Part shown: piece after piece, positions 1 through 64,000 of the stretch
Position numbering within the stretch: position 1 is the stretch's first letter
How the letters are laid out: each line of letters begins with the position of its first letter
Source: Actinotalea soli
Lineage (GTDB): Bacteria; Actinomycetota; Actinomycetes; Actinomycetales; Cellulomonadaceae
Direction: 5' to 3'
Length of the DNA stretch: 64,000 bases
Assembly (NCBI RefSeq): GCF_017565425.1
Contig: NZ_JAGEMK010000001.1
Coordinates: 62,001 to 126,000, forward strand
Notes under the pieces: generated by a model
The model's input: only the letters and a program-made list of their open reading frames with translations
Told to the model about the DNA's origin: nothing
The model's database searches: none
Position numbers and translations under genes: made by a program

Positions 1-1
1 C

Positions 2-187
2 CACCGGGACCCCCTCCGCCTGGGGGAGAGGGCCTACCTCGCGGCGCTCCCCGGGATCCGCCGTGCGGTCGTGCCCCGAGCGGGGCACGACGTGAACACC
101 CACGCCCCCCGGGTGTTCAACCGGCTCCTGCTGGACGTCCTCGCCCAGGTGGCACCACGCGGGGGTGCCCTGGTCCCCGCCAGGTGA
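2..187 (+). CDS. alpha/beta hydrolase, C-terminal fragment (5' end outside window)
   Basis: An open frame enters from the left edge and stops with TGA at 185-187, giving 61 residues. The segment VVPRAGHDVNTHAP looks like the end of an alpha/beta-hydrolase fold, with the catalytic histidine in the AGHD motif followed by a C-terminal helix (VFNRLLLDVLAQV). The catalytic serine and acid are outside the window, so substrate and exact subfamily cannot be told. It ends 38 bases before the TetR operator palindrome, so it is probably not co-transcribed with the regulator. Confidence 0.6.
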   Translation, partial: HRDPLRLGERAYLAALPGIRRAVVPRAGHDVNTHAPRVFNRLLLDVLAQVAPRGGALVPAR

Positions 188-224
188 GGTCCTCGCCTGG
201 TGCTTGCCTGGAAGCCCTGGCCCT

Positions 225-251
225 CCACCATGTTAGTGACTAACATGGTGG
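225..251. promoter_or_regulatory. 27-bp perfect palindrome, probable TetR operator
   Basis: Two 13-base arms, CCACCATGTTAGT and ACTAACATGGTGG, flank a single central G at 238 with no mismatch. The right arm contains TAACAT (241-246), a -10-like box exactly 6 nt before the GTG start of the TetR gene at 253. A repressor bound here would cover the promoter. Length and symmetry fit a TetR-dimer site, so autoregulation of the downstream three-gene operon is inferred. Confidence 0.8.
241..246 (+). promoter_or_regulatory. -10 box (TAACAT) for leaderless tetR transcript
   Basis: TAACAT sits 6 nt before GTG 253, inside the operator palindrome. There is no room for a separate ribosome binding site, which supports a leaderless mRNA starting at the GTG. 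Confidence 0.5.
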
Positions 252-252
252 G

Positions 253-822
253 GTGACCTCGCGCACCGAGAGAACCAGGGCAGCGCTCCAGGGCGCTGCG
301 CTGCAGCTGTTCACCGAGCGAGGCTTCGACCACGTCACGGTCGAGGAGGTCGCTACCGCGGCCGGGGTCTCGCACATGACCTTCTTCCGGTACTTCCCGA
401 CCAAGGAGGCCGTGGTCCTGGACGACCCCTACGACCCGGTACTGGGCGATGCGGTGCGTGCCCAGCCCGCGGCGCTCAGCCCGCTCGAGCGGGTGCGCCG
501 TGCGCTGCTCATGGCATGGGGCACCCTGCCCGAGCCGGGCGAGGACGAGACCCGTGCCCGGGTCGCCCTCGTCGCCGGGCACGACGGCCTGCGGGCGAAG
601 GCCTGGGCCAACAACCAACGGACCCAGGACGTGCTCGCGGACGCTCTCGTCGAGGACGGGGTGCCGCCCCTCGAGGCACAGGTGGCAGCCGGGGCCTGCC
701 TCGGGGCGCTCATGGCTGCCCTGCTCGACTGGGGGGCCGGGGGCGAGGGCGGGCTGGGCGACCGGATCAGCTCGGCCCTCGGGCAGCTCGCCCCACCGCC
801 GATCGCGGAGGGTGTGCCGTGA
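253..822 (+). CDS. TetR/AcrR family transcriptional regulator
   Basis: This 189-residue protein has a TetR-type N-terminal DNA-binding domain at about residues 5-55. The segment VEEVATAAGVSHMTFFRYFPTK is the helix-turn-helix with its characteristic aromatic end, and the C-terminal ligand domain is divergent. The GTG start at 253 is chosen because a -10-like box lies 6 nt upstream. A perfect 27-bp palindrome directly before the start is the likely operator. The stop overlaps the start of the ABC ATPase gene (GTGA), so the regulator probably controls itself and the exporter in response to a transported compound. The ligand is unknown. Confidence 0.9.
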   Translation: MTSRTERTRAALQGAALQLFTERGFDHVTVEEVATAAGVSHMTFFRYFPTKEAVVLDDPYDPVLGDAVRAQPAALSPLERVRRALLMAWGTLPEPGEDETRARVALVAGHDGLRAKAWANNQRTQDVLADALVEDGVPPLEAQVAAGACLGALMAALLDWGAGGEGGLGDRISSALGQLAPPPIAEGVP

Positions 823-1604
823 GCGCCCAGGACGTCGTCCTCGAGGCCCGGGGGGTGACCCGCTCCTTCGGAGCCGAGGTGGCGGTCGAGGACCTCGACC
901 TGACCGTGCGAGCCGGCGAGGTGCACGCCCTCGTCGGTCTGAACGGTGCTGGGAAGACGACCCTGATGCGCCTGCTGCTCGGCATGCTCCGGTGCGACAG
1001 CGGGACGACGTGCCTGCGGGACGGGGACGCAGGACTGGTCGACGTCCGCCGTCTGCGGCCCCCGGCCTGGGCCTCGGTGGGGCACCTCGTGGAGACGCCG
1101 TTCACCTACGCCGAGCTGACCGTGCTCGAGACGGTCCGGTGCGCGGCGCGGCTGCACGGGCTCACGGCTGCGGAGGCCGGACCCGCGAGCCAGCAGATCA
1201 TCGGTGCCCTCGCCCTGGACCACTGGTCGGGACGCCGGACCGGCACCCTCTCGCTCGGCAACCGGCAGCGGGTCGGTCTCGCCTCGGCGATGGTCCACCG
1301 CCCCGGACTGCTGGTGCTCGACGAGCCCAGCAACGCCCTCGACCCCGCAGGGGTGCTGGTCGTGCGGCGCGAGATCCTCGACGCCGCCGGCCGCGGTGCC
1401 GCCGTGCTCGTCTCGAGCCACCACCTCGACGAGGTGGCCCGGATCGCCGACCGGATCACGGTGCTCCACCGGGGTCAGGTGGTCGGGACCCTGCCCCCCG
1501 ACGGTGCCGATCTCGAGCGCGCGTTCTTCGCGATGGTCTACGGCGCCGAGGCCGACGGGCACCTCGAGCTGCCCGGCGACCCCGCAGGACCGAGGAGGAC
1601 GTGA
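819..1604 (+). CDS. ABC-2 type transporter, ATP-binding protein
   Basis: The 261-residue ATPase subunit has Walker A GLNGAGKTT near residue 45, a signature LSLGNRQRVGLA in place of LSGGQ (a form common in this drug/antibiotic exporter class), Walker B LLVLDEP followed by the D-loop NALDP, and the H-loop SSHHL. GTG 819 overlaps the tetR stop by 4 bases; longer upstream in-frame extensions would run through tetR and are not credible. The next gene encodes the permease, one base overlapping. Family knowledge points to export of a small toxic compound or antibiotic; the substrate is not visible in the sequence. Confidence 0.9.
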   Translation: MSAQDVVLEARGVTRSFGAEVAVEDLDLTVRAGEVHALVGLNGAGKTTLMRLLLGMLRCDSGTTCLRDGDAGLVDVRRLRPPAWASVGHLVETPFTYAELTVLETVRCAARLHGLTAAEAGPASQQIIGALALDHWSGRRTGTLSLGNRQRVGLASAMVHRPGLLVLDEPSNALDPAGVLVVRREILDAAGRGAAVLVSSHHLDEVARIADRITVLHRGQVVGTLPPDGADLERAFFAMVYGAEADGHLELPGDPAGPRRT

Positions 1605-2371
1605 TGCGCGCAGCTCTCGCGGTCGAGACCCTCAAGCTCCGCAGGGCGACTGCTCCACGGGTCGCCGGCCTGGCCGTCGTGCTCGGCGTGCCGACGGTCA
1701 CCACGGGGTTCATCGCCGCCGCCGAGGCTGCGCCCACGAGCCAGCTCGCCCTCAAGGTCGCCCCGATGCTCGTCGGGGAGGGATGGGAGGCACAGCTCGC
1801 GATGGTCGGTCAGATCCTCTCGGTGGCGATGCTCCTGTCTGCCGGGGTCGTGGCCGCCTGGGTCTACGGACGCGAGCACGTCGACGGGACGATCGGCGGG
1901 CTCTACGCGGTGCCCGTGCGACGACGTGAGGTCGCGGTGGCCAAGGCCGTGGTCCTCGTGGCGTGGGGGGTGCTCGTCCTGCTCGCGACCCTCGCCGTCA
2001 GTCTCGCGGCCGGCGCTGCCCTCGGTCACGGCGGGCTCGACGACGCCGCGACGGTCGCCCTGGGTCGCGCGGTCCTCGTCGGGCTCCTGACCGTCCTCCT
2101 GGCCCTTCCCGTCGGGACAGCGGCCCACCTGCTGCGCGGGTACCTGCCCGGTATCGGTGTGCTCCTCGCGGTCGTCGTGGTGACGCAGGTGGTCACCGTC
2201 GCCGGTGCTGGTGCCTGGTTCCCCTACGCGGCCCCGGGGATGTGGGCGGGGATGGGCGGGCCGGAGCTCGCCGAGGCTGTGCTGCCCGTGCAGCTCGCCC
2301 TCCCGGCGCCTGTCGCTCTCGGAGGGGTTCTGCTGGCGGCCGGGTGGTCCGAGCGCGCCGAGGTGCGGTGA
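1604..2371 (+). CDS. ABC-2 type transporter, permease protein
   Basis: The 255-residue membrane protein has about six hydrophobic segments (for example VAGLAVVLGVPTVTTGFIAA and LLAVVVVTQVVTVAGAGAW) and no ATPase motifs, as expected for an ABC-2 permease partner. ATG 1604 overlaps the ATPase stop TGA by one base, so translation is coupled. The N-terminal MRAALAVETLKLRRA is the usual cytoplasmic ABC-2 start with an E-x-x-K-L-R-R motif. It completes the TetR-controlled export operon. Transport direction is inferred from the family. Confidence 0.85.
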   Translation: MRAALAVETLKLRRATAPRVAGLAVVLGVPTVTTGFIAAAEAAPTSQLALKVAPMLVGEGWEAQLAMVGQILSVAMLLSAGVVAAWVYGREHVDGTIGGLYAVPVRRREVAVAKAVVLVAWGVLVLLATLAVSLAAGAALGHGGLDDAATVALGRAVLVGLLTVLLALPVGTAAHLLRGYLPGIGVLLAVVVVTQVVTVAGAGAWFPYAAPGMWAGMGGPELAEAVLPVQLALPAPVALGGVLLAAGWSERAEVR

Positions 2372-2468
2372 CGGGTCGGCCCGCGGCTGAGCAGGGGTGT
2401 GACGAGCGTCGCTGTGACGTCGGTCGCTCCTGTCCCGATATTCGCTGGGGTCGCCGGGACGGGCGGCC

Positions 2469-2474
2469 TAGCGT
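2469..2474 (+). promoter_or_regulatory. candidate -10 box (TAGCGT) for the PASTA lipoprotein gene
   Basis: TAGCGT matches the TANNNT consensus seen before many genes here. Transcription from about 2481 would give a 5' leader of roughly 115 nt before GTG 2595. The leader is G/C-rich and may fold, but I could not assign it to a known riboswitch. Confidence 0.4.
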
Positions 2475-2594
2475 GGCAGGAGCCGACCCCGGTGAACAGC
2501 TGGGAGAGCGGGGGCTCACGGGTCCCTCGGCGCGTCAGGGGAGCGGTTCCACCAGCGACCCTCCCACAAGGTCGACATGCCCCAGGAGGGCTTT

Positions 2595-2957
2595 GTGAAG
2601 AAGGCATCTGTCCGGGTCGGCGCTGCGGCGCTGGCCGCGAGCGTCGTTCTCCTCACCGCTGCGTGCAGCAGCGACGAGACCGAGAACGAGGCCACCGAGC
2701 CTGCGCAGGAGCAGGAGCAGGAGCAGCAGGAGGACGTCGCGGAGGGCCCCACCGAGGTCCCTGACGTGACCGTGCTCATCCTCGAGACCGCGCAGAGCAA
2801 CCTCGCCGCCCTCGGCCTCGAGATCGAGGTCGTCGACGCCGACGGCGCGGCCGTCGCGGCCGAGGACCCCACGCAGTACATCGTGACCGACCAGGACCCG
2901 GCCGAGGGCACGGTCGAGGCCGGCGACGTCGTGACCCTCACGGTGCGCGAGCGCTGA
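2595..2957 (+). CDS. PASTA-domain lipoprotein
   Basis: The 120-residue precursor has a lipoprotein signal peptide (KKASVRVGAAALAASVVLLTAAC) with lipobox TAAC and lipidated Cys24. An acidic EQEQEQ linker follows, then one PASTA domain from PDVTVLILETAQ to GDVVTLTV. PASTA domains bind peptidoglycan or muropeptides when attached to kinases or penicillin-binding proteins; here there is only one domain and no kinase. GTG 2595 is preferred over ATG 2577 because AGGAGG (2584-2589) lies 5 nt before it. Function is inferred as an envelope-associated binding protein. Confidence 0.8.
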   Translation: MKKASVRVGAAALAASVVLLTAACSSDETENEATEPAQEQEQEQQEDVAEGPTEVPDVTVLILETAQSNLAALGLEIEVVDADGAAVAAEDPTQYIVTDQDPAEGTVEAGDVVTLTVRER

Positions 2958-2969
2958 CCTGAGGACCAC

Positions 2970-3008
2970 GTCCCGGTCCGTCTACCCCCGGGGTGGGCGG
3001 ACCGGGAC
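2970..3008. terminator. bidirectional hairpin terminator
   Basis: An 11-bp perfect stem, GTCCCGGTCCG with CGGACCGGGAC, encloses a further complementary CTACCCC/GGGGTGG. It sits between the convergent PASTA and fructosamine kinase-like genes. No T-tract follows, as is common in high-GC actinobacteria. Confidence 0.7.
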
Positions 3009-3054
3009 CCTGGTCGGCCCGGCTGCCGTCCCGGTGCCCCCGACGACAGGTCGG

Positions 3055-3819
3055 TCAGAGGTAGCGGTCCACGAGCCGGACCAGCTGGTCCCGGTAGGAG
3101 CCGCCGAACAGCACGGCGTGCATGCCCACCGGGTAGATCTGGTGCAGCCCCAGGAGGTCGCGCCAGCCGGTGGGCAGCGGCCACTCCTCCTCGTACGCGG
3201 CGAGCACCTCCCCGAGGTGGGGCAGCCCGAAGAGCTCGAGCATCGCGAGGTCGCTCAGACGGTGACCCCCGTGCGCGGCAGGGTCGATCAGGGTCGCGCC
3301 CTGGGCGGTCCACATCACGTTCCCCGACCACAGGTCCCCGTGCAGCCGCGACGGCGGGTCGTCGTCCTCGCCGAGCCCCTCGCGCAGACGCTCGGTGAGC
3401 CTGTCCAGGCGCCCTGCGAGACTCGAGCCGAGGGCGCCCTGGGCGTCGAGGTGGTCCCGGAGCGGCAGGACGCGCCCCTCGGCGTGGGCCAGGCCCCAGC
3501 GGGGCCACCGTCCCAGGGTGAGCGGGTACGGGTCCGAGAGCGGACCGAAGAAGCCGTCACCCACCCAGCCCTCGGGCGGGCAGCCGAAGTCCGCGGCACC
3601 GGCAGCGTGGGTCCGGGCGAGCCCGCGGCCCAGCTCCCGGGCGTGCTCGACGGTCGGTGAGGTGGGGACGAGGGCCTCGAGGTCGAGGCCGTGCACGTCA
3701 GCGCTCAGGACCTCGACCACCCGGGCCCCGCCCGAGGCCGCGAGCCACCGCAGGCCCGCGGCCTCGCAGGCGAAGAACCCGGAGGGTGCCGTCGCTCGTT
3801 CCTTGCGGTAGATCTGCAT
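3055..3819 (-). CDS. fructosamine kinase family protein (aminoglycoside-phosphotransferase fold)
   Basis: The 254-residue kinase-like protein has the phosphotransferase catalytic loop HGDLWSGN (His160-Asn167), followed by the metal-binding Asp in LIDPAAHGG (Asp179) and an N-terminal Lys in YRKER. The family phosphorylates sugar moieties of glycated amines (fructosamines and ribulosamines) and so helps deglycation; this particular substrate is inferred. A GTG at 3891 would add 24 residues without family similarity, so ATG 3819 with a purine-rich GGTGGGATGG upstream is preferred. It is convergent with the PASTA gene and divergent from alanine dehydrogenase. Confidence 0.85.
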   Translation of the reverse strand: MQIYRKERATAPSGFFACEAAGLRWLAASGGARVVEVLSADVHGLDLEALVPTSPTVEHARELGRGLARTHAAGAADFGCPPEGWVGDGFFGPLSDPYPLTLGRWPRWGLAHAEGRVLPLRDHLDAQGALGSSLAGRLDRLTERLREGLGEDDDPPSRLHGDLWSGNVMWTAQGATLIDPAAHGGHRLSDLAMLELFGLPHLGEVLAAYEEEWPLPTGWRDLLGLHQIYPVGMHAVLFGGSYRDQLVRLVDRYL

Positions 3820-3969
3820 GGACCCATCCCACCAGGACGTGCGGTCGGCTGCCGTGCCGGAGGGGCGACCGGCCGCGCGTGTTGCGGTCACGTGACATCC
3901 GCGTCCAGCACTGTCCTCGCACCTCCCGACGTGCGATTCTCACCAGATGGACATCGAGTGGAGGAGCGC

Positions 3970-5082
3970 ATGAGGGTCGGGGTCCCGTCCGAGGTCAAGA
4001 ACCACGAGTATCGGGTCGCGCTGACCCCCGCGGGTGTCCACGCCCTCGTGGGGGCGGGGCACGAGGTGCTCGTCCAGAGCGGCGCAGGTCGAGGCTCGGC
4101 CCTGGACGACGAGGAGTACGTCTCGGCCGGGGCCCGGATCGTGCCTGCCGCCGAGGACGCCTGGGCAGCCGAGCTCGTCTGCAAGGTCAAGGAGCCGGTC
4201 GAGAGCGAGTACCAGTACCTGCGCGCCGACCAGGTCCTCTTCACCTTCCTGCACCTCGCCGCCAGCCGTCCCTGCACGGACGCCCTCCTCGCCGCGGGCA
4301 CCACGGCCATCGCCTACGAGACGGTCGAGGCCCCCGACGGGTCGCTCCCGCTGCTCGCCCCGATGAGCGAGGTCGCCGGTCGTCTGGCCACGCAGGTCGG
4401 CGCGTACCACCTGCTGTCGAGCGCCGGCGGACGGGGGGTGCTGCCGGGCGGTGTGCCCGGGGTGGCCCCGGGCAGCGTCGTCGTCATCGGGGGTGGCACC
4501 GCCGGCCGTCACGCCGCGGACATCGCCGTCGGGCTGCGTGCGGACGTGACCGTCCTGGACGTGGACCTGCCACGCCTGCGGGAGCTCGACGCCGCGTACG
4601 GGGGGAGGGTCCGCACGGTGGCGTCGAGCGCCTACGCGATCGAGCGGGCGGTCCTCGCCGCCGACCTCGTGATCGGCGCGGTCCTGGTGCCCGGCCGCAG
4701 GGCCCCGCACCTGGTCTCGAACGAGCTCGTGAGCCGCATGCGCGCAGGATCAGTCCTGGTCGACGTCGCCGTCGACCAGGGGGGCTGCTTCGAGGACACC
4801 CGACCCACGACCCATGACGACCCGACCTTCCCCGTGCACGGCTCCGTCATGTACTGCGTCGCCAACATGCCCGGGGTCGTGCCCGTGACCTCGACGCACG
4901 CCCTCACGGCGGTGACGCTGCCCTACCTGCAGGCCCTGGCCTCCTCCGGCTGGCGACGCGCGGTCGAGGAGGACCCTGCCCTGGCTGCCGGTCTCACCAC
5001 CCACGCCGGTGCCCTGCTGCACCACGGGGTGGCCGAGGCCCACGGTCTGCGCGCCGCGGCGCGGGCCGAGGCCCTCACCTGA
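3970..5082 (+). CDS. ald: alanine dehydrogenase
   Basis: This 370-residue protein is full length for NAD-dependent alanine dehydrogenase, which interconverts L-alanine with pyruvate and ammonia. It starts with the family motif MRVGVPSEVKNHEYRVALTP. Next come the substrate Lys in VCKVKEP and His in FLHLAA, the Rossmann motif VVVIGGGTAGRHAADIA, and the DVAVDQGGCFE stretch near the C terminus. ATG 3970 is preceded by GGAG at 3963-3966. The gene looks monocistronic; the fructosamine kinase-like gene diverges upstream. Confidence 0.95.
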   Translation: MRVGVPSEVKNHEYRVALTPAGVHALVGAGHEVLVQSGAGRGSALDDEEYVSAGARIVPAAEDAWAAELVCKVKEPVESEYQYLRADQVLFTFLHLAASRPCTDALLAAGTTAIAYETVEAPDGSLPLLAPMSEVAGRLATQVGAYHLLSSAGGRGVLPGGVPGVAPGSVVVIGGGTAGRHAADIAVGLRADVTVLDVDLPRLRELDAAYGGRVRTVASSAYAIERAVLAADLVIGAVLVPGRRAPHLVSNELVSRMRAGSVLVDVAVDQGGCFEDTRPTTHDDPTFPVHGSVMYCVANMPGVVPVTSTHALTAVTLPYLQALASSGWRRAVEEDPALAAGLTTHAGALLHHGVAEAHGLRAAARAEALT

Positions 5083-5142
5083 CCGAGGTCCTCGGCGACC
5101 GGGTCGCCCCGAATTCGCCTGCGGCCGCCGCGCAGCGCGTCC

Positions 5143-5148
5143 TAGGGT
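5143..5148 (+). promoter_or_regulatory. -10 box (TAGGGT), leaderless start of acetyltransferase
   Basis: TAGGGT is 7 nt before ATG 5156 and there is no ribosome binding site. It decides the start between ATG 5156 and the in-frame GTG 5147, which lies inside the box. Confidence 0.6.
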
Positions 5149-5155
5149 GACCGGC

Positions 5156-5833
5156 ATGCTCGAGCTCTGCGACGACCGACTCCTGCTGACGGTGCCGACC
5201 GAGGAGGACCTCGACGACATCACCGCGGCCTGCCAGGACCCGGAGGTCGCGCGGTGGACCACGGTCCCCGCCCCGTACACCCGTGAGCACGCCCGGGGCT
5301 TCGTGCGGGACATGGTCCTGCCGGGGTGGGAGCAGGGCACCAGCGAGGTGTGGGCCCTCCGGGGGCGTGCCACCACGCGCACACCTGGGGACGCACCCGC
5401 TGACCTGACACCGGTCCGGGGGATGCTCGGCATGGTGGGCCTGCACGGGATCGCCGACGGCGAGGCAGAGCTCGGCTACTGGACGGCCCCCTGGGCGCGC
5501 GGCCAGGGGCTGATGACCCGGGCCGCGGCGATCGTGGTCGAGCACGCCTTCGCCGACCTGGATCTCGTCCGCCTCACGTGGCACGCCTACGTGGGGAACT
5601 GGCCCTCACGACGAGTCGCGTGGCGGCTGGGTTTCCAGGTGGAGGGGACCCTGCGCGCCCACGGCCTGCAGCGGGGGGAGCGGATCGACTCGTGGGCCGC
5701 GACGTTGCTGCGTGACGACCCTCGGCAGCCCGCAGAACCCTGGCCCGCGGAGGCCCCGGCGGACGGCCGTGCCGTGCCGATCGCCGCCTCGCGTCGGTAC
5801 CCGGTGCCGTCTCGCGAGAGGATGGCCCGATGA
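5156..5833 (+). CDS. GNAT family N-acetyltransferase (RimJ/RimL type)
   Basis: The 225-residue protein begins LELCDDRLLLTVPTEEDLDDI, typical of the RimJ/RimL-like acetyltransferases. It has the acetyl-CoA pyrophosphate-binding motif ARGQGLMTRAA and the later NWPSRRVAWRLGF segment seen in ribosomal-protein alanine acetyltransferases. About 40 residues after the domain are Pro/Arg-rich tail. The stop overlaps the M3 peptidase ATG by 4 bases, so the two genes are translationally coupled. The acceptor is unknown; protein N-termini or a small amine are both possible. Confidence 0.85.
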   Translation: MLELCDDRLLLTVPTEEDLDDITAACQDPEVARWTTVPAPYTREHARGFVRDMVLPGWEQGTSEVWALRGRATTRTPGDAPADLTPVRGMLGMVGLHGIADGEAELGYWTAPWARGQGLMTRAAAIVVEHAFADLDLVRLTWHAYVGNWPSRRVAWRLGFQVEGTLRAHGLQRGERIDSWAATLLRDDPRQPAEPWPAEAPADGRAVPIAASRRYPVPSRERMAR

Positions 5834-7902
5834 CGACCGCGACCCTCGATCCCACGAACCCGTTCGCGCAGCCCTCCGCGCTGCCGTACGGGCTGCCCGA
5901 CTTCGCCGCGATCCGGGACGAGCACTACCTGCCCGCCTTCGAGGCCGGGATGGTCGCCGAGCGGGCCGAGGTCGAGGCGATCCTCAGCTCTGCGGAGGAT
6001 CCCACCGAGGAGAACCTCCTGCTCGCCCTCGAGCGGTCCGGTGCGCTGCTGGACCGTGTGTCGATGGTCTTCTTCAACCGTACGAGCGCCGACGCCAGCC
6101 CCGAGCTCGACGAGCTCGAGGAGCGTCTCGCCCCCCGCCTGGCCGCCCACCACGACGCGATCTACCTCGACCCCCGCCTCCACACCCGGCTCGAGGCGCT
6201 GCACGCTGCGGTCGAGGCCGGCACCCAGGAGCTGGCACCGGACGCGGCATGGCTGCTGCACACCCTGCGCCTGGACGTGCAGCGCGCCGGCGCCGGGGCC
6301 CGCCCCGAGGTCCAGGCCGAGATCCGCGAGCTCAACGGGCGTCTGACGAGCCTCGAGACCTCGTTCGGCCGACACCTGCTCGCCGACACCAACGCGGCTG
6401 CCGTCCTCGTCGAGGACCGTGCCGAGCTCGACGGCCTCGCCGAGGGCACGATCGCGGCAGCCCGCCAGGCTGCCCAGGACCGCGGCCACGAGAGCGGGTA
6501 CCTGCTCGAGCTGTCGTTGTTCAGCACCCAGCCCGTGCTCGCGGCGCTCACCGACCGCGGGCTCCGCCGTCGGGTGCACGAGGCCTCGGTGACCCGCGGC
6601 GCCCACGGTGGTGCCCATGACACTCGCACGACCCTGCTCGAGCTCGCCGGGCTGCGCGCCCGGCGGGCCGAGCTGCTCGGCTTCGAGCACCACGCGGCGT
6701 ACGTCGCAGCCGACTCGACCGCACGCACCACCGAGGCGGTCGACGAGATCCTCGGACGGCTGGCCCCGGCCGCGGCGGCCAACGCCCGCGCCGAGGCGGC
6801 CGACCTCGAGGCCGCGCTGCAGGTCGACGAGCCGGACGCGACCCTCGAGGCCTGGGACTGGCCCTTCTACGCCGAGCGCCTCCGCCAGGAGCGCTACGCG
6901 CTGGACGACGCCGCCCTGCGGCCCTACCTGGAGCTCGAGCGGGTGGTCCGGGAGGGCGTCTTCCACGCAGCGACCGCGCTGTACGGGATCACCTTCACCG
7001 ACCGCCCGGACCTGCCGGGCTACCACCCCGACGTCCGGGTCTTCGAGGTGCACGACGCCGACGGGACGGGCCTGGGCCTCTTCCTGGCCGACTGGTACAC
7101 CCGCGAGTCCAAGCGCGGGGGCGCGTGGATGAACAACCTCGTCGACCAGAGCACGCTCCTCGAGGAGCGACCCGTGGTGGTCAACAACCTCAACATCCCC
7201 AAGCCCCCCGCGGGCGAGCCGACGCTGCTGGCCTGGGACGAGGTCATCACGCTGTTCCACGAGTTCGGCCACGCCCTGCACGGCCTGCTCTCGGACGTGC
7301 GGCTCCCCTCGCAGTCCGGGACCGAGGTGCCCCGAGACTTCGTGGAGTACCCGTCGCAGGTCAACGAGATGTGGGCCTGGGAGCCGAGCGTGCTGCAGCG
7401 CTACGCGGTCCATCACGAGACGGGTGAGCCGATGCCCGAGGAGTGGGTCGAGACGATGCTCGCCTCGCGCCAGTTCAACGAGGGCTTCGCCACCACGGAG
7501 TACCTGGCCGCGGCCCTCCTGGACCAGGCCTGGCACCAGATGACCCCCGAGGAGGTGCCCACCGACGTCTCCGAGGTCGAGGAGTTCGAGGCGCGGTCGT
7601 TGCACGTCGCGGGGATCGCCGTGCACGGGGTGACGCCGCGCTACCGGACGACGTACTTCAACCACGTCTTCGGCGGGGGGTACGCCGCGGCGTACTACTC
7701 CTACATCTGGTCCGAGGTGCTCGACGCCGACACGGTCGAGTGGTTCACCGAGAACGGCGGCCTGAGCCGGGAGAACGGCGACCGCTTCCGTCGGGTCCTG
7801 CTGGCCCGTGGCGGGTCGGGCGACCCGATGGACGCCTTCCGCGAGCTGCGCGGCCAGGAGCCGAGCATCGAGCCCCTCCTGGCCCGGCGCGGCCTGGGCT
7901 GA
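5830..7902 (+). CDS. M3 family metallopeptidase (oligopeptidase A / Dcp type)
   Basis: The 690-residue protein matches the usual length of bacterial M3 zinc oligopeptidases. The zinc site HEFGHALH is at residues 477-484 (His477, Glu478, His481). Supporting stretches are GGAWMNNLVDQS before it and DFVEYPSQVNEMWAWEP after it, which carries the third zinc ligand. These cytoplasmic enzymes degrade short peptides, a plausible sink for proteasome products. No signal peptide is present. ATG 5830 overlaps the acetyltransferase stop (ATGA). Confidence 0.95.
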   Translation: MTTATLDPTNPFAQPSALPYGLPDFAAIRDEHYLPAFEAGMVAERAEVEAILSSAEDPTEENLLLALERSGALLDRVSMVFFNRTSADASPELDELEERLAPRLAAHHDAIYLDPRLHTRLEALHAAVEAGTQELAPDAAWLLHTLRLDVQRAGAGARPEVQAEIRELNGRLTSLETSFGRHLLADTNAAAVLVEDRAELDGLAEGTIAAARQAAQDRGHESGYLLELSLFSTQPVLAALTDRGLRRRVHEASVTRGAHGGAHDTRTTLLELAGLRARRAELLGFEHHAAYVAADSTARTTEAVDEILGRLAPAAAANARAEAADLEAALQVDEPDATLEAWDWPFYAERLRQERYALDDAALRPYLELERVVREGVFHAATALYGITFTDRPDLPGYHPDVRVFEVHDADGTGLGLFLADWYTRESKRGGAWMNNLVDQSTLLEERPVVVNNLNIPKPPAGEPTLLAWDEVITLFHEFGHALHGLLSDVRLPSQSGTEVPRDFVEYPSQVNEMWAWEPSVLQRYAVHHETGEPMPEEWVETMLASRQFNEGFATTEYLAAALLDQAWHQMTPEEVPTDVSEVEEFEARSLHVAGIAVHGVTPRYRTTYFNHVFGGGYAAAYYSYIWSEVLDADTVEWFTENGGLSRENGDRFRRVLLARGGSGDPMDAFRELRGQEPSIEPLLARRGLG

Positions 7903-7916
7903 GGGCCGCCCAGCGT

Positions 7917-7939
7917 CGGCGGGGCGCGCTCGCCCGCCG
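7917..7939 (+). terminator. candidate hairpin terminator after the M3 peptidase gene
   Basis: CGGCGGG (7917-7923) pairs perfectly with CCCGCCG (7933-7939) across a 9-nt loop, 14 nt after the stop codon. No T-tract is present. Confidence 0.45.
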
Positions 7940-7971
7940 CTCCGGGGCGTGGGGAGGGGCGCGGGGCCCGG

Positions 7972-7977
7972 TAGCGT
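7972..7977 (+). promoter_or_regulatory. -10 box (TAGCGT), leaderless start of M20 peptidase
   Basis: TAGCGT lies 7 nt before ATG 7985 and there is no Shine-Dalgarno sequence between them. Confidence 0.6.
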
Positions 7978-7984
7978 GGCGCCC

Positions 7985-9352
7985 ATGGCCACGACCACCG
8001 GAGACCCCCGCACCCCGACCGCCCCCGCCCCCGCGGGCGCCGACCACCCCACGGCGCAGGACGAGGTCGCACGGATCTGCCAGGACCTGCTGCGGATCGA
8101 CACCTCCAACTACGGAGACGGCTCGGGCCCGGGGGAGCGCGCCGCGGCCGAGTACGTCATGGCCTCCCTGACGGAGGTGGGCCTGGACCCCGAGATCTTC
8201 GAGTCGGCCCCCGGCCGCGCGAGCGTGGTGGTCCGCCTGCCCGGCGTCGACGCCACCCGCGAGGCCCTCGTGCTGCACGGCCACACCGACGTCGTGCCCG
8301 CGGCCGCCGACGACTGGAGCGTGGACCCCTTCGGCGGCGAGGAGATCGACGGTCTGCTCTGGGGCCGTGGCGCCGTCGACATGAAGGACATGGACGCGAT
8401 GATCCTCGCGGTCGTGCGGCAGATGACCCGGGAGGGACGCCGACCTGCGCGCGACGTCGTCGTGGCCTTCTTCGCCGACGAGGAGGCGGGTGGGCGCTAC
8501 GGCGCTCGGTACGCGGTCGACCACCGCCCCGACCTCTTCGAGGGGGCCACCGAGGCGATCAGCGAGGTCGGCGGGTTCTCGGTCGAGGTGGGGGGGCACC
8601 GCGCCTACCTGCTGCAGACCGCCGAGAAGGGCATCGGGTGGCTCCGCCTCGTCGCCGACGGCCGTGCCGGCCACGGGTCCCAGGTCAACCACGAGAACGC
8701 CGTCACCCACCTCGCCGCCGCCGTCGCACGGATCGGCGCCCACCCGTGGCCGCTGCAGCTCACGCCCACCGTGCACGCCCTGCTCACCGGGGTCGCGGAC
8801 CTCACCGGCCTGCCCTTCGACCCCGAGGACGAGCAGTCCGTCGACCGGCTGGTCCACGCCCTGGGCCCCGCGGCGCGGTTCGTCGGGGCGACCACGCGGA
8901 ACACCGCCAACCCCACGCAGCTGAGCGCCGGGTACAAGGCCAACGTCATCCCGGGCAGCGCCGAGGCCGTGATCGACACCCGGTTCCTGCCCGGCTTCGA
9001 GGACGAGGCCCGAGCGGTGCTCGAGCGACTGGCGGGCGAGCACGTGCGGATCGAGGACGTGCACCGCGACGTGGCCCTCGAGGCCCCGTTCTCGGGCGGG
9101 CTGGTCGACGCGATGGTCGCGGCCCTACGGGTCGAGGACCCCGCGGCCAGCGTGCTGCCGTACACGCTCTCGGGGGGGACGGACAACAAGTCCCTCGCGC
9201 GCCTCGGGATCCGGGGCTACGGGTTCGCCCCGCTCCAGCTGCCGACCTCGCTGGACTTCTCGGCGATGTTCCACGGGGTGGACGAGCGGGTGCCCGTCGA
9301 GTCCCTGCGCTTCGGCGTGCGGGTCCTCGACCGGCTCCTCGCGACCTGCTGA
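7985..9352 (+). CDS. M20/M25/M40 family metallopeptidase
   Basis: The 455-residue protein carries the M20 signatures: HGHTDVVP (His100 and Asp102), the GRGAVDMKDM segment with the bridging Asp, DEEAGG with the catalytic Glu, and a terminal His in MFHGVDERVP. The family removes amino acids or acyl groups from peptides and amidated metabolites using two zinc ions; the exact substrate cannot be read off. The N-terminal 18 residues are Pro/Ala-rich and probably disordered. ATG 7985 is set by the leaderless promoter box. A hairpin terminator at 9369-9403 follows. Confidence 0.9.
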   Translation: MATTTGDPRTPTAPAPAGADHPTAQDEVARICQDLLRIDTSNYGDGSGPGERAAAEYVMASLTEVGLDPEIFESAPGRASVVVRLPGVDATREALVLHGHTDVVPAAADDWSVDPFGGEEIDGLLWGRGAVDMKDMDAMILAVVRQMTREGRRPARDVVVAFFADEEAGGRYGARYAVDHRPDLFEGATEAISEVGGFSVEVGGHRAYLLQTAEKGIGWLRLVADGRAGHGSQVNHENAVTHLAAAVARIGAHPWPLQLTPTVHALLTGVADLTGLPFDPEDEQSVDRLVHALGPAARFVGATTRNTANPTQLSAGYKANVIPGSAEAVIDTRFLPGFEDEARAVLERLAGEHVRIEDVHRDVALEAPFSGGLVDAMVAALRVEDPAASVLPYTLSGGTDNKSLARLGIRGYGFAPLQLPTSLDFSAMFHGVDERVPVESLRFGVRVLDRLLATC

Positions 9353-9368
9353 GAGCCCCGCCGCGCCT

Positions 9369-9403
9369 CAGGACCTGGTGTCCCGCGGGCTCGTCAGGTC
9401 CTG
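9369..9403. terminator. bidirectional hairpin terminator
   Basis: CAGGACCTG (9369-9377) pairs with CAGGTCCTG (9395-9403) over a 17-nt loop. It separates the convergent M20 and DUF5703 genes. Confidence 0.55.
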
Positions 9404-9415
9404 TCGGCTCGCGGG

Positions 9416-9646
9416 TCAGAGCGTGCTCTGGACCCGGATGATCTTGCGACGGAGCCACACCTTGCGACCGCCCCCCGCGTAGAGACGGGTGCGGGCGAGC
9501 TCCCAGCGCCCGTACTCGGCCTCCTCGGTGAGCAGCCGGCGGGCGTCGCTGCGGCTGGTCTCCTGACCGATCGTCACCACCCGGTACTCGTACGAGCCCT
9601 GGGTGCGCCAGCCCTCGCGGGGCGTGCGTGCTGTCCTGGTGCCCAA
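9416..9646 (-). CDS. DUF5703 family protein
   Basis: A small protein of about 76 residues whose core YEYRVVTIGQETSRSDARR, followed by AEYGRWELARTRLY and KVWLRRKIIR, matches the DUF5703 family conserved in actinobacteria. The function is unknown. The frame is open up to ATG 9718, but that start would overlap the divergent gene's promoter and start. TTG 9646, with GGAGG six bases before it, fits better and leaves only the conserved part plus a short N terminus. GTG 9694 is another option. The start call is uncertain. Confidence 0.7.
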   Translation of the reverse strand: MGTRTARTPREGWRTQGSYEYRVVTIGQETSRSDARRLLTEEAEYGRWELARTRLYAGGGRKVWLRRKIIRVQSTL

Positions 9647-9704
9647 GCGTTGCCTCCACGAGCCGACCGGTCGGATTCGAGTGCCATTGTGCACGTCCCG
9701 GCGA

Positions 9705-9710
9705 TACGGT
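9705..9710 (+). promoter_or_regulatory. -10 box (TACGGT), leaderless start of acidic protein
   Basis: TACGGT lies 6 nt before ATG 9717 with no ribosome binding site. Confidence 0.55.
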
Positions 9711-9716
9711 CGGCAC

Positions 9717-10013
9717 ATGACCGTAGATGCGCGTGCCGCGCTCGACCGCCTCCTCGCCTCGCTCGAGGCCCACTACCACGCAGTCAGCACGCGACGCACC
9801 GACGACGACCCGGCCGTCGACGACGCCTACGACGTCCTGGCCGACGCCTTCGAGGCCTACGACGACGCGCTCGTCCGAGGGTTCAGCGAGACCCTGCCCT
9901 TCTACCTGGCCGACGAGGACGCGGACGAGGACGACGACACCGACGACATCGACGAGGACGACCTCGACGACGACGAGATGGACGGCACCGAGATCGGTGA
10001 CGAGGACCGCTGA
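9717..10013 (+). CDS. acidic hypothetical protein
   Basis: The 98-residue protein has a helical N-terminal half (ARAALDRLLASLEAHYHAVSTR, then VDDAYDVLADAFEAYDDAL). Its last 35 residues are mostly Asp and Glu. I do not recognise a domain; similar small proteins next to DUF5703 genes are sometimes labelled primosomal proteins, for which nothing here gives support. The acidic tail could bind basic proteins or mimic nucleic acid. Base composition and codon use match the neighbours. ATG 9717 is set by the leaderless promoter box, and a hairpin follows the stop. Confidence 0.75.
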   Translation: MTVDARAALDRLLASLEAHYHAVSTRRTDDDPAVDDAYDVLADAFEAYDDALVRGFSETLPFYLADEDADEDDDTDDIDEDDLDDDEMDGTEIGDEDR

Positions 10014-10017
10014 GCGG

Positions 10018-10035
10018 CCGGGCCCACCGGCCCGG
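10018..10035. terminator. hairpin between convergent genes
   Basis: CCGGGCC and GGCCCGG form a 7-bp perfect stem with a CACC tetraloop, 5 nt after the acidic protein stop and upstream of the convergent aldo/keto reductase stop. Confidence 0.5.
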
Positions 10036-10055
10036 GGGCGGCAGCCCCGCGCCGC

Positions 10056-11012
10056 TCAGCGACGCTCGGGATAGCCCGCAGCCGGGCTGCTGATCTCGTC
10101 CAGGGCCCGCACGATCTCCGCGGGCAGCTCGACGGCAGTCCCGAGGGCGGCCCGCAGCTGCAGGGCGGTCCGCGCCCCGACCACCGCCGAGGCCACCTGA
10201 GGCCGTCCGAGAACCCAGGCCAGTGCCACCTCGAGAGGGGTGCAGCCCAGCCCCTCGGCGGCCGTCACGAGGGCCTCGACCACCGGCAGGGCGGTGCGGC
10301 CCAGATAGGGCTCGACGAACCCCGCGAGGTGCGAGGAGGCCGCACGGGAGTCCGCCGGGAGGGCGTGACGGTACTTGCCGGTGAGGACACCGCGGCCCAG
10401 CGGGGACCAGGCCAGGACGCCGAGGCCGAGGTCGATCGCGGCGGGCACGACCTCGCGCTCGATGCCGCGCTCGAGCAGGGAGTACTCGACCTCGACCGCA
10501 GCCAGCCGACCGGGGCCCAGCAGCGTCGCGGCGCGCGCCGTCTGCCAGCCCGGGTGGTTCGACAGCCCGACGTACCTGGCCCGTCCCGAGGCGAGAGCCT
10601 GCTCGAGCGCACCGACGGTCTCGACCATGGGTGTCCGGGGATCGGGGGCCTGGACGAGCCACAGGTCGACGTGGTCCGTGCCCAGGCGTCCCAGGGAGGC
10701 GTCGAGCCCGTCCAGGAGGGCTCCTCGTGACGCGTCCACGACCCCGCCGCGCTCGGTGCGCCGCACGCCGGCCTTGGTGCAGAGCACGACGTCCTCGCGC
10801 GCCACGACGGTGCCGAGCAGGCTGCCCACCAGCTGCTCGGCGTCGCCGTCCGCGTAGTGCGCCGCGGTGTCGACCAGCGTCCCGCCCGCGTCGACGAAGT
10901 CGCGCAGCAGCTCGGCCGCCTCGTGCTCGTCGGTGTCCCGGCTCCAGGTCAAGGTTCCCAGGCCGAGGGATGAGACCCGTAGGCCCGTGCCGCCGAGCAG
11001 TCGCTCCTCCAT
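10056..11012 (-). CDS. aldo/keto reductase family protein
   Basis: The 318-residue TIM-barrel oxidoreductase has the NADPH-dependent family layout. It starts [17 protein letters not shown], shows Asp48 and Tyr53 in [11 protein letters not shown] and Lys80 in LCTKAG, and ends with the cofactor segment [10 protein letters not shown]. The usual fourth catalytic residue, a His in LHxPD, is Gln121 here (LVQAPDP). The enzyme may therefore have altered kinetics or prefer different carbonyls; its substrate is unknown. ATG 11012 is supported by a TAGCCT box 8 nt upstream. It diverges from uppP, with the two promoters only about 28 bp apart. Confidence 0.9.
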
Positions 11013-11020
11013 GGCTGTGC

Positions 11021-11026
11021 AGGCTA
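11021..11026 (-). promoter_or_regulatory. -10 box (TAGCCT), leaderless start of aldo/keto reductase
   Basis: On the minus strand TAGCCT is 8 nt before ATG 11012. The divergent uppP promoter uses the same hexamer. Confidence 0.55.
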
Positions 11027-11054
11027 CCGGTCCACGGTCCTGCTCCGACGCCGG

Positions 11055-11060
11055 TAGCCT
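11055..11060 (+). promoter_or_regulatory. -10 box (TAGCCT), leaderless start of uppP
   Basis: TAGCCT is 8 nt before ATG 11069. There is no ribosome binding site. Confidence 0.55.
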
Positions 11061-11068
11061 TGCGCGCC

Positions 11069-11944
11069 ATGACCTGGTGGGAAGCCCTCGTGCTCGGACT
11101 CGTGCAGGCGCTGACGGAGTTCCTTCCGATCTCCTCGAGCGCCCACCTGCGGATCGTCGGCGAGCTGCTGCCGGGGGGCGGCGACCCGGGGGCGGCTTTC
11201 ACGGCCGTCACGCAGATCGGCACCGAGGCCGCCGTGATCCTCTACTTCCGCAAGGACATCGCCCGTATCTGCGTCGCGTGGTGGCGCGCGGTGAGCGGGG
11301 CCCACGGGACCGACCGCAGGTCGCGCCTCGGCGCGGGGGACCCCGACGCCCGGATGGGCTGGTGGATCGCCCTGGGCTCGGTGCCCATCGTCGTCCTGGG
11401 CCTGGCCTTCCAGGACGTCATCACGAGCTCCTTCCGGAACCTGTACCTGGTCGCGCTCAGCCTGACCGTCTTCGCGATCTTCCTCGGTCTCGCCGACCGC
11501 TTCGGCGCCAAGGAGCGCCAGCTCACGAGCCTGACGGGCAAGCACGCGATCCTGTTCGGCCTGGCCCAGGCCATGGCGCTGGTCCCGGGCGTCTCGCGCT
11601 CCGGAGGCACCATCACGGCCGGGCTGCTCATGGGCTACACCCGGGAGGCCGCTGCCCGGTACTCGTTCCTGCTCGCCATCCCCGCGGTGCTCGGGTCGGG
11701 GTTCCAGCAGCTCTTCACGAACCTCGACCAGTTCGGCAGCCCCGGCACCCCGGGCCTGGGGGCGATCGCCCTCGCGACGGTGGTCGCCTTCGCCGGCGGG
11801 TACGCCGTGATCATCGGCTTCCTGCACGTCGTCTCGACCTACAGCTACCAGCCGTTCGTCGTCTACCGGATCGGGCTCTCCGTCGTCGTGGTCGTCCTGC
11901 TCCTGGCGGGGGTCCTGACGCCGCTGGGTGGCGCCGGGACGTGA
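11069..11944 (+). CDS. uppP: undecaprenyl-diphosphate phosphatase
   Basis: The 291-residue integral membrane enzyme recycles undecaprenyl diphosphate to the monophosphate lipid carrier used for peptidoglycan and polysaccharide assembly, and its family (BacA) confers bacitracin tolerance. The two signature motifs are present: [15 protein letters not shown] near the N terminus, and [17 protein letters not shown] in the middle with the catalytic Ser/Arg. About eight hydrophobic segments fit the family. The carrier also serves the polysaccharide locus at 52-64 kb. The start is fixed by the leaderless promoter box. Confidence 0.95.
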
Positions 11945-11961
11945 TCCCGGCGCGGCGCGGC

Positions 11962-11967
11962 TAGGCT
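11962..11967 (+). promoter_or_regulatory. -10 box (TAGGCT), leaderless start of mshC
   Basis: TAGGCT is 6 nt before GTG 11974. Confidence 0.6.
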
Positions 11968-11973
11968 GCGCAG

Positions 11974-13233
11974 GTGCTCACCTGGCCTTCCCCCCACGTC
12001 CCGCAGATCCCCGGTCAGGGTGGGGAGGTGCGCATCGTCGACAGCACGACCGACGCCCTCGTCGTCGCGGCCCCGGGTCCTGTCGCCCGGCTCTACGTGT
12101 GCGGGATCACCCCCTACGACGCGACGCACCTGGGGCACGCGGCCACGTACATCGCCTTCGACCTGCTGCACCGGGCCTGGCTCGACGCAGGCCTCGAGGT
12201 CCGCTACGCCTCGAACGTGACCGACGTGGACGACCCGCTGCTCGAGCGGGCGAAGCAGACCGGCCAGGCCTGGGACGAGCTCGCGGCCGAGCAGACAGCT
12301 CTCTTCGCCGAGGACATGACTGCCCTGGCCGTCCTGCCGCCGCACACCTACCTCGGAGCGGTCGAGACCATCCCGCTCGTGGCCCGGTCGGTGGCCCAGC
12401 TCCTCGACCAAGGGCTCGCCTACCGCGTCCCCGTCGAGGAGGGCGCCGGCGGCGAGAACCCCGACCTGGGTGACGTCTACGCGGACATCTCGGTGGATCC
12501 GCACTTCGGCTCGGTCGCTGGCCTGGACCACGACGAGACCGTCCGGCTCTTCGCCGAGCGGGGCGGAGACCCCCAGCGGTCGGGCAAGCGTGACCCCCTC
12601 GACCCGGCCCTGTGGCGTCGCGAGCGTCCCGGTGAGCCGTCCTGGGACGGGGGAGCGCTCGGGACCGGTCGCCCCGGGTGGCACATCGAGTGCACGGTCA
12701 TCGCCGAGGACGCCCTGGGCAGCGAGTTCGACGTGCAGGGCGGAGGGAGGGACCTCTGCTTCCCCCACCACGAGATGTCCACGGCCCACGCGCGGTCCCT
12801 CGGGGGCCTCGGGGCGCGCAGCCACGTGCACGCCGGCATGGTCGGCCTCGACGGCGAGAAGATGAGCAAGTCCCTCGGCAACCTCGTCCTGGTCTCACGG
12901 CTGCGGGCCGACGGCGTCGATCCGATGGCGGTGCGTCTCGGAGTCCTCGCGCACCACTACCGGACCGACTGGGACTGGGACGACGAGGTGCTCGCCACGG
13001 CGACGAAGCGTCTCGAGCGCTGGCGCTCGGCGGTCTCCGGCAACGGCGGTCCGGACCCGGACAGCACGGTCGCGGCCGTCCGGGCTGCCCTGGCCGCCGA
13101 CCTCGACGCCCCGTCGGCCCTGCAGGCCGTGGACACCTGGGCCGACGCGTCCTTGAGCGTCGGCGGCGACGTCGAGGGTGCCCCCGGGATCATCGCGCGC
13201 ATGGTCGACGCCCTGCTCGGCGTCCGGCTCTGA
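11974..13233 (+). CDS. mshC: cysteine--1-D-myo-inositol 2-amino-2-deoxy-alpha-D-glucopyranoside ligase
   Basis: The 419-residue enzyme joins cysteine to GlcN-Ins in mycothiol biosynthesis and descends from cysteinyl-tRNA synthetase. It has the class I motifs LGHAATY (HIGH-like) and EKMSKSLGN (KMSKS). The N-terminal [15 protein letters not shown] and [17 protein letters not shown] distinguish MshC from CysS, and the CysS C-terminal extension is absent. Mycothiol is the main thiol of actinobacteria, which supports the taxonomic placement. GTG 11974 is supported by its promoter box. It converges with the PAC2 gene. Confidence 0.95.
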
Positions 13234-13281
13234 GACGTCCCGTTCTGGGGCCGTCTCTGCGGGGGCCTGGCCTGCGTGCCC

Positions 13282-14136
13282 TCAGCCCGTGGCGGGTCCA
13301 CCGTCGCGGCGCCGCAGGTAGCGCTCGAACTCCCGAGCGATCGCCTCGCCCGAGGCCTCGGGCAGGTCGGCCGTGTCCTTGGCCTCCTCGAGCTGGGCGA
13401 CGTACTCGGCGATCTCGGCGTCCTCCGCCGCGAGCTCGTCGACGCCGTGCTGCCAGGCCTCGGCGTCCTCAGGCAGGTCGCCCAGCGGGACCGGCCGGCC
13501 CAGGAGCTCCTCGATGCGTGCCAGCAGGGCGAGGGTCGCCTTGGGGGAGGGCGGGTGCGCCACGTAGTGGGGGACCGCGCTCCACACGGACAGGGCGTGC
13601 ATCCCGCGGCGCGCCGCCTCGTGCTGCAGCACCCCGACGATGCCCGTGGGGCCCTCGTAGGTGGTCGCGTCGAGCCCGAGGTCGTCCTGGACGCTGCCGT
13701 CCTCGGAGGTGGCCGTGACCGGGATGGGTCGGGTGTGCGGGACGTCCGCGAGCAGGGCGCCGACGGTGACCACGGTGCGTACCCCGAGACGCTCGGCGGC
13801 GTCGAGGATCTCGGCGCAGTACGTCCGCCAGCGCATCGAGGGCTCGATGCCGTGCACGAGCACGACCGTGCCCTCGCCCGGGGAGGGGGCGACGGCGATC
13901 GAGGTGGTGGGCCAGGTGATGCGCCGGGTGCCGTCCTCGGCGACGCCGACCGTCGGGCGGTTCACCTGGAAGTCGTGGTACTCCTCGGGGTCGAGCTCGT
14001 CGACCTGCTCGGCGCCCCAGACCTCGTGCAGGTGGATCAGCGATTGGGTGGCGGCCGAGCCGGCGTCGTTCCAGCCCTCGAAGGCTGCGAGCATCACCGG
14101 TCCACGCAGCGGACCACGTCCCAGGGCATCGGTCAT
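13282..14136 (-). CDS. PAC2 family protein
   Basis: The 284-residue protein has the PAC2 (proteasome assembly chaperone 2-like) fold signature AAFEGWNDAGSAATQSLIHL at its N terminus, and later LVHGIEPSMRWR and VGALLADVPHTRP. In actinobacteria PAC2 proteins are widespread and their function is unsettled; the proteasome genes 4 kb downstream make a link attractive but unproven. The last 60 residues are acidic and helical. ATG 14136 follows a TAGGCT box by 6 nt. Its promoter region is shared with the divergent HAD phosphatase. Confidence 0.85.
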   Translation of the reverse strand: MTDALGRGPLRGPVMLAAFEGWNDAGSAATQSLIHLHEVWGAEQVDELDPEEYHDFQVNRPTVGVAEDGTRRITWPTTSIAVAPSPGEGTVVLVHGIEPSMRWRTYCAEILDAAERLGVRTVVTVGALLADVPHTRPIPVTATSEDGSVQDDLGLDATTYEGPTGIVGVLQHEAARRGMHALSVWSAVPHYVAHPPSPKATLALLARIEELLGRPVPLGDLPEDAEAWQHGVDELAAEDAEIAEYVAQLEEAKDTADLPEASGEAIAREFERYLRRRDGGPATG

Positions 14137-14142
14137 GACGCC

Positions 14143-14148
14143 AGCCTA
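14143..14148 (-). promoter_or_regulatory. -10 box (TAGGCT), leaderless start of PAC2 gene
   Basis: On the minus strand TAGGCT lies 6 nt before ATG 14136. Confidence 0.6.
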
Positions 14149-14201
14149 GGCGTTCCGGCGTCACCGACCCTCGAGCGCCGCGGGGCGTGCGTCGCCCGAC
14201 C

Positions 14202-14207
14202 TAGACT
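14202..14207 (+). promoter_or_regulatory. -10 box (TAGACT), leaderless start of HAD phosphatase
   Basis: TAGACT lies 6 nt before GTG 14214. Confidence 0.6.
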
Positions 14208-14213
14208 GCGACC

Positions 14214-14981
14214 GTGCCCCACCCCGTGACGCCCCCGAGCTCCGACCGACCTGCCCACGAGGCGCCGACCCCAGCCGCCGCGCCTCCCGACGGGACCGGC
14301 CCGGTCCCGGCAGCAGTCCTGTGGGACATGGACGGCACCCTGGTGGACACCGAACCAGCCTGGATGGGGGCCGAGGAGACCCTCGTCGTCGAGTTCGGCG
14401 GGGTCTGGACCCCGCAGGACGCGCTCCAGATGGTCGGGCTGCCGCTACCCGATGCCGCGCAGATCCTGCAGGACCACGGGGTGACCCTTCCGCTCGAGCG
14501 CATCGGCGAGCGCCTGGTGGCCGGGGTCGCCGCGGCGATCGCCCAGGGAGTCGTGTGGCAGCCGGGCGCACGCGAGATGCTGCTCGCGCTCCAGGCGGAG
14601 GGCATCCCGTGCGCCCTCGTGACGATGTCCTACCGCGAGCTCGCCGACGCGGTCGTCGCCCAGGCCCCGCCCGGCGTCTTCCAGGTGGTCGTCACCGGGG
14701 ACGAGGTCGAGCACGGCAAGCCTCACCCCGAGCCCTACCTGACGGCTGCCGCGCGCCTGGACGTCGACATCACGCGGTGCGTGGCGGTCGAGGACTCCCG
14801 GCCCGGCATCGCCTCGGCCCTCGCCTCGGGGGCGCGCACCCTCGGGGTCGAGCACATCGTCCCGGTGCTCGAGCAGCCCGGCCTGAGCCGCACCGACTCC
14901 TTGGCCAAGGTGAGCGTGGCCGACCTCGGGCGCCTGCTGACCGGTGAGGTCATCGACCACCTGGACGCACGCCGAGGCTGA
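14214..14981 (+). CDS. HAD family hydrolase (beta-phosphoglucomutase/phosphatase-like)
   Basis: The 255-residue protein has the HAD motif I WDMDGTLVDTEP with nucleophile Asp38 and acid/base Asp40. Motif II is VTMSYRE, motif III is the Lys in HGKPHPEPY, and motif IV is VAVEDSRPGI, with a helical cap domain between motifs I and II. Members dephosphorylate sugar phosphates or act as phosphoglucomutases; the substrate is not predictable. A 30-residue Pro/Ala-rich N terminus precedes the domain. Its last 32 bases overlap the convergent RecB-like gene. Confidence 0.9.
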   Translation: MPHPVTPPSSDRPAHEAPTPAAAPPDGTGPVPAAVLWDMDGTLVDTEPAWMGAEETLVVEFGGVWTPQDALQMVGLPLPDAAQILQDHGVTLPLERIGERLVAGVAAAIAQGVVWQPGAREMLLALQAEGIPCALVTMSYRELADAVVAQAPPGVFQVVVTGDEVEHGKPHPEPYLTAAARLDVDITRCVAVEDSRPGIASALASGARTLGVEHIVPVLEQPGLSRTDSLAKVSVADLGRLLTGEVIDHLDARRG

Positions 14982-15879
14982 GCTCGACGGCTCCCTCGGG
15001 GATCGGCGGCGGGGTCCCCCCGAAGGCCGGGCAGATCGCCTGGTGGGCGCACCATCCGCACAGAGGGCTGGTGCGCGGCTCCCAGCTCCCGGCCTCGGCC
15101 GTGCGACGGATCCCCGCCCAGATGGCCTGGACCCGCTTCTCGGTCGTGGCGAGCTCGGCCGGGGTCGGCACGTGCCGCAGCAGCGTCCCGTCCTTGAGGT
15201 AGACGAGCTGGAGCATGGCCGGGACCCGGTCGCGCAGCCGGGCCAGGACCAGGGCGTAGAACCGCATCTGGAACAGCGCCGAGCCCTCGTAGCCCGCGCG
15301 CGGCGAGCGCCCGGTCTTGTAGTCGACGACCCGGAGCGCGCCGTCGGGGGCGACGTCCAGCCGGTCCACCACCCCACGGAGCAGCAGCCCGTCCTCGAGC
15401 TCGGTCGAGACCTTGAGCTCGCGCTCGGCGGGCTCGAGCCGGTTCGGGTCCTCGAGGGTGAAGTACGTCTCGAGCAGCTGACCGGCCCCGCCGAACCAGC
15501 CGCTCAGGCCCTCGTCCTCCTCGACCACCTCGGAGCACTCGGGGCGCTCGACGAGCATGTCGGCCCACGACGGCGCGAGCAGCGCCCGGGCAGCCTCGAC
15601 CGTGCGCTGCCCCGCGGGGGCGTCGAAGAGCCGCTCGAGGACGGAGTGGACGAGGGTGCCGCGCACTGCGGCAGCGCTGGGCGGCTCGGGCAAGCGGTCC
15701 ACCACGCGGAAGCGGAACAGCAGCGGGCACTGCAGGTAGTCGTTGGCCCGTGAGGGCGACAGGCCGGGGGCGGAGCGCGGACGTACCACCACGGCCCCTG
15801 CGACGGGGCTGGCGGCGGCACCAGCACGGTGGCCAGGGCTGTCGCCGGGGGCGGGCACGGGTTCGGAGGACGGCAGCAC
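14950..15879 (-). CDS. RecB family exonuclease (PD-(D/E)XK, Fe-S type)
   Basis: The 309-residue stand-alone nuclease has the PD-(D/E)XK core GVVDRLDVAPDGALRVVDYKTG. Four cysteines (Cys51 in LQCPLLF; Cys274, Cys277 and Cys283 in CGWCAHQAIC) form the arrangement that holds the 4Fe-4S cluster of AddB/Cas4-type nucleases. It probably acts in DNA end processing or repair. GTG 15879 is preferred to GTG 15885 because TAGCCT is exactly 6 nt upstream of it. The gene is convergent with, and overlaps, the HAD gene and diverges from the M50 protease gene. Confidence 0.9.
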   Translation of the reverse strand: MLPSSEPVPAPGDSPGHRAGAAASPVAGAVVVRPRSAPGLSPSRANDYLQCPLLFRFRVVDRLPEPPSAAAVRGTLVHSVLERLFDAPAGQRTVEAARALLAPSWADMLVERPECSEVVEEDEGLSGWFGGAGQLLETYFTLEDPNRLEPAERELKVSTELEDGLLLRGVVDRLDVAPDGALRVVDYKTGRSPRAGYEGSALFQMRFYALVLARLRDRVPAMLQLVYLKDGTLLRHVPTPAELATTEKRVQAIWAGIRRTAEAGSWEPRTSPLCGWCAHQAICPAFGGTPPPIPEGAVELSLGVRPGGR

Positions 15880-15885
15880 GCCCAC

Positions 15886-15891
15886 AGGCTA
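15886..15891 (-). promoter_or_regulatory. -10 box (TAGCCT), leaderless start of RecB-like gene
   Basis: The box directly touches the longer GTG start (15885) and is 6 nt from GTG 15879, so the shorter start is chosen. Confidence 0.55.
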
Positions 15892-15939
15892 CGGCGCCCC
15901 GCCGACACCCCTGCGCAGGGGCCAGGAGCCTGTGGACCG

Positions 15940-15945
15940 TAAGGT
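15940..15945 (+). promoter_or_regulatory. -10 box (TAAGGT), leaderless start of M50 protease
   Basis: TAAGGT lies 7 nt before GTG 15953. The frame is open further upstream, but this box marks the likely start. Confidence 0.55.
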
Positions 15946-15952
15946 GACGCTC

Positions 15953-17086
15953 GTGGCACGAGCACAGGTACCGGGCAGTACGCGCGGGTGGGTCGTCGGC
16001 ACGGCGGCCGGGGCGCCGGTGATCATCTCCCCGGGCTGGGCCGTCGCCGCCGTCCTCCTCGTCGCGCTCTTCGGGCCCACCGTCGCCCGGATCGCCCCCG
16101 GGATCGGGGCCGGGGCCTACGTGGTGGCCGTGAGCTTCGTGGTCCTCCTGCTCGTCTCGGTGTTCCTGCACGAGCTGGCCCACGCCCTGGTGGCGCGGCG
16201 GCGGGGGATCGAGGTCCGTGAGCTGGCGATCACCCTGCTCGGCGGGCACACCCAGTTCGGCGCTGCAGCCCCCTCGCCCGCCTCGAGCGCCCTGGTCGCG
16301 GCGGCGGGGCCCGCGGTCAACCTCGGTCTGGGCCTCGCGGCCTGGCTCGTGGTGCAGGTCCTTCCCCCGGGCGGGCTCGCGGCGCTGATCATGACGGCCG
16401 CCGCCGTGGCCAACGGCTTCGTGGGGGTGTTCAACCTCGTGCCAGGACTTCCCCTGGACGGGGGCCGGGTGCTCGAGGCCCTCGTCTGGCGCACGACAGG
16501 GCGTCGCTCGACCGGCACCGTCGTGGCCGGGTGGGTCGGCCGCGTGGTCGCGGTCGCCGTCCTGGCCTGGGTGCTGCTCGTTCCCCTGGTCGCGGGCCGG
16601 ACCCCGACCCTGACCTCGGTCATCTGGGGCGCGCTCATCGGTGCCTTCCTGTGGAGCGGCGCGGACCAGGCAGTCCGGGCCGGGCACGCCGATCGTGCGG
16701 TCGAGACGCTGGCCCTGCGGCACCTCATGCGCCCGACGGCGGTGGTGACCGCCGAGGCGACCCTCGCCGACGTCCAGATCCCCGGTGAGGCCGTCGTCCT
16801 GGGTGCCGACGGTCGCCCGAGGGCCTACCTCGACGCCGACGCGGTCCGCTCGGTCCCGGCCAGCCGGCGTGCCGGGACGCCCCTGTCGGCCGTCGCGGTA
16901 CCGCTGCCCCCTGGGTCCTCGGTGGACGGGTCGCTGACCGGGTCCGCGGCGGTGCAGGCCGTCGCTCTCGCCGCGCGCACCTCCCCGGTGATGGTGGTCC
17001 TGGACCCCGCCGGACGGGTCGTCGGGCTGCTGCACGCGCAGGACGTCGTGGACGCGCTGCGCCGGGGCCGCGCCGCGCGCGCCTAG
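15953..17086 (+). CDS. site-2 protease (M50) family membrane metalloprotease with CBS-like tail
   Basis: The 377-residue membrane protein has the M50 zinc motif HELAH (His73, Glu74, His77) in a transmembrane helix and the second-site motif NLVPGLPLDGGR with Asp169, plus about six hydrophobic segments. Residues 250-375 look like a CBS-type regulatory region (LRHLMRPTAVVTAEATLADV, then VVLDPAGRVVGLLHAQDV). Such intramembrane proteases cut membrane-bound regulators; the target is unknown. It sits 11 nt upstream of trmI and near the proteasome operon, an arrangement common in actinobacteria. Confidence 0.9.
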   Translation: MARAQVPGSTRGWVVGTAAGAPVIISPGWAVAAVLLVALFGPTVARIAPGIGAGAYVVAVSFVVLLLVSVFLHELAHALVARRRGIEVRELAITLLGGHTQFGAAAPSPASSALVAAAGPAVNLGLGLAAWLVVQVLPPGGLAALIMTAAAVANGFVGVFNLVPGLPLDGGRVLEALVWRTTGRRSTGTVVAGWVGRVVAVAVLAWVLLVPLVAGRTPTLTSVIWGALIGAFLWSGADQAVRAGHADRAVETLALRHLMRPTAVVTAEATLADVQIPGEAVVLGADGRPRAYLDADAVRSVPASRRAGTPLSAVAVPLPPGSSVDGSLTGSAAVQAVALAARTSPVMVVLDPAGRVVGLLHAQDVVDALRRGRAARA

Positions 17087-17089
17087 ACT
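17084..17089 (+). promoter_or_regulatory. -10 box (TAGACT), leaderless start of trmI
   Basis: TAGACT overlaps the M50 protease stop codon region and lies 8 nt before GTG 17098. Confidence 0.5.
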
Positions 17090-17097
17090 CGACGGTC

Positions 17098-18177
17098 GTG
17101 ACCACCTCCGGACCTGCCGTCGTCCCTGCCTCCGAGCCCCGTCCGACGCCCACCGGAGCCGAGGCGCGCCGCGGCCCGCTGCGGGTCGGGGACCGGGTCC
17201 AGCTGACCGACCCACGCGGCCGCCTCCACACGATCACCCTGGCCGAGGGCGCCACCTTCCACACGCACAAGGGCTACTTCCGGCACGACGAGCTCATCGG
17301 CGCCCCCGAGGGCTCGGTGGTCACGAGCACCGGCAACGTGGACTACCTCGCGGTCCGGCCCCTGCTGTCGGACTACACCCTGTCGATGCCCCGCGGAGCC
17401 GCGGTGGTCTACCCCAAGGACGCCGGGCAGATCGTCGCGATGGCCGACATCTACCCCGGGGCCCGGGTGGTCGAGGCCGGGGTGGGGTCGGGCGCGCTCA
17501 CCATGTCCCTGCTGCGGGCGGTCGGCGACGGCGGGCACCTGCACTCGATCGAGCGTCGTGAGGACTTCGCCGCGATCGCGAGGGCCAACGTCGAGGGGTT
17601 GTTCGCGGGGCAGCACCCGGCGTGGCGCCTGTCGATCGGGGACCTGAGCGACGTGCTGCCCGAGGCCGAGGCCCTCGGCAGCGTCGACCGCGTGGTCCTG
17701 GACATGCTCGCGCCCTGGGAGAACCTCGAGGCCGTGGCCGGGGCCCTCGCGCCGGGGGGCGTCCTGGTGGCGTACGTCGCGACCACCACCCAGCTCTCCC
17801 GCCTCGCCGAGGACGTGCGCGACGACGGCCGGTTCACCGAGCCCCAGGCCTGGGAGACCATGGTCCGGGGCTGGCACCTCGAGGGCCTCGCCGTCCGCCC
17901 CCAGCACCGGATGATCGGGCACACCGGCTTCCTGCTGTCCACGCGACGCATGGCCGACGGCGTGACGGTCCCCGAGCGGCGCCGTCGTCCGGCCAAGGGC
18001 TCGTACCCGGTCGACGAGGTCGAGTGGACCCCCGAGGACCTCGGCGAGCGCGCCGTCTCGGACAAGAAGGTGCGTCGGGTGCGCCGGGACCTGGGCGCCG
18101 CCCCGGAGCAGGCCGAGCAGGCCGACCAGGCAGGGCGGGCGGCCGAGGACCTCGCCACGCCCGACGACCTGGCCTGA
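17098..18177 (+). CDS. trmI: tRNA (adenine(58)-N(1))-methyltransferase
   Basis: The 359-residue SAM-dependent enzyme methylates A58 in the tRNA T-loop. It has an N-terminal beta domain ([18 protein letters not shown]), the conserved [20 protein letters not shown] segment and the SAM-binding motif [10 protein letters not shown] at about residues 125-134. DMLAPWENL follows, typical of TrmI. The C-terminal 50 residues are charged and Gln/Ala-rich. In actinobacteria trmI normally sits just upstream of mpa, as here. Confidence 0.95.
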
Positions 18178-18196
18178 CACCACGCCCAGCCGCGCC

Positions 18197-18202
18197 TAGG
18201 CT
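18197..18202 (+). promoter_or_regulatory. candidate -10 box (TAGGCT) for mpa
   Basis: TAGGCT lies 61 nt before ATG 18264, so mpa would have a leader of about 55 nt with a proper AGGAGG ribosome site at 18253-18258. Confidence 0.5.
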
Positions 18203-18263
18203 CGTGGCAGACGCCCGGGCCCGGCCCGGGACCGGACGTCGCCCCGTCGGCCCAGGAGGTTCC

Positions 18264-19910
18264 ATGACCCATCCCGCGGACCACGACGCGCCGCGACGCT
18301 CGCTCGAGGGCGCGCGTGAGGCGGCGGCCCTCGCGGCCAAGAACGAGCGCCTGGCCGAGGCGCTGCGCCAGGCCCGGGACCGCATCGTCGAGCTGCAGGG
18401 TCAGCTCGACGAGCTCGGGCGCCCTCCGGCGACCTTCGCGACCTTCCTCGAGGCACGCCCGGACGGCACCGTCGAGATCATCTCCTCAGGTCGCAAGATG
18501 CACGTGCAGGCCGTCCCCGGGGTGGACGTCGACGCCCTGCGCCCAGGTCAGGAGGTCCGTCTCAACGAGGCGCTGGCCGTGGTCGAGGCCGGCCGCTACG
18601 AGAACGTCGGTGAGATCGTCACGGTCAAGGAGCTCCTGGGTGACGACCGTGCCCTGGTGGTCGGGCGGGCCGACGAGGAGCGGGTGGTCCGGCTCGCCGG
18701 GTCGGTCCTGGACGAGCCCGTGCGGATCGGCGACGCGCTGACGGCCGAGACCAGGACCGGGTTCGTCTTCGAGCGGATCCCTCGCTCCGAGGTCGAGGAG
18801 CTGGTCCTCGAGGAGGTCCCGGACATCGACTACTCGGACATCGGCGGCCTCGGGTCTCAGATCGACCAGATCCGCGATGCGGTCGAGCTGCCGTTCCTGC
18901 ACCCCGAGCTCTTCCGCGAGCACGGGCTGCGTCCCCCCAAGGGCGTGCTCCTGTACGGGCCGCCCGGGTGCGGCAAGACGCTGATCGCCAAGGCGGTCGC
19001 GCGGTCCCTCGCCGAGACCCGGGGCGGGACGGGCGCCGACGGCACCGCGGCCAAGAGCTACTTCCTCAACGTCAAGGGCCCTGAGCTGCTCAACAAGTAC
19101 GTCGGGGAGACCGAGCGTCACATCCGGCTGATCTTCGCGCGGGCCCGGGAGAAGGCCTCGCAGGGCAACCCCGTCGTCGTCTTCTTCGACGAGATGGAGT
19201 CGCTGTTCCGCACGCGCGGCACCGGTGTGTCGAGCGACGTCGAGACGACGATCGTGCCGCAGCTGCTCAGCGAGATCGACGGCGTCGAGCGGCTCGACAA
19301 CGTCATCGTCATCGGGGCCTCGAACCGTGAGGACATGATCGACCCGGCGATCCTGCGCCCCGGTCGGCTGGACGTCAAGATCAAGATCGAACGGCCCGAC
19401 GCCGAGGCGGCCCGCGAGATCTTCGGCAAGTACCTGACCTCCGACCTGCCGCTGCACGCCGACGACCTCGCCGAGCACGGCGGGGACCCCGGGGCGACCG
19501 TCGAGGGCATGATCCAGAGCGTCGTCGAGCGGATGTACGCCGAGTGTGCGGAGAACGAGTTCCTCGAGGTGACCTACGCCTCGGGGGACAAGGAGGTCCT
19601 CTACTTCAAGGACTTCAGCTCGGGAGCGATGATCCAGAACGTCGTGGACCGGGCCAAGAAGACCGCGATCAAGGAGCTCCTGGCGACCGGTGGTCGCGGC
19701 ATCCGGGTCGACCACCTGCTGGCCGCGTGCGTCGACGAGTTCAAGGAGAACGAGGACCTCCCGAACACGACCAACCCGGACGACTGGGCGCGGATCTCCG
19801 GCAAGAAGGGTGAGCGGATCGTCTTCATCCGCACGATCGTCCAGGGCAAGGGCGGGACCGAGAGCGGGCGCACGATCGAGACGATGAGCCCGACGGGCCA
19901 GTACCTCTGA
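18264..19910 (+). CDS. mpa: proteasome-associated AAA ATPase (Mpa/ARC)
   Basis: The 548-residue ring ATPase unfolds pupylated proteins and feeds them to the 20S core. It has an N-terminal coiled coil (about 12-52) that binds Pup, tandem OB domains (about 60-165) and an AAA module with Walker A GPPGCGKT (232-239) and Walker B FFDEM (Asp309, Glu310). The C terminus ends in Gln-Tyr-Leu, the penultimate-tyrosine motif that opens the proteasome gate. AGGAGG precedes ATG 18264. It is followed by dop, pup, prcB, prcA and pafA. Confidence 0.97.
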
Positions 19911-19953
19911 CCTCGACAGGCGGGCACCCACCGCCGGCGTCGGACCTCGGCAC

Positions 19954-19959
19954 TAGCCT
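19954..19959 (+). promoter_or_regulatory. -10 box (TAGCCT), leaderless start of dop
   Basis: TAGCCT lies 6 nt before GTG 19966, suggesting that dop also has its own promoter after mpa. Confidence 0.55.
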
Positions 19960-19965
19960 GGCCCG

Positions 19966-21636
19966 GTGAGCGTGCGCCGGGTGATGGGGATCGAGACCGA
20001 GTACGGACTGGTCGAGCCAGGGCGTCCGGGGGCCAACCCGATGCTGCTCTCGAGCCACGTCGTGGCGGCCTACGCGGCCCTGGGGCCCGAGGGCGAGCAG
20101 GCCGGGCCGTCGGGCGGGGTCCCCGGGCCGGCCGTGCGGCACCCCCGGTGGGACTACGAGGACGAGGACCCGCTGGCCGACGCGCGGGGCTTCCGCCTGG
20201 ACCGCGCCTCGGCCCACCCGTCGATGCTCACCGACGACCCCACGCGGCCTGCCGCTGCCGGCCCCGACACCGCCGACGCCGGGGGCTCGGTGGCGGGAGA
20301 GCTCGTGGGCACCGCGGTGCGTCGGCCTGCGACCGACGAGTACGAGGACCCCGGGGCAGCGACCACCGTCCTGACCAACGGGGCTCGCCTGTACGTCGAC
20401 CACGCCCACCCCGAGTACTCCTCGCCCGAGGTGACCTCCCCGCGCGCCGCGGTGGTCTGGGACAAGGCGGGGGAGCAGGTCGCCCTCCGCTCGGTACGGC
20501 TGCTCGCGCAGAACCCGGCCATGCCCGACGTCGTGCTGTACAAGAACAACGTCGACGGCAAGGGTGCCTCGTACGGCATGCACGAGAACTACCTCGTCGA
20601 CCGCGAGGTCCCTTTCGAGGACCTCGTGCGCCATCTCGTGCCGTTCCTCGTGACCCGGCAGGTCTTCGCCGGGGCGGGTCGGGTGGGCCTCGGGCAGACG
20701 GGCCGTGACGCCGGGTTCCAGATCAGCCAGCGGGCGGACTACGTCGAGGCCGAGGTCGGGCTCGAGACGACCCTGCGGCGCCCCATCGTCAACACCCGGG
20801 ACGAGCCGCACGCCGACCGCGCGCGCTGGCGCAGGCTGCACCTGATCCTCGGGGACGCGACCCTCCTCGAGGTGGCGACATGGCTGCGGCTGGGCACCAC
20901 CTCGCTCGTGCTGTGGCTGATCGAGAGCGGGCGCGAGCGTCCTGCCGTGCTCGAGCCGCTGCGGGCCCTGCGGTTGGCGGACCCGGTCGGTGCGGTGCGG
21001 ACCGTGAGCCGGGACCTGACCCTCCATCACCCCCTGGAGCTCGCCGACGGGCGCCGCATGACGGCGCTGGAGATCCAGCGCGGGTACCTCGAGGCGGTCC
21101 GAGCGGCCGTGGGCGACGGGCCGGACGCCGAGACCCAGGCCGTCCTGGACCGCTGGGACTCGGTGCTCGAGCGCCTCGGCACGGACCCCCGGAGCTGTGC
21201 CCGCGAGGTCGAGTGGGTCGCCAAGCTGCGGCTGCTCGAGGGGATGCGGACCCGGGACCACCTCGCGTGGGACCACCCCCGGCTCGCCGCGATGGACATC
21301 CAGTGGTCGGACCTGCGACCCGAGCGCGGGCTCTACCACCGGCTCGCTGCGGCGGGGGCGGTCGAGCGGCTGACCGACGACGAGGAGGTCGCCCGCGCGG
21401 TCCACCAGCCGCCGGCCGACACCCGTGCCTACTTCCGCGGCACGGTCGTGCGTCGCTTCGGTGCGGCCGTGCGGGCCGCGAGCTGGGACTCGGTCGTGCT
21501 GGACGTGCCCTCCCTGCCCTCGCTGCGCCGGATCCCGCTGCGGGACCCGTGGCGCGGCACCGAGGAGCACGTCGGCGCCCTCCTCGAGGAGTGCGAGGAC
21601 GCGGCCGCGCTGGTCGAGCGCCTCGGCGCGGGCTGA
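19966..21636 (+). CDS. dop: deamidase of Pup / depupylase
   Basis: The 556-residue carboxylate-amine ligase-like enzyme converts the C-terminal Gln of Pup to Glu and also removes Pup from substrates. It starts VRRVMGIETEYGLVEPG and has the catalytic Asp145 in LYVDHAHPEYSSPE, then KNNVDGKGASYGMHENYL and NTRDEPHAD. Family knowledge puts the catalytic Asp near residue 94 in mycobacterial Dop; the extra ~50 residues lie in an acidic, Pro/Ala-rich stretch (about 35-120), where the mobile Dop loop sits. It pairs with pafA, 1.8 kb downstream. Confidence 0.95.
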   Translation: MSVRRVMGIETEYGLVEPGRPGANPMLLSSHVVAAYAALGPEGEQAGPSGGVPGPAVRHPRWDYEDEDPLADARGFRLDRASAHPSMLTDDPTRPAAAGPDTADAGGSVAGELVGTAVRRPATDEYEDPGAATTVLTNGARLYVDHAHPEYSSPEVTSPRAAVVWDKAGEQVALRSVRLLAQNPAMPDVVLYKNNVDGKGASYGMHENYLVDREVPFEDLVRHLVPFLVTRQVFAGAGRVGLGQTGRDAGFQISQRADYVEAEVGLETTLRRPIVNTRDEPHADRARWRRLHLILGDATLLEVATWLRLGTTSLVLWLIESGRERPAVLEPLRALRLADPVGAVRTVSRDLTLHHPLELADGRRMTALEIQRGYLEAVRAAVGDGPDAETQAVLDRWDSVLERLGTDPRSCAREVEWVAKLRLLEGMRTRDHLAWDHPRLAAMDIQWSDLRPERGLYHRLAAAGAVERLTDDEEVARAVHQPPADTRAYFRGTVVRRFGAAVRAASWDSVVLDVPSLPSLRRIPLRDPWRGTEEHVGALLEECEDAAALVERLGAG

Positions 21637-21641
21637 ACGCC

Positions 21642-21647
21642 TAGGAT
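21642..21647 (+). promoter_or_regulatory. candidate -10 box (TAGGAT) for pup
   Basis: TAGGAT starts 5 nt after the dop stop and 60 nt before the pup ATG, giving a leader of about 55 nt that contains a GGCACC/GGTGCC hairpin at 21658-21673 and a GGGAGGG ribosome site. Confidence 0.45.
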
Positions 21648-21657
21648 CGTCAAGGAC

Positions 21658-21673
21658 GGCACCTGTCGGTGCC
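21658..21673 (+). other. small hairpin in pup 5' leader
   Basis: GGCACC and GGTGCC pair over a TGTC tetraloop immediately after the predicted transcription start. It may protect or pace the pup-prcBA mRNA; this is inference. Confidence 0.35.
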
Positions 21674-21707
21674 CGTGGCAGGATCGACGCAGCACCGGGA
21701 GGGCACC

Positions 21708-21902
21708 ATGGCCGGTCAGGACCAGCGCCAGCACCGTCGCGAGGACGAGGAGCCGGCCGACCAGCCCGAGCCCGTCCCCGCCGCTCCGGCGGCCCAGGCC
21801 CGGGACGCCGAGGTCGACTCCCTGCTCGAGGAGATCGACGAGGTGCTCGAGTCCAACGCCGAGTCCTTCGTGCGCGGGTTCGTGCAGAAGGGCGGGCAGT
21901 GA
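21708..21902 (+). CDS. pup: prokaryotic ubiquitin-like protein Pup
   Basis: The 64-residue protein modifier is largely disordered at its N terminus (Gln/Glu/Pro/Ala-rich). It carries the Mpa-binding helical segment EVDSLLEEIDEVLESNAESFV and ends QKGGQ, so Dop must deamidate Gln64 before PafA can attach it to lysines. ATG 21708 follows GGGAGGG; an in-frame GTG at 21669 would add 13 atypical residues. Its stop is directly followed by the prcB start. Confidence 0.97.
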   Translation: MAGQDQRQHRREDEEPADQPEPVPAAPAAQARDAEVDSLLEEIDEVLESNAESFVRGFVQKGGQ

Positions 21903-22739
21903 GTGCCGATGCGCCCCGACCACGGACGGCTTCCTGAGACCTTCACCACGCCGGGGACCTCCTCCTTCCTGGACTTCCTCGCCCGGCACGACCCCTCGCT
22001 GCTGCCCCCGGGGCGGACGCTGCCCGCGGGTGAGGTGCCGTCCTCCCCGAGCGCCACGACGATCGTCGCCCTCGCCTTCGACGGCGGCGTCGTGCTCGCG
22101 GGGGACCGACGGGCGACGGCCGGGTCGATGATCGCGAGCCGGCACATCGAGAAGGTCTTCCCGGCCGACGAGTACTCGGCCGTGGGCATCGCGGGCACGG
22201 CCGGTCTCGCCCTCGAGCTGGTGCGGCTGTTCCAGCTCGAGCTCGAGCACTACGAGAAGATCGAGGGCAGCCTGCTGTCCCTCGACGGCAAGGCCAACCG
22301 GCTCGCGACGATGATCCGCGGCAGCCTGGGCCTGGCGATGCAGGGCCTCGCGGTGGTGCCGCTCTTCGGGGGCTACGACCTGGCCCGTGAGGTCGGGCGC
22401 ATCTTCTCCTACGACGTCACGGGTGGGCGGTACGAGGAGACCGACTTCCACGCCGTCGGGTCCGGGGCCGTCTTCGCCCGAGGCTCGCTCAAGAAGCTCT
22501 GGTGGGCGGGCATGGCCGAGCACGACGCCGTACGCACCGCGGTGCACGCCCTGGTCGACGCCGCGGACGACGACTCCGCGACCGGTGGCCCGGACGCCAC
22601 CCGCCGCATCTGGCCGGTGGTCGCGACCGTTACCGCCCGCGGGTACCACCGCGTCGAGGACGCAGCGCTGGCTGCCGCTCACGTCGAGGTCGAGGGCGTC
22701 CGCCGAGCCACCGAGCCCGGGGGAGGGGGGGCCCGATGA
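21903..22739 (+). CDS. prcB: proteasome subunit beta
   Basis: The 278-residue precursor of the catalytic 20S beta subunit has a propeptide of 51 residues, cleaved before Thr52 in [15 protein letters not shown] to expose the N-terminal nucleophile threonine. [20 protein letters not shown] carries the conserved Asp/Arg and the Lys of the active site. GTG 21903 starts right after the pup stop with GGGCGGG 6 nt upstream; ATG 21909 is an alternative. It overlaps prcA by ATGA. Confidence 0.95.
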
Positions 22740-23449
22740 GCATGCCCTTCTACGTCTCACCAGAGCAGCTGATGAAGGACCGGGCGGACTACGCCCGCAA
22801 GGGCATCGCCCGGGGTCGCTCGGTGGTCGTCCTGGCCTACGCCGACGGCATCGCGTTCGCGACCGAGAACCCGTCGCGGGCCCTGCACAAGGTCTCCGAG
22901 ATCTACGACCGCATCGCCTTCGCGGCGGTCGGCAAGTACAACGAGTTCGAGAACCTGCGGGTCGCCGGGGTGCGGTACGCCGACCTCCGGGGCTACTCCT
23001 ACGACCGGTCGGACGTCAACGCCCGCGGACTGGCCAACGCGTACGCCCAGACCCTCGGCACGGTCTTCACCACCGAGTCCAAGCCCCTCGAGGTGGAGCT
23101 CGTGGTCGCCGAGGTCGGTGCCTCGCCCGAGCAGGACCAGATCTACCGGCTGTCCTACGACGGCTCGGTCGCCGACGAGCGCGACCACGTCGTCATGGGG
23201 GGGCAGGCAGAGCTGCTGGCCGACCGGCTCTCGGCCGGGTGGCAGCCCGGTCTCGACCTGTCGGGGGTGGTGCGGCTGGCCGTGGACGTGCTCGGCACCC
23301 AGGCCGAGGGTGAGCCGCGACGTCTCGACCCGGGGCAGCTCGAGGTCGCGGTCCTGGACCGGCACCGGCCGCGCCGTGCCTTCCGCCGGCTCGGGGCCCC
23401 GGCCCTCGCCGAGCTGCTCGAGGGCTCGCAGCCCGACGAGCGGGTCTGA
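22736..23449 (+). CDS. prcA: proteasome subunit alpha
   Basis: The 237-residue alpha subunit forms the outer gated rings of the 20S proteasome and docks the Mpa C terminus. It begins [21 protein letters not shown], the alpha-type N-terminal gate and helix H0 region, and lacks an active-site threonine or a propeptide. [16 protein letters not shown] is the family core. ATG 22736 overlaps the prcB stop; ATG 22742 is two codons inside. A charged tail of about 25 residues ends the protein. Confidence 0.95.
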
Positions 23450-23452
23450 GCC

Positions 23453-24814
23453 GTGGACCGTCGGATCTTCGGGCTCGAGACCGAGTACGGGGTCACCTGT
23501 GCGGTCGACCAGGGGCGTGGCCTCTCGGCCGACGAGGTCGCGCGCTACCTGTTCCGCAAGGTGGTCGCCTGGGGGCGGTCCTCGAACGTCTTCCTGCGGA
23601 ACGGCTCGCGGCTCTACCTCGACGTCGGCTCGCACCCCGAGTACGCGACCGCGGAGTGCGACGACGTGTACGACCTCGTGGCCCACGACCGCGGGGGTGA
23701 GCGCGTGCTCGAGGGGCTCGTCGCCGACGCCCAGGAGCGCCTCGAGCACGAGGGGGTCCCGGGCCGGATCCACCTGTTCAAGAACAACACGGACTCGGCC
23801 GGCAACTCCTACGGCTGCCACGAGAACTACCTGGTCCGGCGCCAGGGGGACTTCGGGCGGCTGGCTGACGTCCTGGTGCCCTTCCTCATCACCCGGCAGG
23901 TCCTGACCGGTGCAGGCAAGGTGCTGCCGACACCGCGCGGGGCGACGTACTGCCTCTCGCAGCGCGCGGACCACATCTGGGAGTCGGTCTCGAGCGCGAC
24001 CACCCGGTCCCGCCCGATCATCAACACGCGCGACGAACCCCACGCCGACGCCGAGTCCTACCGTCGCCTGCACGTGATCGTGGGGGACTCCTCGATGGCC
24101 GAACCCACCACCGTGCTCAAGGTCGGGGCGACCGACCTGCTGCTGCGGATGGTCGAGGCAGGGGTGCCGATGCGTGAGATCGCGCTCGAGAACCCCATGC
24201 GGGCCATCCGCGAGATCAGCCACGACCGGAGCGGCACGGCGACGGTGCAGCTCGCGAACGGCCGCACGGCCACGGCCCTCGACATCCAGGACGAGATCCT
24301 GGCGCGGGTCCAGGCCTTCGTGGCCGAGCACGTCGAGCAGACCCCCGTGATCAAGCAGGTGCTCGAGCTCTGGGAGCGCGGTCTGCACGCGGTCCGCTCC
24401 GGAGACCTCTCCCTGGTCGACCGCGAGCTCGACTGGGTCATCAAGCTCCGGCTCATCGAGCGGTACCAGGCCAAGCACGGGCTCGAGCTCGACGACCCCC
24501 GGGTCGCGCGGCTCGACCTGGCGTACCACGACATCTCCCGCACCGAGGGTCTCTACAACCTGCTCGCCGCGCGGGGGATGGTCGACCGGGTGGTGTCCGA
24601 CCTCGAGGTCTTCGAGGCGACGGCGGTCCCGCCCCAGACCACACGGGCCAAGCTGCGCGGTGACTTCGTGCGCCGGGCGCAGGAGGCCCGCCGCGACTAC
24701 ACGGTCGACTGGGTGCACCTCAAGCTCAACGACCAGGCCCAGCGGACCGTGCTCTGCAAGGACCCCTTCCGCAGCGTCGACGAGCGTGTCGACCGCCTCC
24801 TCGAGTCGATGTGA
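23453..24814 (+). CDS. pafA: Pup--protein ligase
   Basis: The 453-residue ligase uses ATP to link deamidated Pup through its C-terminal Glu to substrate lysines. It starts [14 protein letters not shown] and has catalytic Asp57 in [18 protein letters not shown], followed by [19 protein letters not shown] and NTRDEPHAD. Unlike Dop it has no long insertion. GTG 23453 lies 3 nt after the prcA stop. Paralogy with dop is plain from the shared motifs. Confidence 0.97.
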
Positions 24815-24876
24815 CCGACGCGTGATGCGGTCGTGAAGGTGCTCCGGCCGCGGCGACCGGCCCGCTCGCGAGACCG

Positions 24877-24882
24877 TACAGT
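24877..24882 (+). promoter_or_regulatory. candidate -10 box (TACAGT) for the FKBP lipoprotein gene
   Basis: TACAGT would start transcription near 24889, giving a leader of about 60 nt that folds (see 24887-24920). Confidence 0.45.
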
Positions 24883-24886
24883 GGTC

Positions 24887-24920
24887 GCTGCGCAGACCAG
24901 AGGTCTGCCTGGACCGCAGC
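24887..24920 (+). other. nested hairpin in 5' leader of FKBP gene
   Basis: An inner perfect stem GCAGACC/GGTCTGC (24892-24898 with 24902-24908, AGA loop) competes with or sits inside an outer pairing GCTGCG/CGCAGC (24887-24892 with 24915-24920). The ribosome site AAAGGAG is 19 nt downstream. Confidence 0.45.
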
Positions 24921-24949
24921 GCCCTGAGCGGCGCGTCGAAAGGAGCCGT

Positions 24950-25819
24950 GTGCGTCGTCGGGCTGGAGCTCTTGCCGCCGTGATGATGGTCGTCGCGCTC
25001 GGTGCGTGCGCCTCGGAGGACGAGTCGAGCGCCGACGTCGTCGTGACGGGGGAGTCGGGTGAGGTTCCCGAGCTCGTGTACGAGATGCCGCTCGTGGTCG
25101 ACGAGGCGATGACCGAGGTCGTCTGGGAGGGGCAGGGCCCCGAGGTCGTCGAGGACCAGCCCGTGCTGGTGAACTTCTACGCCGAGGACGGCGCCGAGGG
25201 GACGGTGCTGGGTGAGACGTTCTCGAGCGACCCCAAGCCGTACCTGCTGTCCCCGGACGCGCTCGGCGTCGACATCTACGAGGCTCTGAGGGGCAGGACC
25301 GTCGGCTCGCGGATCCTGCACCTCGTCCCCGGGGAGTCGAGCACCCCGCCGACCGTCGCCGTGTTCGACCTGCTGCCGACCCGTGCCGAGGGCGAGGAGG
25401 TCGAGGCCCGCGAAGGGCTCCCGACGGTCGACCTGGCCGAGACCGGCGAGCCCTCGATCACCATCCCCGACGCCGAGCCGCCCGGTGACCTGGTCGTGCA
25501 GCCCCTCCAGCGTGGCAGCGGCAACCAGGTCGCCCCCGGCCAGGTGGTGACGGTCCAGTACACCGGCGTGGCGTGGTCGGACGGCGCTGTCTTCGACACC
25601 ACCTGGGCCACCGGGAAGCTCCCCGCGACCTTCCCGATCGGTGTCGGCTCGGTCATCGCGGCGTGGGACGAGGGCCTCGTCGAGCAGACAGTCGGCAGCC
25701 AGGTGCTGCTCGTCGCCCCGCCGTCGATGGGCTACGGCGGCGACGAGACCGAGCTCTCCGAGGAGACCCTCGTGTTCGTCGTGGACATCCTGGCCGCCAC
25801 CGGCGGCCCGAGCTCCTAG
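24950..25819 (+). CDS. FKBP-type peptidyl-prolyl isomerase lipoprotein
   Basis: The 289-residue lipoprotein has signal sequence RRRAGALAAVMMVVALGAC with lipidated Cys20. A degenerate FKBP-like first half (about 60-170) is followed by a clear FKBP domain (about 195-289) with VTVQYTGVAWSDGAVFDTTW, IAAWDEGL and the catalytic-pocket stretch PPSMGYGG. It should assist folding of exported proteins at the outer face of the membrane. GTG 24950 follows AAAGGAG by 4 nt; the frame is open to 24833, but that would hide the signal peptide. A secreted FKBP after pafA is a conserved actinobacterial neighbourhood. Confidence 0.9.
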   Translation: MRRRAGALAAVMMVVALGACASEDESSADVVVTGESGEVPELVYEMPLVVDEAMTEVVWEGQGPEVVEDQPVLVNFYAEDGAEGTVLGETFSSDPKPYLLSPDALGVDIYEALRGRTVGSRILHLVPGESSTPPTVAVFDLLPTRAEGEEVEAREGLPTVDLAETGEPSITIPDAEPPGDLVVQPLQRGSGNQVAPGQVVTVQYTGVAWSDGAVFDTTWATGKLPATFPIGVGSVIAAWDEGLVEQTVGSQVLLVAPPSMGYGGDETELSEETLVFVVDILAATGGPSS

Positions 25820-25831
25820 AGGAGACCCAGC

Positions 25832-26602
25832 ATGGCCGTGGCAGTCCGGGTGATCCCCTGTCTCGATGTCGACGCCGGCCGCGTGGTCAAGGGCGTCAAC
25901 TTCGCCGACCTGCGGGACGCCGGTGACCCCGTCGAGCTCGCGCGCCGGTACGACGCCGAGGGCGCCGACGAGATCACCTTCCTCGACGTGTCGGCCTCGT
26001 CGGGGGACCGGCAGACGACCTACGACGTGGTCGGCCGCACGGCCGAGGAGGTCTTCGTCCCGCTGACGGTGGGCGGTGGGGTCCGGTCGACCGAGGACGT
26101 GGACCGCCTGCTCCGTGCCGGGGCGGACAAGGTCGGCGTCAACACCGCTGCGATCGCGCGACCCGACCTGGTGCAGGAGATCGCCCAGCGCTTCGGCAGC
26201 CAGGTCCTGGTGCTCTCGGTGGACGCGCGCCGGGTCGTGGATGGTCCGCCGACCCCCTCGGGCTACGAGGTCACGACCCACGGCGGCCGGCAGGGCACGG
26301 GGATCGACGCGGTCACGTGGGCGCGCCAGGCGGTCGAGCTCGGCGCCGGTGAGGTGCTGCTCAACTCGATGGACGCCGACGGCACCACCGCGGGCTTCGA
26401 CCTCGAGATGCTCGCCGCCGTCCGGGAGGTCGTGGCCGTCCCGCTGATCGCGAGCGGCGGCGCCGGGACGCCCGAGCACTTCGTCGCGGCCGCGCGAGCC
26501 GGGGCCGACGCGCTGCTCGCCGCGAGCGTCTTCCACTTCGGGGTCATGACCGTGGCCGACGTCAAGCAGCACCTGCGGGACGCAGGCATCCCCGTCCGCT
26601 GA
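25832..26602 (+). CDS. hisF: imidazole glycerol phosphate synthase subunit HisF
   Basis: The 256-residue TIM-barrel cyclase of histidine biosynthesis turns PRFAR plus ammonia (from HisH) into imidazole glycerol phosphate and AICAR. Catalytic Asp12 is in [16 protein letters not shown] and the second Asp in LSVDARR; phosphate-binding loops are VGGGVRST and [18 protein letters not shown] precedes ATG 25832. hisH is not in the window. hisI follows only after a 3.8-kb ABC exporter pair. Confidence 0.97.
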
Positions 26603-26668
26603 GCGCGTGTCCCGGGGTGTCCTCGTCGGGCCGCGCCTCCTCGGCACGTGGATGTCGGGGCCGCGTGA

Positions 26669-26683
26669 GATGCTCGGAGCATC
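26669..26683. promoter_or_regulatory. 15-bp palindrome upstream of ABC exporter operon
   Basis: GATGCTC and GAGCATC flank a single G at 26676 with no mismatch, 21 nt before GTG 26705. It could be an operator or a short mRNA hairpin just before the GGAAGGA ribosome site. Confidence 0.45.
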
Positions 26684-26704
26684 CCCCGATGGAAGGACGT
26701 CCTC

Positions 26705-28609
26705 GTGCGCGCGCGCCCGGTCAGGCCCGAACCACCCGCAGGGCCGTCCGACGACGGTCCTCGCACCGCCCTCACGGGCGGGGTCGCGCGACGGTCCGTC
26801 CAGCTCGTCGTCCGGGGGCTCGCGGCCCAGCCGCGCACCTACACCCTGGCCATCGTCACCTCGGGTCTCTTCGGCGCCCTCACCGTCGCGGTCAGCCAGG
26901 TGCTGGGGGCCGTCACCGACCGTGTGGTGGTCCCCGGCGTCGCAGGTGAGCTCGACGGCACCGGTGCCGTGTGGCTCGCGGGGCTCGCCCTGCTCGGCGT
27001 CGCGATCGCCCTGGGCATGGCGGTCGCGGGGCGCCGCATCTTCGCGGGGATCGGCGTCTCGGACCTGCAGGCGGGCCATCGACGGGCCGTGACACGGCAG
27101 TACCTGCGCCTGCCGATGTCCTGGCACCGGGCCCACCCCACCGGCCAGCTGCTCTCGAACGCCAACGCCGACGTCGAGGCAGCCACCGGGGTGTTCAACC
27201 CGCTGCCCTTCGCCCTGGGCGTCGTCGTGATGATCGTCGTCGCGGCCGTGGCCCTCTTCAGCGTCGACGTGTGGCTCGCCGTGACCGCCCTGGTGGTGCT
27301 CCCGATCGCCGTCCTCGCCAACCTCGTGTTCCAGCGCTACATGTCTCCGGCCATCACGCGGGCCCAGCAGCTGCGGGCCGAGGTCTCCGACGTGGCCCAC
27401 GAGAGCTTCGAGGCGGCCCTGCTGGTCAAGTCCCTCGGGACCGAGGCCCGCGAGGAGGCGCGCTTCGCCGAGCGTGCCGACGCCCTGCGTGCGGCCAACG
27501 TCCGCGTGGGCAAGGTGCGAGCGGTCTTCGACCCGGTGATCGACCTGCTCCCCAGCCTGGGCACGCTCATGGTGCTGCTGGTCGGTGCGAGCCGGGCAGC
27601 GAGCGGGGCCGTCGAGACGGGGGAGATCGTCTCGGCCGCGTACCTCCTGACCCTCATGGCCGTGCCGGTCCGCGCCTTCGGATGGGTGCTGGGCGAGCTT
27701 CCCCGCGGCCTCGTCGGCTACGACCGGATCTCCCGCGTCCTCGACGCGCGTGGGGCCCTCTCGGTCGGCACCCGTGCCCTCGAGCCCACGGACCGCGGGC
27801 TGCACGTCCGCCTCGAGGACGTCGGCCTGACCGTGCCGGGTCAGGACGGGCCGCAGACCCTCCTCGACGGGATCGACCTCGAGCTCCGTCCCGGCCGCAC
27901 GGTGGCCCTCGTCGGCGTGACCGGGGCCGGCAAGACGACCCTGGCCGGGCTGCTCAGCCGCCTGCAGGACCCGACCCGTGGCGCCGTGCTGCTCGACGGC
28001 CTCGACCTGCGGGAGGTGCGCGACCAGGACCTGACCTCCCAGGTCGCCCTCGTCGCCCAGCAGACCTTCCTCTTCGAGGACACCGTGCGCGCGAACGTGA
28101 CGCTGGCCGACGAGGACGACCCCACGGCCCCCACGGACCAGGCCGTGTGGGAGGCGCTGCGGCTGGCCCGGGTCGACCAGGTCGTCCGTGCCCTGCCCGG
28201 CGGGCTCGACGCCCCGCTCGGCGAGCGGGGGGCGAACCTCTCGGGCGGTCAGCGCCAACGCATCGCCATCGCCCGGGCCCTGGTGCGCCGACCACGCCTG
28301 CTCGTCCTCGACGACGCGACCTCGGCCGTCGACCCGGGCATCGAGCAGGAGATCCTCGCCGGGCTCCGCCACGGCGGGCAGGGCCCCACCGTCCTGATGG
28401 TGGCGTACCGGATGTCCTCCGTGATGCTCGCCGACGAGGTCGTCCACCTGCACGCCGGACGCGTGGTCGACCGGGGACCGCACGAGGACCTCCTCGCGCG
28501 AGACCCCGGATACCGAGCCCTCGCGACCGCGTACCAGGACGAGACGGCCCGCCGTGAGGCGGAGAGCGAGGCGCGCACCGGCGGTGCGGCGCAGGGGAGG
28601 ACCCGATGA
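26705..28609 (+). CDS. heterodimeric ABC exporter, degenerate-site half (TMD-NBD)
   Basis: The 634-residue fused membrane/ATPase protein has six transmembrane helices (about 35-330) and a nucleotide-binding domain from about 365. Walker A is GVTGAGKT (404-411) and the signature is canonical LSGGQ (512-516). Walker B ends Asp536-Asp537, with Asp for the catalytic Glu, and the switch His is Tyr568 (VAYRM). This marks the degenerate ATP site of asymmetric exporters such as TM287/288. GTG 26705 follows GGAAGGA; the next gene overlaps by ATGA. The substrate is unknown. Confidence 0.9.
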   Translation: MRARPVRPEPPAGPSDDGPRTALTGGVARRSVQLVVRGLAAQPRTYTLAIVTSGLFGALTVAVSQVLGAVTDRVVVPGVAGELDGTGAVWLAGLALLGVAIALGMAVAGRRIFAGIGVSDLQAGHRRAVTRQYLRLPMSWHRAHPTGQLLSNANADVEAATGVFNPLPFALGVVVMIVVAAVALFSVDVWLAVTALVVLPIAVLANLVFQRYMSPAITRAQQLRAEVSDVAHESFEAALLVKSLGTEAREEARFAERADALRAANVRVGKVRAVFDPVIDLLPSLGTLMVLLVGASRAASGAVETGEIVSAAYLLTLMAVPVRAFGWVLGELPRGLVGYDRISRVLDARGALSVGTRALEPTDRGLHVRLEDVGLTVPGQDGPQTLLDGIDLELRPGRTVALVGVTGAGKTTLAGLLSRLQDPTRGAVLLDGLDLREVRDQDLTSQVALVAQQTFLFEDTVRANVTLADEDDPTAPTDQAVWEALRLARVDQVVRALPGGLDAPLGERGANLSGGQRQRIAIARALVRRPRLLVLDDATSAVDPGIEQEILAGLRHGGQGPTVLMVAYRMSSVMLADEVVHLHAGRVVDRGPHEDLLARDPGYRALATAYQDETARREAESEARTGGAAQGRTR

Positions 28610-30432
28610 GCACCGCACCCGAGGGCGTCCGCCTCGAAGGCACCAGCAGCCTCGGCGCCGGGGCGACCCTGCGTCGCGGGCTGGCCATCTCACCCCAGCT
28701 GCGCGACGGCCTGCTCGTCACCGTGCTGCTCGCGGTCGTGGCCGCCGGTGGGCGGGTGGTCGTGCCGATCGCCGTCCAGCAGACCATCGACACCGCGATC
28801 CTCGCCGACGGCGGACCGCAGACCTCACGGGTCGTCGTGCTGGTCTCCCTCGCCGCGGTCGCACTCCTCATCGCCGGGGCCGCCTCGGCCCTGGTCAACA
28901 TCCGGCTGTTCCGCAGCAGCGAGGCCGGCCTGGCGACCCTGCGCACCCGGGCCTTCCGCCACGTTCACGACCTCTCGGTGCTCACCCAGAGCACCGAGCG
29001 CCGCGGCAGCCTCGTCTCGCGCGTGACGAGCGACGTCGACACGATCTCGTTGTTCGTGCAGTGGGGCGGGATCATGCTGCTCGTCTCGGTGCTGCAGATC
29101 GGCGTCGCGACGATCCTCATGCTCGTGTACTCGTGGCAGCTGACGCTGGTCGTGTGGCTCTGCTTCCTCCCGCTCCTGCTGATCCTGCGCCCCGCGCAAC
29201 GGCGGGTGAGCATCGCCTACGCGGCCGTCCGGCAGCGGGTCGGTGCGATGCTGGGCGCGGTCTCGGAGTCCGTCGTCGGTGCCGAGACCATCAAGGCCTA
29301 CGGGGTGGGGGAGCGGACCCAGCGTCGGATCGACCGTGCGGTCCGGGCGACCCGGGACGCGATGGTCAAGGCCCAGGTGCGTGTCGCCCTCGTCTTCTCG
29401 AGCGGCGTGCTGGTCGCCAACCTCGTGCTGAGCGCGGTGGTCGTGGTCGGCACCTTCCTGGGTATCGACGGCACGCTCAGCGTCGGTCGGGTCCTGGCCT
29501 TCCTGTTCCTCGTCCAGCTCTTCACGGGGCCGGTCCAGATGGCCACCGAGATCCTCAACGAGCTGCAGAACGCCCTCGCCGGGTGGCGGCGCGTGATCGG
29601 GGTCATCGACACCGAGGTCGACGTGCGCGACGCGGGGGAGCAGGGGCGTCCGACCCCCCGCGGCCCCGCCGAGGTCGAGCTGCGGGGGGTCGCCTTCTCC
29701 TACCCCGAGGGTCCGCGCGTCCTGCACGGCGTGGACCTCCTGCTGCCCGCTCGGGCCAAGGTCGCCGTGGTGGGGGCCACGGGGTCGGGCAAGACGACTC
29801 TGGCCAAGCTCGTCACGCGCCTGGTGGACCCGGCCGAGGGGACCGTCCTGCTCGACGGGGTCGACCTGCGCGACGTTCCGCTGGCGAACCTGCGGGAGCG
29901 GGTCGTCCTCGTGCCGCAGGAGGGCTTCCTCTTCGAGGGCACCCTGGCGGAGAACGTCGCCTACGGGGGCCGGGGGACGGAGGGGACCTGGACTGCCGAG
30001 GACGGGGCCGCGCGCGACGCGGCCGTGCAGCGCGCCTTCGACGAGCTCGGTCTGTCCGACTGGCTCGGTGACCTGCCCTCGGGGCTGCGGACCGACGTCG
30101 GGCAGCGCGGTGAGCGGCTCTCAGCGGGGGAACGACAGCTCGTCGCCCTCGCCCGTGCCCATCTCGCGGGGGCCGACTACCTCGTGCTCGACGAGGCGAC
30201 CAGCGCGGTCGACCCGGCGACCGAGGTCCGCATCGCGCGAGCCCTGGACCAGCTGACCGCGGGCCGGGGGACCCTGACGATCGCCCACCGGCTCTCGACC
30301 GCCGAGGCCGCCGACCTGGTCGTCGTCGTCGAGGCGGGGGAGGTCGTCGAGGTCGGTCCGCACGCCGAGCTCGTCGGGGCCGGGGGCCACTACGCCGGGA
30401 TGCACGCGGCCTGGCTCGCGCAGACCAGGTAG
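28606..30432 (+). CDS. heterodimeric ABC exporter, consensus-site half (TMD-NBD)
   Basis: The 608-residue partner has six transmembrane helices (about 30-310), Walker A GATGSGKT (390-397), Walker B with Asp529 and catalytic Glu530, and switch His561. Its signature is degenerate, LSAGE (505-509). Paired with the upstream subunit this gives one working site (its Walker motifs plus the partner's LSGGQ) and one non-hydrolysing site. ATG 28606 overlaps the preceding stop, so the subunits are made together. Drug, lipid or peptide export is expected from the family. Confidence 0.9.
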
Positions 30433-30442
30433 GCACCCGTGG

Positions 30443-30448
30443 CAGGAT
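30443..30448 (+). promoter_or_regulatory. -10-like box (CAGGAT), leaderless start of hisI
   Basis: CAGGAT is one change from TAGGAT and lies 6 nt before GTG 30455. This would free hisI-trpE from the ABC exporter transcript. Confidence 0.45.
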
Positions 30449-30454
30449 CGTCAG

Positions 30455-30874
30455 GTGCCTGAGAACACCGCCCCCGACGACAGCCCCTCCCGTGACCTGC
30501 GGGCGCCGAGCGTGCTCGACCCGGCCGTGGCGGACCGGTTGAGCCGCGACCACGCCGGCCTCGTGTGCGCCGTGGTGCAGCAGCACGACACCCGCGAGGT
30601 CCTCATGGTCGGCTGGATGGACGACGAGGCGCTGCACCGGACCCTGACCACGGGTCGGGTGACCTTCTGGAGCCGCTCCCGCCAGGAGTACTGGCGCAAG
30701 GGAGACACCTCGGGGCACGTGCAGCACGTGCGCTCGGTCGCGCTCGACTGCGACGGCGACGCCGTCCTGGTGAGGGTCGACCAGGTCGGGGTGGCCTGCC
30801 ACACCGGGACCCGTACCTGCTTCGAGGCCGGGGGCGACCTCGGTGCCACCGTGTCGACGGAGGTCTCCGCATGA
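30455..30874 (+). CDS. hisI: phosphoribosyl-AMP cyclohydrolase
   Basis: The 139-residue zinc enzyme opens the adenine ring of PR-AMP in histidine biosynthesis. It has the motifs [31 protein letters not shown] and LDCDGD, and the zinc ligands in [13 protein letters not shown]. There is no fused HisE domain. An N-terminal extension of about 25 residues is poorly conserved. Its stop overlaps trpE (ATGA), coupling histidine and tryptophan synthesis. Confidence 0.96.
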
Positions 30875-32454
30875 CCGAGCACCCGACGCCCGCGGGCGAG
30901 GCCGCTCCGGGGCCCGACCCCCTCGTCGAGGTGCCGTGGGGGAGCACCTGGCCGACCCTCGGCACCTTCCGCGAGCTGGCCCGCGACCGCCGCGTGGTCC
31001 CCGTGGTGCGCCGGCTGCTCGCGGACGACGTCACGCCCGTCGGCCTCTACCGCACGCTCGCGGGCGGACGACCCGGCACCTTCGTGCTCGAGTCGGCCGA
31101 GGTCGACGGCACGTGGTCGCGGTACTCCTTCGTCGGGGTACGGTCACGCGCGACCCTCACGGTCCAGGACGGGCAGGCGAGGTGGATCGGCGACGTCCCC
31201 GTGGGCGTCCCCCAGGGTGGTGACGTCCTCGAGGTGCTGGAGGCCACCCTCGATGCGCTGCGCACCCCGGCCCTGCGCGGTCTGCCGCCGTTGACCGGGG
31301 GGCTCGTCGGCGCCCTCGGGTGGGACGTCGTGCGCCACTGGGAGCCCACCCTGCCTGCGCGGGCCCCCGAGGAGCTCGGCGTGCCTGAGCTCACCCTCTG
31401 CCTCGCGACGGACCTCGCCGTCGTGGACCACGTCGACGGCTCGGTCTGGCTGATCGCCAACGCGATCAACTTCGACGACACCGACCAGCGCGTGGACGAG
31501 GCGTACGCGGACGCGGTCGCGCGGCTCGACGCGATGCAGGACGCCCTCGGTCGTCCCACCCCCGGCGGCACCGGGGTCCTGGTGGACGAGCCCGAGCCCG
31601 AGCTCGAGTTCCGCAGCACGCGCGTCGAGTTCGAGGAGGCCGTGCGCCAGGGCAAGGAGGCGATCCGCGAGGGCGAGGTCTTCCAGGTGGTGCTCTCCCA
31701 GCGCCTCGACCTCGCGTGCCCGGCCGAGCCCCTCGACGTGTACCGCGTGCTCCGCACCATCAACCCGAGCCCGTACATGTACTACTTCCAGCTCCAGGAC
31801 GCCTCGGGCCAGGACTTCGCCGTCGTCGGCTCGAGCCCCGAGACCCTCGTGAAGGTGACGGGCGGGCGGGTCGTCACCTACCCGATCGCCGGGTCCCGGC
31901 CGCGCGGGACCACCCCCGAGGAGGACGCCGGGCTGGCTGAGGAGCTGCTCGAGGACCCCAAGGAGCGGGCCGAGCACATCATGCTCGTCGACCTCTCGCG
32001 GAACGACCTGGTCAAGGTCTGCGTCCCGACCAGCGTCGAGGTCGTCGAGCTGATGGCGGTCAAGCGGTTCAGCCACATCATGCACATCTGCTCGACCGTC
32101 GTCGGCCGTCTCCGTGAGGGGGCGACGGCGCTCCAGGCCCTCGTCGCGACCTTCCCCGCGGGGACGCTCTCGGGCGCTCCCAAGCCGCGGGCCATCGCCC
32201 TCATCGACGAGCTCGAGCCAGCCCGTCGAGGCATCTACGGCGGGACCGTCGGCTACTTCGACTTCGCGGGGGACATGGACATGGCCATCGCCATCCGCAC
32301 CGCTCTCATCCGGGAGGGCCGTGCGAGCGTGCAGGCCGGTGGCGGGATCGTCGCCGACTCTGTCGAGGCCCTCGAGTACGCCGAGTCGCGCAACAAGGCC
32401 GCAGCCGCGGTCCGTGCCGTGCAGGTCGCGGCCCGGCTGAGGCGAACCCCATGA
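30871..32454 (+). CDS. trpE: anthranilate synthase component I
   Basis: The 527-residue enzyme converts chorismate to anthranilate using ammonia from a TrpG subunit not present here. The feedback-binding motif [15 protein letters not shown] lies near residue 70. The chorismate-binding domain shows [39 protein letters not shown] and [11 protein letters not shown]. It is full length with intact motifs, so tryptophan inhibition is expected. It overlaps the following membrane-protein gene by ATGA. Confidence 0.97.
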
Positions 32455-33056
32455 CCTGGCTGCCGCGCCGGCGCGCCGTCCTGCTCGGCCTGGTGCTGGG
32501 TGCGGCGACGGCGATCGCGGGTTCGGTGGCCTGGGTGCGTGCCGTCACCACGAGCGCCGTCGAGGCCGAGGTCGCCCTGACCGTCCCAGGGTCGGTGGCC
32601 GCCCCCGGTGTCGCCGCCGCAGGCTTCGTGCTGCTCGCTGCCGCCCTCGCCGTGGCCCTCGCCGGGCGCTGGGGGGTGCGGCTCGGCGGCACGGTCATGG
32701 TCCTCGCGGGAGTGCTCACGGTGGTCTCGACCCTCGGGGTGCTGACCGACCCGTCCGGGGTCGCTGCCTCGGCGGCCCAGGAGGCGGTGGGGGTCGCTGC
32801 AGCCGGGCAGGTGACCACGACCGCCGCGCCGTGGGCGGCGATCGCCCTGGCCCTCGCCGCCGGTGCGCTCGGCGTGCTCACCACGGTCTCCTCGTCGTCG
32901 TGGGACCGTCCCCGGTCCCGGCACGAGCCGGCGCGAGCGGCGCCTGCCCGGGAACGCGCCGCCGAGGGGGCGGTCGAGAGCACCGCCGACTCGCACCCCC
33001 GCGACGACGACCTGGCCGCCTGGGACGCCCTCAGCGAGGGCCGCGACCCGACCTGA
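32451..33056 (+). CDS. Trp biosynthesis-associated membrane protein (TIGR02234-like)
   Basis: The 201-residue protein has four hydrophobic segments (for example RAVLLGLVLGAATAIAGSVAWVRAV and VLAGVLTVVSTLGVLTD) and a charged cytoplasmic tail from about residue 155. It matches the small membrane protein that actinobacteria keep directly after trpE. Its role is unknown. ATG 32451 overlaps the trpE stop, so it is translated with anthranilate synthase. Confidence 0.85.
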   Translation: MTWLPRRRAVLLGLVLGAATAIAGSVAWVRAVTTSAVEAEVALTVPGSVAAPGVAAAGFVLLAAALAVALAGRWGVRLGGTVMVLAGVLTVVSTLGVLTDPSGVAASAAQEAVGVAAAGQVTTTAAPWAAIALALAAGALGVLTTVSSSSWDRPRSRHEPARAAPARERAAEGAVESTADSHPRDDDLAAWDALSEGRDPT

Positions 33057-33101
33057 GGGCATGACCGGCGACGTCGTGCGGTCCCGGCCCCCAGTTTTCG
33101 A

Positions 33102-33107
33102 TAGTGT
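33102..33107 (+). promoter_or_regulatory. candidate -10 box (TAGTGT)
   Basis: TAGTGT lies in an A/T-richer stretch (TTTTCGATAGTGT) 29 nt before ATG 33137, giving a short leader with a GAAAGG ribosome site. Confidence 0.5.
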
Positions 33108-33136
33108 CTGCCGCGACGTCCACGAAAGGCACCACC

Positions 33137-33415
33137 ATGGGTCACTCGTCCCCCGATCGAGCCGCAGAGCGGGCATACCTGCCTCGCGCGGCCCCTCCGA
33201 CCAACCACGGCCACACCACCGCGGCCTGGGTGACGGTGGTGCTCGTCCTGATCGGCGCCACGGTCTCCTCCCTCGCCGTCATGGGTGCGCTGGTCTGGCT
33301 CTTCTGGGTCGGGATGGGGATCGTCGTGATCGGTCTGATCGCGGGGCGGGTCCTCAAGATGCTGGGCTTCGGGCAGCCGGCCGCGCAGGACGCGGCCGAG
33401 CTGCACGGGCACTAG
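33137..33415 (+). CDS. HGxxPAAW family membrane protein
   Basis: The 92-residue protein has the motif NHGHTTAAWVTV, a variant of HGxxPAAW, just before two transmembrane helices (VVLVLIGATVSSLAVMGALV and VGMGIVVIGLIAGRVLKML). This small family is typical of the actinobacterial trp region; its function is unknown. ATG 33137 follows GAAAGG by 7 nt. A separate promoter seems likely (TAGTGT at 33102). Confidence 0.85.
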   Translation: MGHSSPDRAAERAYLPRAAPPTNHGHTTAAWVTVVLVLIGATVSSLAVMGALVWLFWVGMGIVVIGLIAGRVLKMLGFGQPAAQDAAELHGH

Positions 33416-33457
33416 GCCACCGGACGTCGTCGACAGCGCACTCAACGAAGGAGAACG

Positions 33458-33877
33458 ATGAGCAACCCCACCGGACCGCAGGACCCGTACGGCGCGCAGC
33501 CGCCCTCGGGCGGCTACGGAGCCCAGCCGCCCGCCGGCGGCGGCGGCTACGGCGCCCCGCCGCCCCCGCCCGCCTACGGGGGTGCGCGCGGCGGTGGCTA
33601 CGGCACGGAGAAGAACAGCCTGGGCGTCTGGGCCCTCGTCCTCGGCATCCTCGGCGTCCTGTGCTGCGGTCTCGGGTTCATCTTCGGCATCCCTGCCCTG
33701 ATCGTGGGCAACAAGTCGAAGGAGGCCGCTCGCAACGGACAGGCGAACAACGGTGGGCTCGGCCAGGCCGGCGTCGTGCTGGGTTGGATCGCGATCGCCT
33801 TCAGCGTGCTGTGGCTCATCTACGTCTTCGCGTTCGGTGGTCTCACGGCGTTCAACGACGGCTTCACGACCTACTGA
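33458..33877 (+). CDS. DUF4190 domain-containing membrane protein
   Basis: The 139-residue protein has a Gly/Pro/Tyr/Gln-rich cytoplasmic N terminus (about 50 residues of GGYGAQPP-like repeats). Two helices follow that match DUF4190, with LGVWALVLGILGVLCCGLGFIFGIPALIVGNKSKEAA and a later GVVLGWIAIAF. The low-complexity region may be disordered or scaffold-like. Function is unknown. AAGGAG precedes ATG 33458. A strong hairpin lies 20 nt after the stop. Confidence 0.85.
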   Translation: MSNPTGPQDPYGAQPPSGGYGAQPPAGGGGYGAPPPPPAYGGARGGGYGTEKNSLGVWALVLGILGVLCCGLGFIFGIPALIVGNKSKEAARNGQANNGGLGQAGVVLGWIAIAFSVLWLIYVFAFGGLTAFNDGFTTY

Positions 33878-33883
33878 CGTCAC

Positions 33884-34357
33884 ATGACGTTCACCGGCTC
33901 GAGCCCCGGGGTGCCGACCCGTGCGCCCCGGGGCTCGAGCGGTCCTGGCGGGATCCGCTCGCTGGCGGTGCCCCTCGGGCTCGGTGGCGGTCTCCTCGCG
34001 GCCGTGGCAGTGCTCGCGGTGCGGTCGCCGCACGAGTCGGGTAGCTACGGCTTCTGTCCGATCCTTCTTCTGACCGGCTATGCATGCCCGGGCTGCGGGG
34101 GGCTGCGCTCTGTGCACGAGCTCACCCAGCTCGACCTCGTTGGTGCCGCGAGCTACAACGTGCTGGTCGTCCTCGCGGTTCCGCTCGCCGTGGCTGGGTG
34201 GGGGCTGTGGATCGCGCGCGCCGCTGGCTGGCTCCGGCGCCCCGCCCGGCTGCCGGCTGCTCTGCCCTGGGTGGCCCTGGTCCTCCTCGTCGGCTTCGGC
34301 GCCCTGCGGAACCTCCCCGCCCTGCGTCCGGTCCTCACGCCCTGGCTCGGTACCTGA
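33884..34357 (+). CDS. DUF2752 domain-containing membrane protein
   Basis: The 157-residue protein has the DUF2752 cysteine signature [20 protein letters not shown] followed by helices; the first hydrophobic helix is at about 27-46. Function is unknown, and the CPGCG cysteines could bind metal or form disulfides. The start is doubtful: ATG 33884 has no ribosome site and a 15-bp hairpin (33897-33940) falls within the first 20 codons. GTG 33968 would give a shorter protein beginning at the first helix. Confidence 0.75.
33897..33940 (+). terminator. 15-bp perfect hairpin, terminator- or attenuator-like
   Basis: GCTCGAGCCCCGGGG (33897-33911) pairs perfectly with CCCCGGGGCTCGAGC (33926-33940) over a 14-nt loop. 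It lies 20 nt after the DUF4190 stop but inside the start of the DUF2752 reading frame. No T-tract follows. Confidence 0.6.
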
Positions 34358-34463
34358 GCCGAGGCCGTTCGGGACGAGCTCTGCCACCGCCGCCCGGTCG
34401 ACGGTTGGCCCGGTCATCGGGTCCCAGCACGTGGTCGTGGTGGGGGGCGCGCGCGTCCGGCCC

Positions 34464-34469
34464 TACGAT
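34464..34469 (+). promoter_or_regulatory. candidate -10 box (TACGAT) for trpCBA-lgt
   Basis: TACGAT lies 47 nt before GTG 34516. The leader holds a weak GTCTGC/GCGGAC hairpin and a GGAGGTGG ribosome site. I see no tryptophan leader peptide in it. Confidence 0.45.
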
Positions 34470-34515
34470 GGCCGGAACGGGTCTGCGGGGGCGGACCGGA
34501 TGGAGGTGGCGCGAC

Positions 34516-35324
<809 letters not shown>

Positions 35325-35328
<4 letters not shown>

Positions 35329-36587
35329 CCGCGACCCAGGACCAGCCGGCCCCGCAGGAGATCGGGCCGACCACGCAGGCGGCTGGGTCGGGCCCCTACT
35401 TCGGCGACTTCGGCGGGCGCTTCGTGCCCGAGGCCCTCATCGAGGCCCTCGACGAGCTGGCCACCGAGTACGACAAGGCCAAGGCGGACCCCGAGTTCGG
35501 CGCCGAGCTCTCGCGCCTGCACCGGACCTACACGGGGCGCCCCAGCATCCTCACCGAGGTCCCACGGTTCGCCGCGCACTGCGGTGGCGCGCGTGTGATC
35601 CTCAAGCGCGAGGACCTCAACCACACCGGCTCGCACAAGATCAACAACGTCCTCGGCCAGGCCCTCCTGACCAAGAGGCTGGGCAAGTCCCGCGTGATCG
35701 CCGAGACGGGCGCCGGGCAGCACGGTGTCGCGACGGCCACGGCCGCAGCGCTCTTCGATCTCGACTGCGTCATCTACATGGGCGAGGAGGACACCCGCCG
35801 TCAGGCCCTGAACGTGGCGCGGATGCGGCTCCTGGGCGCCGAGGTGGTGCCGGTGACGACCGGGTCGCGAACCCTCAAGGACGCGATCAACGAGGCCCTG
35901 CGGGACTGGGTCACGAACGTGGACTCGACCAACTACGTCTTCGGCACGGTCGGGGGCCCGCACCCCTTCCCCGCCATGGTCCGTGACCTGCAGCGCATCA
36001 TCGGCGTCGAGGCCCGGCAGCAGGTCCTCGACCTGACCGGCCGTCTCCCGGACGCCATCGCGGCCTGCGTGGGCGGCGGGTCCAACGCGATCGGCATCTT
36101 CCACGCCTTCCTCGACGACGCGGACGTCCGCCTCGTGGGGCTCGAGGCCGGCGGCGACGGGGTCGAGTCCGGACGCCACGCGGCGACCATCAGCGGGGGT
36201 GCGCCCGGGGTGCTGCACGGAGCCAGGTCCTTCCTGCTCCAGGACGAGGACGGGCAGACCGTCGAGAGTCACTCGATCTCGGCCGGCCTCGACTACCCCG
36301 GGGTCGGGCCAGAGCACTCGTGGCTCTCGACGATCGGCCGTGCGGAGTACCGACCGATCACCGACGCCCAGGCGATGGAGGCGTTCCGGCTGCTGTGCCG
36401 GACCGAGGGGATCATCCCCGCCATCGAGTCGGCGCACGCCCTCGCCGGGGCCATGCAGCTCGGGCAGGAGCTCACCGTGCAGGGAGAGGATCCGCCGGTG
36501 ATCCTCGTCAACCTCTCCGGTCGAGGTGACAAGGACGTGGAGACCGCCGCCGAGTGGTTCTCCTTGCTCGACGAGGGGACCTCATGA
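35325..36587 (+). CDS. trpB: tryptophan synthase subunit beta
   Basis: The 420-residue PLP enzyme joins indole and serine. PLP is held by Lys105 in [24 protein letters not shown] and [13 protein letters not shown] (phosphate grip) are intact. The length is typical of TrpB1. GTG 35325 overlaps the trpC stop and its own stop overlaps trpA, so C-B-A are translationally coupled and the alpha/beta complex is made in balance. Confidence 0.97.
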
Positions 36588-37405
36588 CCGTGACCGACCA
36601 GGTCAGCCGGACCGCTGCCCGGATCGACGAGCTGCGGAGCGAGGGACGAGCGGCCCTCGTGGGGTACCTCCCCGTGGGGTACCCCGACCTCGAGGGGTCG
36701 ATCGCTGCCGCACGGCAGATGGTCGCGGCCGGGGTCGACATCGTCGAGCTGGGCGTCCCGTACTCGGACCCGGTCATGGACGGGCCGATGATCCAGCGGG
36801 CCGTCGAGCACGCGCTCGCCTCGGGGATCCGCGTGCGGGACACCCTGCGTGCCGTCGAAGGCGTCGCGGAGACCGGTGTCCCCGTGCTGGTGATGACCTA
36901 CTGGAACCCCGTCGTCCGCTACGGCGTCGACGCCTTCGCGCGGGACCTCGCAGCCGCCGGTGGCGCGGGGCTGATCACCCCTGACCTGATCCCGGACGAG
37001 GCGGGGGAGTGGCTCACCGCCTCGCAGGAGCACGGCCTGGACCGGGTGTTCCTCGTCGCGCCCAGCTCGACCCCCGAGCGACTGGCGATGACCGCCGCCG
37101 CCTCGCGCGGCTTCGTCTACGCGGCCTCGACCATGGGCGTGACGGGGACCCGGGCCTCGGTCGGCTCCGACGCCGAGCGTCTCGTCGCCGACACCCGCGG
37201 TGCAGGGGCCGAGCGGGTGTGCGTCGGCCTCGGGGTCAGCACCGCCGAGCAGGCGGCCGAGGTCGCCGGCTACGCCGACGGCGTGATCGTGGGCAGCGCC
37301 CTGGTCCGCGCCCTCGTCGACGCGGAGTCGCCGGCAGCCGGGCTCGACGGGATCGCCCAGGTGGCCCAGGACCTTGCGAACGGCATCCGAGGGGCACGTC
37401 GGTGA
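36584..37405 (+). CDS. trpA: tryptophan synthase subunit alpha
   Basis: The 273-residue TIM-barrel subunit cleaves indole-3-glycerol phosphate to indole, which is channelled to TrpB. Catalytic Glu55 and Asp66 are in [30 protein letters not shown] and [11 protein letters not shown] form the substrate phosphate site. ATG 36584 overlaps the trpB stop, and the stop overlaps lgt (GTGA). Confidence 0.97.
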
Positions 37406-38313
37406 CCGCCGGTCTCTCCTCCGCCCTGGCCGCGCTGCCCACGGCCATCCCGAGTCCGTCGGAGTCGGTCTGGTACCTCGGGCCGTTCCCTCTACGGGCC
37501 TACGCCCTGGCGATCATGGCCGGGATCGTGGCGGCGATCTGGCTCACGCGTCGACGGTGGGCGGAGCGCGGGGGCGATCCCGAGACGGTCCTCGAGATCA
37601 CCTTCTGGGCCGTGCCCTTCGGCATCGTCGGGGGTCGCGTCTACCACGTCGTGTCCTCGCCCGAGGCGTACTTCGGCCCGGACGGTGATCCCTGGAAGGC
37701 CTTCGCGATCTGGGAGGGCGGCCTCGGCATCTGGGGGGCGATCGCGCTGGGGGCCCTCGGTGCCTACCTCGGATGTCGTCGCCAGGGCGTCCGCTTCGCC
37801 GTCTTCGCCGACGCCGTCGCCCCCGGGCTGCTGGTGGCGCAGGCCATCGGTCGGCTCGGCAACTGGTTCAACCAGGAGCTCTTCGGTGGTCCCACCACGT
37901 TGCCGTGGGGCCTGGAGATCGACCCGATGAGCCCGACCTTCCCGGCCGAGTACGCGCCGGACACGCTGTTCCACCCGACCTTCCTCTACGAGATGGTCTG
38001 GAACCTGGCGCTGGCCGCCGTGCTCATCTGGGCAGACCGCAGGTTCCGCCTGGGCCACGGCCGGGTCTTCTGGCTCTACGTGGCCGGGTACACCCTCGGT
38101 CGGGTCTGGATCGAGGCCCTCCGGATCGACCCCGCCGAGATGATCGGCCCCTTCCGCCTCAACGTCTGGACCTCGATCGTGGTCGGCCTCGTCGCGCTGG
38201 TAGCGTTCGTCGTGGTGGGGCGTCGACACCCAGGACGCGAGACCACCGTGCAGCTGGAGCCTGCGGCGGACGAGGGGAAGGACCAGAACCCCGAGGTCGC
38301 TGACGCACGCTGA
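37402..38313 (+). CDS. lgt: prolipoprotein diacylglyceryl transferase
   Basis: The 303-residue membrane enzyme adds diacylglycerol to the lipobox cysteine of prolipoproteins, here including the PASTA and FKBP lipoproteins. It has seven hydrophobic segments, the signature GRLGNWFNQELFGGPT, the IWEGGLGIWGA loop and GYTLGRVWIEALR near the C terminus. GTG 37402 overlaps the trpA stop. The trpA-lgt-gltB order is conserved in actinobacteria. The charged tail after about residue 275 is cytoplasmic. Confidence 0.96.
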   Translation: MTAGLSSALAALPTAIPSPSESVWYLGPFPLRAYALAIMAGIVAAIWLTRRRWAERGGDPETVLEITFWAVPFGIVGGRVYHVVSSPEAYFGPDGDPWKAFAIWEGGLGIWGAIALGALGAYLGCRRQGVRFAVFADAVAPGLLVAQAIGRLGNWFNQELFGGPTTLPWGLEIDPMSPTFPAEYAPDTLFHPTFLYEMVWNLALAAVLIWADRRFRLGHGRVFWLYVAGYTLGRVWIEALRIDPAEMIGPFRLNVWTSIVVGLVALVAFVVVGRRHPGRETTVQLEPAADEGKDQNPEVADAR

Positions 38314-38335
38314 GTGCATCGATCCCGGTGCGTCA
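38301..38335 (+). terminator. weak hairpin at the end of lgt
   Basis: TGACGCAC (38301-38308) pairs with GTGCGTCA (38328-38335) around a 19-nt loop that contains the lgt stop codon. It might end the trp-lgt transcript. Confidence 0.35.
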
Positions 38336-38380
38336 CCACGTGAGGCCGCCCCCTCGTTCGGAGGAGGAGCAGACGGCCTG

Positions 38381-38386
38381 TATCGT
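38381..38386 (+). promoter_or_regulatory. candidate -10 box (TATCGT) for gltBD
   Basis: TATCGT in the 158-bp lgt-gltB gap would give a leader of about 80 nt. The rest of the gap shows no recognised element. Confidence 0.35.
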
Positions 38387-38471
38387 CGTCATGTTTGGGC
38401 CAACGGTGTCCCATGTCTTCTCCTGACCACGACCAGGGTCGTCATACCTGGGACCCCCGAGGACGGTGTTC

Positions 38472-41400
38472 ATGGATCGGCTGGCTCTTCCTGTCGCAGC
38501 TCCCCCCGCACAGGGCCTGTACGACCCCGCTGCGGAGCACGACGCGTGCGGTGTCGCCTTCGTCGCGACCCTGCGCGGCACCCCTGGCCGTGACATCGTC
38601 GACGCCGGTCTGACCGCCCTGCTCAACCTCGACCACCGCGGCGCGGTGGGCGCCGAGACCGACAGCGGTGACGGTGCGGGGATCCTCACCCAGATCCCGG
38701 ACGCCTTCCTGCGCGACGTCGTGGACGCCGAGCTCCCCCCGGCCGGCCAGTACGCGATCGGCATGGCGTTCCTCCCGACCGACCACGAGGCCACCGCGGC
38801 CGCGGTGAGCGGGATCGAGAAGCTCGTCGTGGACGAGGGGCTCGAGCTCCTCGCGTGGCGCGAGGTGCCGGTGACAGCCGGCCTGGTGGGTCCCACCGCC
38901 CGCGCGAGCATGCCCCTCTTCCGTCAGCTCGTGGTCGCAGACCCGGCCCGGGCGCTGGCGGGCATCGAGCTCGACCGCCGGGCCTTCCGGGTGCGCAAGC
39001 GCGCCGAGCGTGAGCTCGGGGTCTACTTCGCCTCGCTGTCGGCACGCACGCTCACCTACAAGGGCATGCTGACCACGGCCCAGCTCGAGCCGTTCTTCCC
39101 CGACCTGTCCGACCCGCGGTACGCCTCCGAGCTCGCCCTCGTGCACTCGCGCTTCTCGACCAACACCTTCCCGTCGTGGCCCCTCGCGCAGCCGTTCCGG
39201 CTGCTCGCGCACAACGGCGAGATCAACACCGTCCGCGGCAACCGCAACTGGATGGCGGCCCGTCAGAGCACCCTGGGCAGCGAGCTGCTCGGCGACCTGG
39301 GTCCGCTGCTGCCGGTGTGCACCCCGGGCGGGAGCGACTCGGGCACCTTCGACGAGGTGCTCGAGCTGCTGCACCTCGGCGGGCGGAGCCTGCCGCACGC
39401 GATCCTGATGATGGTTCCCGAGGCGTGGGAGAACCACGCCGAGATGGACCCCGAACGGCGCGCGTTCTACGAGTACCACGCGAACCTCATGGAGCCCTGG
39501 GACGGACCGGCAGCCCTGACCTTCACGGACGGCACGCTGATCGGTGCCGTCCTGGACCGCAACGGACTGCGCCCCGGCCGCTACTGGATCACCGACGACG
39601 GCCTGGTGGTGCTGGCCAGCGAGACGGGTGTGCTCGACCTCGACCCGTCGACCATCGTGCGCAAGGGCCGGCTCGAGCCGGGTCGCATGTTCCTCGTCGA
39701 CACCGGCGCCGGTCGCGTCGTGGACGACGAGGAGGTCAAGTCCCAGCTCGCTGCCCAGCGCCCCTACGCGCAGTGGATCAGCGAGCACGAGGTCTTCCTC
39801 GACCAGCTCCCCGAGCGCGAGCACGTCCAGCACAGCCCTGCCTCGGTCCGCCGTCGTCAGCGTGCCTTCGGCTACACGGAGGAGGAGCTCAAGATCCTCC
39901 TCACGCCGATGGCACGGGCCGGCGCGGAACCGCTCGGAGCGATGGGTTCCGACACGCCCATCGCGGTGCTCTCCGCCCGGCCGCGGCTGCTCTTCGACTA
40001 CTTCACGCAGATGTTCGCCCAGGTCACGAACCCTCCGCTGGACGCGATCCGCGAGGAGCTCGTGACCTCGATCGGCGGTGCCATCGGCCCCGAGCCCAAC
40101 CTCCTGGCCGACGTCCCCGAGCACGCCCGCAAGCTCGTGCTGCCGTTCCCGGTGCTCGACAACGACCAGCTCGCCAAGATCGTGCGGGTCGCCCGGGACC
40201 CTGACCTGGCGGGTGTCTTCAGCTCGGAGATCGTGCGCGGGCTCTACAAGGTCGACGGGGGGCACCAGGCCCTCGCGGCGCGGCTCGAGGAGATCTTCGA
40301 GCAGGTCGACACGGCCGTCGAGGCGGGCGTGAGCTTCATCGTGCTCTCGGACCGGAACTCCGACGCCGACCAGGCCCCCATCCCGTCGCTGCTGCTCTCG
40401 AGCGCGGTGCACCACCACCTGCTGCGCAAGCACACCCGGACCCGGGTGAGCCTGGTCGTCGAGGCGGGCGACGTGCGCGAGGTCCACCACGTCGCGCTGC
40501 TCATCGGCTTCGGCGCCGCCGCGGTGAACCCCTACCTCGCGATGGAGTCCGTCGAGGACCTCGCCCGGGACGGTTCCCTGGGCGACATCACCCCCGAGCA
40601 GGCGGTGGCGAACCTCATCAAGGCCCTCGGCAAGGGCGTGCTCAAGGTCATGAGCAAGATGGGCATCTCGACCATCACGTCCTACCGCGGGGCCCAGGTG
40701 TTCGAGGCGCTGGGCCTGGCCCAGGACCTCGTCGACAAGTACTTCGCCGGGATCACGAGCCGGCTGGGCGGGATCGGTCTCGAGGTGATCGCCGCCGAGG
40801 TCGCCTCGCGCCACGCCGACGCCTACCCGGCGAGCGGCAACCCGCAGGCGCACCGCCGGCTCAACTCCGGGGGCGAGTACCAGTGGCGGCGGGACGGGGA
40901 GGAGCACCTCTTCGACCCCGAGACCGTCTTCCGGCTGCAGCACTCGACCCGTACCCGACAGCTCGACGTCTTCCGGCAGTACTCCCGCCGGGTGGACGAC
41001 CAGGCCCAGCGGCTCATGACGCTGCGCGGGCTGCTGACCTTCGCCGAGGGCCACCGTCCGCCGGTTCCCCTCGAGGAGGTCGAGCCGGTCAGCGAGATCG
41101 TCAAGCGGTTCAACACCGGCGCCATGAGCTACGGCTCGATCTCCTCCGAGGCCCACGAGACCCTCGCCATCGCGATGAACCGGCTCGGTGGTCGGTCCAA
41201 CACGGGGGAGGGCGGCGAGGACACCGCGCGTCTGCGGGACCCCGAGCGGCGCAGTGCGATCAAGCAGATCGCATCGGGACGCTTCGGCGTCACGGCCGAC
41301 TACCTGACCAACGCGGACGACCTGCAGATCAAGGTCGCCCAGGGGGCCAAGCCGGGCGAGGGCGGTCAGCTCCCGGGCAACAAGGTCTACCCGTGGATCG

Positions 41401-43034
41401 CCGAGACCCGGCACTCGACCCCGGGGGTCGGCCTCATCTCGCCCCCGCCCCACCACGACATCTACTCGATCGAGGACCTGGCTCAGCTGATCCACGACCT
41501 CAAGAACGCGAACCCGTCCGCACGGATCCACGTCAAGCTCGTGAGCGAGTTCGGCGTCGGGACCGTTGCGGCCGGCGTGTCCAAGGCGCACGCCGACGTG
41601 GTGCTCATCTCGGGGCACGACGGCGGCACCGGCGCGAGCCCGCTGACCTCGCTCAAGCACGCGGGCACCCCGTGGGAGATCGGCCTCGCCGAGGCTCAGC
41701 AGACCCTCGTGCTCAACGACCTGCGCGACCGCGTCGTGGTGCAGGTGGACGGCCAGATGAAGACGGGCCGTGACGTGGTCATCGGGGCCCTCCTGGGTGC
41801 CGAGGAGTTCGGCTTCGCCACCGCCCCGCTGGTCGTGAGCGGCTGCGTCATGATGCGGGTCTGCCACCTGGACACCTGCCCGGTGGGTGTCGCGACCCAG
41901 AACCCTGAGCTGCGGGCGCGCTACACGGGCAAGCCCGAGTTCGTCGAGACCTTCTTCGAGTACGTCGCCACCGAGGTGCGCGAGTACCTCGCCGCCCTGG
42001 GCTTCCGGTCGATCGACGAGGCCGTGGGGCGGGTCGAGTCCTTGGACACGCGGGCCGCCGTCGCGCACTGGAAGGCCGCAGGGCTGGACCTCGGCCCCGT
42101 GCTCGCCCGCCCCGAGCCCGTGCCGGGCTCGTCGCTGCGTCACACGACCTCTCAGGACCACGGGCTCGACAAGGCCCTCGACAACCAGCTCATCTCGATG
42201 GCCGCCGACGCCCTGGCGCGGCGTGAGCCGGTGCGGATCGCCCTGCCGGTCCGGAACGTCAACCGCACGGTCGGCACGATGCTCGGCCACGAGGTGACCA
42301 AGCAGCACGGCACCGACGGCCTGCCCGACGGCACGATCGAGGTGACGCTGACCGGGTCCGCGGGGCAGTCCCTGGGGGCCTTCCTCCCGCGGGGCATCAC
42401 CCTGCGGCTCCTGGGGGACGCCAACGACTACGTCGGCAAGGGGCTCTCGGGGGGACGCATCGTCGTCCGGCCCGACCACTCCTCGGTGCTCGCGGGGGAC
42501 CGCGACGTGATCGCCGGGAACGTCATCGGCTACGGCGCGACCTCGGGGCAGGTCTTCCTGCGCGGCGTCGTGGGCGAGCGCTTCGCGGTCCGCAACTCCG
42601 GTGCCTCCCTCGTGGTGGAGGGCGTCGGAGACCACGGCTGCGAGTACATGACCGGGGGCACCGTCATCGTGCTCGGCCGCACCGGACGCAACTTCGGCGC
42701 GGGCATGTCCGGTGGGCAGGCCTATGTGCTGGACCTGCATCGGGGCGCGGTCAACGTCCCGGCCCTGGCCCAGGGCGAGCTGCTGCTCACCGAGCCCGAC
42801 GAGGCCGATGCCGAGGTCATCGAAGGGCTGCTACGCACCCATGTCGACGAGACCGGCTCACCACGTGCGGCTCAGCTCCTCGCCGAGCTGCCCGCCTCGC
42901 TGGCACGGTTCACCCGCGTCATGCCCGCCGAGTACCAGCGCATGCGCGCGACCCTCGCCCAGGCCGAGAAGGACGGGCTCGACCCGACCGCCCCGGGCGT
43001 GTGGGACAAGATCCTGGAGGTGTCCCGTGGCTGA
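38472..43034 (+). CDS. gltB: glutamate synthase large subunit
   Basis: The 1520-residue enzyme transfers the amide of glutamine to 2-oxoglutarate. It begins with a 24-residue propeptide before Cys25 ([11 protein letters not shown]), the glutaminase nucleophile. The FMN-binding synthase domain follows, with [22 protein letters not shown] and [12 protein letters not shown]. The 3Fe-4S ligands are Cys1125, Cys1131 and Cys1136 in [18 protein letters not shown], and a C-terminal beta-helix ([14 protein letters not shown]) ends the protein. ATG 38472 has GAGG 9 nt upstream; GTG 38466 is possible. It overlaps gltD by 8 bases. Confidence 0.97.
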
Positions 43035-44508
43035 CCCCCGTGGTTTTCTGAAGGTCCGTGACCGGGAGCTCCCGCCGAGCCGTCCCGTCCCGGTCAGGCT
43101 CATGGACTGGCGTGAGGTGCACGAGCACCGTTCTGCTGCCGAGGACCCTGAGCACGCCGTGATGCTGCAGCAGCAGGCGGGGCGCTGCATGGACTGCGGC
43201 ATCCCGTTCTGCCACACCGGGTGCCCGCTCGGGAACCTCATCCCGGACTGGAACGACCTGGTCTGGAAGGGGCAGTGGGCCGAGGCGAGCGACAGGTTGC
43301 ACGCCACCAACAACTTCCCCGAGTTCACCGGACGCATCTGCCCGGCACCCTGCGAGACCTCGTGCGTGCTCGGGATCACCGAGCCTGCGGTGACCATCAA
43401 GAACGTCGAGGTCTCGATCATCGACGAGGCCTTCGCCCGCGGCCTGGTCACCCCGCAGGTGCCGTACTTCCTCACGGGTCACACGGTGGCTGTGGTCGGG
43501 TCGGGGCCCGCCGGCCTCGCCGCGGCCCAGCAGCTCACGCGGGCCGGGCACACGGTCGCGGTCTTCGAGAGGGACGACCGCATCGGCGGGCTGCTCCGGT
43601 ACGGGGTGCCCGACTTCAAGCTCGAGAAGCACCACATCGACCGCCGCATCGCCCAGATGGAGGCCGAGGGCACCCGGTTCCGCCCCGGGGTCGAGATCGG
43701 TCGCGACATCACCTGGAAGGAGCTCCGGGCCCGGTACGACGCGGTGGTGGTCGCCACGGGCGCCCCCGTGCCGCGGATGCTCCCCGTCCCGGGGGCCGAG
43801 CTCGCCGGGATCCACCCCGCCATGGAGTACCTGCACCAGGCGAACGCCGTCGTGGCCGGCGAGGAGGTCCCCGACCAGATCCTCGCGACGGGCAAGCACG
43901 TGGTGGTCATCGGCGGTGGCGACACCGGTTCGGACTGCCTGGGCACGGCGCTGCGGCAGCAGGCGGCCTCGGTCACGACCCTCGCGATCGGCCTGGAACC
44001 GCCGACCGCGCGGCCCGAGAACCAGCCCTGGCCCACGGACCCGATCCTCTTCGAGGTCTCCTCCTCGCACGAGGAGGGTGGGGAGCGCACCTTCCTCGCC
44101 TCGACCGTCGGCTTCCTCGGGGACGAGGAGGGGAAGGTCCGTAGCCTGCGCGTCGCGACCACCGAGTACCTGCCGGACGGGCGTCGTGTGCCCAGCGAGG
44201 GGACCGAGCGCGACATCCCGGCCGACCTGGTCCTGATCTCCATGGGGTTCACCGGGCCGGAGACCGAGGTCCTGGCCGAGCAGACCGGGGCCGACGTCAC
44301 GGGGCGGGGCGCCCTGGCCCGCGGCGAGGACTACGCGTCCTCGGTCCCGGGGGTCTTCGTCGCCGGGGACGCGGGCCGTGGCCAGTCCCTCATCGTGTGG
44401 GCCATCGCCGAAGGGCGTGCCGCGGCCGCCGGCGTGGATGCCTACCTCCGGGGCAGCACCGAGCTGCCCGTCCCCGTCACACCCAGCACGCGGGCCATGC
44501 GGCCCTGA
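43027..44508 (+). CDS. gltD: glutamate synthase small subunit
   Basis: The 493-residue subunit passes electrons from NADPH to GltB. Its N-terminal Fe-S domain has Cys54, Cys57, Cys62 and Cys66 ([18 protein letters not shown]) and a second set in [13 protein letters not shown]. The FAD-binding [13 protein letters not shown] and the NADPH-binding [12 protein letters not shown] follow. GTG 43027 lies inside the gltB end with GGAGGTG upstream, so the two subunits are coupled. Confidence 0.97.
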
Positions 44509-44618
44509 CCGACGCAGGGCGTTGCGCCGGGGGCCTCGCCCGGTGGAGCGGGCAGGTCCACAGGGGTGTACCGCACGACACAGGCCGGACGGGACCGAAG
44601 GTCCTGCAGGCGAGGACA

Positions 44619-44624
44619 TAGGCT
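44619..44624 (+). promoter_or_regulatory. -10 box (TAGGCT), leaderless start of pyk
   Basis: TAGGCT lies 6 nt before ATG 44631. Confidence 0.65.
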
Positions 44625-44630
44625 GGAGAC

Positions 44631-46052
44631 ATGCGTAGAGCCAAGATTGTGTGCACCATCGGGCCGGCGACCGAGTCGCCCGAGCAGATCCAAGCGCTGG
44701 TCGACGCCGGGATGGACGTCGCCCGCCTCAACCGGAGCCACGGCGACACCGACGTCCACGAGGCGGTCTACCGCAACGTGCGCGCGGCGGCCCAGGCCTC
44801 GGGCCGTGCCGTGGCGGTGCTCGTCGACCTCCAGGGCCCCAAGATCCGCCTCGGGCGTTTCGCCGAGGAGAAGGTCGAGCTCACCGAGGGCGAGACCTTC
44901 ACGATCACCACCGACGAGGTCCAGGGCACCAAGGAGCTCGCCTCGACCACCTACAAGGGCCTGCCGGGCGACGCCAAGGTCGGCGACCGGATCCTCATCG
45001 ACGACGGTCGCGTGGCCGTCCGCATCACCGCTGTCGAGGGCAACAAGGTCGTCACCCGGGTCGAGGTCGCCGGGCCCGTCTCGAACAACAAGGGCCTGAA
45101 CCTCCCGGGCGTGGCCGTCAGCGTCCCGGCGATGTCGGACAAGGACGAGGCCGACCTTCGCTGGGCCCTGCGGATCGGTGCGGACATCATCGCCCTGTCC
45201 TTCGTGCGCAGCGCGGCGGACTACGACGACGTCGCCCGCATCATGACCGAGGAGGGGCGGACCGTCCCGGTCATCGCCAAGGTCGAGAAGCCCCAGGCGG
45301 TCGAGAACCTCGCCGAGATCGTCGAGGCCTTCGACGGCATCATGGTCGCCCGCGGTGACCTGGGGGTGGAGCTGCCGCTCGAGCAGGTCCCGCTCGTGCA
45401 GAAGCGAGCGATCGAGCTCTCTCGCCGTGCGGCCAAGCCCGTGATCGTCGCGACCCAGGTGCTCGAGTCGATGATCTCGGCGCCGCGTCCCACCCGCGCC
45501 GAGGCCTCGGACTGCGCCAACGCGGTGCTCGACGGGGCTGACGCGGTCATGCTCTCGGGCGAGACCAGCGTCGGCGACTTCCCGATCGAGGCCGTGCGCA
45601 CGATGGCGCGGATCATCGAGAACACCGAGGAGCACGGCAGCGACCGCATCGCGCCGCTCGGGTGGAGCCCGCAGACCCGCGGCGGGGCCATCACCCACGC
45701 CGCAGCCGAGGTCGGTGAGACCCTCGGGGTCAAGTACCTGGTGACCTTCACCCAGACGGGCGACTCCGCACGGCGCATGTCCCGTCTGCGCGCTGCCATC
45801 CCCCTGATCGCCTTCACGCCGACCTCCGACGTGCGCAACACCCTGGCGCTGAGCTGGGGCGTCAGCACCTACGAGGTGCCTCAGGTCGAGCACACCGACG
45901 CGATGGTCGTGCAGGTGGACCAGATGCTGCGCGCCAACGGGCTCGCCGAGGTCGGGGACCGCGTCGTCATCGTCTTCGGTGCACCTGTCGGGGTGCCCGG
46001 GACGACCAACTCGCTCCTCGTGCACAAGATCGGCACCGAGCGCGAGCGCTGA
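44631..46052 (+). CDS. pyk: pyruvate kinase
   Basis: The 473-residue enzyme makes ATP and pyruvate from phosphoenolpyruvate. It opens MRRAKIVCTIGPATES and shows the barrel motif VARLNRSHGD, the catalytic IAKVEKPQAVENL, MVARGDLGVELP and the C-terminal regulatory domain. Length is normal. A leaderless promoter box fixes the ATG. Three hairpins at 46059-46166 end the transcript. Confidence 0.97.
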   Translation: MRRAKIVCTIGPATESPEQIQALVDAGMDVARLNRSHGDTDVHEAVYRNVRAAAQASGRAVAVLVDLQGPKIRLGRFAEEKVELTEGETFTITTDEVQGTKELASTTYKGLPGDAKVGDRILIDDGRVAVRITAVEGNKVVTRVEVAGPVSNNKGLNLPGVAVSVPAMSDKDEADLRWALRIGADIIALSFVRSAADYDDVARIMTEEGRTVPVIAKVEKPQAVENLAEIVEAFDGIMVARGDLGVELPLEQVPLVQKRAIELSRRAAKPVIVATQVLESMISAPRPTRAEASDCANAVLDGADAVMLSGETSVGDFPIEAVRTMARIIENTEEHGSDRIAPLGWSPQTRGGAITHAAAEVGETLGVKYLVTFTQTGDSARRMSRLRAAIPLIAFTPTSDVRNTLALSWGVSTYEVPQVEHTDAMVVQVDQMLRANGLAEVGDRVVIVFGAPVGVPGTTNSLLVHKIGTERER

Positions 46053-46058
46053 GGGCAT

Positions 46059-46081
46059 CGGCCGCGCAAGCGCTGCGGCCG
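46059..46081. terminator. first hairpin after pyk
   Basis: CGGCCGC (46059-46065) pairs with GCGGCCG (46075-46081) over a 9-nt loop, 6 nt after the pyk stop. Confidence 0.4.
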
Positions 46082-46094
46082 TCAGCAGCACCGG

Positions 46095-46130
46095 TCTCCG
46101 TCAGCAGGGCTGATGCCCTGCTGACGGAGA
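46095..46130. terminator. strong 16-bp hairpin between pyk and the KTSC gene
   Basis: TCTCCGTCAGCAGGGC pairs perfectly with GCCCTGCTGACGGAGA over a TGAT loop. It works in both directions for the convergent genes. Confidence 0.8.
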
Positions 46131-46134
46131 TCGC

Positions 46135-46166
46135 AGAACGGCCCCGGGAGACCCCGGGGCCGTTCT
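46135..46166. terminator. 14-bp hairpin between pyk and the KTSC gene
   Basis: AGAACGGCCCCGGG pairs perfectly with CCCGGGGCCGTTCT over an AGAC loop, 4 nt after the preceding hairpin and 4 nt before the convergent KTSC stop. Confidence 0.8.
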
Positions 46167-46170
46167 CGTC

Positions 46171-46380
46171 TCAGGAGGAGCGCACCCGAGAGTGGTGCGG
46201 TGCGACGTGCTGGTCGATCACGGCACGCGCGTGCGGCCGTGCGGCAGCCACCCTGGCGAAGAGGCCCGGGGGGACGTCGACGTAGTGACGGGTGACACGT
46301 TCGGTCCCGCTCGGTGACCGGAACTCGGCGGTCAGGGTGCGGGTGGTCGGGTCGTAGTCGGTGGACCTCAGGTAGAGCAT
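46171..46380 (-). CDS. KTSC-like domain small protein
   Basis: The 69-residue protein has the order of a KTSC domain: a YLRSTDYDPTTRTLTAEFRS strand pair, a HYVDVPPGLFARVAAA segment and a final helix. The family is small and its function unclear; it often occurs near nucleases or in phages, but here the composition matches the host. ATG 46380 has a GACAGT box 6 nt upstream, the leaderless layout again. Confidence 0.65.
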   Translation of the reverse strand: MLYLRSTDYDPTTRTLTAEFRSPSGTERVTRHYVDVPPGLFARVAAARPHARAVIDQHVAPHHSRVRSS

Positions 46381-46386
46381 GCCCCC

Positions 46387-46392
46387 ACTGTC
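46387..46392 (-). promoter_or_regulatory. -10-like box (GACAGT) for KTSC gene
   Basis: On the minus strand GACAGT lies 6 nt before ATG 46380. Confidence 0.4.
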
Positions 46393-46492
46393 CCCTCCGC
46401 GGACGCGGCGCCCGTGGGACCTCGGGCCTGACGAGGGCCGTGCGGAGGTGCAGGCGGGCCCGCAGTGAGGTCGGCTGCGGGCACCGAGGCCC

Positions 46493-46834
46493 TCAGCGTC
46501 GGTGCGACGCGCAGCCCACGCAGGTGCGGGCCGACGGGCGTGCCTCGAGGCGCTCCGGCGGGATGACGGCCCGGCAGCGGTCGCAGACCCCGTACGACCC
46601 CGCGTGCCAGCGGGTCTGAGCCTCGTCCAGCTCGACCAGACGCCGCCGAGCCTGGTCGACGAGCGCGCCGAGCTGGGACCTCTCGAAGGCGATGGTGGCC
46701 CCTTCGGGATCGTGCTCGTCGTCAGCGTTGGAGTCGGTGGAGGTCGCGACGAGGTCCGCGTAGGCGAGGTCGAGCGCGGCCAGTCGCCGTGCCGCCTGCT
46801 GGCGGAGGCCGCGGAGCTCCTCGAGGTTCACCAC
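46493..46834 (-). CDS. DksA/TraR family C4-type zinc finger protein
   Basis: The 113-residue protein has a two-helix coiled coil (about 3-85) with the turn DDEHDPEGATIAFERSQ. A C4 zinc finger with ligands CDRC and CVGC (C-x2-C-x17-C-x2-C) follows. DksA/TraR proteins enter the RNA polymerase secondary channel or serve as general zinc proteins; which applies here is unknown. The frame is open to 46981, but GTG 46834, 6 nt after a CAGCCT box, gives the conserved length. It diverges from the sucrose phosphorylase gene. Confidence 0.85.
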   Translation of the reverse strand: MVNLEELRGLRQQAARRLAALDLAYADLVATSTDSNADDEHDPEGATIAFERSQLGALVDQARRRLVELDEAQTRWHAGSYGVCDRCRAVIPPERLEARPSARTCVGCASHRR

Positions 46835-46840
46835 CGGGCC

Positions 46841-46846
46841 AGGCTG
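46841..46846 (-). promoter_or_regulatory. -10-like box (CAGCCT) for DksA/TraR gene
   Basis: On the minus strand CAGCCT is one change from TAGCCT and 6 nt before GTG 46834. Confidence 0.45.
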
Positions 46847-46955
46847 CCACCGCTGCGGCCGGCGTGCACCCCGAGGGTCGGTCGCACGCCACCTCGCGGA
46901 CCTGAGAGGCTGGAGGGCCCAGCCCGGACGCCGAGGACGCCACCAGGAGGACGCC

Positions 46956-48443
46956 GTGCGCAACCAGGTCCAGCTCATCACCTACGCCGACAGGCTCGGC
47001 GGGGACCTGCCGGGACTCTCCGCGCTGCTCCGTGAGCGCTTCGACGGGGTCTTCGGCGGAGTGCACGTCCTGCCGTTCTTCACGCCGTACGACGGCGCGG
47101 ACGCCGGGTTCGACCCCGAGGACCACACCGCTGTCGACCCTCGGCTGGGCAGCTGGCAGGACGTCCGGGACCTCGGCGACGGGCTGGACACGGTGGTCGA
47201 CGTGATCGTCAACCATGTCTCGGCGGACTCGGCCCAGGTCCTGGACGTGGTCTCGCGGGGTTCTGCGTCACCGTGGGCAGGCATGTTCCTGACGCTGGCC
47301 TCGGTCTTCCCCGACGGGGCGACCGAGCAGGACCTCGCCGCCATCTACCGCCCGCGACCTGGCCTGCCCTTCACCCCGATGACCTGGGGCGGGGAGCGGC
47401 GCCTGGTCTGGACGACCTTCACCCCGCAGCAGGTCGACCTCGACCTGTCCTCGCGCGAGGCCAAGGAGTACCTGGTCAGCATCCTCGACGCCCTGGCCGG
47501 CGCGAAGGTCTCGATGATCCGCCTGGACGCGGTGGGGTACGCCGTCAAGACCCCGGGCACCACGTGCTTCATGACCCCCGAGACCTTCGCCGTGATCGAC
47601 GAGCTGACCCTCCTGGCCCGCGAGCGCGGGCTCGAGGTCCTCGTCGAGGTGCACTCCTACTACCAGCGGCAGGTCGAGATCGGTCGCGCGGTGGATCGCG
47701 TGTACGACTTCGCCCTGCCGCCCCTCGTGCTGCACGCGGCGTACACGGGCGACCACGGTGCGTTGCTGCACTGGATGGGGATCCGACCCACCAACGCCGT
47801 GACCGTCCTGGACACCCATGACGGCATCGGCATCGTCGACGTGGGTCCTGACCAGACCGCCCCGGACCGCCCCGGCCTGCTCGAGCCGGCACAGCTGGAC
47901 GCCGTGGTGGAGGGCATCCATGCGGCGACCGGGGGAGCGAGCCGACGGGCGACCGGGTGGGCGGCCTCCAACCTCGACGTCTACCAGGTCAACTCGACCT
48001 TCTACGACGCCCTGGCCCGGGACGACCGCCGCTACCTCGCGGCCCGTGCCCTGCAGCTCTTCACCCCGGGCATCCCGCAGGTGTACTACGTGGGAGCCCT
48101 CGCGGGGCACAACGACCTCGACCTGCTCGAGAGCACCGGCGCCGGGCGCGACATCAACCGTCATCACTACACGCGCGAGGAGGTCGAGGCCGCTCTCGAG
48201 CGCCCCGTGGTCCGGGCGCTCTGCGCGCTCGCCCGGTTCCGCAACACCCTGGACGTCTTCGACGGTCGGTGCGAGGTCTCCCCGGGCCCGGACGGCGGCA
48301 TCGCCATCGCCTGGCAGGACGGTGACCGCCGAGCCTCGGTGACGGTGGACCTGGCGTCGGGGCAGACCGAGCTCACCTGGTCCGACGGGGCCGGACGCTC
48401 CGGGCGGACCACGGACCTCCTGGTCGACCCGCCGGTCGTCTGA
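46956..48443 (+). CDS. sucP: sucrose phosphorylase (GH13_18)
   Basis: The 495-residue enzyme would split sucrose with phosphate into glucose 1-phosphate and fructose. It closely follows the Bifidobacterium enzyme from memory: VQLITYADRLGGD, VLPFFTPYDGADAGFDP, nucleophile Asp191 in IRLDAVGY, acid/base Glu231 in LVEVHSYY and DTHDGIG. Related GH13_18 enzymes act on glucosylglycerate or glucosylglycerol, so specificity is likely but not certain. No signal peptide: it acts in the cytoplasm and needs a transporter that is not in the window. GTG 46956 follows AGGAGG by 5 nt. Confidence 0.92.
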   Translation: MRNQVQLITYADRLGGDLPGLSALLRERFDGVFGGVHVLPFFTPYDGADAGFDPEDHTAVDPRLGSWQDVRDLGDGLDTVVDVIVNHVSADSAQVLDVVSRGSASPWAGMFLTLASVFPDGATEQDLAAIYRPRPGLPFTPMTWGGERRLVWTTFTPQQVDLDLSSREAKEYLVSILDALAGAKVSMIRLDAVGYAVKTPGTTCFMTPETFAVIDELTLLARERGLEVLVEVHSYYQRQVEIGRAVDRVYDFALPPLVLHAAYTGDHGALLHWMGIRPTNAVTVLDTHDGIGIVDVGPDQTAPDRPGLLEPAQLDAVVEGIHAATGGASRRATGWAASNLDVYQVNSTFYDALARDDRRYLAARALQLFTPGIPQVYYVGALAGHNDLDLLESTGAGRDINRHHYTREEVEAALERPVVRALCALARFRNTLDVFDGRCEVSPGPDGGIAIAWQDGDRRASVTVDLASGQTELTWSDGAGRSGRTTDLLVDPPVV

Positions 48444-48444
48444 C

Positions 48445-48463
48445 CCGCCGAGGTCCCCGGCGG
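48445..48463. terminator. hairpin between convergent sucP and AI-2E transporter genes
   Basis: CCGCCG (48445-48450) pairs with CGGCGG (48458-48463) over a 7-nt loop directly after the sucP stop. Confidence 0.45.
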
Positions 48464-48481
48464 AGGGCCGTCAGGCTCAGA

Positions 48482-49615
48482 TCAGATCGCCGCGGCGGGG
48501 GAGTCCTCGGCGCTCCCGCGCTCGTCGGGCTCCTCGTGGGCCTCGCTGTGCTCGTCGTCGGCAGGGGCGTGCCACTCCTTGACCGCGGCCCAGGCGACAG
48601 CAGCGATCGGGACGGCGAGCAGCGCTCCGAGGATCCCCGCCAGGATGGTGCCGGCCGTCAGGGCCAGGAGGATGGCCAGCGGGTGCAGGGACAGCGCCTT
48701 GCCGATGACCACCGGGGCGAGCAGATCGCCCTCGAGCTGGTTGACCGCGATCACGACGATGACGACGATGAGCGCCGTCAGGGGCCCCTCAGCCACGAGG
48801 GCCACGAGGGCGGCGAACGTGCCGGCGACCGTGGCTCCCACGATGGGGACGAAGGCCCCGAGGAAGACGATGGTGGCCAGCGGCAGGGCGAGCGGCACCC
48901 CGAGGATCATCAGGGCCACGCCGATGACGACGGCGTCGACGAGTGCGACGATCGCCGTGCCGCGCACGTAGCGGCCCAGGACGTCCGTCGACTGGTTCCC
49001 GATGCGGCGAGCACGCTCCTTGCGCCGCTCGTCGAGGGGGGTGATGAGGAACTCCGAGATCCGGCGTCCGTCGCGAAGCAGGAAGAAGAGGACGACGATG
49101 CCGAGCAGGAGCCCCGCGATCACCTCGACGGCGGCGGTGGCACCGGCGACGGCCCCGCTCTGGAACCCCTCGCTCGTCAGGAGGTCCGTGCCTGCCTCCC
49201 GCGCGTCGGCGATCTGCTGCTCGCTGATGTCGAGCGGGCCCTCGAGCAGGAACTCCTCGAGCTGGTCGATGCCCTGGCTCGCCTGGTCGACCAGCTCGCC
49301 CCACTCGTCACGGATCCCGCGCCCCACGAGCCAGATCACCCCGCCGAGGGTGCCGAGCCCTGCGAGGAGCGCCGTCCAGGTCGCGAGGCCTGCCGGCCAA
49401 CGGTGTTCCCGCAGGAAGTGCACCACAGGGTTGACCGCCGCCGCGACGATCGTGGCGATGAGCACGGTGACCACGACGAGCCGGAGCTGAGTCAGGGCGA
49501 AGACGACACAGGCGACGAGGGCCAGGACGATGAGGCTCTGGGCGCTGCGCGTCGCCACCCGGCCGAGGCCGTCGGACCACAAGGTGCGCTGGCTGCCGGG
49601 ACCTCGGTCAGCCAT
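48482..49615 (-). CDS. AI-2E family transporter (UPF0118/PerM-like)
   Basis: The 377-residue membrane protein has about eight transmembrane helices. A central soluble part (WGELVDQASQGIDQLEEFLLEG) leads into the family core RRIGNQSTDVLGRYVRGTAIVALVDAVVIGVAL and PIVGATVAGTFAALVAL. The family includes AI-2 exporters and Na+/H+ antiporters, so the name does not prove quorum signalling. An acidic tail of 25 residues ends the protein. ATG 49615 has no clear ribosome site and lies 14 nt after the small membrane gene, so coupling is likely. Confidence 0.85.
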   Translation of the reverse strand: MADRGPGSQRTLWSDGLGRVATRSAQSLIVLALVACVVFALTQLRLVVVTVLIATIVAAAVNPVVHFLREHRWPAGLATWTALLAGLGTLGGVIWLVGRGIRDEWGELVDQASQGIDQLEEFLLEGPLDISEQQIADAREAGTDLLTSEGFQSGAVAGATAAVEVIAGLLLGIVVLFFLLRDGRRISEFLITPLDERRKERARRIGNQSTDVLGRYVRGTAIVALVDAVVIGVALMILGVPLALPLATIVFLGAFVPIVGATVAGTFAALVALVAEGPLTALIVVIVVIAVNQLEGDLLAPVVIGKALSLHPLAILLALTAGTILAGILGALLAVPIAAVAWAAVKEWHAPADDEHSEAHEEPDERGSAEDSPAAAI

Positions 49616-49629
49616 CGGTGCGCGCCCGG

Positions 49630-49800
49630 TCAAGAAGTCGGGGACGAACGTCGGCGCCCGAGCTTGAGCCACCCGAACAGGGCCGTCGCGGCCAGCAGCA
49701 CCAGGCCGATCACGAGCAGCCAGAGCAGGCCCTCGATGATCACGCCGAGCAGGGAGACGGCGAGCCAAGCGAGGAGCAGGACGACGATGAGGGTCTTCAT
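49630..49800 (-). CDS. small two-helix membrane protein
   Basis: The 56-residue protein consists of two hydrophobic helices (TLIVVLLLAWLAVSLLGVIIEGLLWLL split by a short turn, then VIGLVLLAATALFGWLKL) and a basic tail (GRRRSS). It resembles hydrophobic small proteins often annotated as hypothetical in actinobacteria. The ribosome site GGGAGGGTGAGGGG directly precedes ATG 49800. It forms an operon with the AI-2E-type transporter 14 nt downstream and could be a partner of it, though that is inference only. Confidence 0.75.
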   Translation of the reverse strand: MKTLIVVLLLAWLAVSLLGVIIEGLLWLLVIGLVLLAATALFGWLKLGRRRSSPTS

Positions 49801-49816
49801 CCCCTCACCCTCCCAT

Positions 49817-49851
49817 CGGTGTCCCGGTCCGGCATGTCGACCGGGACACCG
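49817..49851 (-). terminator. 13-bp hairpin after the oxygenase gene
   Basis: CGGTGTCCCGGTC pairs perfectly with GACCGGGACACCG over a 9-nt loop. On the minus strand it lies 17 nt after the oxygenase stop and 16 nt before the small membrane-protein ATG. Confidence 0.65.
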
Positions 49852-49868
49852 CGGGGCAGGGAGAAGGG

Positions 49869-50891
49869 TCAGCGCCCCCCGACGAGCTCGCGCAGATGCT
49901 GGTGGTGGGCGTCGACGACGTTGGGGTGCGCGCGGACCCGGCTCTTGAGCGCGTTGTACCCGTACTCGCCCCGGATCTCGTCCTCGTCGGGGTCGAGGGC
50001 GATGCCGGGGGCCTGGGCCGCGAGTTCGGTCGGCAGCTGCAGGCGGGGGAAGACGGCGTCGAGGGACGGGTTGTGGAAGTACGGGACGGAGATCCGGTCG
50101 GTACCCGGCTCGGGGGCCAGGACGCGGTGCCGCGTGGCTCGGAGGTACCCGTCGGTCGCCCACTCGAGCATCTCGCCGATGTTCACGATGAGGGCGTCCT
50201 CGACGGGAGGGGCGTCGAGGGCCTCGCCCTGGTACTCGACCTGGAGGCCGCGTCGGCCCGGCTCGACGAGCAGGAGGGTCAGAACGCCGAAGTCGCTGTG
50301 CCAGCCCACCCCTTGCTGCGTCCCACCCTCGGTGCGGCCCGGGTACCTGACGACCTTCGTGAGCGCGGCCGGCTCGTCCCCGAAGGCGGGGTCGAAGACG
50401 TCCTCGGCCTGCCCGAGGGAGCGTGCCCAGGCGTGAAGGAGGCGGTCGGCGATCCCGCCCATGGTCGTGTTCCACGCCGTGACGACCTCGCGCAGCTCGG
50501 GGAGCTGGGAGGGCCAGAGGTTCGGGCCCTGCAGGACGTTGTAGGGCGGGTGCCCCGGTCCGGTGGGCAGCACCGGGCGCTCGGGCCCGATGTCGATCTG
50601 CTCGCGCCAGTCCACCTTGCCCTGGGTGAGCTCGCCGCCGACGCGGGTGTAGCCACGGAAGTGGGGGCTGGCGGTGTTCTCGATCGCGAACTTGTCCTGC
50701 TCGGGGAGTGCGAAGAACTCGCGGGCGACCTCGATCACGCGACGGGTCAGGTCGCGCCCCGCGCCATGGCCGACGAGGTAGAAGAAGCCGTAGTCGTGGG
50801 TCGCCTCGCGCAGCGAGGTCGCGAAGTCCTCGGCGGTCGCGGGGTCGTCTGCTCGGGACAGGTCGAGGACAGGCAGGGTCAAGGAGGTCAT
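49869..50891 (-). CDS. isopenicillin N synthase-like 2-oxoglutarate/Fe(II) oxygenase
   Basis: The 340-residue protein has the double-stranded beta-helix oxygenase motifs: His198 and Asp200 in GWHSDFGVLTLL, His255 in RATRHRV, and 2-oxoglutarate-binding Arg266 in RISVPYF. The N-terminal DIOX_N part shows LPVLDLS and GFFYLVGHG. Members hydroxylate, desaturate or cleave small molecules; the substrate is unknown. The usual bacterial annotation comes only from fold similarity to isopenicillin N synthase. A leaderless mini-ORF with a Cys-Leu-Cys end lies 50 nt upstream, suggesting expression rises when cysteine is scarce. A hairpin terminator follows. Confidence 0.9.
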   Translation of the reverse strand: MTSLTLPVLDLSRADDPATAEDFATSLREATHDYGFFYLVGHGAGRDLTRRVIEVAREFFALPEQDKFAIENTASPHFRGYTRVGGELTQGKVDWREQIDIGPERPVLPTGPGHPPYNVLQGPNLWPSQLPELREVVTAWNTTMGGIADRLLHAWARSLGQAEDVFDPAFGDEPAALTKVVRYPGRTEGGTQQGVGWHSDFGVLTLLLVEPGRRGLQVEYQGEALDAPPVEDALIVNIGEMLEWATDGYLRATRHRVLAPEPGTDRISVPYFHNPSLDAVFPRLQLPTELAAQAPGIALDPDEDEIRGEYGYNALKSRVRAHPNVVDAHHQHLRELVGGR

Positions 50892-50941
50892 GGGAGATGC
50901 CTTACTGGTGAGTCGGGGGGGCTGGTCTGGGAGTCACGCGC

Positions 50942-51013
50942 TCAGCGCGGACACAGACAGCTCCCGGTGCGCAGCAGGTCCACATGGACGCGGCGCACGA
51001 GGACCAGAGGCAT
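50942..51013 (-). CDS. cysteine-containing leader peptide (putative attenuator)
   Basis: This 23-residue ORF reads MPLVLVRRVHVDLLRTG followed by SCLCPR. The RR-x-HVDLLR core and cysteine codons just before the stop recall the actinobacterial leader peptides placed before cysteine and sulfur-assimilation genes. ATG 51013 lies 6 nt after TAACCT (51020-51025), so the mRNA would be leaderless and start at this ATG. The stop codon sits in the loop of a CGCGC/GCGCG hairpin. The 2-oxoglutarate oxygenase gene begins 50 nt later. Role and ligand are inferred. Confidence 0.75.
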   Translation of the reverse strand: MPLVLVRRVHVDLLRTGSCLCPR

Positions 51014-51019
51014 GGCAGC

Positions 51020-51025
51020 AGGTTA
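51020..51025 (-). promoter_or_regulatory. -10 box (TAACCT) for the leader peptide-oxygenase transcript
   Basis: On the minus strand TAACCT lies 6 nt before the leader ATG 51013. It is about 40 bp from the divergent hydrolase promoter. Confidence 0.6.
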
Positions 51026-51065
51026 CCCGCTCCGGCGCCCTGGGGCGCGCACCCGTCCGCCGTCC

Positions 51066-51071
51066 TAGGCT
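51066..51071 (+). promoter_or_regulatory. -10 box (TAGGCT), leaderless start of hydrolase
   Basis: TAGGCT lies 8 nt before GTG 51080. Confidence 0.55.
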
Positions 51072-51079
51072 CGGTCCTC

Positions 51080-51883
51080 GTGAGCACCGCGACCGCACCC
51101 ATCAGCACGACCGCCGTCGGTGACGCGGGCGTCCCCGTGGTGTTCCTGCACGGCCTCTTCGGCCAAGGGCGGAACTTCATGCAGATCGCGAAGGCCCTCC
51201 AGCCCGAGGCCCGGTCGCTGCTGGTCGACCTGCCCAACCACGGGCGCTCGGTGTGGACCGAGCGCTTCGAGTATGACGAGATGGCCGACCTCGTCGCGGA
51301 GGCCCTCGCCACGGGCATCGCCGCTGACGGGCCCGTGCACGTCGTCGGGCACTCGATGGGCGGCAAGGTCGCCATGGTGCTCGCGCTGCGCCACCCCGAC
51401 CTCGTCGACCGGCTCGCCGTCGTCGACATCGCCCCGACGTCCGGCGGCTCGCTCGGGGAGTTCGCCCACCTGCTCGACGCCCTGGCCGCGATCGACACCT
51501 CGACCCTCTCCGGGCGCGTCGAGGCGGACGAGCGCCTGGCCGAACGGGTCGACGACCCGCGCGTCCGAGGGTTCCTCCTGCAGAACCTGCGCCCCGAGGG
51601 GGGGACCTTCCGCTGGCTGGCCAACCTCGAGCTGCTGCGGAACGAGCTCCCGGCCATCGGTGGCTTCCCCGCCACCGGTGGGGCCACGTTCGACCACCCG
51701 GTGCTGTGGGTCGCCGGTGAGCGGTCCGACTACGTCCGGCCCGAGCACGGCCCCCTCATGCGAGGGCTCTTCCCGCGGACGACTCTCGTGACCGTGCGGG
51801 ACGCCGGGCACTGGGTGCACTCGGAGCAGCCGGAGACGTTCGTGTCGACCTTGCGTGCCTTCCTCGTCGCACCCGCACGGTGA
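51080..51883 (+). CDS. alpha/beta fold hydrolase
   Basis: The 267-residue protein has the oxyanion-hole motif FLHGLFGQGRNF, nucleophile elbow GHSMGGKVAM and catalytic His in VRDAGHWVHSEQP, with a helical lid between. It resembles the YbfF/esterase group. The substrate is unknown. GTG 51080 follows the leaderless promoter box; the frame is open upstream to 50984 but would then overlap the leader peptide and promoters. It diverges from the oxygenase unit. Confidence 0.88.
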   Translation: MSTATAPISTTAVGDAGVPVVFLHGLFGQGRNFMQIAKALQPEARSLLVDLPNHGRSVWTERFEYDEMADLVAEALATGIAADGPVHVVGHSMGGKVAMVLALRHPDLVDRLAVVDIAPTSGGSLGEFAHLLDALAAIDTSTLSGRVEADERLAERVDDPRVRGFLLQNLRPEGGTFRWLANLELLRNELPAIGGFPATGGATFDHPVLWVAGERSDYVRPEHGPLMRGLFPRTTLVTVRDAGHWVHSEQPETFVSTLRAFLVAPAR

Positions 51884-51950
51884 TCGTTCCGCCTGAACCT
51901 CCGGTCGATGAATCGTGACGAAGGCATGTTCTTCGGGGGCCTGGTGCATA

Positions 51951-51956
51951 TACCCT
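51951..51956 (+). promoter_or_regulatory. candidate -10 box (TACCCT) for cytidylyltransferase gene
   Basis: TACCCT in a locally A/T-rich stretch (GCATATACCCTGAAA) would give an 80-nt leader containing the nested hairpin at 51979-52025. Confidence 0.4.
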
Positions 51957-51978
51957 GAAACGGACACATCAGGCAAAC

Positions 51979-52025
51979 CCTGACAGAGGCCCTCGCGGAC
52001 GCGGGCCTCAGGACGTCGTGTCAGG
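51979..52025 (+). other. nested hairpin in 5' leader of cytidylyltransferase gene
   Basis: An outer stem CCTGACA/TGTCAGG (51979-51985 with 52019-52025) encloses an inner stem GAGGCCC/GGGCCTC (51986-51992 with 52003-52009). The left arms are directly adjacent and the right arms are 9 nt apart. The ribosome site follows within 10 nt. Confidence 0.5.
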
Positions 52026-52043
52026 TCGGCAGCGGAGGGCCGC

Positions 52044-52514
52044 ATGGTCCACTCGGAGGGCAGGGCGCGCACGGGCGTGGTCGGCTACGTCCCTGGTGGA
52101 TTCGACATGCTCCACGTGGGCCACCTGAACATCCTGCGAGCCGCGCGTGCGCGCTGCGAGCGCCTGGTCGTCGGGGTGGCCACGGACGAGGCCCTCGTGG
52201 CCATGAAGGGTCGCGCGCCGGTGATCCCGCACCGCGAGCGCCTCGAGCTCGTCGCGAGCGTCAGGTTCGTCGACGACGTCGTGACGGACTTCTCGCAGGA
52301 CAAGCGGATCGCGTGGCGTCACCATCCGTTCGACGTCCTCTTCAAGGGGGACGACTGGCTCGGCACGCGCAAAGGAGAGCGTCTTGAGGCAGAGATGGCC
52401 GAGGTCGGTGCTCGCGTGGTCTACCTGCCGTACACGCCGTCCACGTCGTCGACGATGCTGCGCCAGTTCCTGACGACGGACATCGCGGGGGGCGGCCGTG
52501 CGACCGGGGGGTGA
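52044..52514 (+). CDS. TagD-like glycerol-3-phosphate/alcohol-phosphate cytidylyltransferase
   Basis: The 156-residue nucleotidyltransferase has the HxGH motif in GGFDMLHVGHLNIL, the LFKGDDWLGTRKGE segment and the closing STSSTMLR, matching TagD in order. TagD makes CDP-glycerol for teichoic acids; related enzymes activate other alcohol phosphates with CTP. It starts the surface polysaccharide region, and a CDP-alcohol phosphotransferase lies at 58508-59245, so a CDP-alcohol intermediate is inferred. CGGAGGG precedes ATG 52044. The exact alcohol is unknown. Confidence 0.85.
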   Translation: MVHSEGRARTGVVGYVPGGFDMLHVGHLNILRAARARCERLVVGVATDEALVAMKGRAPVIPHRERLELVASVRFVDDVVTDFSQDKRIAWRHHPFDVLFKGDDWLGTRKGERLEAEMAEVGARVVYLPYTPSTSSTMLRQFLTTDIAGGGRATGG

Positions 52515-52531
52515 GTCGACACGGCAGGGGC

Positions 52532-52552
52532 GACGGGGCGGCCCCTCCCGTC
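52532..52552 (+). terminator. candidate hairpin after cytidylyltransferase gene
   Basis: GACGGG pairs with CCCGTC (52532-52537 with 52547-52552), with an inner GGGG/CCCC, 18 nt after the stop. Confidence 0.35.
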
Positions 52553-52590
52553 CTGGCGCGCGGCTGACGGCACGGACGAGATGTGCAGGA

Positions 52591-52618
52591 CGACCGACCG
52601 ACCGGCCGGCCGACCGAG
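52591..52618 (+). repeat. imperfect 4-base tandem repeat
   Basis: Seven units of CGAC, CGGC or CGAG run in tandem, 38 nt before the start of the large secreted-protein gene. It is outside any coding frame I accept. Confidence 0.5.
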
Positions 52619-52655
52619 GTGGACAGGTCGCGGCTGGCCGCGGAACGGAGTCGAG

Positions 52656-55600
52656 ATGAATCCCTCACGGCAGCTCGGCAGTGCCCCGGCGGACGCGCCC
52701 CGGCGGAAGCTCGGTCACGCACGGCGGTGGTCTCGGCTCCGTCGGACCACGGTCCTGGCCATCGTCCTGGCCATGGCGGTCGTCGGCCTGCCCACGGTCG
52801 CCCAGGCCCAGGAGTCCACCGTCTCGGCCACGGCGTCGAGCCTCTGGCAGACGAACGGCATCGTCCGCACGGTGGCCTACGCGAACGGCAAGATCTTCGC
52901 CGGCGGAGAGTTCAGCACCGTGCGGCCCCCGGGGGCGAGTGCCGGGTCGCACGAGGTGCCCCGCCCGTTCCTGGCGGCGTTCGACGCGCAGTCCGGCGCC
53001 CTGATCGCGTCCTGGAACCCGGCTCCCAACGCCCGCGTGTTCTCCTTGGCCGCGTCGCCGGACGGGTCACGCCTCTACGTCGGCGGTGACTTCACGAGCA
53101 TCGCCGGTGCGGGCCGTGGCCGCATCGCAGCCTTCGACACGAGCACCCTCGCGCTGCAGCCGAACTTCGCCCCGTACGTGAGCTATCGGGTGACCGCACT
53201 GGCCGCCGACGCCGACACGGTGTACCTCGGAGGCTCCTTCGGACTCGTCGCGGGGCAGACGCGCAACCGCCTGGCAGCGGTCGCGCGCAGCAACGGCAGC
53301 CTCCGCGCCTGGGACCCCAACGCCAACTGGGACGTCTACGACCTCGACGTGTCACCGTCCACCAGCACCGTCTACCTCGGCGGCAACTTCGACACCATCG
53401 GAGGGACCCCGAGCCGTGCCGTGGCGGCCGTCGACACCGACCTCGGTGCTCAGCGCGCGTTCCCCGCCAGGTCGGCGATGCCCCGCGTCACCTCCTCGTG
53501 CAACTCCAAGGTCCGCGACGTGCTCGTCGACCCCTCGGGCGTCTACTTCGCCGCGGCGGGTGACGGCGGGGGGTGCTTCGACGGCACCTTCGCCGCCGAG
53601 CTGGACGACGGGAGCCTGCGCTGGCGCAACGCGTGTCTCGGGGCGACCGAGTCCCTCGCCATGGTCAAGGGATCCCTCTACAAGGGTGCTCACGTGCACG
53701 ACTGCAGCTCCGAGGGGGAGTTCGGGGAGTCCCGGCCGCACCGCTTCCTCATGGTCGCCGACCCCGCGACGGGCAAGAACGGCCCCTGGTGGCCGAACAC
53801 CAACGCCGCGGGGTCCACCCAGGTGGGGCCGTTGGGCATGGCCACCGACGGGACCCAGCTCGTCGTGGGAGGTGACTTCACCCTCGTCAACGGCCAGGGG
53901 CAGCAGGGCCTGGCCCGGTTCGCCGCCGGTCCGGACACGCCTCCGCGTCGGCCGGCGACCCCGAGCGCCAGGACCGTCGGCGTCGGCAAGGTCAAGGTGG
54001 TCTTCCCCGCGACGCTGGACAACGACGACGAGAACCTCACCTACCGGCTGTACCGGGCGGGTCGGAGCACCCCGATCTGGACCACCACCATGCGCTCGAT
54101 CTGGTGGCAGGTGCCCACGGCATCGTTCGTCGACACGGGGCTCACGCCGGGGACCGACGTCGCCTACCGTGTCGAGGCCACGGACGGCACCACGACCGTC
54201 CAGTCCTTCTGGACCAACTACCTCACGGTGTCCGCGACGGAGCCGACGTACCCGGAGCTCGTCGAGGCCGACGGCGCCGCCTCGCTGTGGCGGTTCGAGG
54301 ACTCCTCGGGTCCGGTGCTCGACGCGATCGGCACCAACGACGCCACCGCGACCTCCGTCGTGCGTGGCACCGACGCGGGGGTCCTGGCCGGCACCTACGG
54401 GGGACGGTTCAGCTCGAGCAGCCGGGTCGTCGCGCAGCAGCGGATGGCGGGACCGCAGCAGTTCACCGCCGAGGGCTGGGTCAGGACGACCAGCACCCTC
54501 GGAGGCAAGATCCTCGGCTTCGGCAGCAGCGCGACCGGCAGCAGCTCGAGCTACGACCGTCACATGTACCTGGGGACCGATGGTCGGGTGACGGCGGGCG
54601 TGTACAGCGGGGCCACCCGCACCGTGCGGTCGACGGCGCGTGTCAACGACGGTCAGTGGCACCACGTCGCGATGACCTTCACCCCCGGGAGGCTCGAGCT
54701 CTTCGTCGACGGGGTCTCCCAGGGCACGACCCCGGCCCCGTCCGCAGAGAGCTACCAGGGCTACTGGCGCATCGGCAACGACAACCTGAACGGGTGGCCG
54801 AACGCCGGGGCCGTGAACGGGCTGAACGGCACCATCGACGAGGTGGCCGTGTACCCGCACGCCCTCTCGGCCGCCGACATCGCGCACCACCACCGTCTCG
54901 GAGCGGGCCTGCCCGCGCCGGAGAACGTGGTGCCGGTGGCCTCGTTCACCTCTTCGGTGGACGAGCTCACCGTGTCCGTGGACGGGTCGGCGTCGAGCGA
55001 CCCCGACGGTCAGGTCGTCTCGTACGCGTGGTCGTGGGGTGATGGGCAGTCCACGCCTGCGTCCTCGTCCTCCACGGCGACCCACACCTACGCCGAGCCC
55101 GGTGAGTACGTCGTGCGGTTGACCGTGACCGACGACCGTGGGGGGACGGCGCAGCAGAGCAAGGACGTCGTGGTCACGGCGCCGGAGAACGTGGTGCCGG
55201 TGGCCTCGTTCACCTCCTCGGCGGACGAGCTCACCGTGTCCGTGGACGGGTCGGCGTCGAGCGACCCCGACGGTCAGGTCGTCTCGTACGCGTGGTCGTG
55301 GGGTGATGGGCAGTCCACGCCCGCGTCCTCGTCCCCCACGGCGACCCACACGTACGCCCAGCCCGGTGAGTACGCCGTGCGGTTGACCGTGACCGACGAC
55401 GACGGGGTTACCGGGGAGGTCACCGAGGCGGTGGTCGTCACGGGCCCGCCCGCGACGACCACCCTCGTCGAGGACACCTTCGAGCGCACGGTGACCAACG
55501 GGCTCGGGTCCGCCGAGACCGGCGGTGCGTGGTCGGTCGCCGGGACGGTGTCGCGCTACGGGGTCGGCGACGGGCTCGGGTGGTTGTCGATGGCGAGCCC

Positions 55601-56102
55601 GGGCAACGCGCCCAACGCGTACCTGCGGGCCGCCGAGTTCGACACCGCGTCCATCGTCACGACGTTCCAGCTCGACAAGCCGGCGACGGGCGGCGGGGTG
55701 TACGTCTCCTTCGTGGCGAGGTCGGTGCCGGGGGCGGGCGACTACAGGGTCAAGACGCGGGTGATCGCCAACGGCAGCGTCTACGTGTCGATCAGTCGTG
55801 TGGTGGGTGGTGCCGAGGCGGTGCTGGTCTCCGAGCAGCGGGTCGACGGCCTGAGCATGACGCCCGGGGTCGCGATCCCGGTCCGCATCGACATCACGGG
55901 GGCTGGCACGACCACGATCAGGGCGGCGGTGGGTCCCGAGGCCCTGGCTGCCTCGCCGCAGTGGGTCGCTGAGACGTCCGACTCCCTGCCTGCGTTGCAG
56001 GTGGCCGGCAGCTTCGGGCTCGCGGCCCAGCTCTCCGGATCGGCCACGAATGCGCCGGTCCGGGCGTCCTTTACCGAGCTCCTCATCGGGAGGGCACCCT
56101 AG
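52656..56102 (+). CDS. large secreted protein: beta-propeller, LamG and two PKD domains
   Basis: The 1148-residue protein has a long n-region signal peptide (residues 21-52, cut after AQA). A beta-propeller region (about 55-430) has repeats such as KIFAGGEF, RLYVGGDFTSIAG and TVYLGGNFDTIGG, each followed by an AAFD-like strand. A fibronectin-like part follows, then a LamG/concanavalin domain (about 530-750: SLWRFEDSSG, WHHVAMTFTPGRLELFVDG), two near-identical PKD domains (754-835, 842-923) and a C-terminal beta-rich domain. No LPXTG or enzyme motif is seen. A role in binding surface polysaccharide is inferred from location. Confidence 0.85.
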   Translation: MNPSRQLGSAPADAPRRKLGHARRWSRLRRTTVLAIVLAMAVVGLPTVAQAQESTVSATASSLWQTNGIVRTVAYANGKIFAGGEFSTVRPPGASAGSHEVPRPFLAAFDAQSGALIASWNPAPNARVFSLAASPDGSRLYVGGDFTSIAGAGRGRIAAFDTSTLALQPNFAPYVSYRVTALAADADTVYLGGSFGLVAGQTRNRLAAVARSNGSLRAWDPNANWDVYDLDVSPSTSTVYLGGNFDTIGGTPSRAVAAVDTDLGAQRAFPARSAMPRVTSSCNSKVRDVLVDPSGVYFAAAGDGGGCFDGTFAAELDDGSLRWRNACLGATESLAMVKGSLYKGAHVHDCSSEGEFGESRPHRFLMVADPATGKNGPWWPNTNAAGSTQVGPLGMATDGTQLVVGGDFTLVNGQGQQGLARFAAGPDTPPRRPATPSARTVGVGKVKVVFPATLDNDDENLTYRLYRAGRSTPIWTTTMRSIWWQVPTASFVDTGLTPGTDVAYRVEATDGTTTVQSFWTNYLTVSATEPTYPELVEADGAASLWRFEDSSGPVLDAIGTNDATATSVVRGTDAGVLAGTYGGRFSSSSRVVAQQRMAGPQQFTAEGWVRTTSTLGGKILGFGSSATGSSSSYDRHMYLGTDGRVTAGVYSGATRTVRSTARVNDGQWHHVAMTFTPGRLELFVDGVSQGTTPAPSAESYQGYWRIGNDNLNGWPNAGAVNGLNGTIDEVAVYPHALSAADIAHHHRLGAGLPAPENVVPVASFTSSVDELTVSVDGSASSDPDGQVVSYAWSWGDGQSTPASSSSTATHTYAEPGEYVVRLTVTDDRGGTAQQSKDVVVTAPENVVPVASFTSSADELTVSVDGSASSDPDGQVVSYAWSWGDGQSTPASSSPTATHTYAQPGEYAVRLTVTDDDGVTGEVTEAVVVTGPPATTTLVEDTFERTVTNGLGSAETGGAWSVAGTVSRYGVGDGLGWLSMASPGNAPNAYLRAAEFDTASIVTTFQLDKPATGGGVYVSFVARSVPGAGDYRVKTRVIANGSVYVSISRVVGGAEAVLVSEQRVDGLSMTPGVAIPVRIDITGAGTTTIRAAVGPEALAASPQWVAETSDSLPALQVAGSFGLAAQLSGSATNAPVRASFTELLIGRAP
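54915..55406 (+). repeat. tandem PKD-domain repeat at DNA level
   Basis: Bases 54915-55142 and 55179-55406 are copies offset by exactly 264 bp (88 codons) that differ at only about ten positions. Each encodes one PKD domain (VASFTSS to VTDD). The low divergence indicates a recent in-frame duplication. Confidence 0.9.
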
Positions 56103-56134
56103 GCGGCTCGCACCACGGGACTGTGAGGCAGCGC

Positions 56135-57316
56135 ATGAGGATCCTGGTCGTCCACAACCGGTACCGGACCGGTCAACCGAGCGGCGAGGACGTCGTCGTC
56201 GACCAGGACCTGCGCGTGCTCGCGGACGCGGGCCACGACGTGCGGACCTACCAGCGCGAGAGTGACGACATCGCGACGTGGGGCCTGGCGGCCCGGGGGG
56301 TGCTTCCCGCCCGCGTGCTGTGGTCCCCCGGGGATGCGGCGGCCGTCCGCCGGTCGATCGAGGACTCACGGCCCGACGTGATGCACGTGCACAACACCTT
56401 CCCGGTGATCAGCCCGTCCGTCCTCGGAGCGGCGCGACGGAGGGGCGTGCCCGTCGTCGCGACGCTGCACAACTACCGGCTCTTCTGCGCCTCCGGGACG
56501 CTGCTGCGCGAGGGGCGGCCGTGCACCCGGTGCATCGACCGCTCACCGCTCCCGGGACTGGTCCACGGGTGCTACCGAGGTTCCCGCCTCGCGACGGCGC
56601 CGGTGACGGCCTCCGTCGCCCTGCACGGTGCGCTGCGCACCTGGACCCACGGTGTCAACCGGTTCGTGGTGATGACCGAGTTCGCCCGGTCCATGGTCAC
56701 CCGTGCCGGGCTCCCGGAGGCCCAGGTCGTCGTGCGGCCCCACGGGGTCTCCGAGGCGCCGCAGGTGCGGGACGGTGCGGGAGACGGGTTCCTGTACGTC
56801 GGTCGCCTGTCCCACGAGAAGGGCATCGACCTCCTGATCGACGCCTGGGACAACCGCCTCGGCCGGCTCGAGGTGATCGGGGACGGTGACCTCGCCACCG
56901 ATCTCCGGCGCCGCGTCGCCGACCGTGCCCTGGACGTGGTCTTCCTGGGTTCGCTGCCGCAGGCCGAGGTGAGGTGCCGCATGGCCTCCGCGCGCGCTCT
57001 GGTGGTGCCCTCCCGCGCCTACGAGACGTTCGGCCTCTCCGCGGTGGAGGCGATGGCGGCGGGGGTGCCGGTGGTCGTGGCCGGGCACGGCGCCCTCGCG
57101 GAGCTTGCAGAGCGGACAGGGGCCGGGGTCACGCACCTGCCGAACGACGTCGAGGACCTTCGGCGAGCGCTCGGTCGGATGGACCCTGAGACCGCCGTCG
57201 CGCTCGGACGACGCGCCCGCGCGGCCTACCTGGCCCACTACTCGATGGCCGGGGCGGTCGGGGCCCTCGAGGCGATCTACCGGGACGTCGTCCGTGAGGG
57301 CGCGGAGGCTCGCTGA
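56135..57316 (+). CDS. glycosyltransferase family 4
   Basis: The 393-residue GT-B enzyme starts MRILVVHNRY and shows DVMHVHNTFPVISPS and LHNYRLFCASGTLLREGRPC in the acceptor domain. The donor domain has FLYVGRLSHEKGIDLLIDAW and the EX7E motif in YETFGLSAVEAMAAGVPVV. A cysteine pair near 133-137 (CTRC) is typical of some GT4 enzymes acting early in capsule units. ATG 56135 with GAGG 6 nt upstream is preferred to GTG 56123. Its 3' end overlaps the opposing glycosyltransferase gene by 40 bases. Confidence 0.9.
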   Translation: MRILVVHNRYRTGQPSGEDVVVDQDLRVLADAGHDVRTYQRESDDIATWGLAARGVLPARVLWSPGDAAAVRRSIEDSRPDVMHVHNTFPVISPSVLGAARRRGVPVVATLHNYRLFCASGTLLREGRPCTRCIDRSPLPGLVHGCYRGSRLATAPVTASVALHGALRTWTHGVNRFVVMTEFARSMVTRAGLPEAQVVVRPHGVSEAPQVRDGAGDGFLYVGRLSHEKGIDLLIDAWDNRLGRLEVIGDGDLATDLRRRVADRALDVVFLGSLPQAEVRCRMASARALVVPSRAYETFGLSAVEAMAAGVPVVVAGHGALAELAERTGAGVTHLPNDVEDLRRALGRMDPETAVALGRRARAAYLAHYSMAGAVGALEAIYRDVVREGAEAR

Positions 57317-58494
57317 GCCAGCGCGTACCACGCGTCGAGGAGGGCAGGCAGGCGCGACTCGAGCCACCGGGTGGACCGGCGCCGTGGAAGCAGCGCAGCG
57401 GTGTCGAGTGCGCGGGCGAGGTCCTCGGTGACCCGTGGTCCCGGGGTCACGGCGACCCCGTACCCGTCCATCACCAGGGGAGGCCCCCCGATGTCGAGGC
57501 AGACGACCGGGGTTCCCAGGGTCACCGACTCGGCCGTGACCCACGAGGCCGAGTCGTGCATGGAGGGCAGGAGCAGGGCGTCGGCGCGGGCGATCTCGAC
57601 GAGGGTGTCGGCCCGTGGCAGCGGTCCACGGAGCCGGACCCGGTTCGCGACCCCGGCCCGCGCTGCGCGTGCGACCAGGTGCTCGCGCTCCGGTCCGGCG
57701 CCGATGAGGTCGAGGGTCCAGCGGGGGTTGCGCGCGATCGCGTCGACGGCGAGCCGGGTGCCCTTCCACGAGACGAGCCTGCCGACGAAGACCGCGTGCA
57801 GCGACGCGGGGTCGCCGGAGGTGGCGCCCACGCGTGCGGCGTCGAGCTCCTGCGAGGTCAGGGCCGGGTTCGGCTCGACGAGGGTGGTCGCGTAGGCGAA
57901 CCGCGTCGCGACGTCCTCGTTGTGGGTCACGACGAGGGCCGCGCGCCTCGCCGCGGCATCACCCCAGACCCGTCGGGCCACCCTGGTGGCACGCTCCCGG
58001 ACGGCCTCGAGGAGGCGTGCGCGCCGACCCAGCCAGCCACGGACGGCGCGGGGGGTGTAGGTCGCGCCGCCGACGGGTCCCCAGACGATCGGCACGCCCG
58101 GCGGGAGCCGGAGCAGGCCCACCGGCAGCCAGTCGGAGGCGAAGGTGGCGTGGTGCGCCAGGTCGAGGTCCAGCTCGGCGTGCAGCTGGCGCGCGAGCCG
58201 CCCCAGCCGCCGTTGCCAGAGGACGTAGTACCAGTAGACGCCGAGGCTTCCGCGCTTGAGACGCAGGGCTCGGTCGCCGAGCTCGAGGTAGGTCACGTGC
58301 AGGTGCTGGGCGAGCGAAGGGTCGGTGCGTCGCTGCTCCTCGATCGCGGTCGCGAACCGGCGGCGCGTGACCAGCCAGACGTCGTTCGTCACCGCGGCCG
58401 CGCGGACGATCTGCCACCCGCTGCCGGGCTCCGACCCTTCACCCGGTCCGCAGGCGTACGCACTGATCAGGACGCGGCGTCGGCCGGCTCCCAC
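57277..58494 (-). CDS. glycosyltransferase family 4
   Basis: The 405-residue protein starts VLISAYACGPGEGSEPGSGW, a GT4 nucleotide-sugar enzyme pattern. It contains PIVWGPVGGATYTP and VFVGRLVSWKGTRLAVDAIA, and has D-x7-E (DSASWVTAE) in place of the usual E-x7-E. This suggests retained fold with altered phosphate contact. GTG 58494 follows AGGGGG and lies 13 nt after the CDP-alcohol transferase stop; upstream in-frame sequence overlaps that gene and is not credible. It is the last gene of the minus-strand polysaccharide operon. Confidence 0.88.
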   Translation of the reverse strand: MGAGRRRVLISAYACGPGEGSEPGSGWQIVRAAAVTNDVWLVTRRRFATAIEEQRRTDPSLAQHLHVTYLELGDRALRLKRGSLGVYWYYVLWQRRLGRLARQLHAELDLDLAHHATFASDWLPVGLLRLPPGVPIVWGPVGGATYTPRAVRGWLGRRARLLEAVRERATRVARRVWGDAAARRAALVVTHNEDVATRFAYATTLVEPNPALTSQELDAARVGATSGDPASLHAVFVGRLVSWKGTRLAVDAIARNPRWTLDLIGAGPEREHLVARAARAGVANRVRLRGPLPRADTLVEIARADALLLPSMHDSASWVTAESVTLGTPVVCLDIGGPPLVMDGYGVAVTPGPRVTEDLARALDTAALLPRRRSTRWLESRLPALLDAWYALAQRASAPSRTTSR

Positions 58495-58507
58495 CGTGGC
58501 CCCCTGC

Positions 58508-59245
58508 TCAGGCCGCGGGGTGCGCAGCGCCGAGCTCGCGCCACCACTTCCGCCAGGCAGCGAGCAGCACGAGCGTCGTGACGACGGCGAACAGACCGTA
58601 GAGCAGGGAGAACAGGGGACGTGCCCCGAAGGTGAGGAAGGCGAGGCACAAGGCGCCGTAGTCCGTCGGAAGGAGCAACCAGGGCCGCCAGGGGTTCTCA
58701 CGGCTGGCGGTCCTGGGGCCCGCCGGAGCGCGACGGAGCTTCGGCGTGAGGATCAGACCGAAGTAGAGGACGGTGGCGACGAGCGTGTACGCCAGGGGCA
58801 GCAGCAGTGGGGCGTCGGGTGACGGGTGACGGTAGAAGCTCACGAGGACCGCCAGGTGGAGCGCGGTCGTCTTGACGCAGTCCACCGTGTGGTCGAGCCA
58901 CTCACCGCGCGGGGATCCGGTCGCCGTGAGCCGGGCGAGCTGCCCGTCGACGGAGTCCCACACGTAGCCGGTCGCCAGCAGGAGCGCGATCCCGCCCCCC
59001 ACGGCGGGCGTCGGGTCGGCGAGGGCGACCAGGGCGATCGCCGCCGTGGACAGGACCGCACTGATCGCCGTCGCGCCGTTCGGTGTCAGCCCGGCGCGGA
59101 AGGCGAACGCGGTGACGCGCCTGGCCAGCGGGCGGTTGACCCAGCGCGAGTACGCGGGGGTACCGGCCGACGGCTTCTGCGCCAGCCGCAGCGCCGCGAT
59201 GACGTCGCGGGCCGGGGTGCGGCGCTCGAGGACGTGCTCGGCCAT
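58508..59245 (-). CDS. CDP-alcohol phosphatidyltransferase family protein
   Basis: The 245-residue membrane enzyme has the full CDP-alcohol transferase motif DG-x2-AR-x8-G-x3-D-x3-D, spanning VDGQLARLTATG to EWLDHTVD, and six hydrophobic segments. It moves an alcohol phosphate from a CDP-alcohol onto a second alcohol. Usual members make phospholipids, but the position inside a polysaccharide operon and the TagD-like gene at 52044 suggest transfer to a glycan or lipid carrier instead. ATG 59245 is 2 nt from the preceding stop, so the genes are coupled. Confidence 0.88.
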   Translation of the reverse strand: MAEHVLERRTPARDVIAALRLAQKPSAGTPAYSRWVNRPLARRVTAFAFRAGLTPNGATAISAVLSTAAIALVALADPTPAVGGGIALLLATGYVWDSVDGQLARLTATGSPRGEWLDHTVDCVKTTALHLAVLVSFYRHPSPDAPLLLPLAYTLVATVLYFGLILTPKLRRAPAGPRTASRENPWRPWLLLPTDYGALCLAFLTFGARPLFSLLYGLFAVVTTLVLLAAWRKWWRELGAAHPAA

Positions 59246-59247
59246 GG

Positions 59248-59910
59248 TCAGTCCTCGCCGCCGCTCGCGACGAGCTCGAGGAGTGCGGTGCCCTGCTCAC
59301 GCGCCTCCCGGACCGAGGCCGGCAGGGCCAGCTCCCAGGTGACGACGGTGGCACCCAGGGCGACCTCCGCGGTGACGTAGCGCATGCTCCCCCCGGCGTC
59401 GACCACGATGACGATCGCGCCGTCGGCGATGTCGGGGCGGCTGACCTGGTCGTCGTCCGGCTGGGTCGCGACATAGGCGTCCCAGGTGGTGTAGTCCTCC
59501 GGCACCCGGGCGGTGACGCGACCGAACGTTCCGTCCGCCTCCTCCGGCACGTAGTCGCACTGCAGCTCGTCGGCCGCCTCGGCGACCGTGACCGGGATGT
59601 CCGTGATGGCCGTGAAGTCGGCAGCCGTCACCTGAGCGCACAGGGCCTCGGGGGAGGAGACCGCCGGTTCGACGTCCTCCGCGGCGCGGTCGTCGTCCTC
59701 GGCCGCCACCCTGTCCTGGCTCGCGGGCTGGTCCTGCCCAGGCTCGCCGCCGGGCGAGGCGGCCGGTTCTGCGACCGGGAGCTGCGGGGGAGCGGCCTGG
59801 ACCGGCTCGTCGTCCCCGTCGCCCGCGGTCGGGAGAGTGGCGAGCAGCAGCCCGCCGACGGCGAGGGCCGCGACGCCCCCGCCCACGACGGCTGCTCGAG
59901 CTCTGCGCAT
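59248..59910 (-). CDS. membrane-anchored secreted protein of unknown function
   Basis: The 220-residue protein has an N-terminal hydrophobic anchor (AAVVGGGVAALAVGGLLLATL). A 65-residue Pro/Gln/Asp-rich linker follows, then an extracellular domain from about 90 containing two cysteines (ALCAQVT and LQCDYVP) that could pair. The spacing loosely recalls DUF3558-type actinobacterial lipoproteins, but there is no lipobox. Position between wzy-like and CDP-alcohol transferase genes suggests a role in glycan assembly or modification; no direct evidence. Confidence 0.7.
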   Translation of the reverse strand: MRRARAAVVGGGVAALAVGGLLLATLPTAGDGDDEPVQAAPPQLPVAEPAASPGGEPGQDQPASQDRVAAEDDDRAAEDVEPAVSSPEALCAQVTAADFTAITDIPVTVAEAADELQCDYVPEEADGTFGRVTARVPEDYTTWDAYVATQPDDDQVSRPDIADGAIVIVVDAGGSMRYVTAEVALGATVVTWELALPASVREAREQGTALLELVASGGED

Positions 59911-59923
59911 GTGAACCTCACAT
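59909..59923. promoter_or_regulatory. 15-bp palindrome over a start codon
   Basis: ATGTGA and TCACAT flank ACC. On the minus strand it covers the ATG (59910) of the secreted-protein gene. TGTGA-N3-TCACA resembles CRP/FNR half-sites with a shorter spacer. Confidence 0.4.
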
Positions 59924-59942
59924 TTCGCCCTGAACGGACAGC

Positions 59943-61292
59943 CTACGGTGCCGGGGACGGCCTGACGATCGGCACAACGGGTGATATCGGGCGGACGGTC
60001 TCGCCCGGCGCTGGTCGTCGTCGTCGCCCGTCCAGCTCGTCCTGCCGCCCCTGCCCGTGACGATCGGCGTGGACCGCGACGGCGGCGACCACCAGGGAGA
60101 GCGTCTGCGAGGAGACGTCACTGAGGCCGGACTCGCTGAACGTCGATCCGAGCACGAAGACCACGAGGAATGTGCTCGTCGCGCGGACATAGGCCCCCGG
60201 GCTCGTCACGGCGAGATACCCCAGCACGAGCACGGCCAGCACGATGAGCACGACGGCCACGACCCCGGCCTCCCAGTACGCGCCGAGCCAGGTGTTGTCG
60301 ATGGCCATGACGTCGATGTCCCCCTCACCGCGACGGAGCACCACCCGCTTCTGGCCGAGGCCGCGGCCCCACCAGAGCTCCGACGCGGTGGTCTCTGACC
60401 TCGCGATGAACTCCCACACCGTGGTCCGGCCGCTCAACGTCGCGATCTGCTCGACGCTCTGGGCGCGCGTGAGCCAGCCCCCGACGAGCGGGGCGACCGG
60501 GATGGTGGCGATCGCCGTCACCGTGATGATCCAGAGGCCGCGCCGGCCCAGGGCGCTCCTCCTCGCGACGACGAAGGCCAGGAGGAGGGCGAGCACCAGG
60601 GCGACCGCGGCAGTACGTGTGCGACTCAGGACGAGGAGGGTCAGACCGGCCCCGACGAGCGCCACGCCGAGGGCCGGACGGACTCGCCTCCCGAGCACTC
60701 CGAGCACGGTGAGGCCGACGAGCACGGCGCCGATCTCCCCGACCCTCGGCGGCATCATCGGGAGGATGGCCCCCATGAGGCGGTCACCGCCGCTGCCTGT
60801 CGTCTGGTGCCAGGCACGGTCCGGGACGACCACGGCCCCGACGAGGACGAGTGCGGCGAGAAGGCTGTACGCCACGAGGTGGGCGTCGACCATCAGGGCC
60901 GGACGCCGGCGGACCAGGGGCCACGCCAGGATCGGGACGAGCATCGCGATCGTCAGCCGGGCGGCACGCACGACGGTCTCGCCCGGGTGGTCCAGGGCGA
61001 TCGACGCCACCGTGAGCACTGTGCCGTAGACCATGTAGATCGCCACGAACGGGGGGACCCTGAACCGGGTGGTGGTCGTCGCGCGCGCAGCGAGCAGGCC
61101 GATGCACGCGAGCAGGAGAGCCCCCTTGAGGGCCCCTCCCGAGTCCGCGGTCGTGGAGCGCTCGGCGGAACCCGACCACGGCTGGACCGTGAGGACGACG
61201 AGGATCCAGGCGACGAGGAGCGGGGCGGCCGAGAACCGCGAGCGAGCCCCCGGGCGCGCACTGCGCTCGTTCTCAGCGCGAGCCGGGTGCAT
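59943..61292 (-). CDS. O-antigen ligase/polymerase family protein (Wzy-like)
   Basis: The 449-residue membrane protein has about eleven hydrophobic segments and a large loop (about 275-325: LSGRTTVWEFIARSETTASE, then WWGRGLGQKRV), as in Wzy_C/O-antigen ligase proteins. The Arg/His-rich loop is where Wzy and WaaL act on lipid-linked glycans. It would polymerise repeat units outside the membrane. Its start overlaps the end of the Wzz-like gene by 20 bases. The C-terminal 50 residues are basic and Pro-rich. Confidence 0.85.
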   Translation of the reverse strand: MHPARAENERSARPGARSRFSAAPLLVAWILVVLTVQPWSGSAERSTTADSGGALKGALLLACIGLLAARATTTTRFRVPPFVAIYMVYGTVLTVASIALDHPGETVVRAARLTIAMLVPILAWPLVRRRPALMVDAHLVAYSLLAALVLVGAVVVPDRAWHQTTGSGGDRLMGAILPMMPPRVGEIGAVLVGLTVLGVLGRRVRPALGVALVGAGLTLLVLSRTRTAAVALVLALLLAFVVARRSALGRRGLWIITVTAIATIPVAPLVGGWLTRAQSVEQIATLSGRTTVWEFIARSETTASELWWGRGLGQKRVVLRRGEGDIDVMAIDNTWLGAYWEAGVVAVVLIVLAVLVLGYLAVTSPGAYVRATSTFLVVFVLGSTFSESGLSDVSSQTLSLVVAAVAVHADRHGQGRQDELDGRRRRPAPGETVRPISPVVPIVRPSPAP

Positions 61293-62934
61293 CGCTGCCC
61301 ACCCCGGGCTCGACCAGAGGGCTGGCGGGATTCGTCACCGCTGCGTCCTCCGCGGCGGGACGCTCGGCCCTCGCCCTCGTCGTCGTGCTCCTGGCCTTCG
61401 TCGGCGTCTTCCGGGGAGTCTTCCTCTGCGTGGCCGTGGTGGTGACGTCGGGGCCGGCCTCCGGCGGGGCGACCGTCTCCGGCGGGGCGACGGTCTCCGG
61501 CGGGGCGACGGTCTCCGGCGGGGCAGCGCTGTCCTCGGGCGCCGGGGCCGCCTCGGCGCTCCCGTCATGCCTGAGGTTCGCCAGGGCCGCGGACACCCGG
61601 GGCCACCGGCGCGGACGGGGGACCAGTGCCACGGCGAGGACCTTGAGACCCGCCCCGTCGAGATCGTCGACCGTTGCGCGAAGGGTCACGGTCGAGTCGA
61701 CGCCTCGCGTGACGACGAGGACGACCTCGTCGCCCCCGCCATGGCTCCGACCCTCCATGACGCACAGGGTCGGCACGTCCGGGTACTCCCAGAGGACGAC
61801 GTCCAGCTCCTCGCCCTGCGCCGAGAGCGCGGGGCCCGCGGGGATGTGGGCGGTTCGGTGGCCGATGGCTCGGAACCCGGACGCCAGCCAGGCGCAGGTC
61901 TGCGCGACGTCCGACCCCGGTCGCGCCGGGACGACCGAGACCTCCCACGGCCCGGTGCGCCCCCCTGGTCCCTGACCCTGGGAGCGGTGCCACAGTCGAC
62001 GGGCGTCGACGACGGGTACCTCGGTCGCGCCCGACCGCTCGATCGCGAGGTCGGTCGAGCTGACGGACAGGACGTCGTCCGCGGTGCGCACGGGGGAGCG
62101 GAGCCGCTCGACCACGAGGGCGGCGGCCAGCCCGAGCACGAGTCCGCTCAGCAGCCCCACGGCCAGCCATCGCCCGCTCGACGTGCCTCCGTCGACATCC
62201 GCGACGTTCGCCGGGCGCACGACGGTGCCACCGCCACCGAAGGTCTCCAGGGCCGTCGCGATCGCCGACCCCCGGGCGGACTCGGCGTTCGCGTCACGCA
62301 GGTGCTGCTGCTGCGCCTCCGTGAGGGTGGTCGCCTGCGTGCTCTCCTCTCCCTCGGCCGCGTCGATGCGTGACTGGAGGTCGGCGGCCGCTGCGGTGGC
62401 CCGCTCCGCGTTCTCCTGGGCGTCCACCTGCAGCGGCTCGAGCCTCTCGGCTGCGCGGCTGTCGCGGTACGTGAGGTACGAGGCGGCCAGCGCATTCGTC
62501 CGCTCGACGGCTTCTTCGGGCGTGCGACCGCTCGCTGAGACGGTGAAGACGTTGTCGGTGTTGGCGGTCGCCGAGACCGACCGCAGGAGATCGCTGCCCG
62601 CTGCCTGGTCCAGGTCGAGCGAGTCGATGGCGATCGAGACGACGGCGGGACTCACGATGATGCGGGCCTGGGTCTCCGCCGGGAGCTCGAGCCCGAGGGG
62701 CCCTGCGCCGTCGAGCGCGTCGCGGAGCCCGATGTCGAGCGGCAGGCTGTACGTGCCGGTGACGAGCTCGGCCGAGGCGCGATAGCTCGGCACGACCTGA
62801 GCGGCGTACGCGGCCGCGAGGGTCATGCCAAGGACGACAGAGGTCAGGACGAGGACCTTGTGACCTGCGACGACGCGCCGGATGACGTCGGCGACGCTCC
62901 ATCCCTCGCCGACCGCGTCGTCCTGGTTCCTCAT
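61273..62934 (-). CDS. Wzz-like chain-length protein with degenerate kinase-like domain
   Basis: The 553-residue protein has TM1 (about 26-48), an extracellular coiled-coil region with AERATAAAADLQSRIDAAEGE, and TM2 (about 250-272), as in Wzz/YveK-type regulators. The cytoplasmic part (about 290-455) looks like a BY-kinase fold: VSVVPARPGSDVAQTCAWLA, ELDVVLWEYPD and VVLVVTRGVDS. It lacks the Walker A GK[ST] and Tyr cluster, so it is probably inactive. A PPETVA repeat and basic tail end it. ATG 62934 follows a GGGGTGG site; longer forms are unlikely. Confidence 0.82.
   Translation of the reverse strand: MRNQDDAVGEGWSVADVIRRVVAGHKVLVLTSVVLGMTLAAAYAAQVVPSYRASAELVTGTYSLPLDIGLRDALDGAGPLGLELPAETQARIIVSPAVVSIAIDSLDLDQAAGSDLLRSVSATANTDNVFTVSASGRTPEEAVERTNALAASYLTYRDSRAAERLEPLQVDAQENAERATAAAADLQSRIDAAEGEESTQATTLTEAQQQHLRDANAESARGSAIATALETFGGGGTVVRPANVADVDGGTSSGRWLAVGLLSGLVLGLAAALVVERLRSPVRTADDVLSVSSTDLAIERSGATEVPVVDARRLWHRSQGQGPGGRTGPWEVSVVPARPGSDVAQTCAWLASGFRAIGHRTAHIPAGPALSAQGEELDVVLWEYPDVPTLCVMEGRSHGGGDEVVLVVTRGVDSTVTLRATVDDLDGAGLKVLAVALVPRPRRWPRVSAALANLRHDGSAEAAPAPEDSAAPPETVAPPETVAPPETVAPPEAGPDVTTTATQRKTPRKTPTKARSTTTRARAERPAAEDAAVTNPASPLVEPGVGSDAPGSR
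61459..61528 (-). repeat. 18-bp minisatellite encoding PPETVA
   Basis: Three full units of an 18-base repeat (plus-strand form CTCCGGCGGGGCGACSGT) and a partial fourth lie in the tail of the Wzz-like gene. Because the unit is a multiple of three, slippage would change the number of hexapeptides without a frameshift. Confidence 0.85.
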
Positions 62935-62960
62935 CGTTCCACCCCTTCGCTCGGTGTTCT

Positions 62961-64000
62961 TCAGGTACGGCCCGCCAGGGCGGTCGCCCTGTGCGCAGCG
63001 ACCGTCCTCGCGTACTGGATCCACCACACGACCGTGTTGACGAGAGCGGCCCCCGCGAGCGCCCAGGCGGCGCCGAGGACACCCTCACCGAGAGCGACCG
63101 CCGTCGTCGGCGCGGCGACGAGCAGGCACGAGGTCGCGACCCGGGTGCGCAGGCTGCGCTGCGCGGCCTGCATCGCGCGGAGCCCGACGTGTGCCCCTGT
63201 GTTCGCGCCGTTGAGGATCTGGTGCAGGGACATCGGTGCCAGGATCGCTGCGGCGGCGACCCACCCGGCACCGGCGAGCCACGTCCACCAGTCGGCCGGT
63301 GTGAGCATCACGAGTGCCCCCCAGGCGAGCGCTCCGCCGGCGATCAGGCCCGAGACCAGCACCGCGTGCACGGTGAGCTGTCGGCGTCCACGGGCGAGCG
63401 CACGGACGCCCTCGGGCAGCGCGACGAGCCCGATGCCCTGGATGAGGACGTGGACGGGGCCCAGGACGATGAGGACGAGGCGGATCTGGCCCGCCGCCAC
63501 GAGACCGGCGAAGGCGGCGACAGTGATCGCGTAGAGCTGGGGAGCCCCGGCGATCAGGATGCTCTCGCCGGCGAACCGCGGCCAGAGGTCGCGGTGCGTG
63601 CGCAACCAGGCGGCCGTCGCGCCCGGCTGCGGTGCGGTGCGCAGCTGCCAGCCGCCGACCAGGGCCGCGGCGGTGGCCGCTGCTCCCCACGCCAGGACGA
63701 GCCGGGTCGACGAGGTCTCCCCGGACCCCAGGGCCAGTGCGACGAGCGGGACCATGGCGAGCAGCCAGACGAGGTCGTTCACGAGGGCGCTGTGCCCCCG
63801 CCCCAGGCCGAAGAAGATCTGCCGCCACGCGTCCTGCACGAGGAGGCCGGGAAGGCACAGGCTCAGGGCCAGCAGCACAGGACGGACCTCCTCGGGCAGG
63901 AGGAACGAGGCGAGTGCTCCGAGGACCCCGACAACGACACCGAGGACGAGCGCGGTCCCCGCTGCACCTCGCGCCGCCGTCGACGACAGTGTCGCGGGGG
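62961..64000 (-). CDS. oligosaccharide flippase-like membrane protein (Wzx-like), 5' end outside window
   Basis: The frame stays open from the stop at 62961 to the right edge, giving at least 346 residues. It has nine or more hydrophobic segments, including QDAWRQIFFGLGRGHSALVND (a motif seen in MATE/Wzx-type flippases after helix 4) and VWLLAMVPLVALALG. It probably flips lipid-linked polysaccharide units across the membrane. Its stop is 26 nt before the Wzz-like start. The true start lies beyond 64000; GTG 63878 is internal. Confidence 0.8.
   Translation of the reverse strand, partial: PATLSSTAARGAAGTALVLGVVVGVLGALASFLLPEEVRPVLLALSLCLPGLLVQDAWRQIFFGLGRGHSALVNDLVWLLAMVPLVALALGSGETSSTRLVLAWGAAATAAALVGGWQLRTAPQPGATAAWLRTHRDLWPRFAGESILIAGAPQLYAITVAAFAGLVAAGQIRLVLIVLGPVHVLIQGIGLVALPEGVRALARGRRQLTVHAVLVSGLIAGGALAWGALVMLTPADWWTWLAGAGWVAAAAILAPMSLHQILNGANTGAHVGLRAMQAAQRSLRTRVATSCLLVAAPTTAVALGEGVLGAAWALAGAALVNTVVWWIQYARTVAAHRATALAGRT

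Follow-up and report, generated by a model that had tools for sequence, protein, structure and literature searches.

The window analyzed here is a 64-kb stretch of the Actinotalea soli genome, in which a short ORF ending with Cys codons stands directly before the gene of an isopenicillin N synthase (IPNS)-like oxygenase (Table 1). This arrangement raises the question of why a cysteine-coding leader should precede such an enzyme, and what the leader may tell about the enzyme's role. Based on the evidence described below, we consider it highly probable that the leader is a cysteine-responsive attenuator, probably a translational one, and that the oxygenase it controls belongs to a cysteine/sulfur-supply regulon.

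Table 1. Features of the leader and oxygenase locus in window coordinates
Feature	Coordinates	Strand	Comment
-10 box TAACCT	51020..51025	minus	transcription start expected at A of leader ATG
Leader peptide ORF, MPLVLVRRVHVDLLRTGSCLCPR and stop	50942..51013	minus	23 codons; NF042934 match; kept in orthologs
Leader 5' end AUGCCUCUGGU	51003..51013	minus	predicted pairing partner of the Shine-Dalgarno region of the oxygenase gene
Leader Cys codon 19 (UGU)	50957..50959	minus	
Leader Cys codon 21 (UGU)	50951..50953	minus	
CGCGC-UGA-GCGCG hairpin around leader stop	50937..50949	minus	only partly shared by C106, otherwise not conserved
Oxygenase ribosome-binding region ACCAGUAAGGCAU	50897..50909	minus	Shine-Dalgarno AAGG 50903-50900; predicted sequestered
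Oxygenase gene, 340 aa	49869..50891	minus	DIOX_N + 2OG-FeII_Oxy (PF14226/PF03171)
Strong hairpin after oxygenase stop	49812..49855	minus	z -4.9; no U tract

The TAACCT box is separated by 6 nt from the leader ATG (51013), and a gap of 50 nt lies between the leader stop and the oxygenase ATG (50891). On both strands of the window only three short ORFs begin 5-9 nt past a TANNNT box, and the oxygenase leader alone among them has two Cys in its last eight residues and an HVDL motif; in simulated sequence, 0.05 such Cys cases are expected per strand. A TANNNT box is located 6-7 nt before the ATG or GTG in all 13 HVDL-type leaders compared. Transcription is expected to start at the leader start codon. 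On re-reading the sequence, the ORF, peptide, box, spacing, stop and gap described in the first-pass annotation were all found as given there.

The same annotation had called the ORF a leaderless Cys-dependent leader of a kind known from actinobacteria, and a profile match bears this out. The peptide scores 28.6 bits against the NCBIfam model NF042934 "putative leader peptide" (category cis_reg_atten), above the curated cut-off of 27 bits, and by its sequence it is therefore a member of that kind; in a genome-wide translation search the score was 26.5 bits. No Rfam family matched. Cys-rich leaders of M. smegmatis, namely the Ms4527A and Ms5788A families, were reportedly described by Canestrari et al. 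(2020). The window leader falls far under the cut-offs of these two specific families. It shares with them and with NF042934 a leaderless short ORF, terminal Cys codons, an RR-HVDL core, and no intrinsic terminator found; it differs in the controlled gene, which is none of the classical sulfate or cysteine genes but encodes an uncharacterized Fe oxygenase. In M. smegmatis, leaderless leaders with Cys codons were described as Cys-responsive attenuators (PMC9031893; PMC13236596). Codon choice in the leaders is also distinctive: 20 of the 26 Cys codons in 13 leaders are UGU, as is the last Cys codon in 12/13, compared with 21/151 (14%) in the window genes. The nominal p of 7e-13 overstates independence, some of the 13 leaders being near-copies, but the bias still holds across genera.

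Similar leaders occur in front of other genes. A second HVDL Cys leader of the host genome, MRNPWNLSARLHVDLRRQASASCPGAPAVRPA (L014, G000:C26, about 344.4 kb), precedes the gene of a symporter of the SDF family that may transport cystine, and it is conserved in three further Actinotalea genomes. G018 is an Actinotalea genome in which the oxygenase was not detected; its leader MPLVLVRRVHVDLLRTAGCLCRV (L054, G018:C2, about 42 kb) is almost identical to the oxygenase leader and precedes a pair of thioredoxin-like and DUF4395-like genes, as named from sequence reading. An HVDL match inside uvrB (L013) was discarded as antisense chance.

The oxygenase family is found in 20 of the 109 sampled genera of the host's order. 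Within Actinotalea, 9/19 genomes encode the oxygenase, and the leader precedes it in 8/9 of these; the same leader type stands before the oxygenases of Brachybacterium sp. Z12, Ornithinimicrobium (with a GTG start) and a further family (G019). The linkage that the first-pass annotation had suggested following across relatives is thus kept in the genus and in several other families. Oxygenases with HVDL-type leaders form one clade (98/95), of which 13/15 members have the leader, the exceptions being those of G016 and O. sediminis. Family f19 contains a separate oxygenase clade (100/100) with unrelated poly-Cys leaders, which end with TCRCCRR, SCRCCRR or TCCCCRR and lie about 180-230 nt upstream. 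Another type, a CC leader ending STCCG, is provided by MTQARTIILVSDRVVDYVLVSTSTCCG before the oxygenase of G034. Taken together, the leaders of the HVDL clade, f19 and G034 indicate that Cys-coding leaders are tied to this oxygenase family on at least three lineages. For comparison, only 3/306 neighboring genes in these loci pass a looser test (a leaderless ORF with Cys in the last 8 aa, within 300 nt of the gene). Judging from these comparisons, the pairing is not due to chance. The leader is missing before many oxygenase relatives (in Herbiconiux, Agreia and others); the enzyme can therefore do without it.

Compared with shuffled sequences, the leader RNA is far more stably folded (z of -4.95). 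In the predicted fold, the first codons of the leader pair with the ribosome-binding region of the oxygenase gene. Equivalent pairings formed by other letters are predicted in relatives, CUGGUG with CACCAG and, in Ornithinimicrobium F0845, GUGUUAGUCAUG with CAUGACUGACCAC. Each leader was compared with its own synonymous recodings: in 12/13, opening of the ribosome-binding region is predicted to be more difficult than in the recoded average, a difference that is individually significant in some of them. For the window leader alone, P is 0.09 for opening and 0.03 for the gain upon 5'-end occupancy. In most leaders, such occupancy is predicted to free the ribosome-binding site. Opening of the site by a single ribosome stalled at the Cys codons was also considered, and the predicted change is small except in K2; hence the model has to invoke queueing or some other mechanism, or else control at the level of transcription. 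Since occupancy of the 5' end frees the site and a lone ribosome at the Cys codons does little, we infer queued ribosomes. Two other elements had initially been put forward. The window does contain the CGCGC/GCGCG hairpin (50949-50937) as well as the complementary GGGAG and CTCCC stretches, but the 94%-identical C106 ortholog keeps them only in part and the other relatives not at all; given this lack of conservation, neither is likely to be functional. Beyond the gene, the strong hairpin after the oxygenase stop is possibly the end of its transcript.

Because the ribosome-binding site is predicted to pair with the first codons of the leader, folding favors translational attenuation. In this mechanism, transcription would begin at the AUG that opens the leader, and translation of the leader by 70S ribosomes would start at the very 5' end. 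When Cys-tRNA is plentiful, the leader would be translated fast, the RNA would refold so that the first leader codons pair with the ribosome-binding region, and little oxygenase would be made. When Cys-tRNA is scarce, ribosomes would be delayed at codons 19 and 21 (both UGU), and those queued behind would cover the 5' end, releasing the site and allowing the oxygenase to be made. The enzyme would then help to supply cysteine or reduced sulfur.

The oxygenase is assigned to the DIOX_N / 2OG-FeII_Oxy superfamily by its Pfam matches and by the HxD..H and RxS motifs; residues H198/D200/H255, R266, S268 and Y183 are conserved. AlphaFold models it with high confidence (pLDDT 93). Among solved structures, the nearest in fold are 9ovh, an ancestral enzyme of the ethylene-forming type, and 6jyv, a P. 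aeruginosa protein that carries the label IPNS, in agreement with the sequence search; ethylene-forming and tropolone enzymes also occur among the fold relatives. Neither fold nor motifs reveal whether 2-oxoglutarate is used; IPNS and ACC oxidase have the same fold, yet do not use it. With IPNS the oxygenase shares the fold, the Fe ligands and the RxS motif, but identity in the fold comparison is about 22-24%, and 9ovh and 6jyv are closer. Characterized IPNS proteins are far down the match list, and no peptide synthetase (NRPS, ACV synthetase) was recognized among the annotated neighbors; the protein was not classified as an IPNS enzyme. Nor was it classified as a TauD-type sulfonate dioxygenase (PF02668), which resembles it as an Fe oxygenase expected to act during sulfur starvation: the oxygenase has no PF02668 domain and belongs to other Pfam families, and the sulfite produced by TauD would meet no obvious reductase in this genome.

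Cys is absent from the window oxygenase and from nearly all orthologs, which also contain few Met; the three exceptions are over-long ORF calls with an extra N-terminal part. Low Cys and Met content was reported for sulfur-acquisition proteins (PMC7661421; PMC8557817), but about 5% of background proteins are equally sulfur-poor, so this counts as supporting evidence only. A separate observation concerns IdeR/DtxR-like (iron-regulator) boxes, e.g., TAAGGCATCCCTTACC, upstream of the oxygenases of one genus (L095, L097, L098, L100, L104), which may reflect iron control in that genus or be part of a neighbor.

Genes adjacent to the oxygenase in relatives support a link to cysteine and sulfur metabolism. 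In G016 the gene order is CBS, CGL and oxygenase, with overlapping stops and starts. In Brachybacterium the order is leader, oxygenase, CBS and CGL, with an overlap at the oxygenase-CBS junction, and a CE1758-family luciferase-like monooxygenase and a CE1759 FMN reductase are encoded divergently. (The cystathionine gamma-lyase gene of strain Z12, L020:8375-9531, looks frameshifted near 9136.) The LLM_CE1758/CE1759 pair also adjoins the oxygenase in Herbiconiux and in a genus of family f19 (g39). It is similar to the two-component systems of an FMNH2 monooxygenase and an FMN reductase represented by SsuD/SsuE, MsuE and SfnG; here such a pair is the neighbor and not the oxygenase itself. In Cryobacterium, cysK, cysE and the oxygenase lie on one strand, but a 125-nt gap precedes the oxygenase, so co-transcription with cysK-cysE is not certain. 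CBS of G016, cysK of Cryobacterium and the CE1758 genes were scanned for upstream Cys leaders, with a positive control, and none was found. Co-distribution of the oxygenase and LLM_CE1758 within the genus proved uninformative, as each of the 16 other Actinotalea genomes tested has LLM_CE1758.

The host genome (3.6 Mb, 100% complete) contains CBS, and neither a PAPS/APS reductase nor TauD was found in it. Its sole NIR_SIR protein, followed by a siroheme-synthase-like gene, looks like the nitrite reductase NirB from its length, sequence and neighbor, and the host apparently has no CysI-type sulfite reductase. The PAPS reductase domain is missing from 16/19 Actinotalea genomes, which suggests that the genus depends on reduced sulfur. 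Presence of the oxygenase shows no visible link with this loss (8/9 carriers and 8/10 non-carriers have no PAPS reductase). It is plausible that the oxygenase frees or uses sulfur from an organosulfur compound. A sulfonate seems the less likely substrate in this genome, because sulfite would be of little use in the apparent absence of these reductases; a thioether, a thiol or a related reduced compound is a better guess.

Several other explanations of the locus should be considered. That the short ORF is a mere bystander, or that its peptide acts elsewhere, so that its place before the oxygenase is accidental, we regard as very improbable: the many orthologs with no leader would agree with it, but the position is conserved in several families, three unrelated types of Cys leaders are found there, and both the low background rate and the UGU bias speak against it. 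Another possibility is that the leader does sense cysteine and the control is transcriptional, untranslated RNA past the leader stop letting Rho or another factor terminate before the oxygenase. Neither an intrinsic terminator nor a U tract was found between the leader and the oxygenase, the 50-nt gap is C-rich, and Rho was proposed for terminator-less actinobacterial Cys leaders (Seliverstov 2005, PMC1262725). Still, sequestration of the ribosome-binding region is predicted to exceed that in synonymous recodings, which Rho control would not need, and PMC13236596 refers to the work on M. smegmatis as translation attenuation. Transcriptional control of this type is thus unlikely, and translational attenuation remains our preferred reading.

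As for the role of the enzyme, the oxygenase may belong to the cysteine regulon and free no sulfur at all, oxidizing instead a thiol or amino acid for a redox or thiol cofactor, for the supply of an acceptor to CBS/CysK, or as a signal. The ortholog neighbors CBS, CGL, cysK and cysE act on cysteine synthesis and not on desulfurization, and ethylene-forming and tropolone enzymes are among the fold relatives; the flavin monooxygenase and FMN reductase neighbors and the Cys-free enzyme, on the other hand, fit sulfur scavenging. We view such a role as possible, if somewhat doubtful. With similar caution, we tentatively propose an unrecognized sulfur-scavenging family with this oxygenase as its founding member. 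In bacteria that do not reduce sulfate, its members would cleave a C-S bond in a thioether or thiol and pass reduced sulfur to CBS/CGL or CysK; on at least three lineages, unrelated Cys-codon leaders would have placed them under the control of cysteine.

In summary, the regulatory reading of the leader is well supported. In the literature searched, no function of this oxygenase family turned up, and no earlier connection of the oxygenase with cysteine control was found. The leader thus hints, through regulation, at what the family does, and it turns an "uncharacterized IPNS-like protein" into a testable cysteine-supply enzyme. A genome without PAPS/APS reductase raises the question of the sulfur source in such actinobacteria, and, if our reading is true, the oxygenase family would be an unrecognized part of their sulfur supply.
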